Positions 1 through 64,000 of a stretch of 64,000 nucleotides of DNA are shown piece by piece. The position numbers and the translations under genes are program-made. The first letter of the stretch is position 1; every line of letters starts with the position of its first letter. Source of the stretch: Armatimonadetes bacterium Uphvl-Ar1. GTDB taxonomy: Bacteria > Armatimonadota > Fimbriimonadia > Fimbriimonadales > Fimbriimonadaceae. The notes beneath the pieces are model-generated. The model was not told the DNA's origin, did not search any database, and saw nothing but the letters and a program-made list of their open reading frames with translations. The stretch covers positions 1,426,001 through 1,490,000 of the forward strand of contig CP021423.1 in NCBI GenBank assembly GCA_002162075.1. The letters are read 5' to 3'.

Positions 1-259
1 CCGCCACACCAAAATTGGAATCACGACCGGGTGGCACGGGTGCTAACCGGTGTTCCAGCTAAATTTGGAACAGCACCTTATTCAGCGTCGTTGACACAAA
101 TTTCTTCTTCGAATTAAATGCTGATGTACCAGGCTACGGTGCCCAGCCCCCTCCACAGTGAAATCGGCTCCGCCGAAAAAACCGTCATGGGCTCCACGGT
201 CCACCTCGACCAAGGCAAGAGCCAGTAATTTTGCTTGAATCAAAGAATATGCTCCGTAT
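1..259. other. Left-end stretch without a supported gene
   Basis: No convincing gene. Bases 31-77 resemble the GGGTGGCAC...CCAGTG-type interspersed repeat seen again near 57.3 kb and 62.9 kb. Between about 78 and 228 short stretches on the + strand have coding-like composition in two different frames, with no start and no recognisable domain, so a decayed 3' end of a gene is possible but unproven. Confidence 0.4.
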
Positions 260-274
260 ATGATCCATATGGAG
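252..274. promoter_or_regulatory. Inverted repeat, likely operator of the RHH regulator
   Basis: Half-sites CTCCGTAT (252-259) and ATATGGAG (267-274) form an imperfect palindrome with a 7-base spacer directly upstream of a TATAAT -10 box at 275-280. This is where an autorepressor of the ribbon-helix-helix type would bind. The palindrome is seen; the regulator-site pairing is inferred from position. Confidence 0.45.
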
Positions 275-286
275 TATAATTTAAGC
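275..286 (+). promoter_or_regulatory. -10 box (TATAAT) for leaderless start at 287
   Basis: A perfect TATAAT is followed by six bases and then ATG at 287, so transcription would begin at or next to the start codon. There is no Shine-Dalgarno sequence. This argues for ATG 287 over the in-frame upstream ATG codons at 260 and 269, which lie inside the operator-like palindrome. Confidence 0.5.
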
Positions 287-682
287 ATGGCTCTTGACCA
301 CAGTGAAAAAGTTTCCATCAACGTTGGTACCGTAGATCTCGGACAAGTCGATCTTCTTGTCGAGCAAGGACTGTATTCAAATCGATCCGACTTTTTTCGT
401 ACTGCGATCAGGAACCAAGTGAAGTCTCATGAGCAAATCATTCAACAGAACATGGCGGGGCGCATGATCTCCCTCGGAATCATTGAGTACTCGAAAGAAA
501 CGCTTGAAGAGTACGCAGCTTCCAACCAGAAGCTCAACATATCGGTAATCGGCATGGGTTCACTCGCCGATGACGTCACCCCCGAATTGGCCCTTGCAAC
601 AATTGCAAAAGTTAAAGTGTTCGGCTCCTTTAAGTGCTCGCCTGCTGTGCGTGATGCAATCAAGGATCGCATCATAAAGTAG
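287..682 (+). CDS. Ribbon-helix-helix (CopG/Arc-type) transcriptional regulator
   Basis: 131 residues from ATG 287. The N-terminal ~45 residues fit an RHH DNA-binding fold: a short beta strand (KVSINVGTVD) followed by a helix-turn-helix-like pair ending in YSNRSDFFRTAIRNQV, the usual 'NRSEFIR' signature of CopG-family proteins. The C-terminal part (LADDVTPELALATIAKVKVFGS) resembles the tail found on some bacterial CopG-like regulators and may be a ligand or multimerisation domain; its function is unknown. The gene is followed after 36 bases by the SAH riboswitch and ahcY, so read-through is possible, but a role in methionine-cycle control is only inference. A palindrome over the promoter suggests autoregulation. 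Confidence 0.75.
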   Translation: MALDHSEKVSINVGTVDLGQVDLLVEQGLYSNRSDFFRTAIRNQVKSHEQIIQQNMAGRMISLGIIEYSKETLEEYAASNQKLNISVIGMGSLADDVTPELALATIAKVKVFGSFKCSPAVRDAIKDRIIK

Positions 683-717
683 TCCCAAGAGCAAAGAGAA
701 CATGGTACAACACAGTT

Positions 718-797
718 AAGTCGAGGAGCGCTGCGATCGAAAGAGACCAGGCTCGACCACCCCGAACGAACTCGGGACAAGAACTGCGCTCGCAACC
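718..797 (+). promoter_or_regulatory. SAH riboswitch aptamer upstream of ahcY
   Basis: The stretch matches the S-adenosylhomocysteine riboswitch layout: GAGGAGCGCTGCGA (723-736), then CCAGGCTCGA (747-756), an optional hairpin CCCGA/TCGGG (761-765/772-776) and a 3' element TGCGCTCGC (785-793). P1 pairs TCGAG (721-725) with CTCGA (752-756). The pseudoknot pairs GAGCGC (726-731) with GCGCTC (786-791). It lies immediately upstream of the adenosylhomocysteinase gene, the known target of this class. The sequence match and both pairings are seen directly; ligand binding is inferred. Confidence 0.85.
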
Positions 798-828
798 AAA
801 AAAACCGGTTGCGAGCGTTTTCCTTTTA
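787..828 (+). terminator. Intrinsic terminator forming the riboswitch expression platform
   Basis: CGCTCGCAACC (787-797) and GGTTGCGAGCG (807-817) form an 11-bp perfect stem with a 9-base loop, followed by a T-rich tract (818-828). The 5' arm overlaps the 3' strand of the riboswitch pseudoknot (786-791), so pseudoknot and terminator exclude each other. Bound SAH would therefore block termination and switch ahcY on. Confidence 0.85.
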
Positions 829-871
829 GGACAAGGCAAACGATCCAACCGAAAATCCACTAGGAACACAT

Positions 872-2284
872 ATGAGCACCGTCACCCACAACAAAACTGA
901 CTACCACGTCGCCGACCTGTCCCTTGCCGCGTGGGGCCACAAAGAAATCCGCATCGCCGAAACCGAAATGCCCGGACTCATGGCCATCCGGAAGGAATAC
1001 GCCGCCGAAAAACCACTTGCCGGGGCCCGCATCGCCGGATCGCTCCACATGACGATCCAAACCGCCGTTCTCATCGAAACCCTTGTCGCTCTCGGAGCCG
1101 AAGTCCGCTGGGCCAGCTGCAACATCTACTCCACCCAAGATCAAGCCGCCGCCGCCATCGCCGAGCAAAACATCCCCGTCTTCGCGTTCAAAGGCGAAAA
1201 CCTCGATGAATATTGGGACTTCACCCACCGCATCATGGAATGGCACGACGGCGGAACCCCCAACATGATCCTCGACGACGGAGGCGACGCAACCATGCTC
1301 ATCCTCCTCGGCACCAAAGCCGAAACCGACCTCTCCGTCCTCGATAACCCCACAAGCGAAGAAGCCGTTTGCCTCTTCAACTCCATCCGGAAGAAGCTCA
1401 AAGAAGACCCCACGTTCTACAGCCGGATCAAAGCCAACATCCAAGGCGTCAGTGAAGAAACCACCACTGGAGTCCATCGCCTCTACGAACTTCAGAAGAA
1501 AGGCGAACTGCCATTCCCTTGCTTCAATGTCAACGACAGCGTGACCAAGAGCAAGTTCGATAACCTCTACGGCTGCCGCGAATCTCTGGTTGACGGAATC
1601 AAGCGCGCTACCGACGTCATGATCGCCGGGAAGACCGCCGTTGTGTGCGGATATGGCGATGTCGGCAAAGGCTCCGCTCAAGCTCTCCGTGCCCTCAGTG
1701 CCCAAGTCTGGGTCACCGAAGTCGATCCGATCTGCGCCCTTCAAGCCGCCATGGAAGGCTACAAAGTCGTGACCATGGACTATGCCGCCGACAAGGCCGA
1801 CATATTCGTCACCGCCACGGGCAACTACCACGTCATCACCCACGATCACCTGGTTCGGATGAAGAACAACGCCATCGTCTGCAACATCGGTCACTTCGAT
1901 AACGAAATCGACGTCGCTTCAATGGAAAAGTACGAGTGGGAAGAGATCAAGCCTCAAGTGGATCACGTCATTTTCCCCGACGGCAAGCGGATCATCCTCC
2001 TCGCAAAGGGCCGGCTGATCAACCTTGGGTGCGGCACCGGACACCCGAGTTACGTGATGTCCTCATCCTTCGCCAACCAGGTGATCGCCCAAATCGAACT
2101 CTGGAAGAACAAAGGCGAATACGCCCCCGGAGTCTATGTCCTCCCCAAAATCCTCGACGAAAAAGTCGCCCGCCTCCAACTCGAAAAGCTGGACGCCGAA
2201 CTGACCGTTCTCCGTCCCGAACAAGCCGAGTACATTGGCGTAGACACCACCGGCCCGTACAAACCCGACACCTACCGCTACTAA
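872..2284 (+). CDS. ahcY: Adenosylhomocysteinase (S-adenosyl-L-homocysteine hydrolase)
   Basis: Splits S-adenosylhomocysteine into homocysteine and adenosine, removing the product inhibitor of methyltransferases; cytosolic, tetrameric and NAD-dependent in known members. 470 residues, full family length. The NAD-binding motif [15 protein letters not shown] lies near residues 258-272, the substrate region includes DDGGDAT, and the C-terminus ends KPDTYRY, matching the conserved Lys/Tyr tail of the family. Start at ATG 872, in a weak ribosome-site context. The gene stands alone behind the SAH riboswitch, so expression should rise when the substrate accumulates. Confidence 0.97.
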
Positions 2285-2290
2285 AGTCTC

Positions 2291-2335
2291 AAAAAAAACT
2301 GGCCCCTCCGCCCAGATCACTCCGGGTGAGGGGCC
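2291..2335 (-). terminator. Terminator for purF (minus strand)
   Basis: GGCCCCTC (2301-2308) and GAGGGGCC (2328-2335) form a stem that can be extended by CCC/GGG. Eight A residues at 2291-2298 become a U tract only on the minus strand, so it serves the convergent purF; it may also stop ahcY transcripts inefficiently. Confidence 0.7.
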
Positions 2336-2450
2336 TCACACCAACGATTTCTTGATATGCGAATCTTATGCCAAAACCTCGAGTTGCGGTTGATCTCGCA
2401 ACTTTTCTTCCATGCTTGTCAAATCCGACAGCACTTTGATCGTATCACTC

Positions 2451-3922
2451 TTACTCCACTTCCAGCAAACCCTGACCGCTCCGAACGGTCGCCATCTCCC
2501 CAACGACCCCCTTCGCAATCCCGTCCCGGTCAAACGTCGCCGAAACCTGAATTGGATAATTCCCCGTGAAGCACGCATTGCAGAACCGCCTCTCCCCAAT
2601 CCCCACTGCATCCATTGCCCCATCCACGCTCAAATATCCCAAAGAATCAGCCCCCAAATGCACCCGAATCTCTTCAATCGTCTTATTCGCCGCAATCAGC
2701 TGCTCCCGACTCGCCATATCAATTCCATAGTAACAAGGGTGCTCAATTGGCGGTGCCGTAATGCGCACATGAACCTCCTTCGCCCCGTTCTCCCGCATCA
2801 TCCGCACAATCTGATCGGTTGTTGTCCCCCGCACAATCGAGTCATCCACCAATACAATCCGTTTCCCGGCGATATTCTGGCGCAGAGGGATAGCTTCATC
2901 CGCACCCCCAACTCCCGCATCCGTTGGTCCGGCTGAATAAAGGTACGGTGAATGTAACGACTCTTCATCATCCCCTCGCCAAACGGAATCCCACTCGCCT
3001 GCGCAAATCCAATTGCCGCCGGAATCCCACTGTCCGGAACCGGCACCACCAAATCCGCCTCAACCGGATGCTCTGCCCAAAGAGCCGAACCCATTCGAAA
3101 TCTCGCCTGATAAAGCGAAGTTCCATACATGACACTATCCGGACGGGCAAAGTAAATAAACTCAAACAAGCACATATTTCCCCGGGTCGAACCCTCGGTT
3201 AAGAATGACCTCAACCCTGTCGAATCCACAACCACCACTTCACCCGGCATCAAATCTCGTTCAAAACGCGCCGCAACCGGGTCAAACGCACAACTCTCAC
3301 TCGCCAGCATCCACCCTTCTCCAATCCGCCCCAAACTCAGCGGCCTCACTCCAAATGGATCGCGGAACCCAATCAACCGGTCTTCCATACAAACCGCCAC
3401 CGAGTAAGCCCCCTCAATCTTCGCCATCGTCCGCCGAACCGCTTCGTCAATGCCCAGCTCCATGTACCGCATCAACAAAACCGCAATCAATTCGCTGTCT
3501 GCATCGGTCTCAAACTTTTGCCCCTCGGCCCGCAACTCCGCATGAAGTTCCGCCGAATTCGTCAAATTTCCGTTATGCGCAACCGCCATCTCCCCCACAA
3601 CTGTCACACAGAAAATCGGTTGAGCATTCCTCTGCTCGCTCCCCCCAGATGTCGAATACCGCGTATGCCCGACCGCCACATGCCCCGGCAAACCATCTAG
3701 AATCTGCTCTGTAAAGATCTTACTGACCAGCCCCATATCCTTAAACATCCGCACCTTCCCGCCATCACTCGCCGCGATCCCCGCCGACTCCTGCCCCCGA
3801 TGCTGAAGGGCAAAAAGGCCAAAAAACGCGAGCCGCGCAACTTCCTCCCCCGGAACATAAAACCCAACCACACCACACTCCTCCTTAATCCGATCCAGAT
3901 GCCATTCGTCGTGGTGCTTCAC
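2451..3922 (-). CDS. purF: Amidophosphoribosyltransferase (frame broken once)
   Basis: First committed step of purine synthesis: PRPP plus glutamine to phosphoribosylamine. The N-terminal Ntn glutaminase starts with the nucleophile Cys in KEECGVVGF, preceded by a short propeptide. The phosphoribosyltransferase domain carries [10 protein letters not shown]. Cysteines in [16 protein letters not shown] and FCNACFTG match the 4Fe-4S type of PurF known from Bacillus. The frame breaks at 2887-2889, where one extra base in a GGG run (CCC in the coding sense) restores [19 protein letters not shown] and gives 490 residues, the normal length. Start chosen at GTG 3922, because TATTAT lies seven bases upstream; the longer TTG start at 3955 lacks support. 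Probably a sequencing indel. Confidence 0.9.
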
Positions 3923-3935
3923 TCCCCAGATAATA
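3923..3935 (-). promoter_or_regulatory. -10 box for leaderless purF
   Basis: On the minus strand TATTAT (3930-3935) is followed by seven bases and GTG 3922. The same start-proximal -10 spacing occurs at many genes in this window. Confidence 0.5.
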
Positions 3936-4133
3936 CTCGCCTTAACTAAAATCAATGTGTCAAGAATCTTGGCTCAGCAGCTTGTCCGTTCCTCTTTCTC
4001 GATTCCCTCAACCTTCAAGCCATTTTCACGCACGTCAGTCAGCATCACCGATCGTCGAGCCACTCTACTCTACCAGCAAAATTACCTGCATCGCAATTCT
4101 AAAAACCGACTCTAGGCCCGAATCTAAATCAGC

Positions 4134-4145
4134 CATAATTAACCT
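4134..4145 (+). promoter_or_regulatory. -10 box for the E2 gene
   Basis: CATAAT (4134-4139) followed by six bases and ATG 4146; no Shine-Dalgarno sequence. The 190-base gap between purF and this gene holds the two divergent promoters and nothing else that I can support. Confidence 0.45.
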
Positions 4146-5483
4146 ATGGCCGTAGAGATTCTGATGCCGGAATTGGGCGAGTCCGTCCACGAAGGCACTG
4201 TCAGCCGCTGGCTCAAGCAAGTTGGCGACTTCGTCAAAGAAGACGAACCCGTAGTAGAAATCATGACCGATAAGGTCAACACCGAACTCGGTGCCCCCGC
4301 ATCCGGAATCCTTGTCAAAATCACTATCCCCGAAGGCGAACTCGTTGAAGTTTTTGCCGAAATGGGCGTCATCGAAGAAGATGAAGCCGCCGCCAAAGCG
4401 ATGCTCAACGGCAGTGCCCCCGCTGCAGAAACAACCCCCGCACCCGCGGAATCCAAAGTCGAGGCCCCCGCTCAAGCTGAACCGGTTGCCCCCGCCGCGT
4501 CCTCCGAAGGCGAACGCCGATTCTACACCCCGGTCGTCCGCGCCATCGCGAAACAAAACAACATCTCCGACGCCGAACTCGAAACAATCTCCGGCTCCGG
4601 ACAAGGTGGTCGCGTCACAAAAACCGACATCGAGAATTTCATCGCCAACCGCGGATCAACTCCCGCTCCGGCTGCCGCAACCGTCACCTCGACACCTTCT
4701 GCAGTTGCAACCCCGGCTCCAACCGCTCAGCCTAAAGCCGAGCCCAAACCCGAGCTCAAAACCCCTGCTCCCGTTGCTGCTGGCCCAGACCAAGAGGTCA
4801 CCAAGTTGGTTGGAATGCGAAAAGCCATCGCCGACCACATGGAACGCAGTTCCCAAGTCCCCGTGGTCAGCACCCTCATCGAAATTGACGTCACCCCGCT
4901 TGTTGAATATCGAGCCATCAACAAGGATGTCTTCGTTGCTAGCCACGGAGTCAAACTCACTTACACACCTTTCTTTATCAAGGCTCTGGCCGAATGCCTC
5001 GGACAATTCCCGATGCTCAACTCAAGCCTCCAAGATGGCAATGTCATCACCAATAAGAACGCCCACATCGGCATCGCCGTCAGCCTTGGCAAAGATGGCG
5101 AAGGCGGACTCATCGTTCCCCCAATTCGAGACTGCAACAGCAAAACACTGGTTCAAATCGCCCGTGACCTCGATGAAATCGCTGGCAAAGCCCGAAGCAA
5201 CACCTTGAGCATCAACGAAGTCCAAGGCGCAACCTTCACGCTCACCAACCCTGGCTCGTACGGCGCTATCCTCGGAACTCCGATGATCTCGGCTCCCCAA
5301 GCTGGAATCCTGGGCGTCTACGGAATTGTCCAAAAGCCCGTAATCATCAACGGAATGATCGCTGTCCGTTCCATCATGAACGCCGTTCTCACATATGACC
5401 ACCGCCTCGTCGATGGACTCCAAGCCGGACGATTCCTTCAAACCTTCAAAGGCAAACTGGAATCCATGGACTTTTTCAAATAG
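4146..5483 (+). CDS. Dihydrolipoamide acyltransferase, E2 of a 2-oxoacid dehydrogenase complex
   Basis: Core acyltransferase of a 2-oxoacid dehydrogenase complex. Order: lipoyl domain (residues 1-78, lipoyl lysine K43 in EIMTDKVNTEL), Ala/Pro-rich linker, E3/E1-binding domain (about 125-165, FYTPVVRAIAKQNN), a second Ala/Pro linker, and the catalytic domain ending with DHRLVDG (catalytic His near 419). 445 residues. The E1 and E3 genes are not adjacent, so the substrate (pyruvate, 2-oxoglutarate or branched-chain 2-oxoacids) cannot be decided; the MTDKVNTEL lipoyl motif is shared by the branched-chain and 2-oxoglutarate groups. Confidence 0.92.
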   Translation: MAVEILMPELGESVHEGTVSRWLKQVGDFVKEDEPVVEIMTDKVNTELGAPASGILVKITIPEGELVEVFAEMGVIEEDEAAAKAMLNGSAPAAETTPAPAESKVEAPAQAEPVAPAASSEGERRFYTPVVRAIAKQNNISDAELETISGSGQGGRVTKTDIENFIANRGSTPAPAAATVTSTPSAVATPAPTAQPKAEPKPELKTPAPVAAGPDQEVTKLVGMRKAIADHMERSSQVPVVSTLIEIDVTPLVEYRAINKDVFVASHGVKLTYTPFFIKALAECLGQFPMLNSSLQDGNVITNKNAHIGIAVSLGKDGEGGLIVPPIRDCNSKTLVQIARDLDEIAGKARSNTLSINEVQGATFTLTNPGSYGAILGTPMISAPQAGILGVYGIVQKPVIINGMIAVRSIMNAVLTYDHRLVDGLQAGRFLQTFKGKLESMDFFK

Positions 5484-5501
5484 TCACAAAAAATAAATTG
5501 A

Positions 5502-5549
5502 AAAGAAGCCAGATCGTGTACTATCACGAAATCTGGCTTCTTTATTTTT
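5502..5549 (+). terminator. Intrinsic terminator after the E2 gene
   Basis: AAGAAGCCAGAT pairs perfectly with ATCTGGCTTCTT (5531-5542), followed by TATTTTT. A strong rho-independent terminator 20 bases after the stop codon. Confidence 0.85.
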
Positions 5550-5568
5550 GCTCTCACTTGATCCCAGT

Positions 5569-5675
5569 AACATGACATTTTTTTCCAGTTATTATCCAGT
5601 AATGAATCCACACTAAAGCCCTAAAAATTAAGGCTGTAATACGTGACGTTTTTTTCACCATTGATATCTGGTGAA
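5569..5675. promoter_or_regulatory. Two related upstream elements before cydAB
   Basis: Two direct-repeat-like blocks lie about 70 bases apart: CATGACATTTTTTTCCAG (from 5571) and CGTGACGTTTTTTTCACC (from 5642). The second contains an inverted repeat TTCACCA (5654-5660) / TGGTGAA (5669-5675); the first carries two CCAGT repeats instead. Position upstream of the terminal oxidase operon suggests sites for a redox or oxygen regulator, which I cannot name. Confidence 0.4.
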
Positions 5676-5740
5676 TAGCCCCAGTACCCTGAATCCATCG
5701 AGGCAAGAGAAGCCTCTCTTGCTTCAAAGCAGGCTATCAA

Positions 5741-7147
5741 ATGAGTGCAGAAATACTCGCCCGAATCCAATTTGCGGTCACCGCAGGATTCCACTTCATC
5801 TTCCCTCCCATGAGCATTGGGCTCGGACTACTCCTCGTAATCATGGAGGGGCTTTATCTCAAAACCAAAGACCCCCTCTATCACAAAATGACTCGATTTT
5901 GGGTTCTTGTATTTGCCCTGACTTTTGCCATTGGAGTTGCAACAGGAATTCCAATGGAATTTCAATTCGGAACCAATTGGTCACGATACTCGCGGTATGT
6001 CGGTGACATCTTTGGATCGGCTCTTGCCGCCGAAGGCGTTTTCGCATTCTTCCTCGAGAGCGGATTCCTCGCCATTCTCGTCTTTGGCTGGAACAAAGTC
6101 AGCCCGAAGATGCACTTTTTCAGCACGTGCATGGTCTTCCTCGGCTCGATATTCAGTGCCGTTTGGATTTTGGTCGCAAACAGTTGGCAACAAACGCCAG
6201 CCGGATTTCGGCTCGAGCAAACAGCAACTGGAGAAGTAGCCCGCATTACAGATTTCTGGGCCATGGTCTTCAATCCCAGTACCGTTGACAGATTTACCCA
6301 TACCGTGCTCGCCTCATTCCTCACAGGCGCATTCTTTGCAATCTCTGTTGCGGCCTACTACATGCTCAAGAAGCAGCATCTCGATTTCGCCCGGCGATCA
6401 CTTAAAATTGCTCTCTCCGTTGCACTCGTTGCTTCTGTAGCGCAGATACTAGTTGGGCACGCATCAACCCAGCATCTTGTGAAGAACCAACCCGAAAAGT
6501 TCGCAACAATTGAGGGCCATTACGACTCCACAAAACCTATCGATCTGACAATCCTCGGATCCTATAACCCAGAGACCAAAGAAACCACTGGAATCAAAAT
6601 CCCCAACATGGGCTCTGTGCTCATTGATGGGAATCCAAATACCACGGTGCAAGGTCTCGATTCGTTTGCAAAGGAAGACTTACCTCCCGTAGCTCCGGTT
6701 TTCCAATCTTTCCGAATCATGGTCGGAATTGGAATGTTCTTGCTCATTCTCAGCCTAGTCGGAACAATTTCCGCCTTCCGAGGAACTCTTGAAAACAAAC
6801 CAACCCTCCTGAAGGTCATGATCGTCAGCGCCGCGCTTCCCCATGTCGCGAACCTGCTTGGGTGGATGGTTGCAGAAGTCGGTCGCCAACCCTGGAGCGT
6901 CTATCGACTCCTTCGCACCAGCGAATCGACCTCAAAAGTAGTCAGCGCCGGACAAATAGCTGGATCTCTCACGATGTTTATCTTCCTTTACATTCTGCTT
7001 GGATTCCTCTTCTTCTACTTACTTGACAAGCGAATAAAAGCCGGACCAGATGCTGACTACGACGAACCAGAACCCCTCGAAAGTCAAAAGCTCAAGCTCT
7101 TTGGCGCAAAAGTAAACACAACCGAAACCGCAGAGGCAAAATCATGA
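5741..7147 (+). CDS. cydA: Cytochrome bd ubiquinol oxidase subunit I
   Basis: Haem-bearing subunit of the high-affinity quinol oxidase in the inner membrane; oxidises quinol and reduces oxygen to water. 468 residues with about nine hydrophobic segments. Haem-ligand His18 lies in TAGFHFIFP, and the strictly conserved GRQPW is present ([11 protein letters not shown]). The periplasmic Q-loop is of the short type. The stop overlaps the cydB start (ATGA at 7144-7147), so the two are translated together. No cydX-like microprotein or cydCD is visible nearby. Confidence 0.97.
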
Positions 7148-8177
7148 TCAACTACCCGTTCGACCTCGCAACCGCATGGTTCATTCTCATCGGAGTCCTG
7201 CTTACCGGATATGCAATCCTCGATGGATTTGACCTCGGAGCCGGAGCCCTCCATCTCTTCGCAAAGAAAGATCACCATCGAAGGGTCATTCTCAATGCAA
7301 TTGGCCCAGTGTGGGACGGCAATGAAGTCTGGCTCCTCGTCGGCGGAGGCGCACTCTTTGCGGCATTTCCTCCCGTCTACGCAACTGCATTTAGCGGCTT
7401 CTACACCGCATTCATGCTCGTCCTAATGGAATCATCTTCCGGGCCGTCGCCATCGAGTTCCGCTCAAAAGAAGAATCAACAAAATGGCGCGGATTCTGGG
7501 ACAAAGCGTTCAGCATTTCAAGCATCCTCCTCCCAGTCCTCATGGGCGTCGCCCTCGGTAACGTCATAATTGGCGTTCCTTTAGATGTCGAAGGAGAATA
7601 TGCTGGAACGTTCTGGACCCTTCTGAGCCGACCATTTCCAATCATTGTTGGAGTGACAACCCTCGCAATGTTCATGCTCCATGGAGCGATCTACCTTGCT
7701 CTCAAAACAAGCGGCGAACTACGTGATCAAGTAAGAGGATGGCTCAAAGGAACAATGATCTTCTACTTCGCAAGCTACGCCGTTCTCACGGGAGCGATGT
7801 TTTTGTGGGCACCTCAAATGGTCGCAAAACTCCAAGCAATGCCAATACTATTCATCCTTCCGGTACTGAATATCCTCGCTCTTGCGAACGTCCCGCGTGA
7901 ACTCCACCATGGGCGCGACTTTTTCGCGTTCTTGAGCAGTTGTTTCAGCATCGTCGCGAATCTCGCCTTGGTTGGAATTGGAATGTTCCCGAATCTCCTC
8001 CCGAGCTTCCCGAATCCCGAATACAGCCTGACAACGCTCAATTCAGCCAGTTCGACACCAAGCCTCACCGTTATGATGACCATCGCAATCATTGGTGTCC
8101 CGTTCGTTCTTGCCTACACCGCGGCGATCTATTGGGTATTCCGAGGCAAGGTAGACGAGACCCACCTTCACTATTAG
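7144..8177 (+). CDS. cydB: Cytochrome bd ubiquinol oxidase subunit II (frame broken once)
   Basis: Partner subunit of CydA, a multi-spanning membrane protein. The N-terminal signature [14 protein letters not shown] and WDGNEVWLL are both typical. The reading frame breaks at 7428-7429: adding one G turns LMESSSG into [16 protein letters not shown] and joins the two halves into 344 residues, the normal family length. The remainder ([17 protein letters not shown] onward) is intact. With an intact cydA and normal codon use on both sides, an assembly indel is far likelier than a dead gene. Confidence 0.92.
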
Positions 8178-8214
8178 ACTCTGTCAAGTCCCCCTTGCGA
8201 ATAACCGGAGAGGC

Positions 8215-8257
8215 GAGCTGAGGTGAGGAGATTCACGCAATTCCTCACCTCAAGCTC
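8215..8257. terminator. Strong hairpin between cydB and the dioxygenase gene
   Basis: GAGGTGAGGA (8220-8229) pairs with TCCTCACCTC (8242-8251), extended by GAGCT/AGCTC around a one-base bulge. There is no U tract, so it is either a weak terminator or mRNA-stabilising hairpin of cydAB, or an operator for the gene at 8282. Confidence 0.45.
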
Positions 8258-8281
8258 ACAACTCATGTCGTAAACTAAACC

Positions 8282-8983
8282 ATGGACTTCTTCACCCGAA
8301 CCCCAACCCGTCGCGAATTGTTCCAAGCCCTCGCCGCCGGAACCGCCGCCACCTTCTTCCCCGAAGAACTCCACCGACTCATAGAATCCGGCACCTATCA
8401 AGATCTCCTCCAGGTCACACCCGATCTCACCGAGGGCCCGTTCTATCCCAACCAACTCCCCCTCGACCAAGACAACGACCTCGTCATCATCAAAAATTCC
8501 ACCACTCCCGCCATCGGTCGAGTCACCCACCTGAGTGGAGAAATCCTTGACCGATCTGGCGCACCCATCAAAAACGCCGTCATCGAAATCTGGCAAGTGG
8601 ATGGCAACGGGGTCTACCTCCACTCCGGCTCTGCCAATAAATCGCAAGCCGACAAGAACTTCCAAGGTTTCGGCAAATTCGAGACCGACTCCACTGGTGC
8701 CTATAAGTTCCGCACCGTCAAACCTGTCCCCTACCCCGGACGTGCCCCTCACATCCACTTCCGCGTCATTCATAAAGAACAAGTCATCCTCACTTCTCAA
8801 ATCCATGTCCAAGATGACCCGGGCAACGCCCGCGACGGCGTCCTCCGATCAGCCGGCAATTCGGAAGCACAAAAGCTCGTCCAAGCCGCCTTCGTTCCGA
8901 TGAAAAACTCCCCCACCAGTGACCTCGAAGCAAAATTCCGAATCGTCATCGGCCTCACTCCTGAGGATACACACCACCACTAA
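8282..8983 (+). CDS. Intradiol ring-cleavage dioxygenase-like protein (protocatechuate 3,4-dioxygenase fold)
   Basis: 233 residues. The core has the family blocks TEGPFYPN, IWQVDGNGVYLH and YKFRTVKPVPYPGRAPHIHF, containing the Tyr/Tyr/His/His residues that bind the non-haem ferric iron in catechol and protocatechuate dioxygenases. The N-terminus (RRELFQALAAGTAATF) looks like a Tat-type export signal, as in many exported 'dioxygenase-like' proteins, so the aromatic substrate is uncertain. No other ring-cleavage gene is adjacent. TAAACT ends five bases before ATG 8282. Ends in a His-rich tail (THHH). Confidence 0.85.
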   Translation: MDFFTRTPTRRELFQALAAGTAATFFPEELHRLIESGTYQDLLQVTPDLTEGPFYPNQLPLDQDNDLVIIKNSTTPAIGRVTHLSGEILDRSGAPIKNAVIEIWQVDGNGVYLHSGSANKSQADKNFQGFGKFETDSTGAYKFRTVKPVPYPGRAPHIHFRVIHKEQVILTSQIHVQDDPGNARDGVLRSAGNSEAQKLVQAAFVPMKNSPTSDLEAKFRIVIGLTPEDTHHH

Positions 8984-8988
8984 ACAAC

Positions 8989-9021
8989 ATTGGCTGGTTT
9001 GACATCTGCAAACCAGCCAAT
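8989..9021. terminator. Hairpin between convergent genes
   Basis: ATTGGCTGGTTTG (8989-9001) and CAAACCAGCCAAT (9009-9021) form a perfect 13-bp stem with a 7-base loop. It has no clear U tract on either strand, but sits between the ends of two convergent genes and probably serves both as a 3' structure. Confidence 0.55.
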
Positions 9022-9038
9022 CGTAAGCACTAACTCAG

Positions 9039-9695
9039 TTAGGATCTTTTGCGACAAGCAAACCAAGCCCCAACTGCTGCAAGCCCCAGCATCGTCGCTG
9101 GCTCAGGCACCGCTTCCTGAGAAAAGCTAATGTTGTCCAAGCCAATATTGTCCGAGTTTCCGCCAAGTCCGGTGAGGTCAAGCTCCAAAACCAGAACTTG
9201 AGAGGCGAAGCCTCCGATGATAAAAGTCGACGCCGGACTACTAAAACTGGGAATCGGAACGTCGATAAGCTGCACCAAAGTTAATCCGTTTCCATCTTTC
9301 AAACTTAACCCTGGCAACGTGACCGCGCCCCCGAAGTTTCCAATATCAAAGCTGTTCAAAACGACATTCTGATTATTTGATGCGGTGAACGTGATCCGCA
9401 ACAACGGGTCTCCGTCATTTTCGTTATAAATCACGTTCGTTAGATCACTGCAACCCGTGCTCCACCAACTCAATGATCCAGAATCCGACCGAGAGTAGTC
9501 AACCGTCACATCCGGGGTCGTACCGTTGGAAATATCATAGCCAAAATTTCCTACCGTCGCCGCCGCGACATTGTCGCCATAGCCCTGATCCAGAAAATTT
9601 CCATTGCTATTTCCCGTAATATCAAATGTGAGCACTGTTGCTTGCGAAAGGGCTCCATGCCCAAGAATCCCTAAAGTCAAAATTTCTTTTGTCAT
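9039..9695 (-). CDS. PEP-CTERM sorting-domain protein
   Basis: 218 residues from ATG 9695, which has a good ribosome site (AGGAAGG). An N-terminal hydrophobic export signal is followed by a beta-rich, Gly/Asn/Thr-rich body and the C-terminal signature VPEPATMLGLAAVGAWFACRKRS-like tail: Val-Pro-Glu-Pro, one membrane helix, then basic residues. Such tails are cleaved by exosortase (EpsH family) and the proteins go to the outer surface or matrix. No exosortase gene lies in this window. Body function unknown. Confidence 0.85.
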   Translation of the reverse strand: MTKEILTLGILGHGALSQATVLTFDITGNSNGNFLDQGYGDNVAAATVGNFGYDISNGTTPDVTVDYSRSDSGSLSWWSTGCSDLTNVIYNENDGDPLLRITFTASNNQNVVLNSFDIGNFGGAVTLPGLSLKDGNGLTLVQLIDVPIPSFSSPASTFIIGGFASQVLVLELDLTGLGGNSDNIGLDNISFSQEAVPEPATMLGLAAVGAWFACRKRS

Positions 9696-9780
9696 CTTTT
9701 CCTTCCTCTCCAATCGGATTCCATTAGAATCCAGGAACTTGAAGCTCTTGTCCAGGGGTTCGGGAATATTTTCCTAAAGT

Positions 9781-9821
9781 CTAAACCAACCCCAACAACA
9801 CTTCAAACAATTTAACCATCG
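9781..9821 (-). pseudogene. Remnant 3' end of a DUF2779-type gene
   Basis: These 41 bases match 37 of 41 bases of the 3' end of the nuclease gene at 11390-11430. On the minus strand they encode MVKLFEVLLGLV-stop against MVKLFEALLGLV-stop in the live gene; three of the four differences are synonymous. Weaker resemblance continues a few codons upstream, then stops. It reads as the tail of a diverged homologue, now without its body. Confidence 0.7.
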
Positions 9822-9940
9822 AAGGACAAGTCCGATGACAGGAGAGTTAGTCAAGCAACAGTTCGGTTATGCGACCATACAGTGCAAAGTTGTGAGCAGG
9901 GGAGGCGCTCGCATCAGCCCTTGGAATTTTTAAGGAACTG

Positions 9941-9977
9941 TTGACAAAACACTTCCCGGGGGGGGTAAGGTTGAATC
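9941..9977 (+). promoter_or_regulatory. Promoter with -35 and -10, leaderless start
   Basis: TTGACA (9941-9946), 19 bases including a run of eight G, then TAAGGT (9966-9971), six bases and ATG 9978. This is the clearest -35 in the window. The spacer is slightly long; the G run may be miscounted. Confidence 0.55.
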
Positions 9978-10502
9978 ATGAAAATTGGCGTCTTCGTCGC
10001 ACTCGTCTTAACAGCGTTGTCATTCAATACATCTTACGCCCAATCCTGGACGAGAACCACAAGAGACATCAAGGAGACCACTTCAATTTTTCCAGTGGGA
10101 CCAGTAGTACTCTGCTCAGATACATCAGAAATTCCTGCAAATATTAGATTCTGGCGGTATCAACAATATTGCATTGAGTCTGGAGAGACCGGGCCGGTTA
10201 CACCAAGCTGGACCCCGCCAGTGTCAAACCTGATTAGCTTGAATAACTTGAGGATACCAGTGACTCATGGAGGTGTAAACGGAATCCCAAATCATGTTTA
10301 TGTCCTTGAAATGGTCGCAAAAGAATTTGCCCAATGGGATGTAGTAATTTACAATGGAGTTCCGAGTCTTACAAACTTCTTGCAACCACCCATCGAAACA
10401 TGGGAAAGCTCAGGAGGTTCTACGTCAGGAGGCACATTGAGTAGAACTGTTCGAAACTTTTCAGAAGTTGAAAGTCGCCACCAGTTCTACCCGCAATTCT
10501 AA
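9978..10502 (+). CDS. Secreted hypothetical protein
   Basis: 174 residues with a cleavable signal peptide (hydrophobic residues 4-15, cleavage near SYAQS). The mature part is polar, with several Pro/Trp pairs and a Ser/Gly-rich stretch near residues 145-155. I recognise no domain. It overlaps nothing functional downstream if the next gene starts at 10516. Codon use is more A/T-rich than in the neighbouring genes, and it lies between two copies of the DUF2779 3' end, so it may be part of an inserted segment. Confidence 0.65.
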   Translation: MKIGVFVALVLTALSFNTSYAQSWTRTTRDIKETTSIFPVGPVVLCSDTSEIPANIRFWRYQQYCIESGETGPVTPSWTPPVSNLISLNNLRIPVTHGGVNGIPNHVYVLEMVAKEFAQWDVVIYNGVPSLTNFLQPPIETWESSGGSTSGGTLSRTVRNFSEVESRHQFYPQF

Positions 10503-10515
10503 AAGGAAAAAACTG

Positions 10516-11382
10516 ATGTTTGCCCACTTATCCTTAATTGCACTTGCGGCATTCGATTTCTCGGAACTCCAGGTTGGTCAGAAGACAGTCGCATTGATTG
10601 GTGGTTCAACCGTAGAGTTCCCATCGACCTTCAATACTAACCAGAAATATTCTTTGCCTTCCAAGTGGCTAAACCTTCTAGAAAGTGACGAGGAGGCAAT
10701 CTACATAGATTTAGATTCTATTGGAGCAACGCATCTCGAAAATCTAACTCAATACTCTCAAATGATCAAGACCGGGACGGCACAAACTCAAGACGGTGAC
10801 AAGCTACTTGCAAGGATCTTACTCGCAATGCAACCCAACTCAATCCCATCCCACTTTAAGGACAATCCCACTATTTCTGTCTCAACCGAACAATTCGTTC
10901 TCATAAAATCACAACAAGATCAAGAAACATCAATAACACCTTTGCGTACGCCAACCAACCCCTCATTTAAGAGAAACATCCCAAGAGAGTTCTTTTCGAA
11001 CATTTCTCCAGTTGCAATAATGAACCCCAACTCTCTCAGCATCCAAGCCCGCGCATTCGGTGGTAATCAAATCCAACAAGCATCCCTCATTTCGCGCGGA
11101 GTGGAGCTAGCAGAGAAATACCTCAAGTCGAAAATGGACACGCTTAAGGATGCGTTTGAAAGTCAGCGAACCGAAGAACAAAAGGCTGAGCTGAGTAAGC
11201 TGAAGAGCCAATCCGTCCTCGGCTTAACTATGTCTCAACTGAAAGAAACTTATCCGCAACTTCAAATCCAGTCAGACCGACAAGGCAACTTCATCTTCAC
11301 TGAAACAATGCCCGTAATCAACTTCGTCATTGAAGCAAAGGGACAAAATATTGGCATTGCGGTTGACGCAAGAGGCAAATAA
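10516..11382 (+). CDS. Hypothetical exported protein
   Basis: 288 residues from ATG 10516, chosen because AAAAGGAAA lies just upstream and the first residues (MFAHLSLIALAAF) form a plausible export signal; the longer frame from 10468 overlaps the previous gene. The middle is Ser/Thr/Gln-rich; a segment near residues 185-235 (ELAEKYLKSKMDTLKDAF...EEQKAELSKLKSQ) is likely a long helix or coiled coil. No known domain. Probably co-transcribed with the gene at 9978, 13 bases away. Confidence 0.6.
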   Translation: MFAHLSLIALAAFDFSELQVGQKTVALIGGSTVEFPSTFNTNQKYSLPSKWLNLLESDEEAIYIDLDSIGATHLENLTQYSQMIKTGTAQTQDGDKLLARILLAMQPNSIPSHFKDNPTISVSTEQFVLIKSQQDQETSITPLRTPTNPSFKRNIPREFFSNISPVAIMNPNSLSIQARAFGGNQIQQASLISRGVELAEKYLKSKMDTLKDAFESQRTEEQKAELSKLKSQSVLGLTMSQLKETYPQLQIQSDRQGNFIFTETMPVINFVIEAKGQNIGIAVDARGK

Positions 11383-11389
11383 TTAGTTT

Positions 11390-12856
11390 CTAAACCAACC
11401 CCAACAACGCCTCAAACAACTTCACCATCGCAAAAGTATCCCGCTCGCAATACCGGAGCAGCGCCTCCCGCCGAGCCGCCAAATCCGCCCCGACCAACTC
11501 CCCACTCCGCGCCGCAACATAACTCATCTCCGCCATCCCGCCGTTCTTCACCTGCAAATCCGAATAATCCAGACCCGGAACCATCACCGGAAGCACGACT
11601 TTAATCGAACTCTTCCCTCGGAACTTCGGATGATAAACCCCATCCTTAAAGAAATCCTCCATATCCACGCTGGACGCCAAAAACTTCTGCAGCAACTCCT
11701 GCGCCCCGGGCACCCCTGCACCCACCAAGCGAGTCAAACACCGCTTTTCAAACGCCGAATAATGGATGACACTCCCTGCCCCCGCCAAAACCGGTGTCAA
11801 TGCCTCCACCAACCCCGCATGTGGATCATCCGACTCCAAATCCACAAACTCAAAATGAGCCGCATCCCCACCCGGCTCGCTCAATACGTGAGCAGAAAAT
11901 TGAAACACTACCAACTCCCCGCCCTTCATTCCCGGATTCACCGGAAACAGCGGCGAGGCCGTCTCAAAGTCCAAAAACACCGCCGGATACTTCACCGCCG
12001 CAAGCCGCCGACCTAAATCCGGCGCAACCCACGGCACCCGACCCGACCCCAATGCCCGCCGCACAAACTCCGCCTTGTTACTCAGTTCCTCATCCGCCGG
12101 AACCTCACTCATCCGATAAATCCCTCGATCAACCAAAGACTGATATTTCCGCTTGTCCAAACTCGGCGCAAATAGCAAATCATCGTCCGCCAAATCCCCA
12201 AAACAGTGACCCAGGTAAGGGCAAGTCGCCTCGCAATGCCGGCCCGCCCGAATCTGTTCCGCTTCCCCACTCTCGATAACCGCCAGCAATTCGTTCACTG
12301 CCTCCGGTAGCTCGGGAGATTCCCGCCGGCAAATATCCGTCACATCCAGCGGCACAAACAAATCCTGAACCCGCGACCCCTCAATCATCGGCGTCTCCTG
12401 CGCCACAAAAATCAACTCCACTCGCTCAATCGAAAGCCCCGACCGATTCAAAACGTGATACTGAAAGATCGCATCTTTAACGTGATTATCATTCACCGTC
12501 TTCGCCGATTTCACCTCGCGAAAACCCCACGCCTCTCCAATCCTGAACAAAATATCCACTTGCGCGAAGAGCCCATCAACCGCAAACGCCGCTTCATAAA
12601 GCACCCTGTGTCCATCCCTCATCATCTGCGCCGTATTTTCGAGCCGCTCAGATAAAGAATCACCCGGAACCTCAACCCCACCCGAGTTCAAACCCCGCGC
12701 CAAAATCCCAATCTTTTGGCCAATCTCGGCCCGCGCCAGCATCGCCTCATCAACAACCCCCAAATCCGGCTGATTCCACCGAAGCCACAATCGCTTCGGA
12801 CACTTCACCCCATCTTTATATGCCGATTTTGAGAGCCGACGCCCACCAGAAGTCAC
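11390..12856 (-). CDS. DUF2779 protein: Cas4/RecB-like nuclease fused to an RNase H-like exonuclease domain
   Basis: 488 residues. The N-terminal half has a PD-(D/E)XK pattern (VDILFR ... FREVKSAK) and four cysteines, one near the N-terminus (VKCPKRLW) and three in CEATCPYLGHC, as in Cas4/AddB-type Fe-S nucleases. The C-terminal half is DUF2779, with DEDD-like motifs FLDFETA, VIHYSAFEK and YCERDTFAM. The family is widespread and uncharacterised; role in DNA repair or defence is inferred from the folds. No cas genes or repeat array are near. A remnant of a homologous gene's 3' end lies at 9781-9821. Confidence 0.85.
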   Translation of the reverse strand: MTSGGRRLSKSAYKDGVKCPKRLWLRWNQPDLGVVDEAMLARAEIGQKIGILARGLNSGGVEVPGDSLSERLENTAQMMRDGHRVLYEAAFAVDGLFAQVDILFRIGEAWGFREVKSAKTVNDNHVKDAIFQYHVLNRSGLSIERVELIFVAQETPMIEGSRVQDLFVPLDVTDICRRESPELPEAVNELLAVIESGEAEQIRAGRHCEATCPYLGHCFGDLADDDLLFAPSLDKRKYQSLVDRGIYRMSEVPADEELSNKAEFVRRALGSGRVPWVAPDLGRRLAAVKYPAVFLDFETASPLFPVNPGMKGGELVVFQFSAHVLSEPGGDAAHFEFVDLESDDPHAGLVEALTPVLAGAGSVIHYSAFEKRCLTRLVGAGVPGAQELLQKFLASSVDMEDFFKDGVYHPKFRGKSSIKVVLPVMVPGLDYSDLQVKNGGMAEMSYVAARSGELVGADLAARREALLRYCERDTFAMVKLFEALLGLV

Positions 12857-12879
12857 CCCTCAACTCTACCGCCTCAGAC

Positions 12880-13572
12880 TCAACGAATGTCTTTCTTAAT
12901 CCACTTGGCGTGCATATCAAAGTAAATCTGGTTCCGACCACCTACGTGCGCACTCCATCCCCCCGCCGGCGGCTCTGATCCACCAACCGACCAAAGCGTA
13001 TGGGAATAGTTCCACCACCCCGCCTCATAGAACGGCGTCATCAACCACTCCTGCTCACTCACACTCAAACCCTTCGCATCCGCTACACTTAAGGCACTCC
13101 GCCCCCGAGTGAACCGTGTCGAAGCCGGATTCAACTCCGCAAAAAGATCGCTGATATAGTGCGTTTTCCCCCGAGTCCAATCATCCACTCCGTTCGCTCG
13201 CCACGGAGCCTCAAAGTAACTCTGCCAACCCGACAGCCTCGCTGTTCCCAATGCCGGAGAATGGAAAATCTGAACATTCTTGATATAAGGATCCCAAAGC
13301 GGCATAAAGCTCCCCACCACCGCATATTTCCGACCATCCGCCCGCACCGCCGGAGTCAGCTGAAGCTCCGCATCCGGCACCCAAGGCATCAAATCATCAT
13401 AGTCGTTCACATAAAGCTCATTCCCAATCGCAATCTGCCGCAAATTGCTCAAACAAGCCGAACGCTTCGCCGATTGCTTCGCCTGGGCAAAAACCGGGAA
13501 CAATATCGCCGCCAAAATCGCAATAATTGCAATCACCACCAACAGCTCAATCAATGTAAATCCACGCTTCAC
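12880..13572 (-). CDS. Prepilin-type pseudopilin with N-methylation leader
   Basis: 230 residues from GTG 13572 ([19 protein letters not shown]). The type III signal peptide is cut after Gly by prepilin peptidase; Glu5 of the mature protein is present. The hydrophobic helix runs into [19 protein letters not shown], a hallmark of planctomycete/armatimonad-style pseudopilins, and the C-terminal ...IYFDMHAKW resembles the H-X9-DG-like tail of such proteins. TACTGT ends six bases before the GTG, supporting this start over the longer frame from 13665. Probably an exported surface or secretion-system pseudopilin. Confidence 0.85.
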
Positions 13573-13584
13573 GGCATAACAGTA
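13573..13584 (-). promoter_or_regulatory. -10 box for the pseudopilin gene
   Basis: TACTGT (13579-13584 on the minus strand) plus six bases and GTG 13572: another leaderless-type start. Confidence 0.4.
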
Positions 13585-13752
13585 CCAATTTGAGACGTTA
13601 ACAAACCAATAAATCCACCAGTCCCAATCCCCTCGGGAGCCTTTTTCACTTAACCCCCCTTCCAAAAATTAGCACGGGACCACGGAACCAATTTTCAAAA
13701 CGTGGCGTTTCGATAAAGGAAGTTCCCACTGGGACACAACAGGAACAAGACC

Positions 13753-14361
13753 ATGAAACAACTCAACAAGATCGTCGCAACCCTCTTCACCCTCGCCGCA
13801 TTTGGTGCCGCAAACGCCGCTCCCATCGACTTCAAAATCGGATCCGGCAACCAAACCCAACAAATCGCCCAAGTCGAATCCGCTACCGATCTCGAAACCT
13901 TCACCGGACGAACCGATAAAGTCACCGGAAACCTCAAATTCGACCCAGCCAAACGAACCGGCTCCGGCAAAATCGTCATTGATGCCGCCAGCATCAACAC
14001 CGGAATCGACCTCCGCGACGAGCACATGCGCAGCCCCAACTGGCTCGACACCGCAAAGTTCAAAACCATCACGTTTGAAGCAACCACCGTCAAGTTCGTC
14101 AAAGGCAATACCTATTCCGTCACCGGGAAGTTCACCATGCACGGAGTCACTAAGACGATCAAGACCAATGTTGAAGTCAAGCACCTCAAAGAAAGCGCAA
14201 CCACCAAGAGCGCAGGGTTCAAAGGCGATGTCCTCCAAGTCAAATCCAAGTTCAACGTGAACCTCAGCGACTTCGGAATTAAAATCCCCGCTCCCGCCAA
14301 AGGCAAAGTCAGCAACTCCGTCACCATCAGCGTAACCGTCTACGGTCAAAGCAAAGGCTAA
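13753..14361 (+). CDS. YceI family periplasmic protein
   Basis: 202 residues with a signal peptide (cleavage near AANAAP). The YceI beta-barrel (lipocalin-like) covers the rest, with the typical core FTGRTDKVTGNLKFDP, DLRDEHMRSPNWLDTAKF, FTMHGVTKTIK. Members bind polyprenyl or other lipids in the periplasm; the exact ligand here is unknown. ATG 13753 follows an AGGAAC ribosome site. The next gene, 58 bases on, may be co-transcribed through an intercistronic hairpin. Confidence 0.9.
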   Translation: MKQLNKIVATLFTLAAFGAANAAPIDFKIGSGNQTQQIAQVESATDLETFTGRTDKVTGNLKFDPAKRTGSGKIVIDAASINTGIDLRDEHMRSPNWLDTAKFKTITFEATTVKFVKGNTYSVTGKFTMHGVTKTIKTNVEVKHLKESATTKSAGFKGDVLQVKSKFNVNLSDFGIKIPAPAKGKVSNSVTISVTVYGQSKG

Positions 14362-14373
14362 TCATTCGACCTC

Positions 14374-14399
14374 GCTCCCCGCTTTGTACCACGGGGAGC
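14374..14399 (+). terminator. Intercistronic hairpin
   Basis: GCTCCCCG (14374-14381) pairs with CGGGGAGC (14392-14399). No U tract follows, so partial attenuation or mRNA stabilisation between the yceI-like gene and the next gene is more likely than full termination. Confidence 0.4.
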
Positions 14400-14419
14400 A
14401 AACTCAACCTGGAATCCCC

Positions 14420-14821
14420 ATGAAAGTCCTCAACATTCTCGGAATTGCCGTCGCCGTCCTTGCCTTTATTGCCCTCATCGCCGCCCAGGTCATCCGAGAG
14501 GACTACGCCAAACGCGCTGTCGTCTACCAACGCATCGAGCAAACCGAAGAAGCCAAACTATTCGGCGACGTCGGCACCAAAATCGGCTCCCCCCAAGCCT
14601 TCATCATCGATGACCCCAAAGCTATTCTCCCCGATACTTTAGAGGACGGAACAAGGCTCCTGAACGAGAACTACCTCAAGGCTAAAAGCATCTACCCCCT
14701 TCAACTCAAAACGATCAATGAAACGGTCTCAATGGTCTCCCTCGGCACCGCCCTCGCCCTCATCGCCGGCATCGCCACCACCCTCTTCACCCGCCGCAAG
14801 CTTGAAAAAACGAACGCTTGA
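14420..14821 (+). CDS. Small membrane protein of unknown function
   Basis: 133 residues from ATG 14420 (MKVLNILGIAVAVLAF). Two membrane segments, near residues 4-24 and about 105-123, enclose a soluble loop of roughly 80 residues, followed by a basic tail (RRKLEKTNA). Family not recognised. Close spacing behind the YceI gene suggests an operon, but no shared function can be claimed. Confidence 0.6.
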   Translation: MKVLNILGIAVAVLAFIALIAAQVIREDYAKRAVVYQRIEQTEEAKLFGDVGTKIGSPQAFIIDDPKAILPDTLEDGTRLLNENYLKAKSIYPLQLKTINETVSMVSLGTALALIAGIATTLFTRRKLEKTNA

Positions 14822-14845
14822 AGGGAAAATCTCTTAGTGATTCCT

Positions 14846-17098
14846 TCACTCCTCCCGAAAAAGCCACTCCGTCGGAACACTCCGCCGCCGGAACCCCGCC
14901 GCCTCCACTTCCCAAAGCAACTCCCGACTCCCCCCCGCATTAAAATAGAGCAACTCAAACGGATACCTCCCCTTCACGAGCCTAACCTGAATCGCCCCCG
15001 ATCCCGTCCCCCCCACCTGCGTCAAATCAATCAAATCCCGCCCCCCAAACCTCAATCGGCTCCCGTCATCACTCCGCAAATAAAACGTATAAACCCCGTC
15101 CGCCGGAATCGCCAAAACCCCGTGGAACCGCACCCCAAACGGATCACCCAAGAACCGCCACTGGTTCGCCCAAGTCGGAACGTCCGTCCGCTCCACGCTC
15201 CCCGAAAAGCCGTCGACGTCGCGAAAACGCCCCGAATACCAATCCGCCCACAATCCCGAAACCAACCGCCCATCTGGCTCCTCCACCCGCAAAAACCTGA
15301 CCGAAACCGGCTTCCCCACCGCCCCATTCGCTCGCATAAACGCCACGTTGATCTCCCCCGATTCGGTCATCACGAAAGGCGGTCAAAATCCTCGCTTGTC
15401 GCTCGCGGAACTGACCCATCACGCGTCCGTTTCACCGACATCCCTGGCGGTGCCTTCGGAGGATTCAGCGTCACGGAATCACGAAACGCCACAAAGTAGT
15501 AGTCAAATTCCGGCTCCGGCACATGACTCTGAACCTCAAGCTGATCTAGTCGGGCAATCTGCTGTTGAACCCCCGCTTCAAACCTCGCCCAGTTCTTTGC
15601 CTTAGAGTCACTCCAAAGCGACTCACTCAAAGCCAAAATTCTCGGAAACACCGCCTGCTCCACATCCCCCCACTGTTCCAATCGCTCGGTCCAAACCTGC
15701 CCCTGTCCTCCTTTGATCAACGCCGCTTGTTCCGCCGTCACTCCTTTCGGAACCGGATCAAACCCATACACTTCTTTCATCGGAGTCGCCTGATAAGAGT
15801 GATCAAAATAAGTAAGCTGCTGGGGTGCCATCACGGCCCGTGCCCCTGCTTGGATCGCTGCCTTCGCTCCCGCTTCTCCTCGCCAACTCATTACCACTGT
15901 ATTCCCCGGCAATCCCCCTCCAAAACTTCGTCCCATGCCACCGCCGTCTTCCCTTTCGATTTCAAATAGCTCGCCATCCGCCGCATAAAGTAACCATACA
16001 GTTCCTCGTTTCCGTCAAGCCGTTGCCGCTCTCGCATCCCCAAACAGTCCGAACAAGTCGTCCAAGTCCGCTTGTCCACCTCGTCCCCCCAATGTGAACA
16101 TAATCCCCCGGAAAAAGCTCCACAACCTCGTCCAAAACCTCAGTCAAAAACTTGTATGTCGCTTCTTTCCCCGGACAATACGTATTCACAAACTGCGTTT
16201 TGATCTGCGGCAAAATCCGGTTCACACTTGCTTCGTCGCATGCCAAGTCCCGTCTCACCCAGAGTGCCGGCAACGAGTGTCCGGGCATCTCAATCTCAGG
16301 CACAACCGTAATGTGTCGCAATGAGGCATATTCGACTACTTCCCGAACCTGATCCTGAGTGTAATAGCCACCATAAACCTGATAAACCCCATCATTCTGA
16401 TTAAAAAACAACTGGGAGTGATCCCACCCGCGCCCATCCCCAATCCGCCAAGCCCCCACCCTTGTGAGGTCAGGATGACCTTTAATCTCAATCCGCCAAC
16501 CCCCGTCATCCACCAAATGCCAATGAAACCGGTTAAATTTATATAATGCGAGTAGATCAATGAACTTCTTAACTTCATCCACCCCAAAAAAATGGCGGGA
16601 AACATCCAAGTGCATTCCGCGCCACTCAAACCGTGGCGCATCCGATATCTCCGCCGCTAGCGCAATCCAATCTCGAAAAACCGCTTCGTCCGACTCAATT
16701 TCTTTCGGAAGCATCTGCCGAAAGCTCTGTGCACCATAGAACAAACCCGGAATCCCAAATGATCGAATTGTTACGTATTCCGATCGCACACTCACCCGGT
16801 ACCCCTCCTCCCCCAACCATTTCATTTCGGGTTTCAGGTCAAATTCAATATAATCCTTAACAGGCTTCGTTGGCCGGATCGGCAGAGGATATCCCGTCGC
16901 CTTTCGCAGCATCCTGGCCAACCGATCCGCTTCCCCTAGCTCACGGTTATCCGCCACAATCACCGTCGAAGGCAGAATCTCGAATTGCCCTGTTTTCCGC
17001 ACATATTCAGTCGGCATAGGCACAATCGGCGGCAATGTTGAGCCTTGTAAGCCCACCATCCCTAGCGCTAACGCAACCGTGCTCACAACCAAGCTCAT
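14846..17098 (-). CDS. GH20 beta-N-acetylhexosaminidase with C-terminal PA14-like domain (frame broken three times)
   Basis: Exported glycoside hydrolase releasing terminal GlcNAc/GalNAc. Signal peptide at the N-terminus (from ATG 17098), then a GH20b domain, the catalytic TIM barrel (FEWRGMHLDVSRHFF, FHWHLVDDGGWR, PEIEMPGH), then a C-terminal segment with a PA14-like pattern (GLWADWYSG, GVYTFYLRSDDGSRLRFGG). The frame breaks at 16085-16090, exactly in the catalytic HIGGDEV motif, again at 15914-15918 (DEVLEGGLPGNT), and at about 15375-15380 (FDRPFVMTESG). One added base at each restores a 751-residue protein. Probably sequencing indels; if real, this would be a dead gene. Confidence 0.82.
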
Positions 17099-17210
17099 GC
17101 CCTCGTGATTGTACCGGAGCACCCCTACTTCACCCCGCCTAACTGGCATCAAGTTCGCAAGGGAACAAACTTCCAGCTCACACGTTTAAGTAAAATAGGA
17201 ATTCATCAAT

Positions 17211-18401
17211 ATGGTCAATCTCGCCGTAGCCGCCCTCCCATTCATCGTCGCCACGACCGCCACTGCTCCCCAATCAACTTCAGAGTGGCCGTTCAAAATC
17301 ATGGAAGACGCAATCGTCGTAGATAGCCAGGTCAACGGCCGTAACGTCAGCGCAATGTTCGATACGGGATTCTCCGGTGCGTACGTTCTTAACCAAAGCG
17401 TCAACGTCGGTAAGCCAACCGGATTTATGAACCTCCAAGACTTCGTCGGAGTTTTCCAGGCACCCACTGTCAAAATCACCTCACTCAAAATGGGCGAAAT
17501 TGACATGAAGCCCCAAGATATGCAAGTCGTCCAAATGCCCGATGAAAACTACTCTCTCAACTACGGCACCCACTGCGACGGAATCATGGGTCTCGAAGTC
17601 ATTGCTCACCGCGTCACCCAAATCAACTTCCAAGAATCCAAATTCAAATTCTTCCCGGATAGCTATGACATCAACAAGTTCAAAGGCCAACCCGGCAAGA
17701 CCGTTCTCAAGATGCTCCCCATTGGCAATAACGCCATCAAGCTTCTTGTCAAAGCCCCCAATGGCGGCAAACTCTATCTAAGCCTCGACACGGGCAACGC
17801 CTTCTACAGCACCACCCACAAAGACAGTCTCGAACGCATTGGTTTGTGGAAGGTCGGCGTCAAACCGAACTTCATGAAGCAGTCGTTTGTCGCTTCCGGG
17901 GCCGTCGACAGCTGGGATATCGAACTGAAAGATATGAACATCTACGGCTATGATGTCCCACGTGGAGTCTGGAACATCATTGACCGGCCCGCCTCCGATG
18001 CAGATAGCGACGGCACCGTCGGATTTGGATTCCTCAAAAATTTCAACATCACAATCGACATGGAGCGGAGGCTCGTCATGCTCGAAAACTTCACCAACGA
18101 AGTCGGGTCTCCGGAAACGGGTGAACCGGGGTTCTTTGCGTTCTGGGATGATCGATCTTCCCGTATGCGCGTCGGTCGGGTACTTCCGGGGAGCCCCGCC
18201 GAAAAGGCCGGGATCAAACCCGGCGACTTCCTCGTCTCGATCAATGGCGAACTCATTTCCAACACCCCATTCCGACGCATGATGCGACTGATGGAAGGCG
18301 AACCCGGTTCAACCTTCATTTGTGCGACGTCCCGCGATGGAGTCCTCACCCGCCACGAAATCAAGCGCGAAGTCATGGTGAACAAACCAATCACAAACTG
18401 A
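17211..18401 (+). CDS. Retropepsin-like aspartyl protease with PDZ domain
   Basis: 396 residues, exported (short hydrophobic N-terminus). Two aspartyl-protease half-motifs are visible, MFDTGFSGAYVL (Asp51) and LSLDTGNAFYST (Asp193), so the fold may be a double-lobed pepsin-like protein in one chain. A PDZ domain occupies about residues 305-385 (RVLPGSPAEKAGIKPGDFLVSINGEL). Bacterial members with this layout are periplasmic or surface proteases of unknown substrate. Well terminated by the hairpin at 18424. Confidence 0.82.
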   Translation: MVNLAVAALPFIVATTATAPQSTSEWPFKIMEDAIVVDSQVNGRNVSAMFDTGFSGAYVLNQSVNVGKPTGFMNLQDFVGVFQAPTVKITSLKMGEIDMKPQDMQVVQMPDENYSLNYGTHCDGIMGLEVIAHRVTQINFQESKFKFFPDSYDINKFKGQPGKTVLKMLPIGNNAIKLLVKAPNGGKLYLSLDTGNAFYSTTHKDSLERIGLWKVGVKPNFMKQSFVASGAVDSWDIELKDMNIYGYDVPRGVWNIIDRPASDADSDGTVGFGFLKNFNITIDMERRLVMLENFTNEVGSPETGEPGFFAFWDDRSSRMRVGRVLPGSPAEKAGIKPGDFLVSINGELISNTPFRRMMRLMEGEPGSTFICATSRDGVLTRHEIKREVMVNKPITN

Positions 18402-18423
18402 CTCAGCAGGTCAACAAAATGTT

Positions 18424-18455
18424 AAGCCCGGGTCGTCATCCGGGCTTTTCTATTT
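18424..18455 (+). terminator. Intrinsic terminator
   Basis: AAGCCCGG (18424-18431) pairs with CCGGGCTT (18440-18447), followed by TTCTATTTT. It stops the protease transcript just before the promoter of the next gene. Confidence 0.8.
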
Positions 18456-18465
18456 TAGACTCAGC

Positions 18466-18478
18466 TATAGTCAATTCC
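18466..18478 (+). promoter_or_regulatory. -10 box (TATAGT) for the phosphoesterase lipoprotein
   Basis: TATAGT (18466-18471), seven bases, ATG 18479: leaderless-type promoter directly after the upstream terminator. Confidence 0.5.
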
Positions 18479-21016
18479 ATGAAGCACGCCAGCCTCATCG
18501 TCATTGCCCTCTTCGTCCTCTCTGCGTGCACTCCAACCGACCGGGTAGGGACCAACCCCAACGTAATTCCCACCGGTCATCGGCTCGAATCCCCGGGTGA
18601 CCGCCTTGAAATGCCCGGGCGCCCCGTCGATATGCTCCTCACTACCGACGGCAAAACCATTGTCATCAAAGACTTCAATGCCATCCGCACCGTAAATCCC
18701 CAAACCAACAAACTCCTTGGTTCCGCCGCACTCCCTGGCGGTGCGTCGCTCATAGGAATCGCCGAAAACCCAAAGACGAAAGAAATTTGGGTCACCAACG
18801 CCCAAAATGCCATCCAAATTTTCTCAATCGCCGACCCAACAAAACCAACAAAAACCCGCGAGATTATTCTTCCAAAACCACCCAAATCGGCGAATTCTTT
18901 CCCGTGCGGAATTACTTTCAATCCCGAAGGCACCCGGGCATATGTCGCTCTCAGCATTAGTAACGCCGTCATCGCCCTGGACACAACCAGCGGCCAATCG
19001 ATCTGGCAAACGCCAGTTGGAATAGCCCCCTATTCAATCGCCCTCCACAAAGAGAGCCTCATCGTTACCGAGCAGGGCGGCCCCATCCCCAAAAAAGAGG
19101 ACAAAACTGCTCCCAGCGCTGGTACCGAAACCGAAATTGACGAACGCGGTGTCGCCGCCCAAGGATCAGTATCCATTCTCAATCGCAATTCTGGACAACC
19201 CATCACCCAAATCAATACCGGTCTCCAACCCGGAGCAATTGCAATTGATCCAGCCGCAGAAATCGCATTTGTTGCCGAGGCGAACAACGACACAATTACA
19301 CTTATCAATCTCAAAACCAACAAAAAACAAGGTGAGTTTGAATCAAAACCCGACCCACGACTGCCGTTTGGATCCATGCCCAACGCCCTCGCCGTAGATG
19401 CCAAGTCAAATCGTCTTTATGTCGCAAACGCTGGGAACAACGCCATCGCAGTATTTGATCTCAAGTCAAAAAAACTCCTCGGCCAAATTCCTACCGACTG
19501 GTACCCATCGGCAGTCCTCCTCCAAAACCAGTCCCTGTTCACGCTCAACAACAAGGGCATCGGAGCCCGACCCGTAAACGGTGAATCAAAACCCGCTTAC
19601 AACTCCCACGAGAAGAACGGAACCCTCATCAAACTCACCCTGGACGATAAAAAACTACCCGAATACTCCAAACTCTCCGCCGAACTCACCCGCGAATCCC
19701 GAATCCTCACCGAACTCGAACGCTCCCAGAGCACATCCGCCAAACCCGTCCCCATCCCCGCAAAACTTGGCGAGCCAAGTCTCATCAAACACGTCGTTTA
19801 CGTCATCAAAGAAAATCGAACGTACGACCAGTTCTTCGGCAATCTTCCCAAAGGCAAAGGCGAGCCCAAACTCAACATATTCACCGACGACCATATCCCC
19901 AACCACCGAGCCCTCGCTCAGCAATTCGTTCAACTCGACAACTACTATTGCAACGGCGTTCTCAGCGCTGACGGTCACTCCTGGGCGACAGAAGGCAACC
20001 TCACCCCCTATCTCAATCGCGCTTTTGGCGGATTTACTCGGAGCTACACCTTTGGTGATGATCCCATCACCTACAGCAGCTCCGGATTCATCTGGGACGG
20101 AGTTCTTGCCGCCGGACTCTCGTTCCGAAACTATGGCGAAATGAGCTACTCCGAGCCCAAACCTGCCATGAACGGACGCCAAATTTGGGAAAAGTATGTT
20201 GCCGGAGAGCCACTAGAATTCACCAACAACATCGGCATCGCGAACCTCCGGCGGTATTCCTCCCCTGACTATCCCGGTTGGAACATGAACATCCCCGATG
20301 TTCTGCGCATGGACAGATTCCTCAAAGAGTTTAAGGAGTTCGAAAAATCCGGCGATTTCCCAAATTTCACCATCATTTACCTCCCCCAAGACCACGCTGG
20401 AGGAGCCGTTACTCCTGCCGCCCACATGGCCGACAATGACCTCGCCGTTGGTCGCCTTGTCGAAGCAATTAGCAAGTCAAAATTCTGGCCCCAAACCGCA
20501 ATCTTCATCAACGAAGATGATCCCCAGGCCGGAACCGACCACATCGACGGACACCGCTCTGTCTGCCTCGTTGTCAGCCCATATTCACGCAACCGCGGAC
20601 TCGTCAGCAATTTCTATAACCAAACTTCTGTGCTCAAAACAATAAACCGCATCTTTGGCATCCAGCCCATGAATCAAAATGACGCCGCTTCCCCCCTCAT
20701 GGACGGATGCTTTAACGAAAAAGCCGATCTCGCACCATATGCGGCTATCACCCCCAAACAGCGTCTCGATGAGTTCAATTCAACCACAACGCTCAACTCC
20801 ACCGCCCTCACCTATTTTGCCAAAGTGAACAAAATTGATCTCCGCCAACGCGAAGTCCAAACAGAAACCGAAATGGACAACCTCTCCCGATTCGTGTGGC
20901 ATGCCCAGATGGGTTCAAAGCCGTACCCCACTGAATGGGCTGGCCCTCACGGACGCGGGCTTAAAGCCCTCGGCCTCACCTTCGGAGAAACTGGCGGCAT
21001 CGATCTCGATGATTAA
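18479..21016 (+). CDS. Lipoprotein with YVTN-type beta-propeller and phosphoesterase domain
   Basis: 845 residues from ATG 18479. The lipobox LFVLSAC puts the lipidated Cys at 17. Residues ~45-400 are propeller repeats of YVTN/NHL type (NPKTKEIWVTNAQN, NPEGTRAYVALSISNAVIALD, SNRLYVANAGNNAIAVFD). From ~434 onward is the phosphoesterase family also found in phospholipase C and acid phosphatases: HVVYVIKENRTYDQFFG, YCNGVLSADGHSWATEGN, YLPQDHAGG, NEDDPQAGTDHIDGHRS. The combined architecture is known in bacteria as 'bifunctional YVTN beta-propeller/alkaline phosphatase family protein'. Likely an envelope phosphatase or phosphodiesterase; substrate unknown. The longer frame from 18320 overlaps the previous gene and is rejected. 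Confidence 0.88.
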   Translation: MKHASLIVIALFVLSACTPTDRVGTNPNVIPTGHRLESPGDRLEMPGRPVDMLLTTDGKTIVIKDFNAIRTVNPQTNKLLGSAALPGGASLIGIAENPKTKEIWVTNAQNAIQIFSIADPTKPTKTREIILPKPPKSANSFPCGITFNPEGTRAYVALSISNAVIALDTTSGQSIWQTPVGIAPYSIALHKESLIVTEQGGPIPKKEDKTAPSAGTETEIDERGVAAQGSVSILNRNSGQPITQINTGLQPGAIAIDPAAEIAFVAEANNDTITLINLKTNKKQGEFESKPDPRLPFGSMPNALAVDAKSNRLYVANAGNNAIAVFDLKSKKLLGQIPTDWYPSAVLLQNQSLFTLNNKGIGARPVNGESKPAYNSHEKNGTLIKLTLDDKKLPEYSKLSAELTRESRILTELERSQSTSAKPVPIPAKLGEPSLIKHVVYVIKENRTYDQFFGNLPKGKGEPKLNIFTDDHIPNHRALAQQFVQLDNYYCNGVLSADGHSWATEGNLTPYLNRAFGGFTRSYTFGDDPITYSSSGFIWDGVLAAGLSFRNYGEMSYSEPKPAMNGRQIWEKYVAGEPLEFTNNIGIANLRRYSSPDYPGWNMNIPDVLRMDRFLKEFKEFEKSGDFPNFTIIYLPQDHAGGAVTPAAHMADNDLAVGRLVEAISKSKFWPQTAIFINEDDPQAGTDHIDGHRSVCLVVSPYSRNRGLVSNFYNQTSVLKTINRIFGIQPMNQNDAASPLMDGCFNEKADLAPYAAITPKQRLDEFNSTTTLNSTALTYFAKVNKIDLRQREVQTETEMDNLSRFVWHAQMGSKPYPTEWAGPHGRGLKALGLTFGETGGIDLDD

Positions 21017-21023
21017 CAAAAAT

Positions 21024-21050
21024 GCCACCTCTCTCAAAGAAAGAGGTGGC
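21024..21050 (-). terminator. Terminator between convergent genes
   Basis: GCCACCTCT (21024-21032) pairs with AGAGGTGGC (21042-21050). The A-rich bases before 21024 give a U tract on the minus strand, so it primarily ends the OB-fold gene, and may also serve the phosphoesterase gene. Confidence 0.7.
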
Positions 21051-21064
21051 CCGATTTGGCAGGA

Positions 21065-21463
21065 TCACTCACCCCGCTTCGTAATCTTCACACCGAACTT
21101 CTTCTTCTCAACCGGTGAAGCGTCAACTTCATCCTTCACCGTGAAAGAATCGCTGACTTTCTTCTCTTTCCGATAAATCCCGCTGACCTCGACCGTATCG
21201 CCGTTCTTTGGTGCCTTATCCCCTTCCAGGCTTCCTCGCAAGTAAACATTCGCAATCTTATTCTCACCTTTCAATTTGAAATTGACATAAGGATTACCCG
21301 CTCGGGATTCACGTTGTCGGTAATCACTCACAACACCCGTAACCGTCACTTCTTTGCCGTCCAGCGCATCTTGATCCTTCAGCATCTTGTCAACGGTCAT
21401 CGCCTCAACCGCAAACGCCAACGCACTCACCAAAACCACGCCCATCAAAATTGCTTTCTTCAT
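21065..21463 (-). CDS. Exported OB-fold protein (tRNA_anti-like)
   Basis: 132 residues with a signal peptide (MKKAILMGVVLVSALAFA). The body matches the small OB-fold seen in periplasmic tRNA_anti-like/BOF-type proteins: DQDALDGKEVTVTGVVSDYRQ, NPYVNFKLKGENKIANVYLRG, DTVEVSGIYR. Ligand unknown; in the family these domains bind oligosaccharides or nucleic acids. A strong ribosome site (GAGGAG) precedes ATG 21463. Lies just downstream of apt on the same strand. Confidence 0.75.
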   Translation of the reverse strand: MKKAILMGVVLVSALAFAVEAMTVDKMLKDQDALDGKEVTVTGVVSDYRQRESRAGNPYVNFKLKGENKIANVYLRGSLEGDKAPKNGDTVEVSGIYRKEKKVSDSFTVKDEVDASPVEKKKFGVKITKRGE

Positions 21464-21480
21464 CTTATTTTCTCCTCAGC

Positions 21481-22002
21481 TCAATAGTTGATCAAGCTGC
21501 AAATGTCGTACTTCTCTAGTCTATCACGTCCATTCAAGAAACCAAGTTCCACCATGAATCCAAAGCCACAAACCGTCCCATTCAGCCGTTCGATCAACTT
21601 TGCCGCCGCTTCCGCAGTCCCCCCAGTTGCAAGCAGATCATCAACCACATAGACCCGCTGACCCGGTGCAATCGCATCAACGTGCATTTCGATCGTCGCC
21701 GAACCGTACTCAAGGTCGTACTCTTCTGTAATCTTGTCGTACGGCAACTTCCCGATCTTTCGGGTCAAAGCGAACGGCAAATCCAAACCAAGTGCAATCG
21801 GCACCCCAAAAATAAAGCCCCGACTTTCAATCCCAACTATGACCTCAGCCCCTTTCGATTTGGCATCCTCAATCATCAAATCGCACACTTCGCGAAAAGC
21901 CTGCGGAACCTGCAAGACTGGGTGAATATCCTTAAAGATAATTCCCGGCTTCGGAAAATCCGGAACATCTCGAATCAAATCTTCGGCGAGCAACTTTGCC
22001 AT
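21481..22002 (-). CDS. apt: Adenine phosphoribosyltransferase
   Basis: Salvages adenine to AMP with PRPP; cytosolic dimer. 173 residues, full length. The family blocks are all present: FPKPGIIFKDIHPVL, VIVGIESRGFIFG, LPFALTRKIGKLP and the PRPP loop VYVVDDLLATGGTA. In this window it complements hpt, guaA and purF. Upstream TATAAA may give it its own promoter, although ferredoxin and phoX precede it on the same strand. Confidence 0.96.
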   Translation of the reverse strand: MAKLLAEDLIRDVPDFPKPGIIFKDIHPVLQVPQAFREVCDLMIEDAKSKGAEVIVGIESRGFIFGVPIALGLDLPFALTRKIGKLPYDKITEEYDLEYGSATIEMHVDAIAPGQRVYVVDDLLATGGTAEAAAKLIERLNGTVCGFGFMVELGFLNGRDRLEKYDICSLINY

Positions 22003-22023
22003 GGCAAGCGGTTTATACCTTCC

Positions 22024-22347
22024 CTATGCCTCAACCGAGGGGCCGGGCTCCCAACCTTGTTCGCTCGCCCGCATCAATGGCGTCACATCCATGTCCCGAT
22101 CAACTCGCACTTGACAACTCAAACGAAATTGGCCCAAAACGCCGTCCTCTTCGAGCGAATCATGCTCAGCCTTCCCCATCTCAGGTTCCTCGGAGTGGAA
22201 CTCCACCCGGCAAGTCGTGCAGCGGGCCAACCCGCCACACCGATGACTTACATCAACGCCGTTTGCTTCCAGAGCATTAACGAGTTTCGTCCCGTCTTCC
22301 ACGTCAAATGATCCCGCGCCCGGAACCGTCACTTTATGGGTTGCCAT
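22024..22347 (-). CDS. 2Fe-2S ferredoxin-type protein
   Basis: 107 residues from ATG 22347. Cysteines HRCGGLARCTTCRVEF plus a later LSCQV give the C-X5-C-X2-C...C pattern of plant/adrenodoxin-type 2Fe-2S ferredoxins. An electron carrier; partner unknown. It starts 13 bases after the phoX stop codon, so it is probably in the same transcript. A TTG start 9 bases upstream is possible but less likely. Confidence 0.85.
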   Translation of the reverse strand: MATHKVTVPGAGSFDVEDGTKLVNALEANGVDVSHRCGGLARCTTCRVEFHSEEPEMGKAEHDSLEEDGVLGQFRLSCQVRVDRDMDVTPLMRASEQGWEPGPSVEA

Positions 22348-22359
22348 AGAATCCAAATC

Positions 22360-24345
22360 CTACCTGCCCAGCAACCCAGAAAGTGCATCGCGACGACTGA
22401 CGGCATTAGCCTCCGCCGAACCAATCGGAGCCCCATTCAAAGCCTGAATTGCGATGATGCTTGGCTTGGGCGGCTTACCTGATTCGGGCCAGCTCTCGTC
22501 CCACTCACCCCAGAGGAGTCCTTCACTCGGGTGCTGAATAGCAAGAAAAGCTGTCGTTCCGTCCGGCGTAAACTCCGGCCCGCACACTTCCGATCCCGGA
22601 ACACTCGCCATAAACTGCTTCAAGTTCCCTCGATCCGGTCCATCCGTCGGTACTGCAAAAAATCCATCCCTCAATTTCATAGACGACTCCATCCCGTCCG
22701 TGGCAATCCAGAGATTCCCGAAACGATCAAAGCAGATATTGTCCGGACAACTGATCGGACTGACTTTCTCTTTCGGATACCCAGCATAGTAAGTCGCTTC
22801 ATCTTCCGGATTTCCGCATACCAAGAACAATTCCCATGTGAAGGTTGTCGCCGCATGATCTCGTCCGCTCCCTTCAACCATCTCCACGATATGACCGTGG
22901 CGGTTCTCATTTCGGGGATTCATCTTGTTTGCGCCTTCTTTGCCTTCTTTGCCACGATCCGCGTTATTCGTACACGCAACATAAACGCGCTCGTTCACCG
23001 GATTAACCTCAATATCCTCCGGACGATCCATCTTGGTCGCCCCGAGCAAATCACCCGCAATCCGCGCATCAATCACTACATCCGCCTGAGACTCAAACCC
23101 ATTTTCTTTCGTCAATGGCCCCGTGCCAAAAACCATTGGCAACCACTCACCCGTACCATCTTCGTTGTACTTGGCAACATAGAGCGTTCCGTGATCCATC
23201 AAATCACGATTTTTCACCCTGTCCGATGGGTCAAACTTGTCTCGGCTCACAAACTTGTACACATACTCAAACCGCGAGTCACATCCGGAATACATCACGA
23301 CCCGACCGTCTGAGGTGACGTGAGTTGTCGCCGCCTCGTGGCGGAATCGCCCCAAAGCAGTTCGCTTGCGCGGAGCCCACTCAGGATCGAAAGGATCAAC
23401 TTCAACAACCCAACCAAAGTGGTACGGCTCGTTCGGTTCCTTGCTCACATCAAACCGGTCGTAATGATTCTCCCACCCATACTCACTCTGACCTGACCCA
23501 ATTCCATACCGCTTGGCCGAACGTTTGTCTTGTTCGCTTGTGTATGCCGCCCGACCAAACATTGATTGAAAATTCTCTTCCCCGCTCAGAACAGTTCCCC
23601 AAGGCGTCTTCCCAGCCGAACAGTTCGAGAAAGTCCCTGTGCAAGTCAAGCCATCCTTGTGCTTTGAAGTTCGCATTCGGGCATCCCCTGCCGCCGGACC
23701 CGAAACAACCAGTTCCGAATTTGCCGTGTACCGAGCGTTGAACTTACTCCCCGGCACATAGCTCCATTTGCCGTTCTCCCGCTTGACCTCAACTACCGAA
23801 AACCCAACCGCTTCCATGCTCACATCCACCTGCTCACAGGTCACTTTGAGAACATCATTGCCAACGTTAAACATCAGTTCTGGATTGATGTACTCATGGT
23901 TCACACCCAAAAGACCATGATCAGAACTCTCCGAACCAAATGGAAGGGGCAAGAATCCAACAAAATCGTTGTTGTAGCCAAAAGCCATCTTCTGCTTCTC
24001 TGCGGTCATTTCTGCAACCGGAACCGCCGATCCACGCTGACCAAAATCATCCCCCCAGCTGATGAGAACTTCACTTTTATAGCCCGCTGGTACCACAATC
24101 TCGCTCGCCGTACTCGGAGCAATCCCAGCAAAGTCAAGACCCTCAGGGGCAACGTTTGCCGCACCACCAACCGATGCCAGAGCTTTCCCTATAGGCGATG
24201 CCGCAAACGCCGCCACAATTCCGCCCTGCAACAATCCCCGCCGACCAATTCGACCCTCGACGATCCGCGCAAAATCCACCCCCACCCCATCATCAGATCG
24301 CACCACTTCGTCACTGTCGTAATGCATTTGCTTTTCGTCTGCCAT
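22360..24345 (-). CDS. PhoX family phosphatase (DUF839)
   Basis: 661 residues. The N-terminus is a Tat signal (GRIGRRGLLQGGIVAAFAAS, twin Arg at 35-36). The body is the PhoX/DUF839 beta-propeller: GYNNDFVGFLPLPFG, LLGVNHEYINPELMF, TPWGTVLSGEENFQS, GRFRHEAATTHVTSDGR, RPEDIEVNPVNERVYVACTN, SCPDNICFDRFGNLWIATDG. PhoX enzymes are calcium/iron-dependent monoesterases exported to the periplasm under phosphate limitation. No Pho box could be recognised. TAGAAT lies six bases before ATG 24345. Confidence 0.92.
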   Translation of the reverse strand: MADEKQMHYDSDEVVRSDDGVGVDFARIVEGRIGRRGLLQGGIVAAFAASPIGKALASVGGAANVAPEGLDFAGIAPSTASEIVVPAGYKSEVLISWGDDFGQRGSAVPVAEMTAEKQKMAFGYNNDFVGFLPLPFGSESSDHGLLGVNHEYINPELMFNVGNDVLKVTCEQVDVSMEAVGFSVVEVKRENGKWSYVPGSKFNARYTANSELVVSGPAAGDARMRTSKHKDGLTCTGTFSNCSAGKTPWGTVLSGEENFQSMFGRAAYTSEQDKRSAKRYGIGSGQSEYGWENHYDRFDVSKEPNEPYHFGWVVEVDPFDPEWAPRKRTALGRFRHEAATTHVTSDGRVVMYSGCDSRFEYVYKFVSRDKFDPSDRVKNRDLMDHGTLYVAKYNEDGTGEWLPMVFGTGPLTKENGFESQADVVIDARIAGDLLGATKMDRPEDIEVNPVNERVYVACTNNADRGKEGKEGANKMNPRNENRHGHIVEMVEGSGRDHAATTFTWELFLVCGNPEDEATYYAGYPKEKVSPISCPDNICFDRFGNLWIATDGMESSMKLRDGFFAVPTDGPDRGNLKQFMASVPGSEVCGPEFTPDGTTAFLAIQHPSEGLLWGEWDESWPESGKPPKPSIIAIQALNGAPIGSAEANAVSRRDALSGLLGR

Positions 24346-24357
24346 AACTCTATTCTA
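24346..24357 (-). promoter_or_regulatory. -10 box (TAGAAT) for phoX
   Basis: TAGAAT (24352-24357 on the minus strand), six bases, ATG 24345; leaderless type. Confidence 0.5.
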
Positions 24358-24484
24358 TCGCTCAAAATCTCACTCCGATCATCCAAAATCCACCGCCTTG
24401 ACACCTCCTTAACAATCCACCAAAAAGTCACTAGGACTCCGGCAACCATTCGCCAACCCTCAGTGGTAAGATATTGCGTTCCCC

Positions 24485-25051
24485 ATGAGTGCAAACGAGA
24501 AGATTTTTCCTGCCCCAGATATCCTCAATGAAGTTGAATACGGCAAGTTTGTTCTCACTAACCTCGCCGCAAAGCGCGCAAAACAAATTAAAGAAGGGGC
24601 TCCCCCACTCGTACGTATCGATACGAACCACCCCCTGAGCATCGCACTCGAAGAAATCGCTCAAGGCAAAATTAAGCCAATCCTTGGCTCCGACGCCCAA
24701 GCCGCCGAACTTGATGAAGATTACAGTGCTTTGGACGAACTCGGCCTCGACGATGTTGGACTGCTCCTCCCCGGAGTTGACGACGAAAGCGACGAAGACG
24801 ATGATGACGATTTGCTGGGCCTCGGTGACCTCGGGTTTGACGACGAAGACGAGGATGACGAGGATGAAGTCGAGCTTGACGACTCCCTCAAAACCCTTCT
24901 CGCCGATGACGAAGAGGAAGAAGTCATTGCCGAGGACGAAACCGAAGATGACGATGTCGCCGTTGTCGCCGACGACGAGACACCTGAAATTTCCCTCGAC
25001 GATCTAGCGTCAGAAGAAGAAGCCGGAAACGAAGAGGATAAAGAAGACTAA
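24485..25051 (+). CDS. rpoZ: RNA polymerase omega subunit with long acidic C-terminal tail
   Basis: Residues 1-70 fit omega (NEVEYGKFVLTNLAAKRAKQIKEGAPPLVR...HPLSIALEEIAQGKI), which helps assemble and stabilise the beta-prime subunit. About 118 further residues follow, extremely rich in Asp and Glu (for example DDESDEDDDDD and DDEDEDDEDEVELDD), almost without basic residues and predicted disordered. Normal omega is 70-110 residues. The gene is followed after six bases by dnaJ, then prmA, so it heads a chaperone/translation operon. The omega assignment rests on the N-terminal motif; the tail's function is unknown. Confidence 0.8.
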   Translation: MSANEKIFPAPDILNEVEYGKFVLTNLAAKRAKQIKEGAPPLVRIDTNHPLSIALEEIAQGKIKPILGSDAQAAELDEDYSALDELGLDDVGLLLPGVDDESDEDDDDDLLGLGDLGFDDEDEDDEDEVELDDSLKTLLADDEEEEVIAEDETEDDDVAVVADDETPEISLDDLASEEEAGNEEDKED

Positions 25052-25057
25052 GTCAAC

Positions 25058-26191
25058 ATGGCAACACCCGACCCCTACGCCGCATTAGGGGTTTCTCGCG
25101 ACGCGAGCCCCGAAGAAATAAAGTCTGCCTATCGCAAACTCGCCCGGCAGTACCACCCCGACGTCAATCCCAATAATCCTGAAGCAGAAGAAAAGTTCAA
25201 AGAACTCTCGACCGCTTACGCAATTCTTTCTGACCCCGAAAAGAAAGCGCAGTACGATCGATTCGGCTCCGTCGATGATCAAGGCGGATTCCAGGGCAAC
25301 CCCAGTGACTTCTTCCAAGGCGGAGCCGGATTTGGCGATCTCTTCGAAGCATTCTTCGGCTCACAGGGCGGAGGGCCACAACGTGCATCCGGAGGACGCC
25401 GCGACGGTGATGACCTCCGCGCTGAGGCAGTCGTGACCCTCATCGAAGTTCTGGAAGGCGTTGAAAAGAAAATCACCTTCCGCCGCGCAGCGAGGTGTGA
25501 AACATGCGATGGAATGGGTACCGCTGACAAATCAAAACCAAAAGCCTGTGAAACTTGCAACGGCATGGGCGCGGTCACTCAAGTCCGCCAAACCATGATC
25601 GGCAGTATTCGCACCCAAACCCCCTGCCCCAAATGCCGAGGCGAAGGCATCCAAATCGACAATCCATGTGGAACTTGCCGGGGCGAAGGCGTCACCCCCA
25701 AACAAGAAGAGTTATTCGTCACCATCCCCGCCGGAATCGAAGGAGGACAAACTCTTCGCGTCCAAGGCAAAGGCTCCGATGGAGTCCGAGGTGGACTACC
25801 TGGCGACCTCTACGTCGTCACCCACGTCGCCGAAGACAAACGTTTCATCCGCGAAGGCAGAATGCTGGAAACGGAAGTCGAAATCACATTCGCGCAAGCG
25901 GCTATCGGCGACAGCATAGAAATCGAAGGACTCACCCAAACCCTCGAGCTAACTATTGAACCAGGGACCCAACCAGGCGACACGTTCCGCATCAAAGGCG
26001 AAGGGCTCCCCCGTCTCGGCGGAGGGAATCGCGGCGACCTCCTCGTCGAAGCCAAAATCACCATTCCAAAGAAGACGTCCGAAGGAGAATCCAAACTTCT
26101 CAAGGAATACGCTGAACTACGTGGCGAACCAATCCCCAATGGCCCTGGCAAACCCGCCAACATCTTCGAGAAAATATTCAAGCGAAAATGA
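25058..26191 (+). CDS. dnaJ: Chaperone protein DnaJ
   Basis: Co-chaperone that stimulates DnaK ATPase and delivers unfolded proteins. 377 residues: J-domain (1-70, with HPD at 33-35), Gly-rich linker with FGSQGGGP, four zinc-finger repeats CETCDGMG, CETCNGMG, CPKCRGEG and CGTCRGEG, then the C-terminal substrate-binding domains. All four CXXCXGXG motifs are intact. It overlaps prmA by four bases (ATGA). No dnaK or grpE nearby. Confidence 0.97.
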   Translation: MATPDPYAALGVSRDASPEEIKSAYRKLARQYHPDVNPNNPEAEEKFKELSTAYAILSDPEKKAQYDRFGSVDDQGGFQGNPSDFFQGGAGFGDLFEAFFGSQGGGPQRASGGRRDGDDLRAEAVVTLIEVLEGVEKKITFRRAARCETCDGMGTADKSKPKACETCNGMGAVTQVRQTMIGSIRTQTPCPKCRGEGIQIDNPCGTCRGEGVTPKQEELFVTIPAGIEGGQTLRVQGKGSDGVRGGLPGDLYVVTHVAEDKRFIREGRMLETEVEITFAQAAIGDSIEIEGLTQTLELTIEPGTQPGDTFRIKGEGLPRLGGGNRGDLLVEAKITIPKKTSEGESKLLKEYAELRGEPIPNGPGKPANIFEKIFKRK

Positions 26192-27027
26192 GCGAATGGA
26201 TTGAAGTAAAAGCAGAGCTAAGTGCTTCTCCCCTCGACTGGTCTCCATGGGATGAGATTTTTGAGGAACACGGAATTGCTGGCACCGTCCAAACCGACAA
26301 GCCCCCAACCCTCAGCGGCTACCTTTCACCCGATGCCCTATCCAATCTTGAACCGCTCATTCAAGCTCTAGAATCCGCAGGAGCAATCAATGTCACCCAC
26401 TCCCAGGTTCCCGAAGTGGACTGGTCAGAAGCCTGGAAGCAATTCTTCGTTCCCCGCCGCATCGGCAACCACTTCATGGTCGTACCCAGTTGGTCAGAAT
26501 TTGACCCTCAACCTGGCGACATCACCATCACCCTTGATCCTGGTCAAGCATTCGGAACCGGCGATCACCCAACAACCCGAGGGTGTCTCGAACTCTTGGA
26601 AAGAGCAGGCGCTCAGGGAAAAGAGGTCGCAGATATCGGCTGTGGCAGCGGGATCCTCGCGGTGGGTGCTGCCCTCATCGGCGCAAAACATCTCGACTGT
26701 GTTGACACAGACCCCCTCTGCATCCGAAGCACTACCGAAAACTTCGCCCGAAACAACGTAACTGGCAACACATTTCTCGGTGCCGGATTTGACCCCCTAC
26801 CTTCCGAGCAAACGTACGACCTCGTCCTCAGCAACATTATCTCCGCCGCCCTCATAGGAATATCCCATGAAGCCGCCCGACGAGTCCGTCCCGGTGGAAT
26901 ATGGATCATCAGCGGAATCATCGAATCCAACTGGCCGGACGTTCTTGCCAAAGCCACTGCATGCGGCTTTACTCTCATTGACCATATTCACGAGGGTGAC
27001 TGGATCGCCGCTCGCCTAACTCGTTAA
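26188..27027 (+). CDS. prmA: Ribosomal protein L11 methyltransferase
   Basis: Trimethylates ribosomal protein L11 with S-adenosylmethionine. 279 residues. The N-terminal L11-recognition domain is followed by the Rossmann methyltransferase core: DPGQAFGTGDHPTTRGCLELLE, VADIGCGSGILAVGAALIGA (SAM site), DLVLSNIISAALI. Translationally coupled to dnaJ. The dnaJ-prmA order is common in bacteria. Confidence 0.96.
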   Translation: MSEWIEVKAELSASPLDWSPWDEIFEEHGIAGTVQTDKPPTLSGYLSPDALSNLEPLIQALESAGAINVTHSQVPEVDWSEAWKQFFVPRRIGNHFMVVPSWSEFDPQPGDITITLDPGQAFGTGDHPTTRGCLELLERAGAQGKEVADIGCGSGILAVGAALIGAKHLDCVDTDPLCIRSTTENFARNNVTGNTFLGAGFDPLPSEQTYDLVLSNIISAALIGISHEAARRVRPGGIWIISGIIESNWPDVLAKATACGFTLIDHIHEGDWIAARLTR

Positions 27028-27093
27028 CATATTTTTAACAAAACCCCCGTAAGACTCTGGAACTAAAAATCTGAAAATCCGTCATAATTCAAT

Positions 27094-27113
27094 GTAGAGA
27101 GTCAACTCTCTAC
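27094..27113 (+). promoter_or_regulatory. Near-perfect palindrome at the 5' end of the 64-residue gene's mRNA
   Basis: GTAGAGAGT and ACTCTCTAC are perfect arms around CA, 17 bases before ATG 27130. A CATAAT -10 box at 27083-27088 would start transcription inside or next to the palindrome, so it could be an operator or a 5'-terminal mRNA hairpin. Confidence 0.5.
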
Positions 27114-27129
27114 AGGAGCTACAACAAGG

Positions 27130-27324
27130 ATGAGTAATCATGATCGGTTGGAGCTCTCGGAAGACGAGGCGTTTGCGCTTCTCGCATTGGCAATGACCAG
27201 CGATGTTGCGCTTGACCCCACCTCCGAAAAAGCAGTCCGGAAACTGGTCGAATACTGCAAGAGACATCAACGCAATCATTCAAACCGACCAGAATTAGAC
27301 TGTGAGCTCATCGGGGCAAGCTAA
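27130..27324 (+). CDS. Small hypothetical protein
   Basis: 64 residues, soluble, largely helical (LSEDEAFALLALAMTSDVALDPTSEKAVRKLVEYCK). The pattern 'EDEAFALLALA...' resembles short regulator-binding or adaptor domains, but I do not recognise the family. Preceded by AAGG directly before ATG 27130, and by a palindrome; ended by a terminator whose loop contains its stop codon. Both neighbours point to a real, independently transcribed small gene. Confidence 0.65.
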   Translation: MSNHDRLELSEDEAFALLALAMTSDVALDPTSEKAVRKLVEYCKRHQRNHSNRPELDCELIGAS

Positions 27325-27350
27325 ACGCTTGCCCCAAACCAATTTTTGAG
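27313..27350 (+). terminator. Terminator overlapping the stop codon of the small gene
   Basis: GGGGCAAGC (27313-27321) and GCTTGCCCC (27327-27335) form a 9-bp stem; the loop TAAAC contains the TAA stop codon (27322-27324). Then AAACCAATTTTT. Compact terminator fused to the coding end. Confidence 0.7.
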
Positions 27351-27468
27351 GCACGTATTTTCATTCATTTTTCTACAGTTCACGAACATGCAACTCAGAT
27401 CATCAACAAAATCCCTGGACCCATTTGATAGTCTAGGGTTTAACATTCTTTATTCTCTGCGAAGCAAT

Positions 27469-27500
27469 TCCCTCCCCAAGATTGGGGAGGGCAGGGCGGG
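27469..27500. repeat. G/C-rich palindromic repeat (CCCTCCCC...GGGGAGGG family)
   Basis: CCCTCCCCAAG/ATTGGGGAGGG followed by AGGGCGGG. One of about eight members of this family in the window (others near 29.0, 29.7, 29.97, 57.6, 63.05 and 63.2 kb). Lies in the 206-base gap upstream of rdgB. Confidence 0.6.
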
Positions 27501-27530
27501 TTGATCGTAACTCTCAATCATAATAATCTA

Positions 27531-28130
27531 ATGCCCACAACCCTCGTCATCGCCACCCATAACCCCAAAAAAGCTGGCGAAATGGTCACCATTCTCAATT
27601 CCCAATTTCCTGATCTCACCATCAAAACGCTTGCCGACTACCCTGACGCCCCAGAACCAGAAGAAACAGGCACCACTTACGCCGAAAACGCCGCCATAAA
27701 AGCCGAATCCGCCGCCCAAGCCACCGGGGAATGGTGCCTCGCCGACGACGCTGGACTCGAAATTGACGCCCTCACAGGCGAACTCGGCATCTATTCCAAA
27801 CGATTCGCTGGCGAAGAAACCCCCTTCCCTGAAAAAATGGCGATCATTCTCGACCACCTTAAAAGCACCCCCGAACCCCAACGAGGAGCCCGGTTCAACT
27901 GCCACATCGCCCTCGCCCGACCCGGACTCCCGACCGAGCATTTCTCTGCAATCTGCCCTGGACGAATCGCACATTCCCCATCCGGCAACGGCGGGTTCGG
28001 CTACGATCCCATTTTCTGGCTCCCCGAAATGAACTGCACCATGGCCGATCTCACCGCCGAACAAAAACACGCCATCTCCCACCGTGGCCAAGTTCTCCGT
28101 GCCTTTGCCGACTGGCTCAAAAACCAATAA
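27531..28130 (+). CDS. rdgB: RdgB/HAM1 non-canonical purine NTP pyrophosphatase
   Basis: Hydrolyses ITP, dITP and XTP to monophosphates, cleaning the nucleotide pool. 199 residues from ATG 27531; the track of conserved blocks is VIATHNPKKAGEM, EETGTTYAENAAIKAESAA, CLADDAGLEIDAL, GNGGFGYDPIFW and ISHRGQVLRAF. CATAAT six bases upstream supports this start. The next gene begins directly after its stop codon. Confidence 0.95.
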   Translation: MPTTLVIATHNPKKAGEMVTILNSQFPDLTIKTLADYPDAPEPEETGTTYAENAAIKAESAAQATGEWCLADDAGLEIDALTGELGIYSKRFAGEETPFPEKMAIILDHLKSTPEPQRGARFNCHIALARPGLPTEHFSAICPGRIAHSPSGNGGFGYDPIFWLPEMNCTMADLTAEQKHAISHRGQVLRAFADWLKNQ

Positions 28131-28412
28131 ATGCACTACCTCGCACGCTCCGGCGAGTCCATCGCCCTCACACCACAACCGGGAGAAACCGTCCTCGACG
28201 TCCTCCTCCGCCACAAAATCCCCATCGGCTACTCATGCCGCAAAGGCGAATGTCTGTCGTGCATCATTCAATGCCTCGAAGGCTCCCCAACCCCAAATTC
28301 CCAAGAAGGACTAACCTTCCGAATGAAATCTCAGAACCATTTCAAAGCCTGCATCTGCCCCGCTCATCAAGTCCAACTCATCGCCCCATCCGGAACCAAA
28401 CAATCACCATGA
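28131..28412 (+). CDS. 2Fe-2S ferredoxin-like protein
   Basis: 93 residues, with the plant-type pattern SCRKGECLSC ... ACICPAH: C-X4-C-X2-C and a fourth Cys about 30 residues on. Small electron carrier of unknown partner. It begins at the base after the rdgB stop codon and shares ATGA (28409-28412) with the HD-domain gene, so the three are one operon. Confidence 0.82.
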   Translation: MHYLARSGESIALTPQPGETVLDVLLRHKIPIGYSCRKGECLSCIIQCLEGSPTPNSQEGLTFRMKSQNHFKACICPAHQVQLIAPSGTKQSP

Positions 28413-28987
28413 TTAACCAACAAATTTCCTTTCTCACCGCCGCCGATGCGCTCAAAACCGTTGAACGTCAAACCTCCCCCGTCGGCCTATCCCGCAAAGA
28501 AAACTCCGCCGAACACTCCTGGCAAGTCATCCTCGCCGCCACAATCCTCGCCCCTCACTCCGCTGAACCAATTGACCTGCTACGAGTGATCAAAATGCTC
28601 GCCATCCATGATCTCCCCGAGATCGAATGCGGCGATGTCTTCCACTACGCCAAAGACCAAGACCCCGACCTCCCCGCCCGAGAACTCGCCGCCACAAAGC
28701 GTATCCTCAGCCACCTTCCGATCGATCAAGCCCAGGAATTCCTTGCTCTGTGGCAAGAATTCGAAGCCCGCGAAACCCCCGAAGCTAAATTCGCCCACAG
28801 CGTGGATCGCCTCATGGCGTTCATCATGAACCAGAACAACCAAGGAGGAACCTGGGTCGAACACAACCTCACCGCCGCCCAAGTCCTCGACAAAAATTCC
28901 CACGTCGCTGAAGGCTCACCCGCAATCTTCGAACTCATCCAACAAATCGTCGCCAACGCCGCCCACCAAGGTTGGCTATCGAAATAG
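28409..28987 (+). CDS. HD-domain hydrolase (5'-deoxynucleotidase YfbR/HDDC2-like)
   Basis: 192 residues from ATG 28409. HD metal-binding motifs: SAEHSWQVIL (His), AIHDLPEIECGD (His-Asp) and AHSVDRLMAF (Asp). Relatives such as YfbR and HDDC2 remove phosphate from deoxynucleoside monophosphates. Placement behind rdgB fits a role in nucleotide clean-up. The longer frame from 28235 overlaps the ferredoxin gene. Confidence 0.85.
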   Translation: MINQQISFLTAADALKTVERQTSPVGLSRKENSAEHSWQVILAATILAPHSAEPIDLLRVIKMLAIHDLPEIECGDVFHYAKDQDPDLPARELAATKRILSHLPIDQAQEFLALWQEFEARETPEAKFAHSVDRLMAFIMNQNNQGGTWVEHNLTAAQVLDKNSHVAEGSPAIFELIQQIVANAAHQGWLSK

Positions 28988-29139
28988 TCGATTCCTTCAC
29001 CTGCTACCACGAAGGAGCCCCCCTCCCCCTCCGGGGGAGGACTTAGGAGGGGGCCCATATCTCGCTAAATGAAAGTGACAATACATACCTGAAACTTTGC
29101 TCTTTACAAAAAGCAAAATCTCTCCCGAAAGCTCAGCAA
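28988..29139. repeat. Intergenic stretch with one palindromic G/C repeat
   Basis: Contains CCCCCCTCCCCCT...GGGGGAGG...AGGAGGGGG at about 29017-29055, a member of the family at 27.47 kb. No gene seen in the rest. Confidence 0.6.
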
Positions 29140-29700
29140 TTATTCTTCCCCAAACAAAGCCAACCCCATCGACTCTTCAATCTCAATCGTGAAGGCTTCT
29201 TCGCGCCACCCAACCGGCAATCCATCCACCAATTCCGCACCCGGCAAAACCGCCCCCAAATCCACCGCAAACTGAACCGCCGCCTGGTGATAAATCCGCC
29301 GAAACCATCGTTGCCCTGGCTCAAGCTCCCACTCCGGCGGATACTCCGGATTCAAAAAATAGACTGGCTCAAACCCTTCCCAACCCGCCGCCGAATACCG
29401 CTCGACCCAAACCGCCGCCAAAATTGCCCCCTTAAACTCGTGCACGATCCGCGAAAACGGCGACATCAACCACCGAACACACCAAGCTGTTTCTTCCGCA
29501 TCCTCGCAATGGGTATGCCACCGCTCACAGCTGACCATCACATCCTCTCCTTCATCAAAAACCCGCACTTCCAATCCCCCAGGAACCGAAACTGCCATCG
29601 AACTGCTCCGACGCACACACTCCACGCCCCCCGCCCCCGTCGCTGCCAGCAACCCTTCGACCGCCCCAAAACTCTCTTCAGCAAACTCCGATATCGCCAC
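29140..29700 (-). CDS. Hypothetical protein
   Basis: 186 residues from GTG 29700; CATAAT lies seven bases upstream, a leaderless-type start. Soluble, Trp-rich (SCERWHTHCEDAEETAWCVRWLMSPFSRIVHEF, split motif), with Cys pairs at CERWHTHC. No domain recognised and no operon partner. Real coding is supported by codon use and the promoter. Confidence 0.6.
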   Translation of the reverse strand: MAISEFAEESFGAVEGLLAATGAGGVECVRRSSSMAVSVPGGLEVRVFDEGEDVMVSCERWHTHCEDAEETAWCVRWLMSPFSRIVHEFKGAILAAVWVERYSAAGWEGFEPVYFLNPEYPPEWELEPGQRWFRRIYHQAAVQFAVDLGAVLPGAELVDGLPVGWREEAFTIEIEESMGLALFGEE

Positions 29701-29894
29701 TCACTTGATTATGCTCCCCCCCTCTCCGTTTCATTGGAGAGGGGACTAAGGGGTGAAGTTGAGATGAGAGACGCACGGAGGAGCTACATAGACCCAGGAT
29801 CAAGTCCAACGAAAAGACACTCCCTCTAACCCTCCCAAATGCCTGCCCCCGCGAAAGCGGGGGATATGGGGAGGAACAATTGCCTCCCCGAAAA
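29701..29894. repeat. Repeat block beside hppD
   Basis: Holds one CCCCCCTCTCC...GGAGAGGGG member (29714-29754) and a composite with GCCTGCCCCCGCGAAAGCGGGGG (from 29840) between CCCTCCC and GGGGAGG. No gene seen. Confidence 0.6.
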
Positions 29895-29955
29895 TCACAA
29901 TGTCCCGCGCAACGCCTGATCCCGCTCTAACGACTCGAACAACGCCTAAAATTCT
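29895..29955 (-). pseudogene. Remnant 3' end of a second hppD-like gene
   Basis: On the minus strand this encodes ALFESLERDQALRGTL-stop, against ALFESIEREQALRGTL-stop at the end of the live hppD. 41 of 49 aligned bases match; four changes are synonymous and two are Ile/Leu and Glu/Asp. The reading frame hits TAG just upstream (AAG to TAG) and then runs into a palindromic repeat at about 29952-29990. It is the tail of a diverged paralogue. Confidence 0.75.
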
Positions 29956-29990
29956 CCCTCCCCTTTGGGGAGGGGTAAGGGGAGGGGCCA
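29952..29990. repeat. Palindromic G/C repeat at the junction between hppD and the remnant tail
   Basis: TCTCCCTCCCCTTTGGGGAGG followed by GGTAAGGGGAGGGG, same family as the other palindromes; it separates the remnant 3' end from the live hppD stop codon by a few bases. Confidence 0.65.
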
Positions 29991-29996
29991 ATCAGT

Positions 29997-31082
29997 TTAC
30001 AAAGTCCCGCGAAGAGCCTGTTCACGCTCGATCGACTCGAACAACGCCTTAAAGTTGCCCTTGCCAAAGCTTTGCGCTCCCTTCCGGTGAATAATCTCAT
30101 AGAACAAAGTCGGGCGATCCGTGATCGGCTTCGTAAAGATCTGGAGCAAATACCCCTCGTCATCTCGGTCAACCAAAATCCCAAGATCAGCGAGAACCTC
30201 AATGTCCTCGTCAATCTGACCAACTCGCGCCTCAAGCTCATCGTAATAAGTCCGCGGAACACTCAAGAACGGAACCCCGCGCGCACGCAACCGACTCACC
30301 GTGTGAACAATGTCGTCCGTGAGCATCGCCACGTGCTGAACTCCCGGCCCCCCAAAGAATTCCAAATACTCGTCTATCTGGCTTTTCTTCTTGCCCGGTG
30401 CCGGTTCATTGATCGGAAACTTCACTCGACCATTCCCACTCGCCATCACCTTACTCATGAGCGAGGTGTATTCAGTGGAAATATCCTGATCATCAAAGCT
30501 AATCAAGTTTTTGAAGCCGAGCACATCCTCGTACCACTTCACCCACTCGTTCATCTTCCCAAGCTCAACGTTTCCCACGCAATGGTCAACTTCCAAAAGC
30601 CCGATCGAATCGCCCGGCTCGTTTTTCTCAATGAACCCCGGCAAAAAGTGACCCGTGTATTTGTCCCGGTTAATCAAGCTGTGCAGGACGTTCCCATAAG
30701 TCTTGATCGCCGCGTGGCGAACCTTGCCGTGGTCGTCCTCCATCCAATAAGGCTCAAGCTCCGCCGAAGCCCCCCGCTTCACGGCCTCATTAAACGCCCA
30801 ATCCACGTCATCCACTTCAAACGCAATATCTCGAACAAAATCCCCGTGCCGAGCGATTAAGTCCGACATCGGCAAACCGGGCCGGAGTGGAGCCGTGAAA
30901 ACAAGCCGAATGTTGTTCTGCTCCAAAACGTAATCCACCAAATCTCGAGAGTTCGTCTCCAAACCCCGGTACCCCGTGATCGAAAATCCAAACGTGTGCT
31001 GATAGAAAAATGCCGACTGCCGCGCATTGTTCACATAGTGCCGCACGTGGTCAACTCGTCGAATTGGAAAAGTGTCCGCCAT
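29997..31082 (-). CDS. hppD: 4-hydroxyphenylpyruvate dioxygenase
   Basis: Converts 4-hydroxyphenylpyruvate to homogentisate in tyrosine breakdown; iron(II)-dependent. 361 residues from ATG 31082, which has GGAGGGAAGGAAC upstream. Two vicinal-oxygen-chelate halves; iron ligands lie in VDHCVGNVE, GVQHVAMLTDD and LFYEIIHRKGAQSFG, and the C-terminal gating helix (FGKGNFKALFESIEREQ) is intact. No homogentisate dioxygenase or other pathway gene is adjacent. An upstream TTG-like extension to 31148 is rejected. Confidence 0.96.
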   Translation of the reverse strand: MADTFPIRRVDHVRHYVNNARQSAFFYQHTFGFSITGYRGLETNSRDLVDYVLEQNNIRLVFTAPLRPGLPMSDLIARHGDFVRDIAFEVDDVDWAFNEAVKRGASAELEPYWMEDDHGKVRHAAIKTYGNVLHSLINRDKYTGHFLPGFIEKNEPGDSIGLLEVDHCVGNVELGKMNEWVKWYEDVLGFKNLISFDDQDISTEYTSLMSKVMASGNGRVKFPINEPAPGKKKSQIDEYLEFFGGPGVQHVAMLTDDIVHTVSRLRARGVPFLSVPRTYYDELEARVGQIDEDIEVLADLGILVDRDDEGYLLQIFTKPITDRPTLFYEIIHRKGAQSFGKGNFKALFESIEREQALRGTL

Positions 31083-31214
31083 TGGTTTGTTCCTTCCCTC
31101 CATTATACGGGCGTAACCAAGCAAATGAACCGCAACAATCGGCCCCAAGTCCCCGATTTTCCTCCAGTCTTGACCCCAACCCCCGAAAATCTTCCATAAT
31201 ATCCCCGCTAAAGG

Positions 31215-31289
31215 GCCACTTTAGCTCAGCGGTAGAGCAGCTGTTTCGTAAACAGCAGGTCAGAGGTTCGATTCCACTAAGTGGCTCCA
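31215..31289 (+). tRNA. tRNA-Thr (anticodon CGT)
   Basis: A complete cloverleaf: acceptor GCCACTT/AAGTGGC, D arm GCTC-AGCGGTA-GAGC, anticodon arm GCTGT-TTCGTAA-ACAGC with CGT at positions 34-36, five-base variable loop, T arm AGAGG-TTCGATT-CCACT, encoded CCA. It reads ACG. The T stem has one A-A mismatch (third pair). No other tRNA lies in the window. Confidence 0.93.
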
Positions 31290-31430
31290 ATTATCTACAT
31301 ATCCAAACCCAACCTTCAGTAAATATACTGGACTTAGCCAGGACTTCACCATTGCTTAACGCAATTTGACCATACTATCTCCAACCGAAGCTGTGTCATC
31401 GCTGGATGACAACTCGGGGAGGAGCAATAA

Positions 31431-32066
31431 ATGAACAAAATAGTCACCACATCGCTTTTGGCGTGCGGCCTCATCGCGAGCGCCCAAGCTGTCAACCTCA
31501 CCATCAATGGAATGGCCCCAGGCCTCCATGAAGTCGTCACGATCAACTACAACGGCCAAAACCGAAACGTTTACGCCGGTGCGCAAAGCGTGTCCGTCGA
31601 TGGAGCATCCCCAATCAATCTCTACTGCATTGATCTTGATCACGGCAACCAAGCCGGATACAACTACAACGCCAACATCATTGGTGTTGGTTCAGTTTCA
31701 AGCGGAACATTGATCGCAAACCTGTTCTCTCACGAGTGGTCTGGGCTGAACAACTCTATCGAAGCTGCTGCGTTCCAACTTGCTTTGTGGGACATCGTTA
31801 CCGATGGTGCTGATGGGCTAGCCGTCGGCAACTTTAAAGCCACCGGAACCTCTTCGGCAATCGCAACTCAAACTGCGCACTATCTCGCCCAATCAGCGAC
31901 TGCCGGGCCAGAAGCACTCTTCCTTCAAGTGTACGAGGCAACAAACCACGGTCCAAATGGAAACATGTATCAAGACTTGATTGGAGCGGAAGCCGTTCCT
32001 GAGCCAATCAGCCTCTTTGCCGTCGGCGCACTCGCGGCTGCCGCCATCCGTCGAAAGCAAAAGTAA
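31431..32066 (+). CDS. PEP-CTERM sorting-domain protein
   Basis: 211 residues; signal peptide MNKIVTTSLLACGLIASAQA, a beta-rich Asn/Gly body of the 'thioester or choice-of-anchor' kind (YNGQNRNVYAGAQS, INLYCIDLDHGNQ, EAAAFQLALWDI), and C-terminal AVPEPISLFAVGALAAAAIRRKQK-type sorting tail (Val-Pro-Glu-Pro, helix, basic end). Strong ribosome site GGGGAGGAG. Second clear exosortase substrate in the window. The terminator hairpin at 32079 follows. Confidence 0.87.
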   Translation: MNKIVTTSLLACGLIASAQAVNLTINGMAPGLHEVVTINYNGQNRNVYAGAQSVSVDGASPINLYCIDLDHGNQAGYNYNANIIGVGSVSSGTLIANLFSHEWSGLNNSIEAAAFQLALWDIVTDGADGLAVGNFKATGTSSAIATQTAHYLAQSATAGPEALFLQVYEATNHGPNGNMYQDLIGAEAVPEPISLFAVGALAAAAIRRKQK

Positions 32067-32078
32067 ATAAAATCACCC

Positions 32079-32117
32079 ATCAGTCGAGCAGGTTGAATTC
32101 AATCTGCTCGACTGATG
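32079..32117 (+). terminator. Long perfect hairpin after the PEP-CTERM gene
   Basis: CATCAGTCGAGCAG (32079-32092) pairs with CTGCTCGACTGATG (32104-32117), 14 bp perfect, with GTTGAATTCAAT able to fold further in the loop. U tract weak (TGTTGGG), so possibly a 3' stabilising hairpin. Confidence 0.65.
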
Positions 32118-32270
32118 TGTTGGGAAACGAATATTCCTAGAATTCCACTTCTGAATAGCCGTAAAGTCGCAAATTCGCATACATCAAATCATAAAATTGT
32201 CTACAATGTCCGAACCCAAAATCCAATCTTTCACTCACAGCCAAGAGTATCGGCTCCAAAAGCGTTGAGC

Positions 32271-32488
32271 CTAACGGCCAGTCTCTAAATCAACCAACTT
32301 GCCCAATTCAACCACAAACAGCTCTTCAAGCCGAGCCCCCACTTCCCCAATTCCGCCCAGAACCCATGGGCATCCGGATGGTGTATCTTCAACTCTGTTT
32401 CATCCGGCAACAGCGAAACCAAAAGCATCGGCAAAACCTCCTCCCCACTCGAAACCCGGATCGATACCAGATTCTTACTTAAATGTCC
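32271..32488 (-). pseudogene. Remnant 3' end of an unidentified gene
   Basis: The minus strand encodes a ~70-residue coding-like stretch (NLVSIRVSSGEEVLPMLLVS...LKIHHPDAHGFWAELGKWG) that shifts frame at a GGGGG run (plus-strand 32336-32340). With one extra base it continues ARLEELFVVELGKLVDLETGR-stop, ending at 32271. There is no start codon and a stop lies immediately upstream. Family not recognised. Best read as a truncated 3' piece of a lost gene. Confidence 0.45.
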
Positions 32489-32682
32489 TCAAATCTCAAC
32501 TCATCAATGCATCAAACCGAGTTTTCACTAGCCAAAATGACAAAGCGAACGGCAAAATTCACTTCCTACTTTCCATGAGCGGGAGGATAGTTCACTAATT
32601 TCGAGTCATCAGGTATATCTCACACCGCACTTTACAAATCCAACTCACTTTAGAAAATTCGGTTGACAATCTTTAGGGACGA

Positions 32683-32829
32683 TCACAGGGAACCGACAAG
32701 TGCGAGTGCAAAAATCAATGCAAAAACTCCTAATACAAACGTTGCCAACTTGAAAATGTCCAAAGAACCCTCTTGCGGAGCTTTCCAGTCCGGGTCTCCG
32801 TCAAATTCGTCCTCAAATGGTTGCCACAT
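32683..32829 (-). CDS. Candidate single-span membrane microprotein (48 residues)
   Basis: ATG 32829 to TGA 32683. An acidic N-terminus (MWQPFEDEFDGDPDWKAPQ) is followed by one hydrophobic helix (LATFVLGVFALIFALALVG). The Asp/Trp-rich head plus membrane anchor is a plausible real small protein, and it is too short for most gene callers. Upstream is a CTGGCA...TGCCAG inverted repeat. No homologue recognised; could be chance. Confidence 0.4.
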   Translation of the reverse strand: MWQPFEDEFDGDPDWKAPQEGSLDIFKLATFVLGVFALIFALALVGSL

Positions 32830-33194
32830 GCATACAGTCTGGCACAAGCTCTAGCTGATGAATGCCAGAATTTCTACTATTTTGTAAAGGTCAAAAGAAG
32901 GACGAACAATATTAACCCACATACCGAAATCGTGAGATATCTACAATCAGATTCGTCAAACTTGCCCCACATGTTCACCTTCTTAGAATACCAATCCTGT
33001 GAATATATCCCCACTAGCCTAGCAAGTTTACCGATTCTTCAAGTGGCCGAGACCAAAAAGAATGCCTCTCCCCAGTCGAGTTCGGGAGCATTTTTCCGAT
33101 TTTGTCGATTGGATTTCCGAACCAGTCGAGCAAACCAACCGGTGTAATAAAGCGCATCAGAAACCGTGTGGTAAACTGAACCAAATTGAAGCCA
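32830..33194. other. A/T-rich stretch with nothing supported
   Basis: Between the candidate microprotein and the O-antigen ligase gene I see no start with a ribosome site or -10 spacing and no domain in any frame. Confidence 0.5.
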
Positions 33195-34481
33195 ATGGAC
33201 ACGCCGAGCCCAAGAGTATCCAAATTTCAAGTGACTCCGTACATCAAAGGTGAGCTCAGCCGACCAAAGAATGTGAGTAAGGTGCTGACAATAGTGCTCT
33301 TCATACTCTTTATCGTCATGGAAGTGGCTAACTTCAGTGCGTTCTACACAGGGATCGCGAAACCAACACAAGTCGGTGCGATTTGGGCTCTCCTCGCATG
33401 TTTTGCTCTATACGCCGAAAACGCAGTGAACGCCCGGTCAAAGATTCATCCTTTTCAACTTGTCGGAGCATTGCTCTTCTTGATCGGGATTCCGGGACTC
33501 GTCCTGTCAAATCCGGGTTTACAACAGACTCTTTTCTACGTAGTCTACATTTTCGCCATGGCATTGCGGTTGGTACTTGTTTTCATAATTCTTCCTCGCA
33601 TTATGATGAGGAGTGAGAAGTCTCCGATACACCTTATCTTAAATTGGATGCTCTTTGCATCATTTATTGCATGTCTCGTTGTAATTTATGATTACACCAC
33701 ACTAGGTTTTAACATATTTAACAGCGCCCGTCCGGGGCCAGGTACAGGTGCAAAGTGGATCAACCCTAATCTCGCCGGATTCTACGCGACCTTTGCATTC
33801 TACACTGCGTTCCTAGCTGAACGAGCGAAACCGATACTCCGACTTTCTTCCATTTCCGTAGGGTTCTACCTGGCTATGGTCAGCCAAAGCCGCAATGCCC
33901 TTTTCGTTATTGCCTTTTCAACAATTATTTATGTCGCGCTCCTAATCCTCGAGAATCCAAAAAAATACTCCATGAGAATAGTTGGCTGGGGAACAACCGG
34001 CCTCGTGTTGTTGTTTACAATCTTTGTTGTCTTTAAAGATCTCCCCATGATCCAAGGTCTATCGCGTCGCTTCTCTAGTGAGGACTTCACTACAGGTCGG
34101 GACGACTATGCCGTCGTTGCTCTGGAAATTTGGCGAAGCTCTCCATTGTTCGGACAAGGATTTACAGGTATCCAGATCGACAACGCCTACATCACCTTCA
34201 TGCTCGAAACGGGCATTGTCGGCCTCATCATATACTTAGCCGTCTTCGGAGCCATTCTCTACAACGGCTGGAGGCACTTCCTCCAAGGAAACCAAACCGA
34301 AAAAATTCTTGGCAAAGCGATTATCGTTATGGGAATCGCAATTTTCATTAGAGGGTTTGCCGAAAACGTCAGCTTCATGATGATCACAGACCTCCAGTCA
34401 AACGCCTTCTGCATTCTCGCGGCGATTTCTTTCCTCATTCCAATAAGGCGAACCAACACAATCCTTCCCTCGTCCACCTGA
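33195..34481 (+). CDS. O-antigen ligase/polymerase-like membrane protein
   Basis: 428 residues from ATG 33195, with about ten to eleven membrane segments. The conserved cytoplasmic/periplasmic blocks of the Wzy_C/WaaL family are present: NPNLAGFYATFAFYTAF (central) and GRDDYAVVALEIWRSSPLFGQGF ... DNAYITFMLETGIVGLI near the C-terminus, in the periplasmic loop that carries the catalytic residues in WaaL. Likely joins or polymerises surface polysaccharide. Base composition is more A/T-rich than its neighbours, and no other polysaccharide gene is adjacent, so recent transfer is possible. Confidence 0.8.
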   Translation: MDTPSPRVSKFQVTPYIKGELSRPKNVSKVLTIVLFILFIVMEVANFSAFYTGIAKPTQVGAIWALLACFALYAENAVNARSKIHPFQLVGALLFLIGIPGLVLSNPGLQQTLFYVVYIFAMALRLVLVFIILPRIMMRSEKSPIHLILNWMLFASFIACLVVIYDYTTLGFNIFNSARPGPGTGAKWINPNLAGFYATFAFYTAFLAERAKPILRLSSISVGFYLAMVSQSRNALFVIAFSTIIYVALLILENPKKYSMRIVGWGTTGLVLLFTIFVVFKDLPMIQGLSRRFSSEDFTTGRDDYAVVALEIWRSSPLFGQGFTGIQIDNAYITFMLETGIVGLIIYLAVFGAILYNGWRHFLQGNQTEKILGKAIIVMGIAIFIRGFAENVSFMMITDLQSNAFCILAAISFLIPIRRTNTILPSST

Positions 34482-34616
34482 TCGTCGCCGAAGGCACTGC
34501 TGGACAATTCGATCCCGTTAAAGAGGCAAGGATCTTCCAAATCTGCGAATACAAATCACTCATTCTGAAAGGGATTCCAAAATCAACCAACATATGGCAT
34601 CCTCTCTTGCAAATCT

Positions 34617-35021
34617 ATGCCGAACGACCACCAAAAGCCAAAACCGAAGAAGGCGAAAATCAAAGACCCCAACGCGGAGCACTTTTTCCAACTCCTCGAC
34701 GCTCAGTCCCCAACGACCTCCCGCGCCATGTTCGGTGGCTACGGCTTCTATTCTGAAGGCGGACCGATGTATGCCCTTTACGCAATCGACCAAGTCTATT
34801 TCAAAGTTGACGACGCCAATCGCCCCCATTTTGAATCCGCCGGTCAAGGCCCTTTCATCTGGGACGGCGGCGAAAAACCTACGGCGATGTCCTACTTTTC
34901 CATTCCTTCTGAGGATTGGCAAAACCCCGACAAACTGATCGAATGGATCACCCTTGCTCAACAAGCCGCCGACCGAGCCGCCGCGAAAAACCCCAAAAAG
35001 AAACCCCGTAAAATTCCTTGA
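34617..35021 (+). CDS. TfoX N-terminal domain protein
   Basis: 134 residues. Lys/Pro-rich head, then the TfoX_N pattern SRAMFGGYGFYSEGGPMYALYAIDQVYFKVDD...F and W-rich C-terminus (MSYFSIPSEDWQNPDKLIEW). TfoX/Sxy proteins of this domain type regulate competence in Gram-negatives, but free-standing TfoX_N proteins are of unknown function. Start at ATG 34617. The 130-base gap upstream has no supported gene. Confidence 0.75.
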   Translation: MPNDHQKPKPKKAKIKDPNAEHFFQLLDAQSPTTSRAMFGGYGFYSEGGPMYALYAIDQVYFKVDDANRPHFESAGQGPFIWDGGEKPTAMSYFSIPSEDWQNPDKLIEWITLAQQAADRAAAKNPKKKPRKIP

Positions 35022-35074
35022 TCTAGTTCACTTTGAACATGATCGGTGCAACAATTGCCCCAACTAAACGAAAC

Positions 35075-35488
35075 ATGAAATTCGTTGCTCCCATCCTTGT
35101 CCTCAGCACACTCGCCCTCGTAGCGTGTGGCGGATCAACGAGCGGAGGAGCCTTCACTCCGCAAAACGCAGTCCTCATCATTGAGAAAACCGCAAGTCAA
35201 CCTGTAACCACAACAATGACTCGCGGTGGACTCGACTTCGCCAGCGAACCCAACCCATGTTCCAAAACCGCGAATACATGGTGCACTTTCTCGTCAACAA
35301 GTACCCAAGAAGAATTCAATTTTGAGCTCAGCCACGACAAAACCCCTTACCGAATCTATTTCCAAAACACCGATACGGTCTTCCAAGAAATCACCGTCAA
35401 AATCTACATTTCCGGACTACTCAGGCTCAATAAGAAAGTCAATGTCCCCTCTGGTGGAGTCGCCTTCCAAGGTGCTGGAATCAGCTAA
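35075..35488 (+). CDS. Small lipoprotein
   Basis: 137 residues from ATG 35075 (MKFVAPILVLSTLALVACGGSTSGG); lipobox LALVAC, lipid-modified Cys at 18. The mature part is Thr/Ser-rich with a Cys pair (NPCSKTANTWCTF). No domain recognised. The longer frame from 35033 would not begin with a signal. Ends before a strong terminator shared with sucC. Confidence 0.72.
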   Translation: MKFVAPILVLSTLALVACGGSTSGGAFTPQNAVLIIEKTASQPVTTTMTRGGLDFASEPNPCSKTANTWCTFSSTSTQEEFNFELSHDKTPYRIYFQNTDTVFQEITVKIYISGLLRLNKKVNVPSGGVAFQGAGIS

Positions 35489-35495
35489 ACCCCAA

Positions 35496-35539
35496 AAATA
35501 AAGTGACTCCTCAACCCAAATTGAGGAGTCACTTTATTT
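35496..35539. terminator. Bidirectional terminator
   Basis: A 19-bp perfect stem (35496-35514 with 35521-35539; core AAAGTGACTCCTCAA) ends in A/T-rich arms on both strands, so it can stop both the lipoprotein gene and sucC. Confidence 0.85.
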
Positions 35540-35554
35540 CAATCCATCAATCAA

Positions 35555-36706
35555 TCAAGCGTACGCTAACTCAACAACTTTCGCCGCCGCTTCCTGCATG
35601 GACTTCGCCCCAACAATCTGCGACCCTTCCAAGATCGCCAAACCTTCCGCCGCTGCTGTCCCTTCAATTCGCGCCACAACCGGAATCGTCACGTTCATTT
35701 CCGCAAATGCCGAAAGCAAACCGCGCGCCACTTCGTCGCATCGCGTGATCCCACCAAAAATATTGATCAGCAATCCCTTAACATTTTCGTCCATCAAGAC
35801 CAAGCCAACGCAAGTTTTCACTCGCTCTGCATTCGCTCCGCCCCCAACGTCCAAGAAGTTCGCTGGACGTCCACCAGCCCGGTTCACTTCGTCAAGCGAA
35901 CACATTACGAGCCCTGCGCCGTTCCCCATTATTCCAATGTCTCCGCCCAGATTCACATAAGCAATCCCCAGCTTGCTCGCCTCAGCGTCAATCTCATGCT
36001 CCGCCCCGTCGTCTTTCGTCTCGTTGTACTCAGGGTGACGGTACAACGCATTTTCATCAATACTTACTTTCGCATCGGCCGCCAAAAGCTTGCCGTCCGG
36101 AGTCCATGCCACCGGGTTGATTTCAATCATGTCGGCGTCTTCCTTAAGATAAACCTGAACCAAACCCTTGATCATCGCAACCATCTGCCGCTGGGCCGGA
36201 GCCGGTATCTTTGCCCGCTGAACCGAATCTCGAACCTCAAAGTCATCAACCCCCCAAGCCGGATCAACATGCAAGCGAACAATCGCCTCCGGCGTCTCTT
36301 CCGCAACCGTTTCGATCTCAACTCCCCCCTCTTTAGAAATCATCACAACGAGCTTCTGCTCCGCTCGGTCAAGCAAAACGGACAAGTAATACTCTTCCGC
36401 AATATCAACCAGCTCACCCACCAAAACCTTATCAACCACCATCCCGTCCGGATTCTGAATGCTCACCAACCGCTTACCAATCAGCTCCTGGGTAAACGTT
36501 GCCGCTGAGTCTGAATCTTCAAACAGTTTGACCCCGCCCGCTTTCCCCCGACCACCCATCAAAACCTGAGCCTTAACAACAACCTTGCCCCCGAATTCAT
36601 CCGCTATCGCCTTCGCTTCGCTCGCATTCTCCGCTACCTTTCCGCCCGGAACCGCAACCCCATACTTCGCAAGCAAATCTTTGGACTGATACTCGTGCAA
36701 TTTCAT
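35555..36706 (-). CDS. sucC: Succinate-CoA ligase (ADP-forming) subunit beta
   Basis: TCA-cycle enzyme, makes ATP from succinyl-CoA. 383 residues: ATP-grasp domain (MKLHEYQSKDLLAKYG, GGRGKAGGVKL, EEYYLSVLLDR) and CoA-ligase domain (NIFGGITRCDEVARGL, FLDVGGGAN). sucD is not adjacent. Start ATG 36706; TAATCT lies 9 bases upstream. Confidence 0.97.
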   Translation of the reverse strand: MKLHEYQSKDLLAKYGVAVPGGKVAENASEAKAIADEFGGKVVVKAQVLMGGRGKAGGVKLFEDSDSAATFTQELIGKRLVSIQNPDGMVVDKVLVGELVDIAEEYYLSVLLDRAEQKLVVMISKEGGVEIETVAEETPEAIVRLHVDPAWGVDDFEVRDSVQRAKIPAPAQRQMVAMIKGLVQVYLKEDADMIEINPVAWTPDGKLLAADAKVSIDENALYRHPEYNETKDDGAEHEIDAEASKLGIAYVNLGGDIGIMGNGAGLVMCSLDEVNRAGGRPANFLDVGGGANAERVKTCVGLVLMDENVKGLLINIFGGITRCDEVARGLLSAFAEMNVTIPVVARIEGTAAAEGLAILEGSQIVGAKSMQEAAAKVVELAYA

Positions 36707-36744
36707 CGTCGCCCAAGATTACCGCTTCACTTCGTCGGTCCTGA

Positions 36745-37587
36745 CTACGATTCCAACCCTGCCCGGTACTCCGCCAACTCGGCTTTGGCTTTCTCGCCAA
36801 TTGATTCCAATTTCGCCCGCCAATCCGCCTCAAAAGGCTCCAACAAATTCACAACCGCCTCCGTGACCAAAAAATTCCGCCACCACTTTTTGTCCGCCGG
36901 CACCACCAACCACGGAGCATCCTTCGTCGCACACCGGAGAATCGCTTCCGAAAAAGCCGCCTGGTACTCATTCCAAAACTCACGCTCCTTCCAATCCCCC
37001 GCACTCAATTTCCAAGCCGCATTGGGGTCAGCCTCCCGATCCATCAATCGCTCTTTCTGCTCATCAGCGCTAATGTGCAAAAACACCTTCAAAACCAGTG
37101 TTCCCGAATCCACGAGCAACTCCTCAAAATTGTTAATGTGGTCGTACCGCTTGCGCCACACCGCTTCCGGAACAATATCGTGAACCCGGACAACTCCCAC
37201 ATCCTCGTAATGTGATCGATTAAAGATACAAATCTCCCCCTTCCCCGGCGTCTTAGCATGGCAACGCCACAAAAAATCATGAGCCAATTCCTCGCTCGTC
37301 GGAACCTTAAAGCTCTCGACATGGCAACTCTGTGCATGGCTAAATCGAAGCAAATGCCGAATCGTCCCATCCTTACCCGCCGTGTCCATCCCCTGCAAAA
37401 CCAATAGCAAAGAGTGCTTCCCCGCAAAAAACATCAAATCAAACAACTCCTCCATTCTTGCCCCCAATTTCTCCGTCTCCTCGCGAATCGCTTCCTTATC
37501 AATCCCTTCCGGAGCTGATGTTTCAACTTTGCTTAAGTCAAGCCCCTTCTCAACGCCCTTCACCCACACCGCATTACTCTTTGCCAT
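36745..37587 (-). CDS. Polyphosphate kinase 2 (PPK2) family protein
   Basis: 280 residues from ATG 37587. Walker A GMDTAGKDG and the lid/Walker B region FNRSHYEDVGVVRVH are intact, as are WRKRYDHINNFE and WKEREFWNEYQAAF. PPK2 enzymes phosphorylate nucleoside mono- or diphosphates with polyphosphate. Short single-domain class; nucleotide preference cannot be told from sequence alone. Immediately upstream of sucC on the same strand, 38 bases apart. Confidence 0.92.
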   Translation of the reverse strand: MAKSNAVWVKGVEKGLDLSKVETSAPEGIDKEAIREETEKLGARMEELFDLMFFAGKHSLLLVLQGMDTAGKDGTIRHLLRFSHAQSCHVESFKVPTSEELAHDFLWRCHAKTPGKGEICIFNRSHYEDVGVVRVHDIVPEAVWRKRYDHINNFEELLVDSGTLVLKVFLHISADEQKERLMDREADPNAAWKLSAGDWKEREFWNEYQAAFSEAILRCATKDAPWLVVPADKKWWRNFLVTEAVVNLLEPFEADWRAKLESIGEKAKAELAEYRAGLES

Positions 37588-37666
37588 CAATCAAATTCTG
37601 TCACAAATAGTCCCAACTCGCCCGAATCCAAGTAAACTCATATAACGTAAGGAACACCGAACAGAA

Positions 37667-38032
37667 ATGGATCCGACATCAGAAGAAAAACAAATGGCCA
37701 TGATCGCTCACATTGGGGGTGCCGTTGTGTCCCTCGTATCCGGACTAGGGTTCATCGTTCCCTTGGTTCTCTATCTCACCAAGAAAGATCAATCCCGATT
37801 CATCGGCTTCCATGCTCTTCAAGCCCTCGTTTTCCAGGGCGTTCTCTTCGTCGGTGCGGTGGTGCTTGGCATCGCCGGAATCTTTACTTGTGGATTAACG
37901 TGGATTCTCCTGCCTATCCTCGGGATCGGTGCCCTCGTACTTCAAATCATCGCCGGAATCAAGGCGAACGAAGGCCAGTGGTATTTGTTGCCAATCGCCG
38001 GTGACTTCGCCCGCAAATCCATCGGCTCTTGA
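37667..38032 (+). CDS. DUF4870 membrane protein
   Basis: 121 residues with three hydrophobic stretches (from about 15, 50 and 75). The pattern EEKQMAMIAHIGGAVVS ... VPLVLYLTKKDQSRFIGFHALQALVFQ ... matches the DUF4870/Tic20-like small membrane proteins, function unknown. Ribosome site AAGGAAC upstream of ATG 37667. Ends near a G/C-rich hairpin. Confidence 0.85.
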   Translation: MDPTSEEKQMAMIAHIGGAVVSLVSGLGFIVPLVLYLTKKDQSRFIGFHALQALVFQGVLFVGAVVLGIAGIFTCGLTWILLPILGIGALVLQIIAGIKANEGQWYLLPIAGDFARKSIGS

Positions 38033-38043
38033 GACAAAAAAAT

Positions 38044-38069
38044 GACCCCGGAGACTAGACTCCGGGGTC
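38044..38069 (-). terminator. Terminator between convergent genes
   Basis: GACCCCGGAG (38044-38053) pairs with CTCCGGGGTC (38060-38069). The A run before 38044 gives a U tract on the minus strand, ending the pseudopilin gene. Confidence 0.75.
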
Positions 38070-38083
38070 GAACTTAACTGAAA

Positions 38084-38971
<888 letters not shown>

Positions 38972-39128
38972 GACGCCCCAAACATATGTTAAGAGTGTTA
39001 AGAGAACAATAAATTTGAAGCCCAATCAGATTAAGCGAGTGTTAAATTAAAGAATGGAATATCCGGAACAATTCATCGTCCCCCGTGGGTAACATCGCCC
39101 GTGAACTCAAATCACTGGTATCACACCC

Positions 39129-42010
39129 ATGATCAAAGCGCAATCTAAAATCCTCGTCTTCGCCCTTGCCGCCATTCTCACCGTCCCCGCAATCGGACAA
39201 AAAAAGCCCCTCACCCACGACGTCTATGACTCATGGAAAGCCATCGGCGGTATCACCCTCTCCAACAACGGACAGTGGCTCAGCTACACCATCTCTCCCC
39301 AAGAAGGAAACAACTTCGTCGAAGTCAAATCTACCGACGGCACCAAAACATTCAAATACGATAACGTTGCCGCCAACCGCTTTACCGACGACAACAAATT
39401 CTTCATTGCCACCCTCACCCCGTCCCGCGAAGAAAACAAAGAAGCAACCGACAAGAAAGTCCCCGCCGACAAACGCCCAAAGAACAAACTTCTGATCCTC
39501 AACCTGCAAACGGGCCAATCCAACATCTTGGAGCGCATCACCAGCTTCTCCATGGCCGCCGAAGCTTCCGACTGGATTCTCTACCGAGCGGAACCACCCA
39601 TCAAAGAGGAAGAGAAGAAAGAAGATAAACCACCCCTGACCGATTCCCAAGAAAAAGAACCTGCCAAACAGGAAGAGAAGAAAGAAGAAAAGAAAATGAC
39701 CGGGCACGGAAGCGGCAACGAAGTCGTCCTCCACCAACTCAGCACCGGCAAAGAAATCAAAATCGCCAACGTCGGCCTCCAGCAATGGAATAAAGCCGGA
39801 ACCATGTTTTTCTACCAAGCCACTCCCGAAACCCTCACCGGACACGGTTTGTTGGTTCTCGATCTCAAAACCGAAAAAACAACCCCCTCGTCGAAGGGCT
39901 CGCACAATACCGAACCATGAGCCTCAACGAAGACGAATCGCGAATCGCATTCCTCTCCGACATTGACGACTACCGATCGAAAAATCCCAATCACTCCATC
40001 CACGTCGTCAACACCGACGGCAAGGGTCTCCAAAAAATTGCTCAGAGTGGCAACGGTATCCCCGAAGGATGGCAAATCCCGCGGGGGAGCAGCGTCCGGT
40101 GGTCAGAAAACGAGCAGCGGCTTCTTTTCACGACCGCTCCAATTCCACCCACCGAAGAAGAAAAGAAACCAGACCCCGAGACTACGCCTGATCTCGATGT
40201 TTGGAGTTACACCGACATCGAACTCCAACCCCAGCAAGCTCTCGGAGCCGCTCGACGCCGATCCCTCACTTACGACGCATTTTATGAATTCAAATCGAAA
40301 AAGATCACTCAGATTGAATCCCCAGAAATGGAAAGCGTCACTCTTCCCTCCACCGGAGAAGGAAAATGGGGCATCTACTCTGTCGAAAAATTCACTGGAG
40401 CTGGCGTAGCACCCGAAGATTTCTACAAAGTCAATCTCGAAACGGGCGAAAAAACCTTGCTCGGAGCCAACGTTCTTGGCGGGTTCTCGTTCAGCCCAAC
40501 CGGACGATGGATCAACTCATTCGACTTCATCACCAAGGAATCTCGGGTCATTGATCCCAATACCGGCACCTCTTTTAGCCTCACCGATCGAATCCCCTAT
40601 CCAATTCACGACATCGTAGAAGATGTCCCCATCGGAGGCGGTCCGTGGGGCACTGCAGGCTACGGAAAAGACGACAAAACTGTCTTCATTTACGACCAGT
40701 TCGACATCTGGATGGTAGACCTCACCACCAATAGCAAAGGCGTCAACGTCACCAAAGGCTACGGCCGGATGTTCAACAACGTCCTTCGCTACAGCAGCCT
40801 CGACACAGAAGCCGAATACATCGACCCGTCCAAAGACACCTACCTCACAGCCTTCAACCCCAAAACCAAAGTAGATGGGTTCGCAAAAGGAACTCTGGAT
40901 GGCAAGAAAGCACCCGAAGTATTCCTTCAAGAAAACGCAATGTTCAGAGGACTAGCCAAAGCCCGGGATGCCGAGGTTTACCGATTCCAGCGCGAAACCG
41001 TCAGCGACTACCGCGAGGTTTACATCACAAATTCGCCGAAACTGGACAACGCAAAAGTCTTCAGCGAAACCAATCCCCAACAAAAAGACTACATCTATCC
41101 GACGGTTCAACTCGTCGAATGGACATCACTCGATGGCGACAAACTCCAAGGCAAGTTGTACAAGCCAGAAAACGTAGACCCCCTGAAGGATTATCCGATG
41201 GTGACCTACTTCTATGACCGGGAATCAGACACGCTTCACCAGTACCAGACCCCTGCCCCCAGCGCAAGCACCGTCAACATCGCCTGGTTCGTCAGCAACG
41301 GCTACTTCGTCTTCGTTCCGGACATCGTCTACCGAACCGGATACCCCGGAGAAAGTGCCATGTCCTGCATCGTGAGCGGCGTCAATCACGTCGTCGAAAA
41401 TCACAATGTTGACCCCAAGCGAATCGGAATTCAAGGCCAAAGCTGGGGCGGCTACCAAACCGCCTACCTGATCACCGAAACCAAGATGTTCGCTGCCGCC
41501 GGAGCCGGAGCCCCCGTCAGCAACATGTTCAGCGCCTATGGTGGAATCCGCTATGGATCCGGTCTTGTCCGACAACTTCAATACGAGCAAGGTCAAAGCC
41601 GAATCGGTGGAACGATGTGGGAATACCCCATGCGCTACTGGGAAAACAGCCCGATCTTCTTCGCCGATAAAGTTGAAACGCCCCTTCTGATCATGCACAA
41701 CGATCAAGATGGCGCCGTCCCCTACACCCAAGGCATCGAATACTTCACCGCCCTCTGGCGACTCAACAAACCGTGCTGGCTTCTCGTCTACAACCAAGAA
41801 GACCATAACCTCATCAAGCGGAAGAACCGCAAAGACCTCTCCGTACGACTTGGACAGTTCTTTGACCACTACCTCAAAGGCGAACCCATGCCGGAATGGA
41901 TGAGCAAAGGAATTCCTGCCGAACAAAAGGGCAAGAACCTCGGTTACAAAAAGCCCGGTGAAGAAGAAAAGAAAACCGGCGGACAACAAAATCCCGAGAT
42001 TCTTCCCTAA
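39129..42010 (+). CDS. S9 family (prolyl oligopeptidase-type) peptidase, exported (frame broken once)
   Basis: Exported serine peptidase of about 960 residues. Signal peptide (ILVFALAAILTVPAIG), an N-terminal propeller-like region with a Lys/Glu-rich insert (KEEEKKEDKPPLTDSQEKEP), and the C-terminal alpha/beta-hydrolase with triad Ser in GQSWGGYQTAYL (about 772), Asp in HNDQDGAVPY (859) and His in EDHNLIKRKN (893). The frame breaks at 39883-39887; one added C gives TTPLVEGLAQYRTMSLNEDES and one continuous protein. Probable sequencing indel. Terminated at 42034. Confidence 0.88.
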
Positions 42011-42033
42011 TATCGACTCACTCCAAAACAAGA

Positions 42034-42062
42034 ATCGGCACCCTAACATAGGGTGCCGATTT
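42034..42062 (+). terminator. Intrinsic terminator
   Basis: ATCGGCACCCT (42034-42044) pairs with AGGGTGCCGAT (42050-42060), then TT and A/T-rich bases. Strong 11-bp stem ending the peptidase gene. Confidence 0.75.
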
Positions 42063-42077
42063 CATAGTTCAACCTAG

Positions 42078-42090
42078 TAAACTCCGCCCC
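42078..42090 (+). promoter_or_regulatory. -10 box (TAAACT) for the gene at 42091
   Basis: TAAACT (42078-42083), seven bases, GTG 42091. Defines the GTG start. Confidence 0.5.
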
Positions 42091-43370
42091 GTGATCATCG
42101 CCGCCATTGCCATCACTCAAGCCAATATCAATCCCGTCCGAACTGAAGTAATCACCCCGATCCGGAACGAAACTTTCAACAAAAGCGGCAAAGCACAACT
42201 CAGAAAACAAGGAGGAAACCCGCGCACCGTGCTCGGACACCTCATTTTTGATGGATCAACCGATGGAAATCGCCAAGTTGATCCCCAAATCGCCGTCGGT
42301 GGCAACCATGTCCTTGAAGCAACCAACCACGGCCTCATGATTTTCGACAAAACGGGCAAGTTTGTCCAAGGTGTCCCCCAATCCGAATTCAACGGAGGAA
42401 TCGACCCCAAACTCTTCTTCGATCCGAACAATCGCGTCTTCGGGTTCGATCTCTGGAATCCATGGGACAAAGAAGAATTGAAACCTGTCAATATCTCAAT
42501 TTCCGAAACCGCAAACCCCACCGGAGCATGGAACACCTATCCCGTCCCTGCGCCCAAAGGAGTGGATGGCGGCGGCATCGGATACAGCCGAAAATGGGTC
42601 GGCTACTCCTTCCCCGGCGGCGACGAGCGGACATTCATCCTCAAAATGGCCGAGCTCAAGTCCGGCAAACCCGCCACCGCCTATCACTTCTCCGGGAGCC
42701 TCGGTCATCCCGTTTTCACCCAAGACAAAACCGATGACATCTATTTTGTCAACCTCACCGATCAAGAAATCCAACTCACCCGCGTTTCAGAATCGTCCAG
42801 CGGAACTCCCTACATCGCATCCATTACCAAGAAACCCCACCTGTTCAAAAACTTTGGATGGCCTCCCGGCTCCCCAATGAAGAACACCGACAAAACCACC
42901 GCATCCGGTGATCGAAACCCAAAAATCTCGTCATCCAATCCGGTTCGCTTTGGTTTTCCCAAACTGTCAATATCAACGGACGTGCCGGCATTCAATGGCA
43001 CCAATTCAAGCTGGATGGCACGCGAGTCCAATCTGGCGAAATCGCCCACTCCACCAACAGCTATATCCAAACTTCCATCGCCGTGAACAAACGAAACGAC
43101 GTCCTCGTTGGATTCCAAGAAACCGGACCAGAGATGTGGATCAGCGGACGCGCTGCCGTCCGACTTGCTCGCGACCCTGCCGGAACCCTGCGCAAAATCA
43201 TCAACCTTGCCGAGGGTCTTGCCCCCACCGAAGGCGGTTCATGGGGTGACTACAGCGGAAGCGTCGTTGATGGTGACAACCTCACCGATCTCTGGACAAT
43301 CCAATCCGTCGCCAATGAAAAAGGACGAGGCAGCACCGTCATCGCTAAGATAAAATTGCCCGAGAAATAA
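42091..43370 (+). CDS. Secreted protein of unknown function (frame broken once)
   Basis: About 426 residues from GTG 42091, with a short N-terminal signal-like stretch. Propeller-like repeats without a known name: FDGSTDGNRQVDPQIAVGGNHV, NRVFGFDLWNPWDKEE, GVDGGGIGYSRKWVGYSFPG. The frame breaks at 42918-42920 (CCC); adding one base changes NPKISSS into NPKNLVIQSGSLWFSQ and connects the second half (IAVNKRNDVLVGFQETG...). Probable indel. No catalytic motif seen. The GTG is placed by TAAACT seven bases upstream. Confidence 0.72.
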
Positions 43371-43376
43371 AGAACC

Positions 43377-43820
43377 ATGAACTGTCCCCGTTGCGGCAAG
43401 CACAACGAACAAGAAGCGCGCTTCTGTACCAAATGCGGGCTCAATTTCTCAGAATATCGGGCCAAGCAAGCTGGTCCAGCCGCGGACTCCGAGTTCTGCT
43501 ATCGCCACCCCAAGGTATCCACAAATCTCACTTGCGGGCGATGCAACAAACCCGTCTGCACCGATTGTGTCATCATCGGCCCCGCCGGACCCCGATGTCC
43601 AGACTGCTCAAAGTCAACGACCCCGTTCCGACCCGCAGCTGTCGGACTGGAAGCGAAACGAATGGCTCGATCTGTAACCAGTCGCGGACCTTTCGCCTGG
43701 TATTACATCCTCATTATCATTGTTGTCCTAGGTGGCTTTCTCCGAGGATGCACAAGCATCTTCACCCACAACCAACCGTCATCATCCAACCAAGTCAAGA
43801 AGAAGACAACTAAATCCTAA
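43377..43820 (+). CDS. Zinc-ribbon/B-box-type zinc finger membrane protein
   Basis: 147 residues: an N-terminal zinc ribbon CPRCG...FCTKCG, then a B-box-like or DksA-type set CYRHPKVSTNLTCGRC...CTDCV...CPDC, and a C-terminal membrane helix (YYILIIIVVLGGFLRGCT). Function unknown; related single-span zinc-ribbon proteins occur in many bacteria. Starts six bases after the preceding gene. Confidence 0.75.
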   Translation: MNCPRCGKHNEQEARFCTKCGLNFSEYRAKQAGPAADSEFCYRHPKVSTNLTCGRCNKPVCTDCVIIGPAGPRCPDCSKSTTPFRPAAVGLEAKRMARSVTSRGPFAWYYILIIIVVLGGFLRGCTSIFTHNQPSSSNQVKKKTTKS

Positions 43821-43821
43821 A

Positions 43822-44730
43822 TCAAAACACTGTCAAGCTAAAAGTTGGAAACTTCCCCGAAGCCTGATTCGACATCACAACTGAGCTCCCCACCGTAGCC
43901 CCCGAAGCTGCAACCCCACGTAAAATTACATACTGAGAAGGCGTTACTGCCGAGTCAGGTTCTGCTTCAACTGTCACAAAAATTGGCTGGCCAATCAAAC
44001 TCGTCGGCGTCGTAGATCCCGTCAACGGAAACGTCAGTCCGCCCGGTGCTGCCGCCAAGAAATCTTCACCCGGAACCAAGGGCGCAACCCCCGGCCCCTT
44101 ATGCGGATTCCCTGAATCAGCACCCGTTACCGCCGTGAAACGCCCCATCGAAACCGTCACTGTACCAATCGTCGCCCAGGCTTGATACCTCCAACCTGAA
44201 GGCAAAGTAGGCAAGTTCAGACTCGCTCCCAATGCCGAATTACGAAACCACGCTCCACTCAATCCATTTGTGTTAACGGGCGAAGCCGTTGGCGTTTCTA
44301 ACCTAAAAGTACCCGTTGCCCCAACAAAGTTTGTGCCGAATGCTTGGACATCCGTCGCGCTCAAAGGACTCTCGCCCAAGGTCACTGGCCCTGCCAAGAG
44401 CGTACTCACCGAAGGTGAACTATTCACCTGAGAATTCTCAATCGAAATTTTGGCGTAGGTCGTTGACCCCCGGTTCGGCCCGTAGCTCTCAATCTCAAAC
44501 GGTCCACCTGCCAACTTGACTAAGTTCCCCTGGGCATCAACATTAAACTTCCCAAAGCTCACCCACCGAGTCAAATTGGAATTGTCTGTCTGCAGCAACC
44601 ACCCTTCGTAGTGAAAAGGAGCATTCAACGGTGAAAAACCACTCGCCGAAACCGATCGACTGCCCGATGTCTCGCCCCCGCACCCCGCGAGAACCAACAT
44701 CAGAGCCAACCCACAAGCAAGATGTTTCAT
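43822..44730 (-). CDS. Lipoprotein of unknown function
   Basis: 302 residues from ATG 44730; lipobox LVLAGC with lipid Cys near 17. Mature protein Gly/Ser/Thr-rich and beta-type, with stretches like FHYEGWLLQTDNSNLTRW and TPTSLIGQPIFVTVEAEPDS resembling anti-sigma-K-type or surface beta-sandwich proteins, but I cannot name the family. It follows nuoI after four bases and so is probably translationally coupled to nuoBI. The longer frame from 45027 is an artefact overlapping nuoI. Confidence 0.68.
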   Translation of the reverse strand: MKHLACGLALMLVLAGCGGETSGSRSVSASGFSPLNAPFHYEGWLLQTDNSNLTRWVSFGKFNVDAQGNLVKLAGGPFEIESYGPNRGSTTYAKISIENSQVNSSPSVSTLLAGPVTLGESPLSATDVQAFGTNFVGATGTFRLETPTASPVNTNGLSGAWFRNSALGASLNLPTLPSGWRYQAWATIGTVTVSMGRFTAVTGADSGNPHKGPGVAPLVPGEDFLAAAPGGLTFPLTGSTTPTSLIGQPIFVTVEAEPDSAVTPSQYVILRGVAASGATVGSSVVMSNQASGKFPTFSLTVF

Positions 44731-44734
44731 CAAG

Positions 44735-45184
44735 CTACCGCCGAATCGGCTCAAGCAACATCTCTTTCGTATAAACAAAATCATCGCGCTCGTAGTTTGC
44801 CAATTCAAAGTCCTTGCGCAAAACAATCGCCCCCGTCGGGCATGCATCCTGGCAGTACCCGCAGAAAATGCAGCGCAACATATTGATCTCGTACCGCTCC
44901 GCATACCGCTCGCCCGGGGAACGCCGATCTTGGTCTGTATTCTCCGCCGCCGCAACATAAATGCACCGAGCCGGGCAAGCCCCCGCACACAGCGAACATC
45001 CAATGCACCGCTCCAAGCCAGAGTCATACCGCGTCAAAACGTGACGCCATCGTGTCCGAACAAACTGCTCCCGACGCTCTTCCGGATACTGAATCGTAAC
45101 CTTCTCGCGACCCAATCGCCGCGCCGTAATCCCAAAGCCCGCAATAATCGGCTTGGCGACATCCTTCATCACCTCAAAGCTCAT
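44735..45184 (-). CDS. nuoI: NADH-quinone oxidoreductase subunit I
   Basis: Electron-transfer subunit of respiratory complex I, binding two 4Fe-4S clusters. 149 residues: [12 protein letters not shown] and [16 protein letters not shown] carry the eight cysteines. Starts with ATG overlapping the nuoB stop by four bases (45181-45184). The other nuo genes (C, D, E-H, J-N) are not in this window. Confidence 0.93.
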
Positions 45185-45771
45185 ACCGTCACCTTCTCCT
45201 GTCGGCTCGGAATCACTTCCAGAATCTTCATTTGGCGGTTATTCCCCATCGCTTGCTGCTTAATCTTATTCTGCAACTTGATAATTCCGTACATCAAAGC
45301 ATCGGGACTTGGCGGACAACCCGGCACATAAACATCAACCGGAACAACCTGGTCCGCCCCCTGAACAATCGCATAGTTATTGTAAACCCCACCGCTACTC
45401 GCACATGCGCCCATCGAAATCACCCACTTCGGTTCTGGCATCTGGTCATAAATTTGCCGCAGAACCGGAGCCATTTTCTTGCTCAATCGCCCCGCGATAA
45501 TCATCACATCCGCCTGACGCGGAGTAGCCCGGAACGCTTCACTGCCAAATCGCGCCAAATCGAACCGCGATGCAACAGTGGACATCATCTCAATCGCGCA
45601 ACACGCCAAACCAAAAGTCAAGGGCCACAGCGCATGCGCTCGCGCCTGGTTCATCCCAATATCCAAGAGCGTCTTCGAACTCGTCACAACAACGCTCCCT
45701 CCCTTCTGAATGTCTCCAAAAACTGGCGTGGAACTGTCGTGCAAGACCAGGGTTTCAACTCGTTTCGGCAT
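45181..45771 (-). CDS. nuoB: NADH-quinone oxidoreductase subunit B
   Basis: Hosts the N2 cluster next to quinone in complex I. 196 residues: [13 protein letters not shown] (tandem Cys), [13 protein letters not shown] and [14 protein letters not shown] carry the four ligands. A long basic N-terminal part ([14 protein letters not shown]...) precedes the core. It is translationally coupled to nuoI; a short Met-first start is clear. Confidence 0.95.
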
Positions 45772-45880
45772 AACTTCGCGCTCTCCCCCATTCTACTCAT
45801 CCCAAACCCGCCAAGTTCAAATTTCCGTGGGGCTTCAAATCAAATCCAAACAACAATTGCATCCCCCCAGCAAAACCAGC

Positions 45881-45892
45881 TAACCTTCTTCC
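45881..45892 (+). promoter_or_regulatory. -10 box (TAACCT) for the GH29 gene
   Basis: TAACCT (45881-45886), six bases, ATG 45893; leaderless type. Confidence 0.4.
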
Positions 45893-47213
45893 ATGCCGAT
45901 CCACCTCACCCGGCGGCAACTTCTCCTCGCCCCCGTTCTCGCTCATCCAACCTTTCAACTCCTCATGTCCAGCCCAACTCAAGCCCAAACCCCCGAGCGC
46001 ATCGCCAAATTTGAGCAACTCGCTTTCGGTATATTCGTCCACTTCGGCCTCTATAGCCTCATCCAGAAAGGAGAATGGGCACTCCACCTTCACAACATCC
46101 CCAAGATGACTATTTCCAACTCATCAATAAGTTCACCGTTCCGGACTTCTCGGCCCAAAAACTCGCCCAACTCGCCAAATCCAGCGGTGCAAAATACATC
46201 ACCCTCACGTCCCGCCACCACGACGGATTTAGTCTCTACAACACCAAGGGCCTCAGCCAACTCGATATCACCAAAACCCCGACAAAGCGCGACATCGTCC
46301 GAGAATTCACCGACGCGTGTCGGGCCGAGGGAATCGTCCCGTGCCTCTACCACACAACGCTCGATTGGACTGACCCCCGATTCAAAAACGACTGGAAAGG
46401 CTATCAGCAATACCTCCGCGAATCCGTTGAACTCATCTGCTCCGAATACGGCCCACTCGGTTCTGTTTGGTTCGATGGTAATTGGTCAAAACCCGATGCC
46501 GATTGGGAACTCGATGACCTCTATCGCACCGTCCGCAAACACCAACCCGAAACCCTCATCATCAACAACACTGGTATCGGCGAAGAAGGCAAACTCGTCC
46601 ATCCAGAAATTGACGCCGTAACCTTCGAGCGCGGTCACGCCACCCGCCCCGTCATCACTCCCGGTTCAAAAGTCTATACCGGAGAAATGTGCATGACGAG
46701 TAACTACCACTGGGGCTCTGCTGGTAACGACTTCAATATGATCTCCCCGCCACAGTCATCGAGTACCTCTGCCGAACCCGTGCCGCCGGCGCAAACTTCC
46801 TCATGAACCTCGGTCCAACCGAAACCGGAGCCCTCCCGGAATACGAAACCGCCCTGTTCCACCTTGTCGGAAAATGGATCAATCTCCACGGCGGCGACCA
46901 AAACCCGATCTACCTCAGAAACCTCGATCCCATCCTCGGTCAAGAAGAAGATTTCGGTGTCCACGCCGAAGATGCTGACTACCTCTTCGTTTTTGACATC
47001 ACTGCCACCGCCGATCCCCGCGCTTCTGGCACCAACGCCCGAGGGGCTGGCCCGCGCACCTTCCGGGGGGTCAATCAAAAATACACCCGGGCCAAATGGC
47101 TCGACTCAGGTCAGGAACTCAAACTCGAACATTCATCGGACGTCACAACCCTCCACACCACCGGCTACCCTTACGGCACCAACACCGTCGTCCGCATCGC
47201 CAAGCTGAGTTGA
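45893..47213 (+). CDS. GH29 alpha-L-fucosidase (frame broken twice)
   Basis: Removes terminal alpha-linked fucose. Signal at the N-terminus (LTRRQLLLAPVLAHPTFQ, with a twin Arg). Core matches: FGIFVHFGLYSLIQKGEW, DYFQLINKFT, AKYITLTSRHHDGFSLY, GPLGSVWFDGNWSKP (nucleophile Asp region), then FLMNLGPTETGALPEYE. The frame breaks at 46099-46102 (CCCC; one added C restores NIPQDDYFQ) and 46745-46748 (ISPATVIEYL). Adding one base at each gives 440 residues. Probable indels. Belongs with the GH20 as a glycan-degrading pair. Confidence 0.87.
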
Positions 47214-47412
47214 ATGAAGATATAGCCTAATTCCATTAAGTGTGACGATGATCCGATCTGAAATCACAGTGAGAATTCAATAATATAAACAAATTAGCAC
47301 CTGAATTTCGAAAATCAATCAAGAACAATGCAGCACTCGAAACAATTCAAGTATTCTGCCACCCGTTGAGCCCAAAACTCCATTTGGTGCCCTCCAATCA
47401 ATGCCAATGAAA
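47214..47412. other. Intergenic A/T-rich stretch, nothing seen
   Basis: About 200 bases between two convergent genes with no supported gene or clear terminator. Confidence 0.5.
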
Positions 47413-49029
47413 TCACTCTTCAACTGTCACGGTATAAATTTGCCCAACTAAAGTGTCATATTTTTTTATTTTTCCTGACCTCAAATCAAAACCGTCCAAA
47501 GTGAGTACGATTTCCCCACGAGTCGCAGGTGGAGGAAATTGAGTTACCCCGTACCTCTCTGCGAAGGCTCCTTTCCCATAAACCCGAAGGTTAAGTTTTC
47601 CGGTGCCTAAGCGTTGCGCGGTTTTCAGCCGCGCAACCGTTGCCATTTCATCTTCACTAAATGCAAACGGCAAACCGTAAGAATCTCGTCCCGAATCAAA
47701 TCCGATTTTGCCTGAAATCACAGAACGGCTATGCCCACCCAAAATTTCCCTCATTGCCTCACGGAGTGATTCGTCAGTAAACTTCCTCATATCCAATGCG
47801 TTGAGCAGAATCACATCAACCCAAACTATCTGACCATTGGGCAAATGGGAGAGAACGCGCTCAGGACTTTTGAATCGAGAGACATCACTCCGATTGAGCG
47901 CAGTGACATAGAATACAGAGACCAGAAAAACAACTGAGATCAAAATTTTATAAACGAGTGACAATTTACTTGAATGCAAATTAAAAACATCTAATCCCGA
48001 TGCAAAGATGCTTCCTAAAATCAGCGGGAGAACCATTAGGTAGTAACGGTCGTAAACTACTCCAAGGGTATTGATAGATGCTAACAATATGACAGAATAT
48101 AGTGCAAGCACGATTGTACGAGAACGGCTTTCCGCGCTCGATTTCACTACACTCCAAATCATAATCAGCAGTCCGAGCGGCCCGATCTGTAACAGAGAAT
48201 TAGAATAGCGCTCAATTGCAACAAATCCCTCACCCTCTCGACCCGCATTTCCTAAAATTGACTTCGCCAATCTCACTGGATCAATCCAAAGCGACGGTAA
48301 GAATATGAGCAATGAAACAAGAAATGCCGAGATAAACCAGACCATTGCGTGTGGATTTCGAGTACCAACATTGCGAAGAGCTTGTACCACGAGAACCAAC
48401 ATCAATGGAATGTATACTAAAAATGTTGCCCGGCAACCAACAGTCGCTCCAAACAGCGCTCCACTCGCCACTAAATTGAAGTAATTGCCTTTGTAAGAAA
48501 GGACTGCAACGATACTAGCAAGTGCTAGGATAGCGGCTAAGCCATCGCCAGAAATCATGTAGGAATATGAGATGAAGATTGGAGAACAGCAAAGCAATAG
48601 AGCAACATTGAGCCATTTACTACGATCTTTCTGATCAATAATTTTTTTTGTGACGACTGAAATAGCGAAAATAATCGCCAAAAACAATGTTGCCCTCAAA
48701 ATAACAGAATGGGTCTCACTTGCATAGATATAACCTGACAAAAATCGAGTCAACCCCGCATCGTTACCATCCAAAATCACCGAGAATCCTGCCATTCCAA
48801 CAACAACCGGGGCCAAAATGAGCTGGATCGTGGTCGCGGGCCATGCCAGAGAAGTTTGAGGGACTCCTAGAATTCGATCACTCACCGAACGCATCAGCTC
48901 GATTTCATCTACATTTAGAAATTGATTTCCTGCACCAAGAAAATAGTTCACAACAAAAAGAGATATCAGAACCCCGATCAAGAGTAAGAAGCTCCTTTCT
49001 CCTAATTTCTTGCCTAATTCGTCCTTCAT
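47413..49029 (-). CDS. Multi-span membrane glycosyltransferase-like protein (GT39/83 type)
   Basis: 538 residues with roughly ten membrane helices and a C-terminal soluble part. The first extracytoplasmic loop holds NVDEIELMRSVSDRI, with an Asp/Glu pair as in the catalytic DE motif of ArnT/PMT-type enzymes, which move sugars from lipid carriers. Sequence is A/T-rich relative to its neighbours and could be acquired. CATAAT lies eight bases before ATG 49029. Assignment to a specific family is tentative. Confidence 0.65.
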   Translation of the reverse strand: MKDELGKKLGERSFLLLIGVLISLFVVNYFLGAGNQFLNVDEIELMRSVSDRILGVPQTSLAWPATTIQLILAPVVVGMAGFSVILDGNDAGLTRFLSGYIYASETHSVILRATLFLAIIFAISVVTKKIIDQKDRSKWLNVALLLCCSPIFISYSYMISGDGLAAILALASIVAVLSYKGNYFNLVASGALFGATVGCRATFLVYIPLMLVLVVQALRNVGTRNPHAMVWFISAFLVSLLIFLPSLWIDPVRLAKSILGNAGREGEGFVAIERYSNSLLQIGPLGLLIMIWSVVKSSAESRSRTIVLALYSVILLASINTLGVVYDRYYLMVLPLILGSIFASGLDVFNLHSSKLSLVYKILISVVFLVSVFYVTALNRSDVSRFKSPERVLSHLPNGQIVWVDVILLNALDMRKFTDESLREAMREILGGHSRSVISGKIGFDSGRDSYGLPFAFSEDEMATVARLKTAQRLGTGKLNLRVYGKGAFAERYGVTQFPPPATRGEIVLTLDGFDLRSGKIKKYDTLVGQIYTVTVEE

Positions 49030-49080
49030 CTACTCCGATTATGATCGGCATATTCCTAGTCTGACCACAGTCTGTCCGAA

Positions 49081-49092
49081 TAGACTAGAGGC
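49081..49092 (+). promoter_or_regulatory. -10 box (TAGACT) for the sugar nucleotidyltransferase gene
   Basis: TAGACT (49081-49086), six bases, GTG 49093; leaderless type. Confidence 0.5.
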
Positions 49093-49914
49093 GTGCAACT
49101 CGCAATCCTCGCCGCTGGACTTGGAAGCCGGTTTGGCGGACCAAAGCAATTTTTCCCTGTCGGGCCCGATGACCAATGCCTCTTCCACTATTCAATTTAC
49201 CACTTTGTTCAGACTTTTCCTGATTCATCTCTTATCCTCATTACACGAGAAGAACTCCAGGCCGAAGCCAAGAAGTCAGTTCAGTCCGTACCCATGACTT
49301 ACAAAATTGTCCTCCAAGCGACTCCCAACGGCAAACCCCGTGGCACAGCGGATGCCCTACTCACGGCCCTAAAAACCATGGAGTCCGATGAACCCATGAT
49401 CATCATCAACGCCGATGACTACTACGGAAATGAAACTTTTGAAGCCGCTCTCAAGGTAGCTGAGAGCCTAACAACGGCCGCAGCCATACCGTATTCCGTG
49501 AATAATACACTAAGTCCATTCGGAGGTGTTTCTCGGGCGATTTGCGCAATTGACAATAGCTTTCTACAATCAATTACTGAAACCCATGGCATCAAAGAAA
49601 TCAGCAACCAAATTTTCTCGCCAGCAGTTTTAGGCCCAATAAATCCCGAAACGCCCGTTTCAATGAACTGCTTCCTCATTCACCCTTCAGTAATGCCCGT
49701 TCTTGAGCATTTCGTATCTCAACACAATAGTCAAACAGAAATCACAATTCCCGACTTCATTCAGTGCGGGATAGACCGAAAAAATTGGAAAGTCCCAACC
49801 GTAACTTCATCGGCGGAGTGGTTCGGAATGACGTTTCCAGAGGATATCAAGTCCATCCGAGAACGTCTTGCAACCCTACACAATGTCGGAATCCTCCCGA
49901 ACAAACTCTGGTAA
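49093..49914 (+). CDS. Sugar-1-phosphate nucleotidyltransferase family protein
   Basis: 273 residues from GTG 49093. The Rossmann-like nucleotidyltransferase N-terminus (LAILAAGLGSRFGGPKQF, the G-X-G-X-R...PK signature) and the metal/Asp site DEPMIIINADDYYG are intact. Activates a sugar-1-phosphate to its NDP-sugar. The stop codon overlaps the kinase start (TAATG at 49912-49916), and the kinase is of a sugar-1-kinase type, which fits phosphorylation followed by activation. Confidence 0.85.
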   Translation: MQLAILAAGLGSRFGGPKQFFPVGPDDQCLFHYSIYHFVQTFPDSSLILITREELQAEAKKSVQSVPMTYKIVLQATPNGKPRGTADALLTALKTMESDEPMIIINADDYYGNETFEAALKVAESLTTAAAIPYSVNNTLSPFGGVSRAICAIDNSFLQSITETHGIKEISNQIFSPAVLGPINPETPVSMNCFLIHPSVMPVLEHFVSQHNSQTEITIPDFIQCGIDRKNWKVPTVTSSAEWFGMTFPEDIKSIRERLATLHNVGILPNKLW

Positions 49915-51026
49915 TGTATCCGAAACAGAAGAACATGGCGTTGCTGACCCCGATCACCACTCATTTCCTCAACGATGGTCAACTCATGTCCGATGAATTG
50001 ATTGAGCGCGGGCACATCAACCGAACCTATATGTCCGTGATACGCACCGCTGGAGTCACCGAGCGATTCATCCACCAGCACATCAACAAATTTGTCTTCC
50101 CAAACCCACCCGCAATGATGAATAACATCCGCCGCGTAGTGGATCATGTCAACTCAAAAACCCCCAACATCGCCGAACATCTCACCCTGATCCCCAGCGA
50201 AACGGGCAAAGACTTCTACCTCGACGAAAACAACGAATATTGGCGGTGCTTCCGCTACGTCGAAGGGTCAACCACATTCGACATCGTCCCTAATCCGGAC
50301 ATCGCCTACAAAGCTGCGGTTGCCTTCGGATCGTTCCTCAACAAACTCAGCGATCTGCCGACCAAAGACTTTCACATCACAATCCCGGATTTCCACAACA
50401 CACTTTTCCGACTGAAACAATTCGACGAAGCTCGCCACAATCCCGCCCCCGGTCGAATCGAACTGGCAGAAGATGAAATCGCATTCGTAGAATCCAATCG
50501 AGCCCTTGCTGGACGCCTCATGCAGATCGTCCACAACCATCCAGAAGCGATTCGGATCGTTCATAACGACACCAAAGTCAACAACGTTCTCTTCTGTGAA
50601 AAAACCCTAGAAGCCCTTACCGTCATTGATCTCGATACTGTGATGCCGGGCACCGTCCTCTTCGACATCGGCGATCTGATCCGAACTGGAACAAGCACCT
50701 CCGCCGAAGACGAACAAGACCTCAGCCTCGTTCAATTTGACATCGAAAAATTCGCCGCTATCATCAGGGGTTTCGCCGAAACTACCGGGAAATCGCTCCA
50801 TCCAGCGGAATGGTCCGCCATGCCAGTATGCGGCGCAGTAATCACCCTCACCATCGGAATCCGGTTTCTCACCGATTACCTCAACGGTGATAAATACTTC
50901 AAAACCCACCGAGAAAATCACAACCTCGACCGTTGCCGGACACAATTCGAGCTCGTGCGCCAAATGCTCGATCAACTCCCCCAACTCGAAAAAATCGTCG
51001 CCGAAGCCAAAGCCGCAACCGTCTAA
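49914..51026 (+). CDS. APH-fold sugar kinase, NahK-like (N-acetylhexosamine 1-kinase type)
   Basis: 370 residues from ATG 49914. The phosphotransferase loop VHNDTKVNNVLFCE and VIDLDTVMPGTVLFDIGDLIRTGTSTSAEDEQDL match the N-acetylhexosamine 1-kinase group of the APH fold, with HNDTK (catalytic Asp) and DLDT (metal). Coupled to the nucleotidyltransferase by TAATG; followed by a glycosyltransferase. Substrate not proved; sugar is inferred from family and neighbours. Confidence 0.82.
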   Translation: MYPKQKNMALLTPITTHFLNDGQLMSDELIERGHINRTYMSVIRTAGVTERFIHQHINKFVFPNPPAMMNNIRRVVDHVNSKTPNIAEHLTLIPSETGKDFYLDENNEYWRCFRYVEGSTTFDIVPNPDIAYKAAVAFGSFLNKLSDLPTKDFHITIPDFHNTLFRLKQFDEARHNPAPGRIELAEDEIAFVESNRALAGRLMQIVHNHPEAIRIVHNDTKVNNVLFCEKTLEALTVIDLDTVMPGTVLFDIGDLIRTGTSTSAEDEQDLSLVQFDIEKFAAIIRGFAETTGKSLHPAEWSAMPVCGAVITLTIGIRFLTDYLNGDKYFKTHRENHNLDRCRTQFELVRQMLDQLPQLEKIVAEAKAATV

Positions 51027-51039
51027 AATCTCATACAAG

Positions 51040-52106
51040 ATGTCCGGCAATCTCATCCATCAACTCCATGCCGGCTCGTCCATGCCAAAGGATTGGGGAG
51101 GAATCGAACGCTACCTGGTCTACCTCACAACCGAAATGGCCGCCCGAGGGCACACAATCACCGCAACTGCTCCCTCAAAATCCCCTCTCTCCAAGAATTT
51201 AACCGTCCCCCAAATTTCCGCCCGGCTCCTCCACAAATATGACCCTCTCACCCTCGCTACTTATCTCCGAATTCTTAGGTCAAATCAACCTGATCTACTC
51301 GTCACCCATTTTTCTCCCGATTACATCATGCCTGCCTATGCGGCCCGGTTAACCAAAACAAAAACCTGCATGACGCGCCACGTAACAGCCCAATTCAAGC
51401 CAAGTCGAACCAAACTCTACGAAAAACTTTACGATGGCTATGTCGCAATCTCAAGGGCCGTACAAGATCACCTGATTCAAGACGGCGTCCCGAGTGAAAA
51501 AGTCCACATCGCGCATAATGGCTCCCCACCCTGGTTCCAAGTTCAAAACTCGATCTCGCCGGCCCATCAATTGGCGTGTTCGGACGCCTCGTTTGGGTCA
51601 AAGGCCAAGACCTCGCAATCCGCTCTCTAGAACACATCCCCGGCGCTCACCTCCACCTCTTCGGCGAAGGCCCTTTCGAAGGCGAACTAAAGCTTCTGGC
51701 CAAATCACTTTCCGTAGCTGACCGAACTCACTTCCACGGACATATCACCAACGTCGCAGATGCCATGGCAAGTGTTGATGTCGTTCTCATCCCGAGCATC
51801 TGGCGCGAAGCATTCGGATTCACCGCTGTCGAAGCGATGTCCCTCGCCAAACCCATCGTCGCTAACAACTACGGCGGTCTCTCAGAAATATTCACCCACA
51901 ATCAAACCGCCCTCCTATTCAAATCTCCAAACCCCGAGGACCCAGATCCCAAAAAAGTCGCCCAATTGATCAAAAAACTCCTCAACGACCCGTCCCTTGG
52001 CACAAAACTCGGGCAGGCTGCTCAATCCCACTACGAATCAAATTTCACCGTCCCCCTAATGGTTGATCGAATCGAAGCCGCTTATTCCAAAATAATTGCC
52101 CCTTAA
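51040..52106 (+). CDS. Glycosyltransferase family 1/4 (GT-B) (frame broken once)
   Basis: About 355 residues from ATG 51040. N-terminal acceptor half (GGIERYLVYLTTEMAARGHTI; THFSPDYIMPAYAARL), C-terminal donor half with GVFGRLVWVKGQDLAIRSLE, FGEGPFEGEL, and EX7E-type IWREAFGFTAVEAMSLAKPIVA. The frame breaks at 51534-51537 (CCCC); adding one C gives NGSPTLVPSSKLDLAGPSIGVFG. Third gene of the activation cassette at 49093-52106. Probable indel. Confidence 0.85.
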
Positions 52107-52175
52107 ATGCCAGAAAGCCGACCCCCTGTCCAAGGGCCGGCAATCAAAGCTGAGAGAGAGAGAAGACAGCGCGAT

Positions 52176-52373
52176 CTACAGTTTCTTGCGGTTGCAAGCA
52201 AAAGCGATCGATGCCATCAGCGGAACCAAAGTAAAAGTCGAATCCATCTCTCGAATCGTGTCAACGAATCCAGTAGCTTGGGCACTCACCGCACCCCCCA
52301 CCAAAATCATCACCAAGCCCAGAGTGAGCAACCGTTTCGAGTTCAAGAATCCTTCTTTCATCCCTTGTTTCAT
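52176..52373 (-). CDS. Short exported protein with hydrophobic C-terminal tail (possible sorting substrate)
   Basis: About 65 residues from ATG 52373 or 61 from ATG 52361 (MKEGFLNSKRLLTLGLVMIL): signal-like helix, short linker, then VPLMASIAFACNRKKL, i.e. a second hydrophobic helix and a basic end. It has the architecture of a PEP-CTERM protein but lacks a Pro-Glu-Pro box. Could also be a two-helix membrane peptide. Confidence 0.4.
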   Translation of the reverse strand: MKQGMKEGFLNSKRLLTLGLVMILVGGAVSAQATGFVDTIREMDSTFTLVPLMASIAFACNRKKL

Positions 52374-52482
52374 CCAATGACATTCCCCTCTTACGCAACC
52401 CGTGTGCCACCGGGATTTCATCCCCAAAAACCGAGCAAACTTGCCTGGGGCCACACATTTTCAGCTAGACTCCGGGCTTCCC

Positions 52483-54008
52483 ATGCAGCATCAACTGGTT
52501 TCAGTCATCGACTTCGGCGGACAATACACCCAGCTCATTGTCCGAAGAGTCCGAGAACAAGGATGCTACAGCGAAATGGTGCCCTGGCAACAAGCCGAAG
52601 CCCACATCCTCGACCGAAAACCCACAGCCGTCATTCTCTCCGGCGGCCCTCGTTCAACCTTAGAGCCAGACGCCCCCACAATCAATTTCGACTTGCTCAA
52701 AGACCTTCCCGTGCTCGGCATCTGCTACGGTCAACAACTCATGGCCAAAAACCTCGGCGGTGAAGTCCAAAAATCAACTGAGCGCGAATACGGCAAGCGG
52801 CATCTTGGACCGCGAACCCCCGGAACTCTTGTGGAGACGCTCAAGAACGACCTGGTCTGGATGTCCCACGGCGACAAGGTCACCCACGTTCCCCCGGGTT
52901 TATCGTCACCTCAAGCACTGAAACCTGCCCAGTTGCCGCCATGGAAAACCTGAGCGCCAAAAAATTCGGCGTCCAGTTCCATCCGGAAGTCACCCACACC
53001 CCCGACGGTCGAGAACTCCTGAAAACATTTCTCTTCAACCACGCCGGATTGAAAGGCGACTGGACTCCCCAAAATTTCATTGACGACACCCTCAAGTCCA
53101 TTCGCGAAACTGTCGGCGACGGAAAAGTCCTCTGTGCCGTATCTGGCGGTGTCGATAGTAGCGTCGTCGCTGCCCTCCTCAGTGAAAGCGTGGGAAGCCA
53201 AACCACCTGCGTCTTTGTCGACCACGGCCTCCTGCGCAAAGGCGAAGCCGAGCAAGTCCACGAAACATTCACAAAAACGTTTCATCCCAACCTCATCGTC
53301 ATCAACGCCCACGATCAGTTCTTTAGTGAACTCAAAGGAATCACCGAACCCGAACAGAAACGCAAAATCATTGGCGAAAACTTTGTCATCTGCTTCGAAC
53401 GCAACAAAGCTGTCCTCGAATCCCACGATTTTCTCGCTCAAGGCACCCTCTATCCAGATGTCATCGAATCAGGGTCAGCCACCGCCAGCAAAATCAAAAC
53501 CCATCACAATGTCGGTGGCCTTCCAGATTGGATGAAGCTGAAAGTGATCGAGCCCCTCCGATGGCTCTTCAAAGATGAAGTGCGGGAGGTCGGACGCGCC
53601 CTCGGACTCAGTTCCGAAGTTGTCGACCGAGAACCATTTCCCGGACCTGGTCTTGGTGTCCGAATCCTGGGCGAAGTCACACCAGAAAGAGTCAAGATCA
53701 CTCAAGAAGCCGACTGGATCTTCCGCGAAGAACTCCGCAAATCTGGCCTGAACCGAGGAATCTGGCAGTCATACGCTGCCCTCCTCGATGTCCGAAGCGT
53801 TGGCGTCATGGGCGACGAGCGCACCTACGAGCAACCCATCGTCCTTCGTGCTGTCACAAGCGAAGACGCCATGACCGCCCAAGCCTTCCCCTTCGCTTTT
53901 GAATTTTTGGAGCATGTCGCCAACCGGATTGTCAACGAAGTCGACGGCGTCAACCGAGTCCTCTATGACCTCACATCAAAACCACCCGCAACTATTGAAT
54001 GGGAATAA
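52483..54008 (+). CDS. guaA: GMP synthase (glutamine-hydrolysing) (frame broken once)
   Basis: Makes GMP from XMP, glutamine and ATP. 508 residues: class I glutaminase (GICYGQQL nucleophile Cys; QFHPEVTHT His and Glu), ATP-PPase (AVSGGVDSSVVAALL) and the C-terminal dimerisation domain (PFPGPGLGVRILGEV, TSKPPATIEWE). The frame breaks at 52891-52898 (CCCCC/GGG); one added base turns VPPGLSSPQ into VPPGFIVTSSTETCPVAAMENLSAKKFG. Probable indel. TAGACT lies 11 bases before ATG 52483. Confidence 0.94.
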
Positions 54009-54053
54009 CTCCTAGCCCGGAAACGATAATCCTCTTGGTATCCTAGAAGAATC

Positions 54054-54824
54054 ATGCTCCCGGCGGTCAGCGCCCTCTTCATAGCAACGCTTGCCCTACC
54101 CGCTGAACCCGTCGTCCTGCTTGCGAAACCGCGCCTCACCGTCAGCTTTGAGGCAACTCCAGAAATCTTTCCCGAATCGTGGCGCGATCAAGAAATCAAA
54201 GCTACCGCCGAATCTATTGATCCCGAAGAACAATCCACCGCTCTCAAGACAGTCCAATCAGCCCTCACCAAATACCCGCAAGCCGTCATCGAAACAAATC
54301 TCAAAACTGTCCACATCACCCGATCCCTCAGCTTTTATGGACTCAATTACGGCGGCACTAATTCATCCGATGCCGTCTATCTCACCCTCATGCCCGGTCG
54401 AAGACTCACAACATTCAGCCACCTCTTTCTCGAACGAACCTTCCATCACGAATTCAGCAGCATCCTTCTTCGCAACTACTGGAATCAATTCCCCGAAAAG
54501 GAATGGAATCAGGCCCTCCCCGCCGAATTCAAATACCGAGGAAATGGCACCCAATCTGTCCGTGAAGGCACCGCAAGCACCCGATACTCCGACCAATACA
54601 ACACTCAAGGGTTCCTCGCGGAATACAGCACTTCGAGCCTTGAAGAAGACTTCAACATGCTCGCCGAGGGCCTCTTTTCCGGTGACCCCCGATTCTGGAA
54701 AATTTACGACAACTACCCCCTCGTTGCCAAAAAAGCCGATCTGATCATCAATTTCTACAACAGGATCGATCCCACATTTACCAAGCCCACAATTCGGCAA
54801 CTTGCCCAGGCCTCCAACCGTTGA
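54054..54824 (+). CDS. Putative exported zincin-like metallopeptidase
   Basis: 256 residues with an N-terminal signal (MLPAVSALFIATLALP). The central FERTFHHEFSSILLRNY (HHEFSSI) resembles the HEXXH zinc motif, but the second His of HEXXH is Ser, so activity is unclear; a later LAEGLFSGDPRFWKIYDNY segment may hold the third ligand. Related to the 'putative zinc-binding metallopeptidase' families of bacterial secreted proteins. It precedes queD and hpt by a few bases, without an obvious functional link. Confidence 0.6.
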   Translation: MLPAVSALFIATLALPAEPVVLLAKPRLTVSFEATPEIFPESWRDQEIKATAESIDPEEQSTALKTVQSALTKYPQAVIETNLKTVHITRSLSFYGLNYGGTNSSDAVYLTLMPGRRLTTFSHLFLERTFHHEFSSILLRNYWNQFPEKEWNQALPAEFKYRGNGTQSVREGTASTRYSDQYNTQGFLAEYSTSSLEEDFNMLAEGLFSGDPRFWKIYDNYPLVAKKADLIINFYNRIDPTFTKPTIRQLAQASNR

Positions 54825-54846
54825 TTCGGCACAATCACCTTCCCCG

Positions 54847-55284
54847 ATGAGCGAATTGCAGCCCATCCGAATCACCAAGGAATACCGATGGGAGATGGGC
54901 CATCGGCTCAGCTACCACACCGAAGGTTGCCAAAACCTCCACGGGCACTCCTACCGAATCATCGTCGGGCTCACCGGGCAAACTAATGATGGTGGAATGA
55001 TCTTCGATTTCGGCGACATCAGCCGCATCATCAAGCCCATCATTGATGAACTTGATCACAGCACGATGCTCCACCAAGAGGACCAACCGCTGGTCAACTT
55101 TCTGCAATCCCAGAGCATGAAGCTCACCCTAGTGCCGTTCCACCCCACAACCGAAGAACTCGCCCGCTGGCTAATCCAAAAAGTCATCGGCCAACTCCCC
55201 ACCGCCCCGAATATCCATTCCCTCGACCTCACCGTTTTCGAAACTGCCACCTCAACCGTCACCCTCACTCACAACTTCTCATGA
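54847..55284 (+). CDS. queD: 6-pyruvoyltetrahydropterin synthase/QueD family protein
   Basis: 145 residues from ATG 54847. Zinc triad H19, H32 and H34 (MGHRLSYHTEGCQNLHGHSY) and catalytic Cys28 fit the QueD/PTPS fold; Asp/His/Glu residues (LDHSTMLH; TVFET) follow. Likely 6-carboxytetrahydropterin synthase in queuosine synthesis, or a PTPS-like enzyme in folate/pterin metabolism; no queC/E/F nearby. Shares ATGA with hpt (55281-55284), so translationally coupled. Confidence 0.88.
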   Translation: MSELQPIRITKEYRWEMGHRLSYHTEGCQNLHGHSYRIIVGLTGQTNDGGMIFDFGDISRIIKPIIDELDHSTMLHQEDQPLVNFLQSQSMKLTLVPFHPTTEELARWLIQKVIGQLPTAPNIHSLDLTVFETATSTVTLTHNFS

Positions 55285-55817
55285 CCGAACACCTCGAAAT
55301 CCTCCTTTCCGAAGACCAAATCCAAAACCGAGTCTCCGAAATTGCGGCCCAACTCCGGCAAGACATCGGCGACGAACCCATTCTCCTTCTCTGTGTTCTC
55401 AAAGGAGCTTTCCCCTTTCTCGCCGACCTCGCCAAAAAAATGACCGGTGAAGTCCTGTTCGATTTCATCCAAGTCAGTTCATGGGAAGGCGGTCGAGAAT
55501 CCAAAGGCTCCGTCCGAATCAAAAAGGATCACGACTTCGATATCAAAGGCATGCATGTTGTCATCGTCGAAGATATTGTCGATAGCGGCCTCACAATCAA
55601 CCACCTCCGCGAACTCCTCTCCACCCGCCAACCCGCATCCCTCCGCGTCGCTAGCCTCCTCAGCAAACCCGACGCAAGGACCCATGAAGCCCAGGTCGAA
55701 TACATCGGATTTGAAATTTCGAACGTCTTTGTAGTAGGATATGGGTTAGACGACGACGAACGGTACCGAAACCTACCTTATGTAGCGGCCTTCGTCCCTT
55801 CCAGCACTTCTGATTAA
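55281..55817 (+). CDS. hpt: Hypoxanthine phosphoribosyltransferase
   Basis: Salvages hypoxanthine (and guanine) with PRPP. 178 residues; LLLCVLKGAFPFLADLAKKM, SSWEGGRESKGSVRI and the PRPP loop VVIVEDIVDSGLTINHL are intact. Coupled to queD. With guaA, apt and purF it completes a purine cluster scattered over the window. Confidence 0.96.
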   Translation: MTEHLEILLSEDQIQNRVSEIAAQLRQDIGDEPILLLCVLKGAFPFLADLAKKMTGEVLFDFIQVSSWEGGRESKGSVRIKKDHDFDIKGMHVVIVEDIVDSGLTINHLRELLSTRQPASLRVASLLSKPDARTHEAQVEYIGFEISNVFVVGYGLDDDERYRNLPYVAAFVPSSTSD

Positions 55818-55886
55818 CCCCGGTTATCCCTTGTCTGGACGTCATCCCCCTAAACACACCGCTCTTCACGAGCAACCAGAGACCCT

Positions 55887-57263
<1,377 letters not shown>

Positions 57264-57957
57264 GCTCTAGTATCTTTGGGTGGCACTGGCTTAGCCAGTG
57301 TTTTGTAGACTGGCACTTGCAAAACCAGTGTTCATCACTTTGAATAGTGGAACGAGTTCCAGCTGTTCCATCGTCATCCCAGCGAATGCTGGGATCCATC
57401 CCATAACCACAGAAACCTAAGTGCAACAACACTACGTACCAACATCGTAATTCCAGGCGTGGTCCAGAATCTCAAGAGCAAGTTTATGGGTGGCACTGGC
57501 GTAGCCAGTGTTTTGAAGAATGCCACTGGTGCAACAGTAAAAGACTATCCAGATCGTCATTCCGGGCGTGACCCAGAGTCATCGAGAGAAATTTTTGTGT
57601 TCCCCTCCCCCCCTCTGGGGGAGAGCCTGCCCCGGGCTTGAACCGCGGACTTAGGAGGGGGCTACCCACAATTCACGCACGAGAGATGCTCCAAAGTTGT
57701 CATTCCGGGCGTGACCCGGAATCTAACTGAATATCAATTGTCGTCTTCCCCGCGCAGAGCCTGCCCCGGGCTTGAACCGGGGCGGGGATCCAGTCCAAAA
57801 AAATGTCGAAGGCTCGCAGTTCGTCATTCCGGGCGTGACCCGGAATCTCAAGAGCAAGTTTATGCATGGCACCGGTGAAACCAGTGTTCATCACCCAATC
57901 CCTGCTTTGTGGGAGATCACTCAGCAGGGATCGAAAAACCGTCCTCTCGTTGTGCTG
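57264..57957. repeat. Block of interspersed palindromic repeats
   Basis: 694 bases without a gene, built of four repeat types. (a) GGGTGGCACTGG...CCAGTGTTTTG at 57278-57305, 57488-57515, and a variant from 57865. (b) GTCATTCCGGGCGTGACCC-type units from 57446 (variant), 57555, 57698 and 57822, some followed by AATCTCAAGAGCAAGTTTATG. (c) CCCCTCCCCCCCTCTGG...AGGAGGGGG at about 57601-57661. (d) GCCTGCCCCGGGCTTGAACC from 57626 and 57761. They repeat in a similar order in the block at 62.8-63.4 kb. Confidence 0.8.
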
Positions 57958-59355
57958 CTAGCGCCCCGGAATCCCCGGCTCCGTCAACAACGCCGGATCA
58001 AGCGCCTTCCGCAAAGTCTCCTCATCCAGCAAACCCTCTTCCCGAACCACTTCCGGAATCGACTTCCCACTGGCCAAAGACTTCTTCACCACATCCGCCG
58101 CAACCTTGTAACCCACAAAGGCATTCAAAGCCGTTGCGAGACTAGGCGAAGTCTCCGCATAATGAGCACACCGATCCGCATTCGCGGTAATCCCCACAAT
58201 GCAGTTATCAACGTAAGTCTCAATGGAATTCGTCAAAATCTGCAAGCTGAACTGCGCCGAAAACGCCATACTCGGCATCATCACGTTCAGCTCCAATTGA
58301 CCCGCCTGAACGCAATAGTCAAGCGATTGACACTGCCCCAAAACCTGGAATAGAACAAGGTTCATGTTCTCCGCCATGCTCGGATTCACCTTCCCCGGCA
58401 TGATCGAACTGCCCGGTTGAACTGCCGGCAAAGTAATCTCCGCCAATCCCGTCAACGGACCCGAACACATCAACCGCAAGTCGTTCGTAATCCTGGTCAG
58501 TTCCAAGCAGAACACCCGCAGTCCACTCGCCAGGCCCGCCATGCAAAGCTGACTCTGCATCGCCTCCCGCATATCGTCACTCGCCCGGAACGGCAAGCCC
58601 GTGTACTCGCCCAAAAGCTCAACTACTCGGAAACGATAATCCGGATGAGTATTCAACCCCGTGCCCGCTGCCGAACCCCCAATCCCCAATTCTTCCAACT
58701 CATTCGCTGCGAGTTCCAGCCATTTTCGCGACCGCTTGATCGCCACCGCATAAGCTGTAAATTCTTGCCCCAACCGGATCGGAACCGCATCCTGCAAGTG
58801 CGTCCGCCCGCTCTTCAAAATCGAATCAAACTCAACGCCCTTATCCGCCAAAGCCTTCTCAAGCCGATCAATCTGTTCAAACAACGGCTCCATCATCAGC
58901 CGTGCCATCACCCGCATCGCCGTCGGGAACGTATCATTCGTGCTCTGACCATAGTTCACATGATCATTGCTCCCCACCAGCTTGTAATCCCCCTTGTTCC
59001 CCCCAAGAATCTCTTCCGCCCGATTCGCCAAGACCTCGTTACAGTTCATATTGAAACTGGTGCCTGCCCCCATGTGGAACACATCGACCGGAAACTGATC
59101 CCGCAACTTCCCGCCCAAAATCTCATCCGCCGCTTGCGCAATCGCGTCCGCTTGCGCCTTTTCGAGCAATTCCAGTTCCCCGTTTGCCACCGCACACGCC
59201 TTTTTCAGCATGATATACGCATCAATCATCGTCGGGTGCTCCGTCAACCCACTAATCTGGAATAGCCCCCGGCTCCGCTCCGCCTGACTCCCCCAATATG
59301 CATCGGACGGCACATGAACATCACCCAAACTGTCTTTTTCGATCCGCGTGGACAT
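57958..59355 (-). CDS. Aspartase/fumarase-family lyase, probably aspartate ammonia-lyase
   Basis: 465 residues. The superfamily signature GSSIMPGKVNPSMAEN and HMGAGTSFNMNCNEV, GSNDHVNYGQSTNDTFPT are intact. QSTND and VNP-X-MAE are features more common in aspartases (class II fumarases usually read QSSND and VNPTQCE), so aspartate ammonia-lyase is preferred, but a class II fumarase cannot be excluded. TAGACT six bases before ATG 59355. It is divergent from the HAD hydrolase at 59413. Confidence 0.88.
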   Translation of the reverse strand: MSTRIEKDSLGDVHVPSDAYWGSQAERSRGLFQISGLTEHPTMIDAYIMLKKACAVANGELELLEKAQADAIAQAADEILGGKLRDQFPVDVFHMGAGTSFNMNCNEVLANRAEEILGGNKGDYKLVGSNDHVNYGQSTNDTFPTAMRVMARLMMEPLFEQIDRLEKALADKGVEFDSILKSGRTHLQDAVPIRLGQEFTAYAVAIKRSRKWLELAANELEELGIGGSAAGTGLNTHPDYRFRVVELLGEYTGLPFRASDDMREAMQSQLCMAGLASGLRVFCLELTRITNDLRLMCSGPLTGLAEITLPAVQPGSSIMPGKVNPSMAENMNLVLFQVLGQCQSLDYCVQAGQLELNVMMPSMAFSAQFSLQILTNSIETYVDNCIVGITANADRCAHYAETSPSLATALNAFVGYKVAADVVKKSLASGKSIPEVVREEGLLDEETLRKALDPALLTEPGIPGR

Positions 59356-59412
59356 GCCGCTAGTCTACTGAACTCACAGCGACGTCCTCTGATACCTGCC
59401 ATACTAAATCCA
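59356..59412. promoter_or_regulatory. Divergent leaderless promoters
   Basis: On the minus strand TAGACT (59362-59367) plus six bases and ATG 59355; on the plus strand CATACT (59400-59405), seven bases and ATG 59413. The two start codons are only 57 bases apart, with nothing but the two promoters between them. Confidence 0.6.
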
Positions 59413-60177
59413 ATGCTCGTCCCCCAATTCGCCGACGTCAAAGCCATCTATTTCGACCTCGACGACACCCTCTGCACCTACTGGGACGCCGCCAAAGCCG
59501 GACTCCGAAAAGCATTCGAAGACCACCCCGAACACGGACAAACCCCCGAACGGCTCCTCCAAGAATGGGCCATCGCCTTCACCGGATTCGTCGAAACCAT
59601 TGGCAAAACCCACTGGTACGACAAATACTGCGAGTCCGGCGAAATCACCCGCGTCGAACTCATGCGCCGGATGCTCGAGCGCGTCAATATCTTCGATGAC
59701 GAACTCGCCTATCGCATTTCTCACACTTATCACGTCGAACGCCAAGCCGCGCTCGAACTCTTCCCCGAAGCCCTCGAAGTCATCCAGCAACTCAGCAGCG
59801 TCTACACCCTCGGCCTCATCACAAACGGCCCCGCCGACATCCAACGCCAAGAAATCCAAAAACTCAACATCGGCAACTACTTCCCTCACATTTTCATCGA
59901 AGGCGAACACAAAATCGGTAAACCAGATGAACGCATTTTCCGCATGGCCGAAGCCGCCGTTTCTCTCCCCCCAGAAAACCTCCTGTTCGTCGGCAACTCC
60001 TACAAGCACGATATCAAACCCGCCCAAACCTACGGCTGGCAGACCGCCTGGATCCGCCGCGACTCCGATGTCGCCCCCTCTTCACGCACCGGCAAACCCG
60101 AAGAACTCCCCGAAGGCGCAACTCCCCCTGACTTGACAATCTTCAACCTCCAAGAACTTCTTTCAGAATCCGTCTAA
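59413..60177 (+). CDS. HAD-family hydrolase (class IA)
   Basis: 254 residues from ATG 59413. Motif I FDLDDTLC (nucleophile and acid/base Asp), motif II TLGLITNGPADIQ, motif III lysine in HKIGKPDERIF, and motif IV NSYKHDIKPA, so catalytically complete. The cap of about 75 residues puts it among phosphatases of small sugars or nucleotides; substrate unknown. The frame from 59314 overlaps the divergent gene and is rejected. Confidence 0.85.
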   Translation: MLVPQFADVKAIYFDLDDTLCTYWDAAKAGLRKAFEDHPEHGQTPERLLQEWAIAFTGFVETIGKTHWYDKYCESGEITRVELMRRMLERVNIFDDELAYRISHTYHVERQAALELFPEALEVIQQLSSVYTLGLITNGPADIQRQEIQKLNIGNYFPHIFIEGEHKIGKPDERIFRMAEAAVSLPPENLLFVGNSYKHDIKPAQTYGWQTAWIRRDSDVAPSSRTGKPEELPEGATPPDLTIFNLQELLSESV

Positions 60178-60198
60178 ATCGGAATACAATACATAAAT

Positions 60199-60414
60199 AT
60201 GAAATTCACCGCTCTCATCCGGCAAGAAGGAAAATTGTTTAGCTCACTTTGTCTTGAGCTCGATGTTGCAAGCACAGGTGCAACAGCCGAAGAAGCTAAG
60301 TCAAATTTGATCGAAGCAATCGAGCTCTATCTTGAAGAGGCGACCGAAGAAGAGGTGACAACCCGATATCAACCCTACAGTCTGGTCGCACCATTAGAGG
60401 TCAAAGTTGGGTAG
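60199..60414 (+). CDS. hicB: HicB-like antitoxin
   Basis: 71 residues, the short UPF0150/HicB type (MKFTALIRQEGKLFSSLCLELDVASTGATAEEAKSNLIEAIELYLEE). Partner of the next gene; neutralises the toxin by direct binding. TACAAT lies eight bases upstream of ATG 60199. No DNA-binding domain is visible at the C-terminus, so autoregulation may depend on the complex. Confidence 0.85.
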   Translation: MKFTALIRQEGKLFSSLCLELDVASTGATAEEAKSNLIEAIELYLEEATEEEVTTRYQPYSLVAPLEVKVG

Positions 60415-60628
60415 GGTCGGCCCTCTCTCTTCAAAAGAAATTGAACTGATCCTAACATCCAAAGGATTCTCACTTGCCCGACAGAAAGGTAGCCATCGGG
60501 TTTTTCGAAACAACAACGGAAACATTGTCGTCGTTCCCCAATCCAAATCCATTCCACCCGGAACTATTGCATCAATAATTCGCCAATCAAATCTCCCCCG
60601 CTCCCTCTTTGAATCACCCCAACCCTAA
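60407..60628 (+). CDS. hicA: HicA-like mRNA interferase toxin
   Basis: 73 residues, with the double-stranded RNA-binding-like fold and catalytic His30 in KGSHRVFRNNNGN, followed by PQSKSIPPGTIASIIRQSNL, the usual HicA signature. It overlaps the antitoxin gene by eight bases in another frame (order hicB-hicA), typical of the pair. Cleaves mRNA independently of ribosomes in known members. Confidence 0.87.
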   Translation: MGRVGPLSSKEIELILTSKGFSLARQKGSHRVFRNNNGNIVVVPQSKSIPPGTIASIIRQSNLPRSLFESPQP

Positions 60629-60692
60629 ATAACCCTCGCAAATCTACCAATACTCCCCAATAGGCGACAACTACGCCTCCAGCAAAAGCGCG

Positions 60693-62795
60693 ATGGGCAT
60701 CCTCACAAAACTTCTCAAGAACACCGACCTCGTTCTCGGGATGGGCATGATCCTCATTGTCGCAATGCTCATCCTTCCCCTTCCGGAATTCGTGCTTGAC
60801 CTTGGCCTTGTCATCGCCATGGCCTCCAGCGTCATCATCATGTTGACCGCAGTCAACGTAAAAGAACCCCTCCACTTCTCCGTCTTCCCATCGCTCCTTG
60901 TCATCACCACCCTCCTCCGCGTCGCGCTCTCAATCGCCGCTACAAAGCTCATCCTCGGAACCGGATCCGCAGGACACGTCATCCAAACGTTCGGCGAATT
61001 CGTTCTCGGCGGAAACTTCGTCGTCGGATTCATCAGCTTCATCATCCTGATGATCGTCCAATTCGTCGTCATCACCCAAGGTTCAACTCGCGTTTCCGAA
61101 GTTGTCGCCCGGTTCACCCTCGATGCTATGCCCGGGAAACAAATGGCCATCGACGCCGACCTCGCATCCGGACTCATAGACGAAGATCAAGCCCGCAAAC
61201 GCCGAAAAGAAGTCAAAGGCGAAGCCGACTTCTACGGGGCCATGGATGGAGCTTCCAAATTCGTCAAAGGCGATGCCATCGCCAGCCTCCTCATCATCAT
61301 CGTCAACATCATTGGCGGATTTATCCTCGGCTTCACCCGGGGAGAAGGTGACGTCACCACGATTCTCGCAACATACGCCATGCTCAGCGTCGGTGAAGGC
61401 ATGGTCAGCCAAATCCCTGCCCTCCTCATCAGTTCCTCCGCCGGCCTCCTCGTCACCCGCAACGGACAAGAAACCGGCATGGCCGGAACCATGTTTGGAC
61501 AGCTTCTGAATCAACCCCGAGTTCTCACCACTGCCGGTGTCGCAATGGCTGCATTCGCCTTCATTCCCGGATTCCCCACCCTCATATTCCTCGGCATCGG
61601 TGCTGCGCTCGTCGGAATCAGCCGACTCAGCACCCAAAACGACTCGATCCGCCGCCTCATTTCTGGCGAGCCTGAACTCATTCCTGTCACCGAAGCTCCC
61701 TCCGAACCGGAACTCCCGACTGGCCCCGAGCAAGTGATGGCCCTGGTCGGAGTTGACCCCATCGAAATCGAAATCGGCTATTCCCTTACCAAACTCGCCG
61801 ACGTCCGCGCTGGCGGAGATCTCAGCGAACGTGTTGGCGCAACTCGCCGCCAAATCGCCACGGAACTCGGCTATGTCATGCCCTCCGTTCGCATCCGCGA
61901 CAATGCGGTCCTCAAACCCAACGAATACGTCATCAAAGTCCGCGGCGAGACCATCGCCACCGCCACCGCATTCCCCAACGAATACCTCGCCATCGATTCC
62001 GGAACCGTCATCCAACCCATCGCCGGAACCCCCACCAACGAACCAGTTTTCAACCTCCCCGCTCTCTGGATCGAGCCTGGTCAACGCGAAATGGCCGAAC
62101 GAAACGGCTATACCGTTGTCGAACCCGCCGCCATGATGACCACCCACCTCACCGAAGTCATCAAAACCCACGCTGCCGAGCTTCTCTCTCGTCAAGAAAC
62201 CGCTAAGCTCATCGACAACACCAAAGCTCTCAACTCTGCCGTCGTTGCCGAACTTGAACCCGCCGGAATCAGCACCGGGGATGTCCAAAAAGTGCTTCAG
62301 CATCTCCTCCGCGAGCGAGTCCCCGTTCGCGATATGGTTACCATTTTGGAAACAATGGCCGACTTCGCCGGACGCATCAAAGACATGGAACAAATGGGCG
62401 AACTTGTCCGTGCTGCAATTTCCCGAACCATCACCCGCCAATTCGCCGATGACGCCAACGCAATCCACTGCCTGACCCTAGAACCACCACTCGAACATGC
62501 AATTACTGATTCAATCCAGCACACAGCCGGCGGAGTCATGCTTGCCCTCGAACCAAAAATTGCCTCTCAACTCGTCCAAGATATCCACGGAGCAACCGAT
62601 CAAGCCAACGCCTCCGGCGTCCAACCCGTTTTGATCTGCTCAACCCAAGCCCGCCTTCCCCTCCGCAAACATCTCGAACGGAACGGCATCCAAATCCCCG
62701 TCATGGCCTATAACGAAGTCTCTGCAAACACCGAAGTCAACTTTGTTGGCCAAATCGGCCTTGAAACCGACCTCACCCACTCATCTGCTGCGTAA
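60693..62795 (+). CDS. flhA: Flagellar biosynthesis protein FlhA
   Basis: 700 residues, full length. Eight membrane helices in the N-terminal half with the FHIPEP region (KGEADFYGAMDGASKFVKGDA), then a long cytoplasmic domain that docks export chaperones (ALVGVDPIEIEIGYSL...). A type III export gate for flagella; the injectisome homologues (SctV) are excluded by the FlhA-type signature only with moderate certainty. No other flagellar gene is adjacent; the flanks are hicBA and repeats. Confidence 0.92.
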   Translation: MGILTKLLKNTDLVLGMGMILIVAMLILPLPEFVLDLGLVIAMASSVIIMLTAVNVKEPLHFSVFPSLLVITTLLRVALSIAATKLILGTGSAGHVIQTFGEFVLGGNFVVGFISFIILMIVQFVVITQGSTRVSEVVARFTLDAMPGKQMAIDADLASGLIDEDQARKRRKEVKGEADFYGAMDGASKFVKGDAIASLLIIIVNIIGGFILGFTRGEGDVTTILATYAMLSVGEGMVSQIPALLISSSAGLLVTRNGQETGMAGTMFGQLLNQPRVLTTAGVAMAAFAFIPGFPTLIFLGIGAALVGISRLSTQNDSIRRLISGEPELIPVTEAPSEPELPTGPEQVMALVGVDPIEIEIGYSLTKLADVRAGGDLSERVGATRRQIATELGYVMPSVRIRDNAVLKPNEYVIKVRGETIATATAFPNEYLAIDSGTVIQPIAGTPTNEPVFNLPALWIEPGQREMAERNGYTVVEPAAMMTTHLTEVIKTHAAELLSRQETAKLIDNTKALNSAVVAELEPAGISTGDVQKVLQHLLRERVPVRDMVTILETMADFAGRIKDMEQMGELVRAAISRTITRQFADDANAIHCLTLEPPLEHAITDSIQHTAGGVMLALEPKIASQLVQDIHGATDQANASGVQPVLICSTQARLPLRKHLERNGIQIPVMAYNEVSANTEVNFVGQIGLETDLTHSSAA

Positions 62796-63528
62796 CTCTC
62801 CTTAGCCCACGTAACGCAAGTGGCAATGGCGTCTCAAGTACATCATTAATCGTATTCCCCGCGCAGGCGGGGACCCAGTCCAAGAAAAATGCCGCAGGCT
62901 CCCTACGTTGCCATTCCGGGCGTGACCAGCAATCCCAAAGGCAAGCACTTGGGTGGCACTGGTGAAACCAGTGAACAGCACGCGAGTTCGTCATTCCGTA
63001 CGTGACCCGGATTCATGCAGAGAATTGTTTTCGTTCCCCCTCCCCCTTTGGGGGAGGACTTTGGAGGGGGCTATAAAAGGCTCAAGCTCATGAATGGCTC
63101 CCGAGTCGCCATTCCGAGCGCGACCCGGAATCTCAGCCTCTAAATCACTATCGCTAATTCTCTACCCTGATGGGAAGTGGAAAAGGTGGGGCGGTAAAAG
63201 ATAAAGTAATTCGTTTACTCCCTCCCCTGATGGGGAGGGGAAGGGGTGGGGAGACATGCCTAACCCCAGAAACTCATGATCTTCCAAGGAAACGACAGCC
63301 TGCCCCGGGCGTGACCCGGAATCTCAAAAGTAAAACAAAACAGGAATTCCCGCACAAAAAAGCACCCGAGGCTCTCACACCTCGGTCAAAGTTCTGAACT
63401 CTCGATCAGCAACCCCTTGGATCATCAATCTCCCCCAACCGACCAACCCCACCATAACAAACCCGTCACAAAATCCCGCTCCCCTCTCCAGATTTCCCAA
63501 ATCCACCGACAATTAATCTCAGAAAGTC
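62796..63528. repeat. Second block of interspersed palindromic repeats
   Basis: 733 bases without a supported gene. Holds CCGCGCAGGCGGGGACCCAGTCC near 62858 type units, GTCATTCCGTACGTGACCC (from 62990), GCCATTCCGAGCGCGACCC (from 63099), GGGTGGCACTGG...CCAGTG (62951), three CCCTCCCC...GGGGAGGG palindromes (63036-63071, 63160-63192, 63218-63252), CCTGCCCCGGGCGTGACCC (63300). A short CCGAGG/CCTCGG hairpin lies near 63366-63385. Confidence 0.75.
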
Positions 63529-63837
63529 ATGAATCAGTTGCTCGATTGTCCAGTTCTGGGATTAGAAGATACCTTCCCCCAAAATCTCTACATCGTCCGA
63601 CACAACCCCACTAACAAATACGGGTGCTATTGCTACGACGGAACCCATGGCCTCGCATGTTTCAGCACCGAACAAGGTGCCCTCTCCTTCGCCGCATGGA
63701 TCAACATGCCCGGAATGTCCAGCGAAGAAGTCAGCTTCGACGAAGCCCGAGAAGTCGCCAAAGATCGGCCCATGCCAATCACTTCACTGATGCTTCTCGA
63801 CAACATGGAAGACCCCCTCATCCATTTCGTCCGCTAA
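63529..63837 (+). CDS. Small hypothetical protein
   Basis: 102 residues: soluble, with VRHNPTNKYGCYCYDGTHGLACFSTEQGALSFAAW, which looks like a small beta-alpha domain for a ligand or partner. No domain recognised. Ends before a terminator at 63862. Weak ribosome site (CAGAAAG). Confidence 0.6.
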   Translation: MNQLLDCPVLGLEDTFPQNLYIVRHNPTNKYGCYCYDGTHGLACFSTEQGALSFAAWINMPGMSSEEVSFDEAREVAKDRPMPITSLMLLDNMEDPLIHFVR

Positions 63838-63861
63838 CCCCCACAATCGAATCTTTCACGG

Positions 63862-63890
63862 AAACTCCCGATCAAAGGGAGTTTTTCTAC
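63862..63890 (+). terminator. Intrinsic terminator
   Basis: AAACTCCC (63862-63869) and GGGAGTTT (63877-63884), followed by TTCTACTTTT. Ends the small hypothetical gene. Confidence 0.8.
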
Positions 63891-63943
63891 TTTTAACCCT
63901 CGTAATTTCCATAAAACGGAACCAAAACCACCCCCAAGCATTG

Positions 63944-63955
63944 TAAAGTATCAAC
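63944..63955 (+). promoter_or_regulatory. -10 box (TAAAGT) for the last gene
   Basis: TAAAGT (63944-63949), six bases, ATG 63956; leaderless type. Confidence 0.5.
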
Positions 63956-64000
63956 ATGAAGAAGTTCATTCTTCCGCTCCTTGCCGTGTTCGCCGCATCC
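63956..64000 (+). CDS. Start of an exported protein, cut by the window end
   Basis: Fifteen codons (MKKFILPLLAVFAAS), the start of a signal peptide; the rest lies outside. Start supported by TAAAGT six bases upstream. Confidence 0.55.
   Translation, partial: MKKFILPLLAVFAAS

Follow-up and report, generated by a model that had tools for sequence, protein, structure and literature searches.

S-adenosylhomocysteine (SAH) is a toxic by-product that the hydrolase encoded by ahcY breaks down. Most documented SAH riboswitches come from beta- and gammaproteobacteria (PMC4239095), and the leader of the ahcY gene studied here raises the question of whether a true member of this class controls SAH hydrolase synthesis in the Armatimonadota, by what output it would do so, and how gene and RNA came to be there. 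The locus lies in a stretch of 64,000 nucleotides of genomic DNA, called the window, to which all coordinates refer unless another locus is named. A preliminary description made from the letters of the window had proposed a SAH riboswitch whose pseudoknot shares a strand with a terminator, such that SAH should switch the gene on, and had noted that an Armatimonadota host would broaden the known range of the class.

When a 501-base segment was searched against all of Rfam, a full-length match to the SAH riboswitch family RF01057 was obtained at 717-798 on the + strand, with a score of 35.1 bits (E 6.4e-5). This aptamer was also the sole RF01057 match in the complete genome (2.985 Mb, one contig; E 9.0e-5). 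The score is below the RF01057 gathering score of 37 bits, which is a curated cut-off and not a structural feature, and Rfam at its curated thresholds lists only a tRNA over the window and no RF01057. The preliminary description had asked for this search and had given a sub-threshold score as grounds for refutation. Formally 35.1 bits is such a score, although the E value of the same match and the model described next both speak for the family. A covariance model (R2) was built from an alignment (A1) of 38 aptamers from other Armatimonadota genera, the genus of the window being left out. An automatic RNAalifold structure (R1) paired P1 with pseudoknot letters and was discarded; the explicit known structure (P1, P2, and pseudoknot) was used for R2. 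With R2 the window aptamer scored 51.8 bits (E 9e-10, 154 kb searched) and was again the sole match genome-wide (E 1.7e-8). The RF01057 cut-off is passed by 64 other Armatimonadota genomes, with scores of 38.7-62 bits. The low score of the window is attributed to a lineage having a short P2 and a 16-nt insertion in the linker rather than to a false match, and the missed cut-off is outweighed by the leave-genus-out model, by covariation, and by the conserved placement before ahcY. Membership is therefore claimed on structural criteria rather than on the Rfam cut-off, and by those criteria, all read from sequence, 717-798 is a genuine SAH riboswitch aptamer of the RF01057 class with SAH as its predicted ligand. 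Among other Rfam families the aptamer gave no match to the SAM/SAH riboswitch (RF01727) or to SAM-II. A sub-threshold CRISPR-DR54 match at 817-844 (E 0.19) was taken as chance. The features of the locus are as follows.

703-711, + strand: probable extended -10 element, TGG-TACAAC, weak in the window (4/6)
717-798, + strand: SAH riboswitch aptamer (RF01057 and R2 matches), 74 nt upstream of ahcY
720-725, + strand: P1 5' strand, GUCGAG, pairing with 752-757
726-731, + strand: pseudoknot 5' strand, GAGCGC, pairing with 786-791
732-736, + strand: ligand-pocket stretch, with G733 taken as G15 and C734 as C16 of PDB 3NPQ
737-746, + strand: short P2 hairpin of 2 bp, read from the sequence and aligned to P2 by R2
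752-757, + strand: P1 3' strand, CUCGAC, pairing with 720-725
761-776, + strand: extra linker hairpin CCCGA/UCGGG (761-765/772-776) between P1 and the pseudoknot, from RNAfold
786-791, + strand: pseudoknot 3' strand, GCGCUC, shared with the foot of the terminator 5' arm
786-827, + strand: intrinsic terminator, stem 787-797/807-817 plus G786-U818, loop 798-806, U-tract UUUUCCUUUU at 818-827
862-865, + strand: probable Shine-Dalgarno sequence, AGGA, outside the switch structures
872-2284, + strand: ahcY, S-adenosylhomocysteine hydrolase, 470 aa (PF05221, E 5.1e-145; PF00670, E 1.2e-80)

The family (RF01057, R2) and the target (PF05221) named in the preliminary description were thus both borne out, and every element it listed is present. 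The pseudoknot GAGCGC/GCGCUC was found as claimed, and P1, given there as TCGAG/CTCGA, is one pair longer (GUCGAG/CUCGAC). The 16-nt insertion contains the extra hairpin 761-765/772-776, and three relatives within the genus (L002-L004) also have a hairpin at this site, of other sequence. Pocket positions were carried over to the window through the 3NPQ numbering as we take it to run. The nucleotides around bound SAH, G15, C16, A29, and C46 (PMC7057144), are all retained, at 733, 734, 749, and 784, respectively, and C46 is invariant (109/109).

Covariation supports the same structure. When P1, P2, and the pseudoknot were mapped onto the 38 Armatimonadota relatives, 93% of the cells were paired and 10 of 17 pairs had double changes. 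The double-changed cells numbered 79 versus 28 upon shuffling, and controls in which the structure was slid gave 3-20. P1 covaries at six of eight pairs. The pseudoknot helix is paired in 100% of the aligned relatives and hardly varies, and hence the covariation that supports it consists mostly of one-sided changes.

The terminator stem 787-797/807-817 is exactly that of the preliminary description, to which RNAfold adds the G786-U818 pair to give 12 bp (-21.7 kcal/mol). When the pseudoknot occupies 786-791, the hairpin that remains has only 6 bp (-8.7 kcal/mol) and the U-tract no longer lies at its foot. As 786-791 is shared, pseudoknot and terminator exclude one another, and ligand binding should favor read-through, which upholds the exclusion and the ON logic predicted earlier. 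This overlap is a property of the lineage: a terminator beginning in the pseudoknot strand is found in 54 of 66 Armatimonadota loci versus 18 of 330 shuffled controls (5.5%), and in most of the remaining 12 loci this hairpin is present but its U-tract is poorer. Across these loci the terminator 5' letters inside the pseudoknot strand are nearly constant. The distal terminator arms show compensatory changes, occurring in 24 versions that always pair (100% for the two arms of one locus versus 71% for arms exchanged across loci). In the window the U-tract UUUUCCUUUU is interrupted and imperfect. A pattern scanner did not call this + strand terminator, apparently because its loop of 9 nt exceeds the scanner limit of 8. 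A hairpin plus U-tract that is mutually exclusive with the predicted ligand-bound fold is the arrangement expected of a terminator platform.

Of 66 Armatimonadota loci, 53 have a match of at least 5/6 to TATAAT immediately before P1 (shuffled mean 6.2), and the conserved place of this -10-like element implies that transcripts start near P1. In the ahcY leaders of Armatimonadota an extended -10 motif, TGTGGNATAAT / TGCCATAAT, recurs some 10 nt ahead of P1; by eye no obvious -35 was seen in these leaders.

Taken together, the locus is very probably a transcriptional ON switch for ahcY, with SAH as the expected ligand and with the co-transcriptional order and ligand-dependent read-through read from the RNA's layout. 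RNA polymerase would transcribe the aptamer first. At high SAH levels the ligand would bind and lock the pseudoknot 726-731/786-791, so that the foot of the terminator 5' arm would already be occupied when the 3' arm (807-817) is transcribed. Transcription would then run into ahcY and the SAH would be hydrolyzed. At low SAH levels 786-797 would pair with 807-818, the U-tract would follow, and transcription would end some 45 nt short of the start codon. Between completion of the shared strand and synthesis of the terminator 3' arm lie 16-26 nt, which would presumably give the aptamer a head start.

A translational SAH switch could be built from the same parts if the pseudoknot strand instead competed for pairing with the ribosome-binding region, and among the 43 proteobacterial loci there are indeed 19, most of them from Oxalobacteraceae, in which the strand is paired to the start-codon region. 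In the window, however, the partner of the strand is 807-818, well away from the AGGA and the ATG at 872, both of which lie outside the hairpin. With a U-tract after that hairpin, and with terminators in 54 of the 66 Armatimonadota relatives, we regard translational control here as very unlikely. The low Rfam score and a P2 of only 2 bp might also be read as signs of decay, the element being a plain terminator or attenuator behind an aptamer relic that no longer senses SAH. A relic would not be expected to keep all four pocket nucleotides and the pseudoknot, to score clearly with the lineage model R2, or to persist in five species of the genus while the linker and terminator arms vary, and so we find this reading highly improbable.

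Known members of the class prefer SAH over SAM. The remaining alternative is a real aptamer with a changed ligand, such as SAM, which would draw on U785: position 47 is U in the window, a departure from the G of the Rfam consensus. The G/C/U counts at this position are 46/14/6 in Armatimonadota and 16/14/13 in Proteobacteria. Since all three letters occur at this position in both lineages, U785 is no special change and carries no message. An altered binding pocket at this site was therefore ruled out, and we give a changed ligand almost no credence. The transcriptional ON switch responding to SAH is the reading that we carry forward.

Two neighbors of the gene should be mentioned. Upstream, 284-682 encodes a ribbon-helix-helix regulator (RHH_8, E 9e-45). 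On the 3' side of ahcY, a purF-like amidophosphoribosyltransferase on the - strand (2451-3955) is broken up into two frames that overlap (2798-3955 and 2451-2852). In the close relative G001 (L201, 7336-8856) the purF-like gene stays in a single frame through the corresponding point. The split in the window genome is either a frameshift or an assembly error.

Judged by AhcY, the nearest named relatives among the matches listed are metagenome-assembled genomes (MAGs) of Fimbriimonadaceae and other Armatimonadota, and the host is indeed a member of the Armatimonadota. RF01057 matches were present in 70 of 291 Armatimonadota genomes, or 69 after removal of G267, which confirms the suggested broadening of range; a search of the papers available for this analysis found none on riboswitches in Armatimonad* or Fimbriimonas. 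With R2 the two weak matches of G267 and a second match in G137 reach 14-21 bits; they lie inside long open reading frames and below the gathering score, and were rejected as false positives. In every usable case the riboswitch target is ahcY. An AhcY match was found in 262 Armatimonadota genomes, and we defined the Proteobacteria-like type as at least 75% identical to the AhcY of the window. This type is encoded in 67 genomes, all 67 of which have the riboswitch, and the other two riboswitch genomes (G077 and G094) have the same AhcY type starting at a contig edge. No riboswitch was found in genomes having an AhcY 60-66% identical or the type of about 430 aa (about 38% identity). The genus of the window is itself mixed for AhcY types: five species have the riboswitch plus the window-type AhcY, and G002, G005, and G006 (L192-L196) have the AhcY of about 430 aa (38% identity). 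The latter three were considered as cases of riboswitch decay and rejected, as their AhcY is of the different type and R2 gave no match beyond chance.

How the coupled pair arose was approached through AhcY. After Armatimonadota, the closest AhcY proteins among the matches listed from a collection of 84,980 species are those of Proteobacteria, mainly Betaproteobacteria, at about 75-80% identity. A tree of 87 AhcY proteins places those of the Fimbriimonadaceae and of family f10 with the Proteobacteria and separates them from the Armatimonadota type of 60-66% identity (SH-aLRT 100); f10 is nested among Betaproteobacteria (SH-aLRT 95). In this tree, which came from a quick search and on which the clades tested were chosen after the tree had been seen, a single clade of all Armatimonadota AhcY proteins was rejected (AU p 0.011), and f1 and f10 constrained together were not (p 0.072). 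Rejection of the single clade suggests that ahcY moved laterally together with its riboswitch, and the simplest reading is that the two were likely transferred between phyla as a unit. That Proteobacteria were the donors is our inference, as is the number of transfers. A separate second acquisition by f10, suggested by its nesting, was kept as a possibility only, as f1 and f10 together are allowed. As for in-place exchange of two AhcY types, the near-identical G001 was the only genome in which the window neighbors were seen next to ahcY, and no common exchange site is therefore identifiable. Two database records were seen along the way: JADZEW010000021.1 (L008), titled Methanoregulaceae archaeon, has a Fimbriimonadaceae-like ahcY with a SAH riboswitch, and CALPVM020000004.1 (L074), titled Akkermansia muciniphila, has a betaproteobacteria-like ahcY. 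Both are probably mislabeled records or mixed bins.

The original SAH riboswitch descriptions (Wang 2008; Weinberg 2007) reportedly already proposed gene activation and overlapping platforms. With the proteobacterial riboswitch the window element shares P1, P2, the pseudoknot, the pocket nucleotides, the ahcY target, and the ON logic, which in the window is predicted, and it differs in its Armatimonadota host and extra linker hairpin. The proteobacterial element is reported to raise ahcY expression in response to SAH (PMC7057144). Seven proteobacterial lineages are known to have it before ahcY, and metF is often part of the same operon (PMC4239095), whereas no metF follows ahcY in the window. 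The same pseudoknot/terminator layout is clear in the betaproteobacterial locus L066, CGGCGCUCGCAUCGGAAACGGUGCGGGCGCUUUUUGCUUUUU, but by the strict terminator criterion it is found in only 5 of 43 proteobacterial loci (12%; shuffles 4%), not far above the shuffle rate. The overlap is thus rare in the proteobacterial set and the rule in Armatimonadota. In Oxalobacteraceae (e.g., L017 and L021) the pseudoknot 3' strand is likewise the shared strand that is competed for, although there it pairs with the start codon (AUGAGCGCC) whereas that of the window forms a terminator, and the same shared-strand logic therefore serves two outputs. The SAM/SAH riboswitch (RF01727) and SAM-II are also small pseudoknotted aptamers with related ligands, but are other aptamers in other gene contexts, and their ligand-bound forms block the ribosome-binding site (PMC10907184).

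These comparisons lead us to a tentative proposal, which we consider possible but on balance somewhat doubtful: the riboswitch-ahcY cassette may have moved at least once, and perhaps twice, from Proteobacteria into Armatimonadota (Fimbriimonadaceae and f10), replacing a distant AhcY, with the output half rebuilt (start-codon hiding versus termination) and the shared pseudoknot strand left unchanged. The riboswitch class is a known one and its output is standard; the interest lies in the lineage-wide distribution, the strict coupling to one AhcY type, and the likely joint transfer. For the family, the Rfam cut-off misses true SAH riboswitches in Armatimonadota. The Armatimonadota loci offer a clean case for studying the joint movement and retention of a gene and its RNA sensor, and a case for one aptamer strand reused with two different outputs.

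Follow-up and report, generated by a model that had tools for sequence, protein, structure and literature searches.

A two-gene insert beside a duplicated DUF2779 gene end in an Armatimonadota genome, and similar inserts at gene 3′ ends in its genus

Organization of the DUF2779 locus

The window, a stretch of 64 kb analysed at its full length, belongs to a genome of 2.985 Mb assembled as a single contig (G000) and contains a DUF2779 gene whose 3′ end occurs twice (Table 1). The two copies (9780–9821 and 11389–11430) form a direct repeat of 42 nt with 38 identical positions (90%) and a spacing of 1609, which is detected by blastn when the 64 kb is compared with itself (E 7e-9); beyond the 42 nt, gapped similarity does not exceed that of shuffled sequences. 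The initial annotation of this DNA had described a tail repeat with four differences, and the repeat proves to be real, with an extent of 42 nt; the peptides encoded by the two copies, MVKLFEVLLGLV and MVKLFEALLGLV, each followed by a stop codon, also agree with that description.

The DNA between the copies (9822–11388, 1.57 kb) has a GC content of 0.45, as against 0.52 for the window, and holds only orf1 and orf2, with no integrase and no transfer genes. These are the two A/T-rich genes of unknown function that had been placed there earlier, and their positions are confirmed. For orf2, an alternative TTG start is possible at 10468. Neither gene matches a Pfam family at its cut-off, and nothing was found for either in PADLOC or PHROGs. 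One clear relative of orf1 exists in G004, a member of the same genus, with 33% identity and one TGA interruption, and otherwise only a marginal relative is present among 85 genomes of the family; orf2 has no convincing relative. Searches of viral contigs and plasmids gave no match to orf1, and searches of phages and the PDB gave none to orf2. Single-sequence structure predictions were of low confidence (mean pLDDT 35 for orf1 and 38 for orf2).

Table 1. Features in and around the insert at the DUF2779 gene end (window coordinates)
Feature	Position	Strand	Basis
Dioxygenase gene (Dioxygenase_C); its stop adjoins the DUF2779 stop in G006	8282..8983	+	
Segment with terminator-like hairpin and PEP-CTERM gene, absent from G006; separate or composite event	8984..9779	.	
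PEP-CTERM protein gene, located after the dioxygenase stop and before the tail copy	9039–9713	-	
DUF2779 tail copy, displaced, attR-like	9780..9821	-	repeat comparison
Possible slippage-prone promoter for the insert (TTGACA, 8-G tract, TAAGGT)	9941..9971	+	
orf1 (174 aa; no known family), with a clear signal peptide at the N terminus on inspection	9978..10502	+	
orf2, 288 aa, no known family, stop 7 nt from the DUF2779 stop	10516..11382	+	
DUF2779 present-day 3′ end, attL-like, thought to be partly incoming	11389..11430	-	repeat comparison
DUF2779 gene (PF11074), target, end kept intact	11390..12856	-	Pfam, relatives

The site in related genomes

The nearest relative, G006 (a MAG; contig PNMZ01000004.1), has a DNA identity of ~89% at this site, and its sequence aligns to the window up to 8983 and resumes at 11391, with 2 nt between. 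The stops of the dioxygenase and DUF2779 genes are therefore neighbours in G006, and the whole 2.4 kb is absent. A comparison of synteny had been proposed as a check on the earlier reading and, when carried out, it revealed that the closest relative indeed has a single tail and lacks the two-gene insert, but that the missing stretch (8984–11390) is larger than the earlier reading had it. Because this stretch also includes the PEP-CTERM gene, the difference must represent either two insertions or one composite insertion. A different gene occupies the DUF2779 site in G003 and G005, and the neighbours in G004 and G007 are altogether different, which indicates that the place is variable.

The DUF2779 gene and its tail copy share several differences from G006 and, with 4 differences in 42, are closer to each other than either is to G006. 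Since the divergence between gene and copy is smaller than that between gene and G006, the tail duplication is younger than the split from G006. The converse event, in which the window would retain the ancestral state and G006 would have deleted the segment, has some room, as polarity hangs on one close relative and other members of the genus have different genes there. However, such a deletion would have to end precisely between two stops, orf1 and orf2 occur at the DUF2779 site in no other member of the genus, and a duplication that postdates the split speaks against it as well; it is accordingly considered very improbable. The gain of genes at the 3′ end of DUF2779 is genuine and fairly recent, and it displaced the old end of the gene.

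Further differences from G006 are present in the window. At 14802–14843, G006 has ~1.07 kb extra, in which an alpha/beta-hydrolase-like gene lies, while the neighbours on both sides are unchanged, and at 32116–34588 the window has 2.5 kb, including an O-antigen-ligase-like gene, where G006 has 0.3 kb. Clusters of short dispersed repeats at 57277–57894 and 62866–63333 are partly absent from G006.

Tail copies elsewhere in the same genome

A copy of the hppD tail, which had been put forward as a second instance of the same event, is real (29897–29959) and absent from G006. The two hppD copies are separated by only ~40 bp, occupied by a REP-like hairpin and no cargo genes, so this copy looks like a local duplication, that is, a scar of a different kind of event. 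REP-like hairpins are found beside the hppD tail copy, at 29897–29996 of the window.

A scan for duplicated gene tails, also proposed with the initial annotation, covered a sample of 1.09 Mb of the same genome with 907 ORFs. It recovered orphan tails of plausible single-copy genes for DUF2779 and hppD only, both inside the window and none outside it; all remaining matches came from paralogs, short repeats or an RHS array. On these small counts, orphan 5′-end copies did not occur outside paralogs or one RHS array. Among the tRNA genes of this genome, 34 of the 35 checked have no displaced 3′ end within 8 kb, and the other belongs to a tandem tRNA pair.

A prophage-like element (G000:C1:584144–623900; L090, L191 and L192) carries an integrase and lies at a tRNA 3′ end, of which 49 of 50 nt are repeated 39.6 kb away; this copy is located beyond the 8-kb range of the tRNA search. 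The element is a positive control for integration at a tRNA 3′ end. Around the integrase loci of six genomes, no exact repeats of at least 17 nt were detected on both sides over a distance of 25 kb, the exception being short palindromes on one contig. A tandem RHS-type array at L046 637–10571 (G000:C1:1950637–1960571) consists of near-identical RHS C-terminal modules with a different tip and a small gene behind each, and adjoins a tyrosine recombinase gene at 1949701–1950222.

Similar inserts at other gene ends of the genus

The same anatomy is found at other gene ends of the genus, and in three cases a relative has an empty site. In G003, a HerA-like ATPase gene has its 3′ end repeated over 117 nt (83%) around a single A/T-rich gene for a KAP NTPase, which PADLOC classifies as PifA-like (E 1.7e-30), and G005 has an empty HerA site with the same flank as G003. 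As this case was found by a targeted search, it is not counted towards any rate. A family-wide search for the donor of the KAP NTPase gave distant relatives only. The lone PifA-like NTPase at the HerA-like gene end (G003 L125 6149–8215) is a candidate defence gene.

Two further inserts are located at tRNA genes of G006. The one at tRNA-Thr measures 1.2 kb, carries one gene, is bounded by an exact repeat of 23 nt and is absent from the window, and the one at tRNA-Arg measures 2.6 kb, carries an RHS-type C-terminal fragment along with two small ORFs, and is bounded by an exact repeat of 58 nt; its distal flank matches G000 and is native, whereas its proximal flank does not match. A methyltransferase-like gene of G006 has a 162-nt duplicate of its 3′ end (80%) around a prepilin-like gene, a case that is older and frameshifted. 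No match to PF00589 was found in these inserts or in the 64-kb window, and the inserts, of 1.2–2.6 kb, have no recognised recombinase gene. The G004 relative of the orf1–orf2 cassette and a further gene pair in G000 (L075) adjoin gene ends without tail copies. The earlier suggestion of a recurrent route of gene gain by recombination at gene 3′ ends is thus supported within the genus, where such gains, on small counts, are recurrent though rare; hppD drops out as an example.

Comparison of the tail copies

The two HerA tails differ at 14 positions in the last 90 nt, and 14 of 14 are at codon position 3; the tails therefore appear to be two coding alleles rather than an original and its decaying duplicate. 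The first (inner) 27 nt of the HerA copy are homologous (21/27) but not codon-like, similarity is gone further in, and identity upstream of the copy is only 10/60, so that the inner end is abrupt. The split of the last 90 nt between native and foreign versions is only 8 to 4.

Displaced tails could also have arisen by duplication with later deletion and decay: the DUF2779 end, or a larger piece, would have been copied in tandem, and the unselected copy would have decayed. Tandem paralogs and repeats are common in this genome, and the older methyltransferase case in G006, being frameshifted, would suit this reading. The third-position differences of the HerA tails are unexpected in a non-coding copy, however, and the DNA between copies is A/T-rich and absent from relatives, which leaves this an improbable explanation.

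In the DUF2779 tail, the gene agrees with G006 at the two 5′ differences and the copy agrees with G006 at the two 3′ differences, a mosaic that rests on four sites and has a chance of 1 in 6 given a 2:2 split. The identity between the gene and G006 falls from 97.5% in the preceding 120 nt to 77.8% at the very end, again over few sites. The mosaic would fit one exchange midway along the tail, although at four sites it is only suggestive. Homology-facilitated illegitimate recombination, considered below, would be expected to leave homologous donor DNA at one border and a junction lacking homology at the other; the inner end of the DUF2779 copy is abrupt, likewise judged from few sites.

A model for insertion at the DUF2779 gene end

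The segment 9822–11388 is probably best regarded, with a probability of about 0.5, as a horizontally gained mini-island resembling a cis-mobilizable element (CIME), which would have recombined site-specifically into the DUF2779 gene at its 3′ end. The observations behind this model are the repeat, the relative with neither insert nor second tail, inserts of like anatomy at other gene ends, the mosaic tail and the lack of orphan 5′-end copies outside one RHS array. The incoming DNA would have entered by one reciprocal exchange located in the terminal ~40 bases of the gene, and the tail version that it brought along would now end the DUF2779 gene, thereby restoring it; the native tail would have been pushed to the far side, at 9780–9821. 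The recombinase, possibly a tyrosine recombinase, would have acted in trans or been lost since. The insert would then behave like a CIME between attL and attR.

The 3′ ends of tRNA genes are classical sites of tyrosine recombinases. The exact repeats at two tRNA genes, together with the integrase-bearing prophage-like element at a tRNA of the window's own genome, make site-specific recombination the more economical account. In conflict with the mini-island model, the displaced tail does not adjoin the dioxygenase gene as the tail does in G006; the 0.8-kb PEP-CTERM segment lies between them, and a second event is therefore needed. No attP-like copy of the DUF2779 tail was found in viral contigs. 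The lack of a recombinase gene in the inserts and the window also counts against the model, as do the G004 cassette relative and the L075 pair, which adjoin gene ends but have no tail copies.

The main rival is homology-facilitated illegitimate recombination, which has a lesser but still substantial chance of being correct and accounts almost equally well for the inserts at protein genes. In this view, a related species would have supplied linear DNA in which the cargo lay beside that species' own copy of the target end; this DNA would have been anchored homologously in the gene and joined illegitimately inside the old tail, which would thereby be truncated and displaced. Tail copies of varying length (42, 117 and 162 nt) with abrupt inner ends, HerA tails that resemble two coding alleles and the lack of a recombinase gene all agree with such a process, and the G004 relative of orf1–orf2 directly abuts a HerA end, as a donor might. 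The same model has been proposed for displaced type VI/RHS gene ends, although the process is reported to be rare (PMC5361080). It does not naturally give exact repeats of 23 and 58 nt at two tRNA 3′ ends, and the inner 27 nt of the HerA copy, homologous yet non-codon-like, fit it poorly.

An extension of the site-specific model to the whole genus is improbable. A shared recombinase acting in trans would repeatedly integrate cassettes of one or two genes, among them phage-defence-like genes and genes for secreted proteins, at 3′ gene ends, those of proteins as well as tRNAs, each cassette with a synonymous mimic of the target tail, in the manner of integron capture. If this is true, gene ends serve as capture sites of an integron-like route.

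Relation to known elements

A CIME is a decayed ICE or IME that keeps attL and attR and has lost its integration and transfer genes (PMC5704250). The inserts resemble CIMEs in that the direct repeats include the target 3′ end, the gene is intact and integration and transfer genes are absent; at the DUF2779 locus, one copy of the 42-nt repeat is the gene end, and its role as an att site is putative. They differ in having only one or two genes in 1.2–2.6 kb and several unrelated targets, no related ICE or IME is seen at the sites, and mobility is putative. Descent from an ICE or IME and mobilization in cis by accretion would be expected of a CIME; no related element was found at the DUF2779 site. 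Some genomic islands at ssrA in Dehalococcoides also have no integration module (PMC3146451), and their bounds are likewise a repeated RNA-gene 3′ end. These islands, however, are all at ssrA, and a serine-recombinase module is present on sister islands at the same site.

IMEs and prophages whose target is the 3′ end of a tRNA or housekeeping gene encode their own integrase. The inserts share with them the 3′-end target and the restoration of the gene by one repeat copy, and this genome has one such element, at a tRNA, but the DUF2779 insert has no integrase of its own. An integron gene cassette would be expected beside an integron integrase, whereas the 64-kb window has no tyrosine recombinase. 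As with displaced effector and RHS gene ends (PMC5361080), an older gene end has been moved downstream by the arrival of a new module; there, however, the target is a toxin/immunity locus in which an upstream anchor is conserved.

In compact genomes, gene gain can mostly be recognized only in retrospect, and a tail duplicate both marks and places the event and shows that the target gene was kept intact. It provides a simple sequence signature for tiny islands without a recombinase gene and, as one insert carries a PifA-like NTPase, may aid the discovery of individual new defence genes. The recurring inserts at gene ends point to a way of gaining genes without breaking existing ones.

The cargo and its promoter

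The −35 and −10 elements ascribed earlier to the insert are present as TTGACA (9941–9946) and TAAGGT (9966–9971) with an 8-G run at 9958–9965 in the 19-bp spacer; because part of the spacer is homopolymer, that assignment is only partly right. A run of 15 G is found at the equivalent place ahead of the G004 orf1 relative. When an ATG follows closely, the TTGACA/poly-G pattern is found in G000, G004 and G001, and a reversed control contains no instance of it. As a weak guess, orf1 and orf2 may encode an exported protein pair under a slippage-controlled promoter, the most likely reading of the cargo.

Two-gene units with the same form of promoter are also present at L075 (G000) and L220 (G004), and their proteins are not detectably related; these pairs were considered as homologues of orf1 and orf2 and rejected, as neither BLASTP nor HHalign supported them. 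TTGACA followed by 8–15 G precedes two-gene units at 9941–9980 of the window, L029 14243–14286, L075 7470–7512 and L220 1502–1538. In these units the first product is small and the second has ~300 aa, and the promoters are possibly phase-variable. The first gene is broken in both G004 units, by an in-frame TGA at L029 14284–14797 and by an apparent frameshift at L220 1536–2089.
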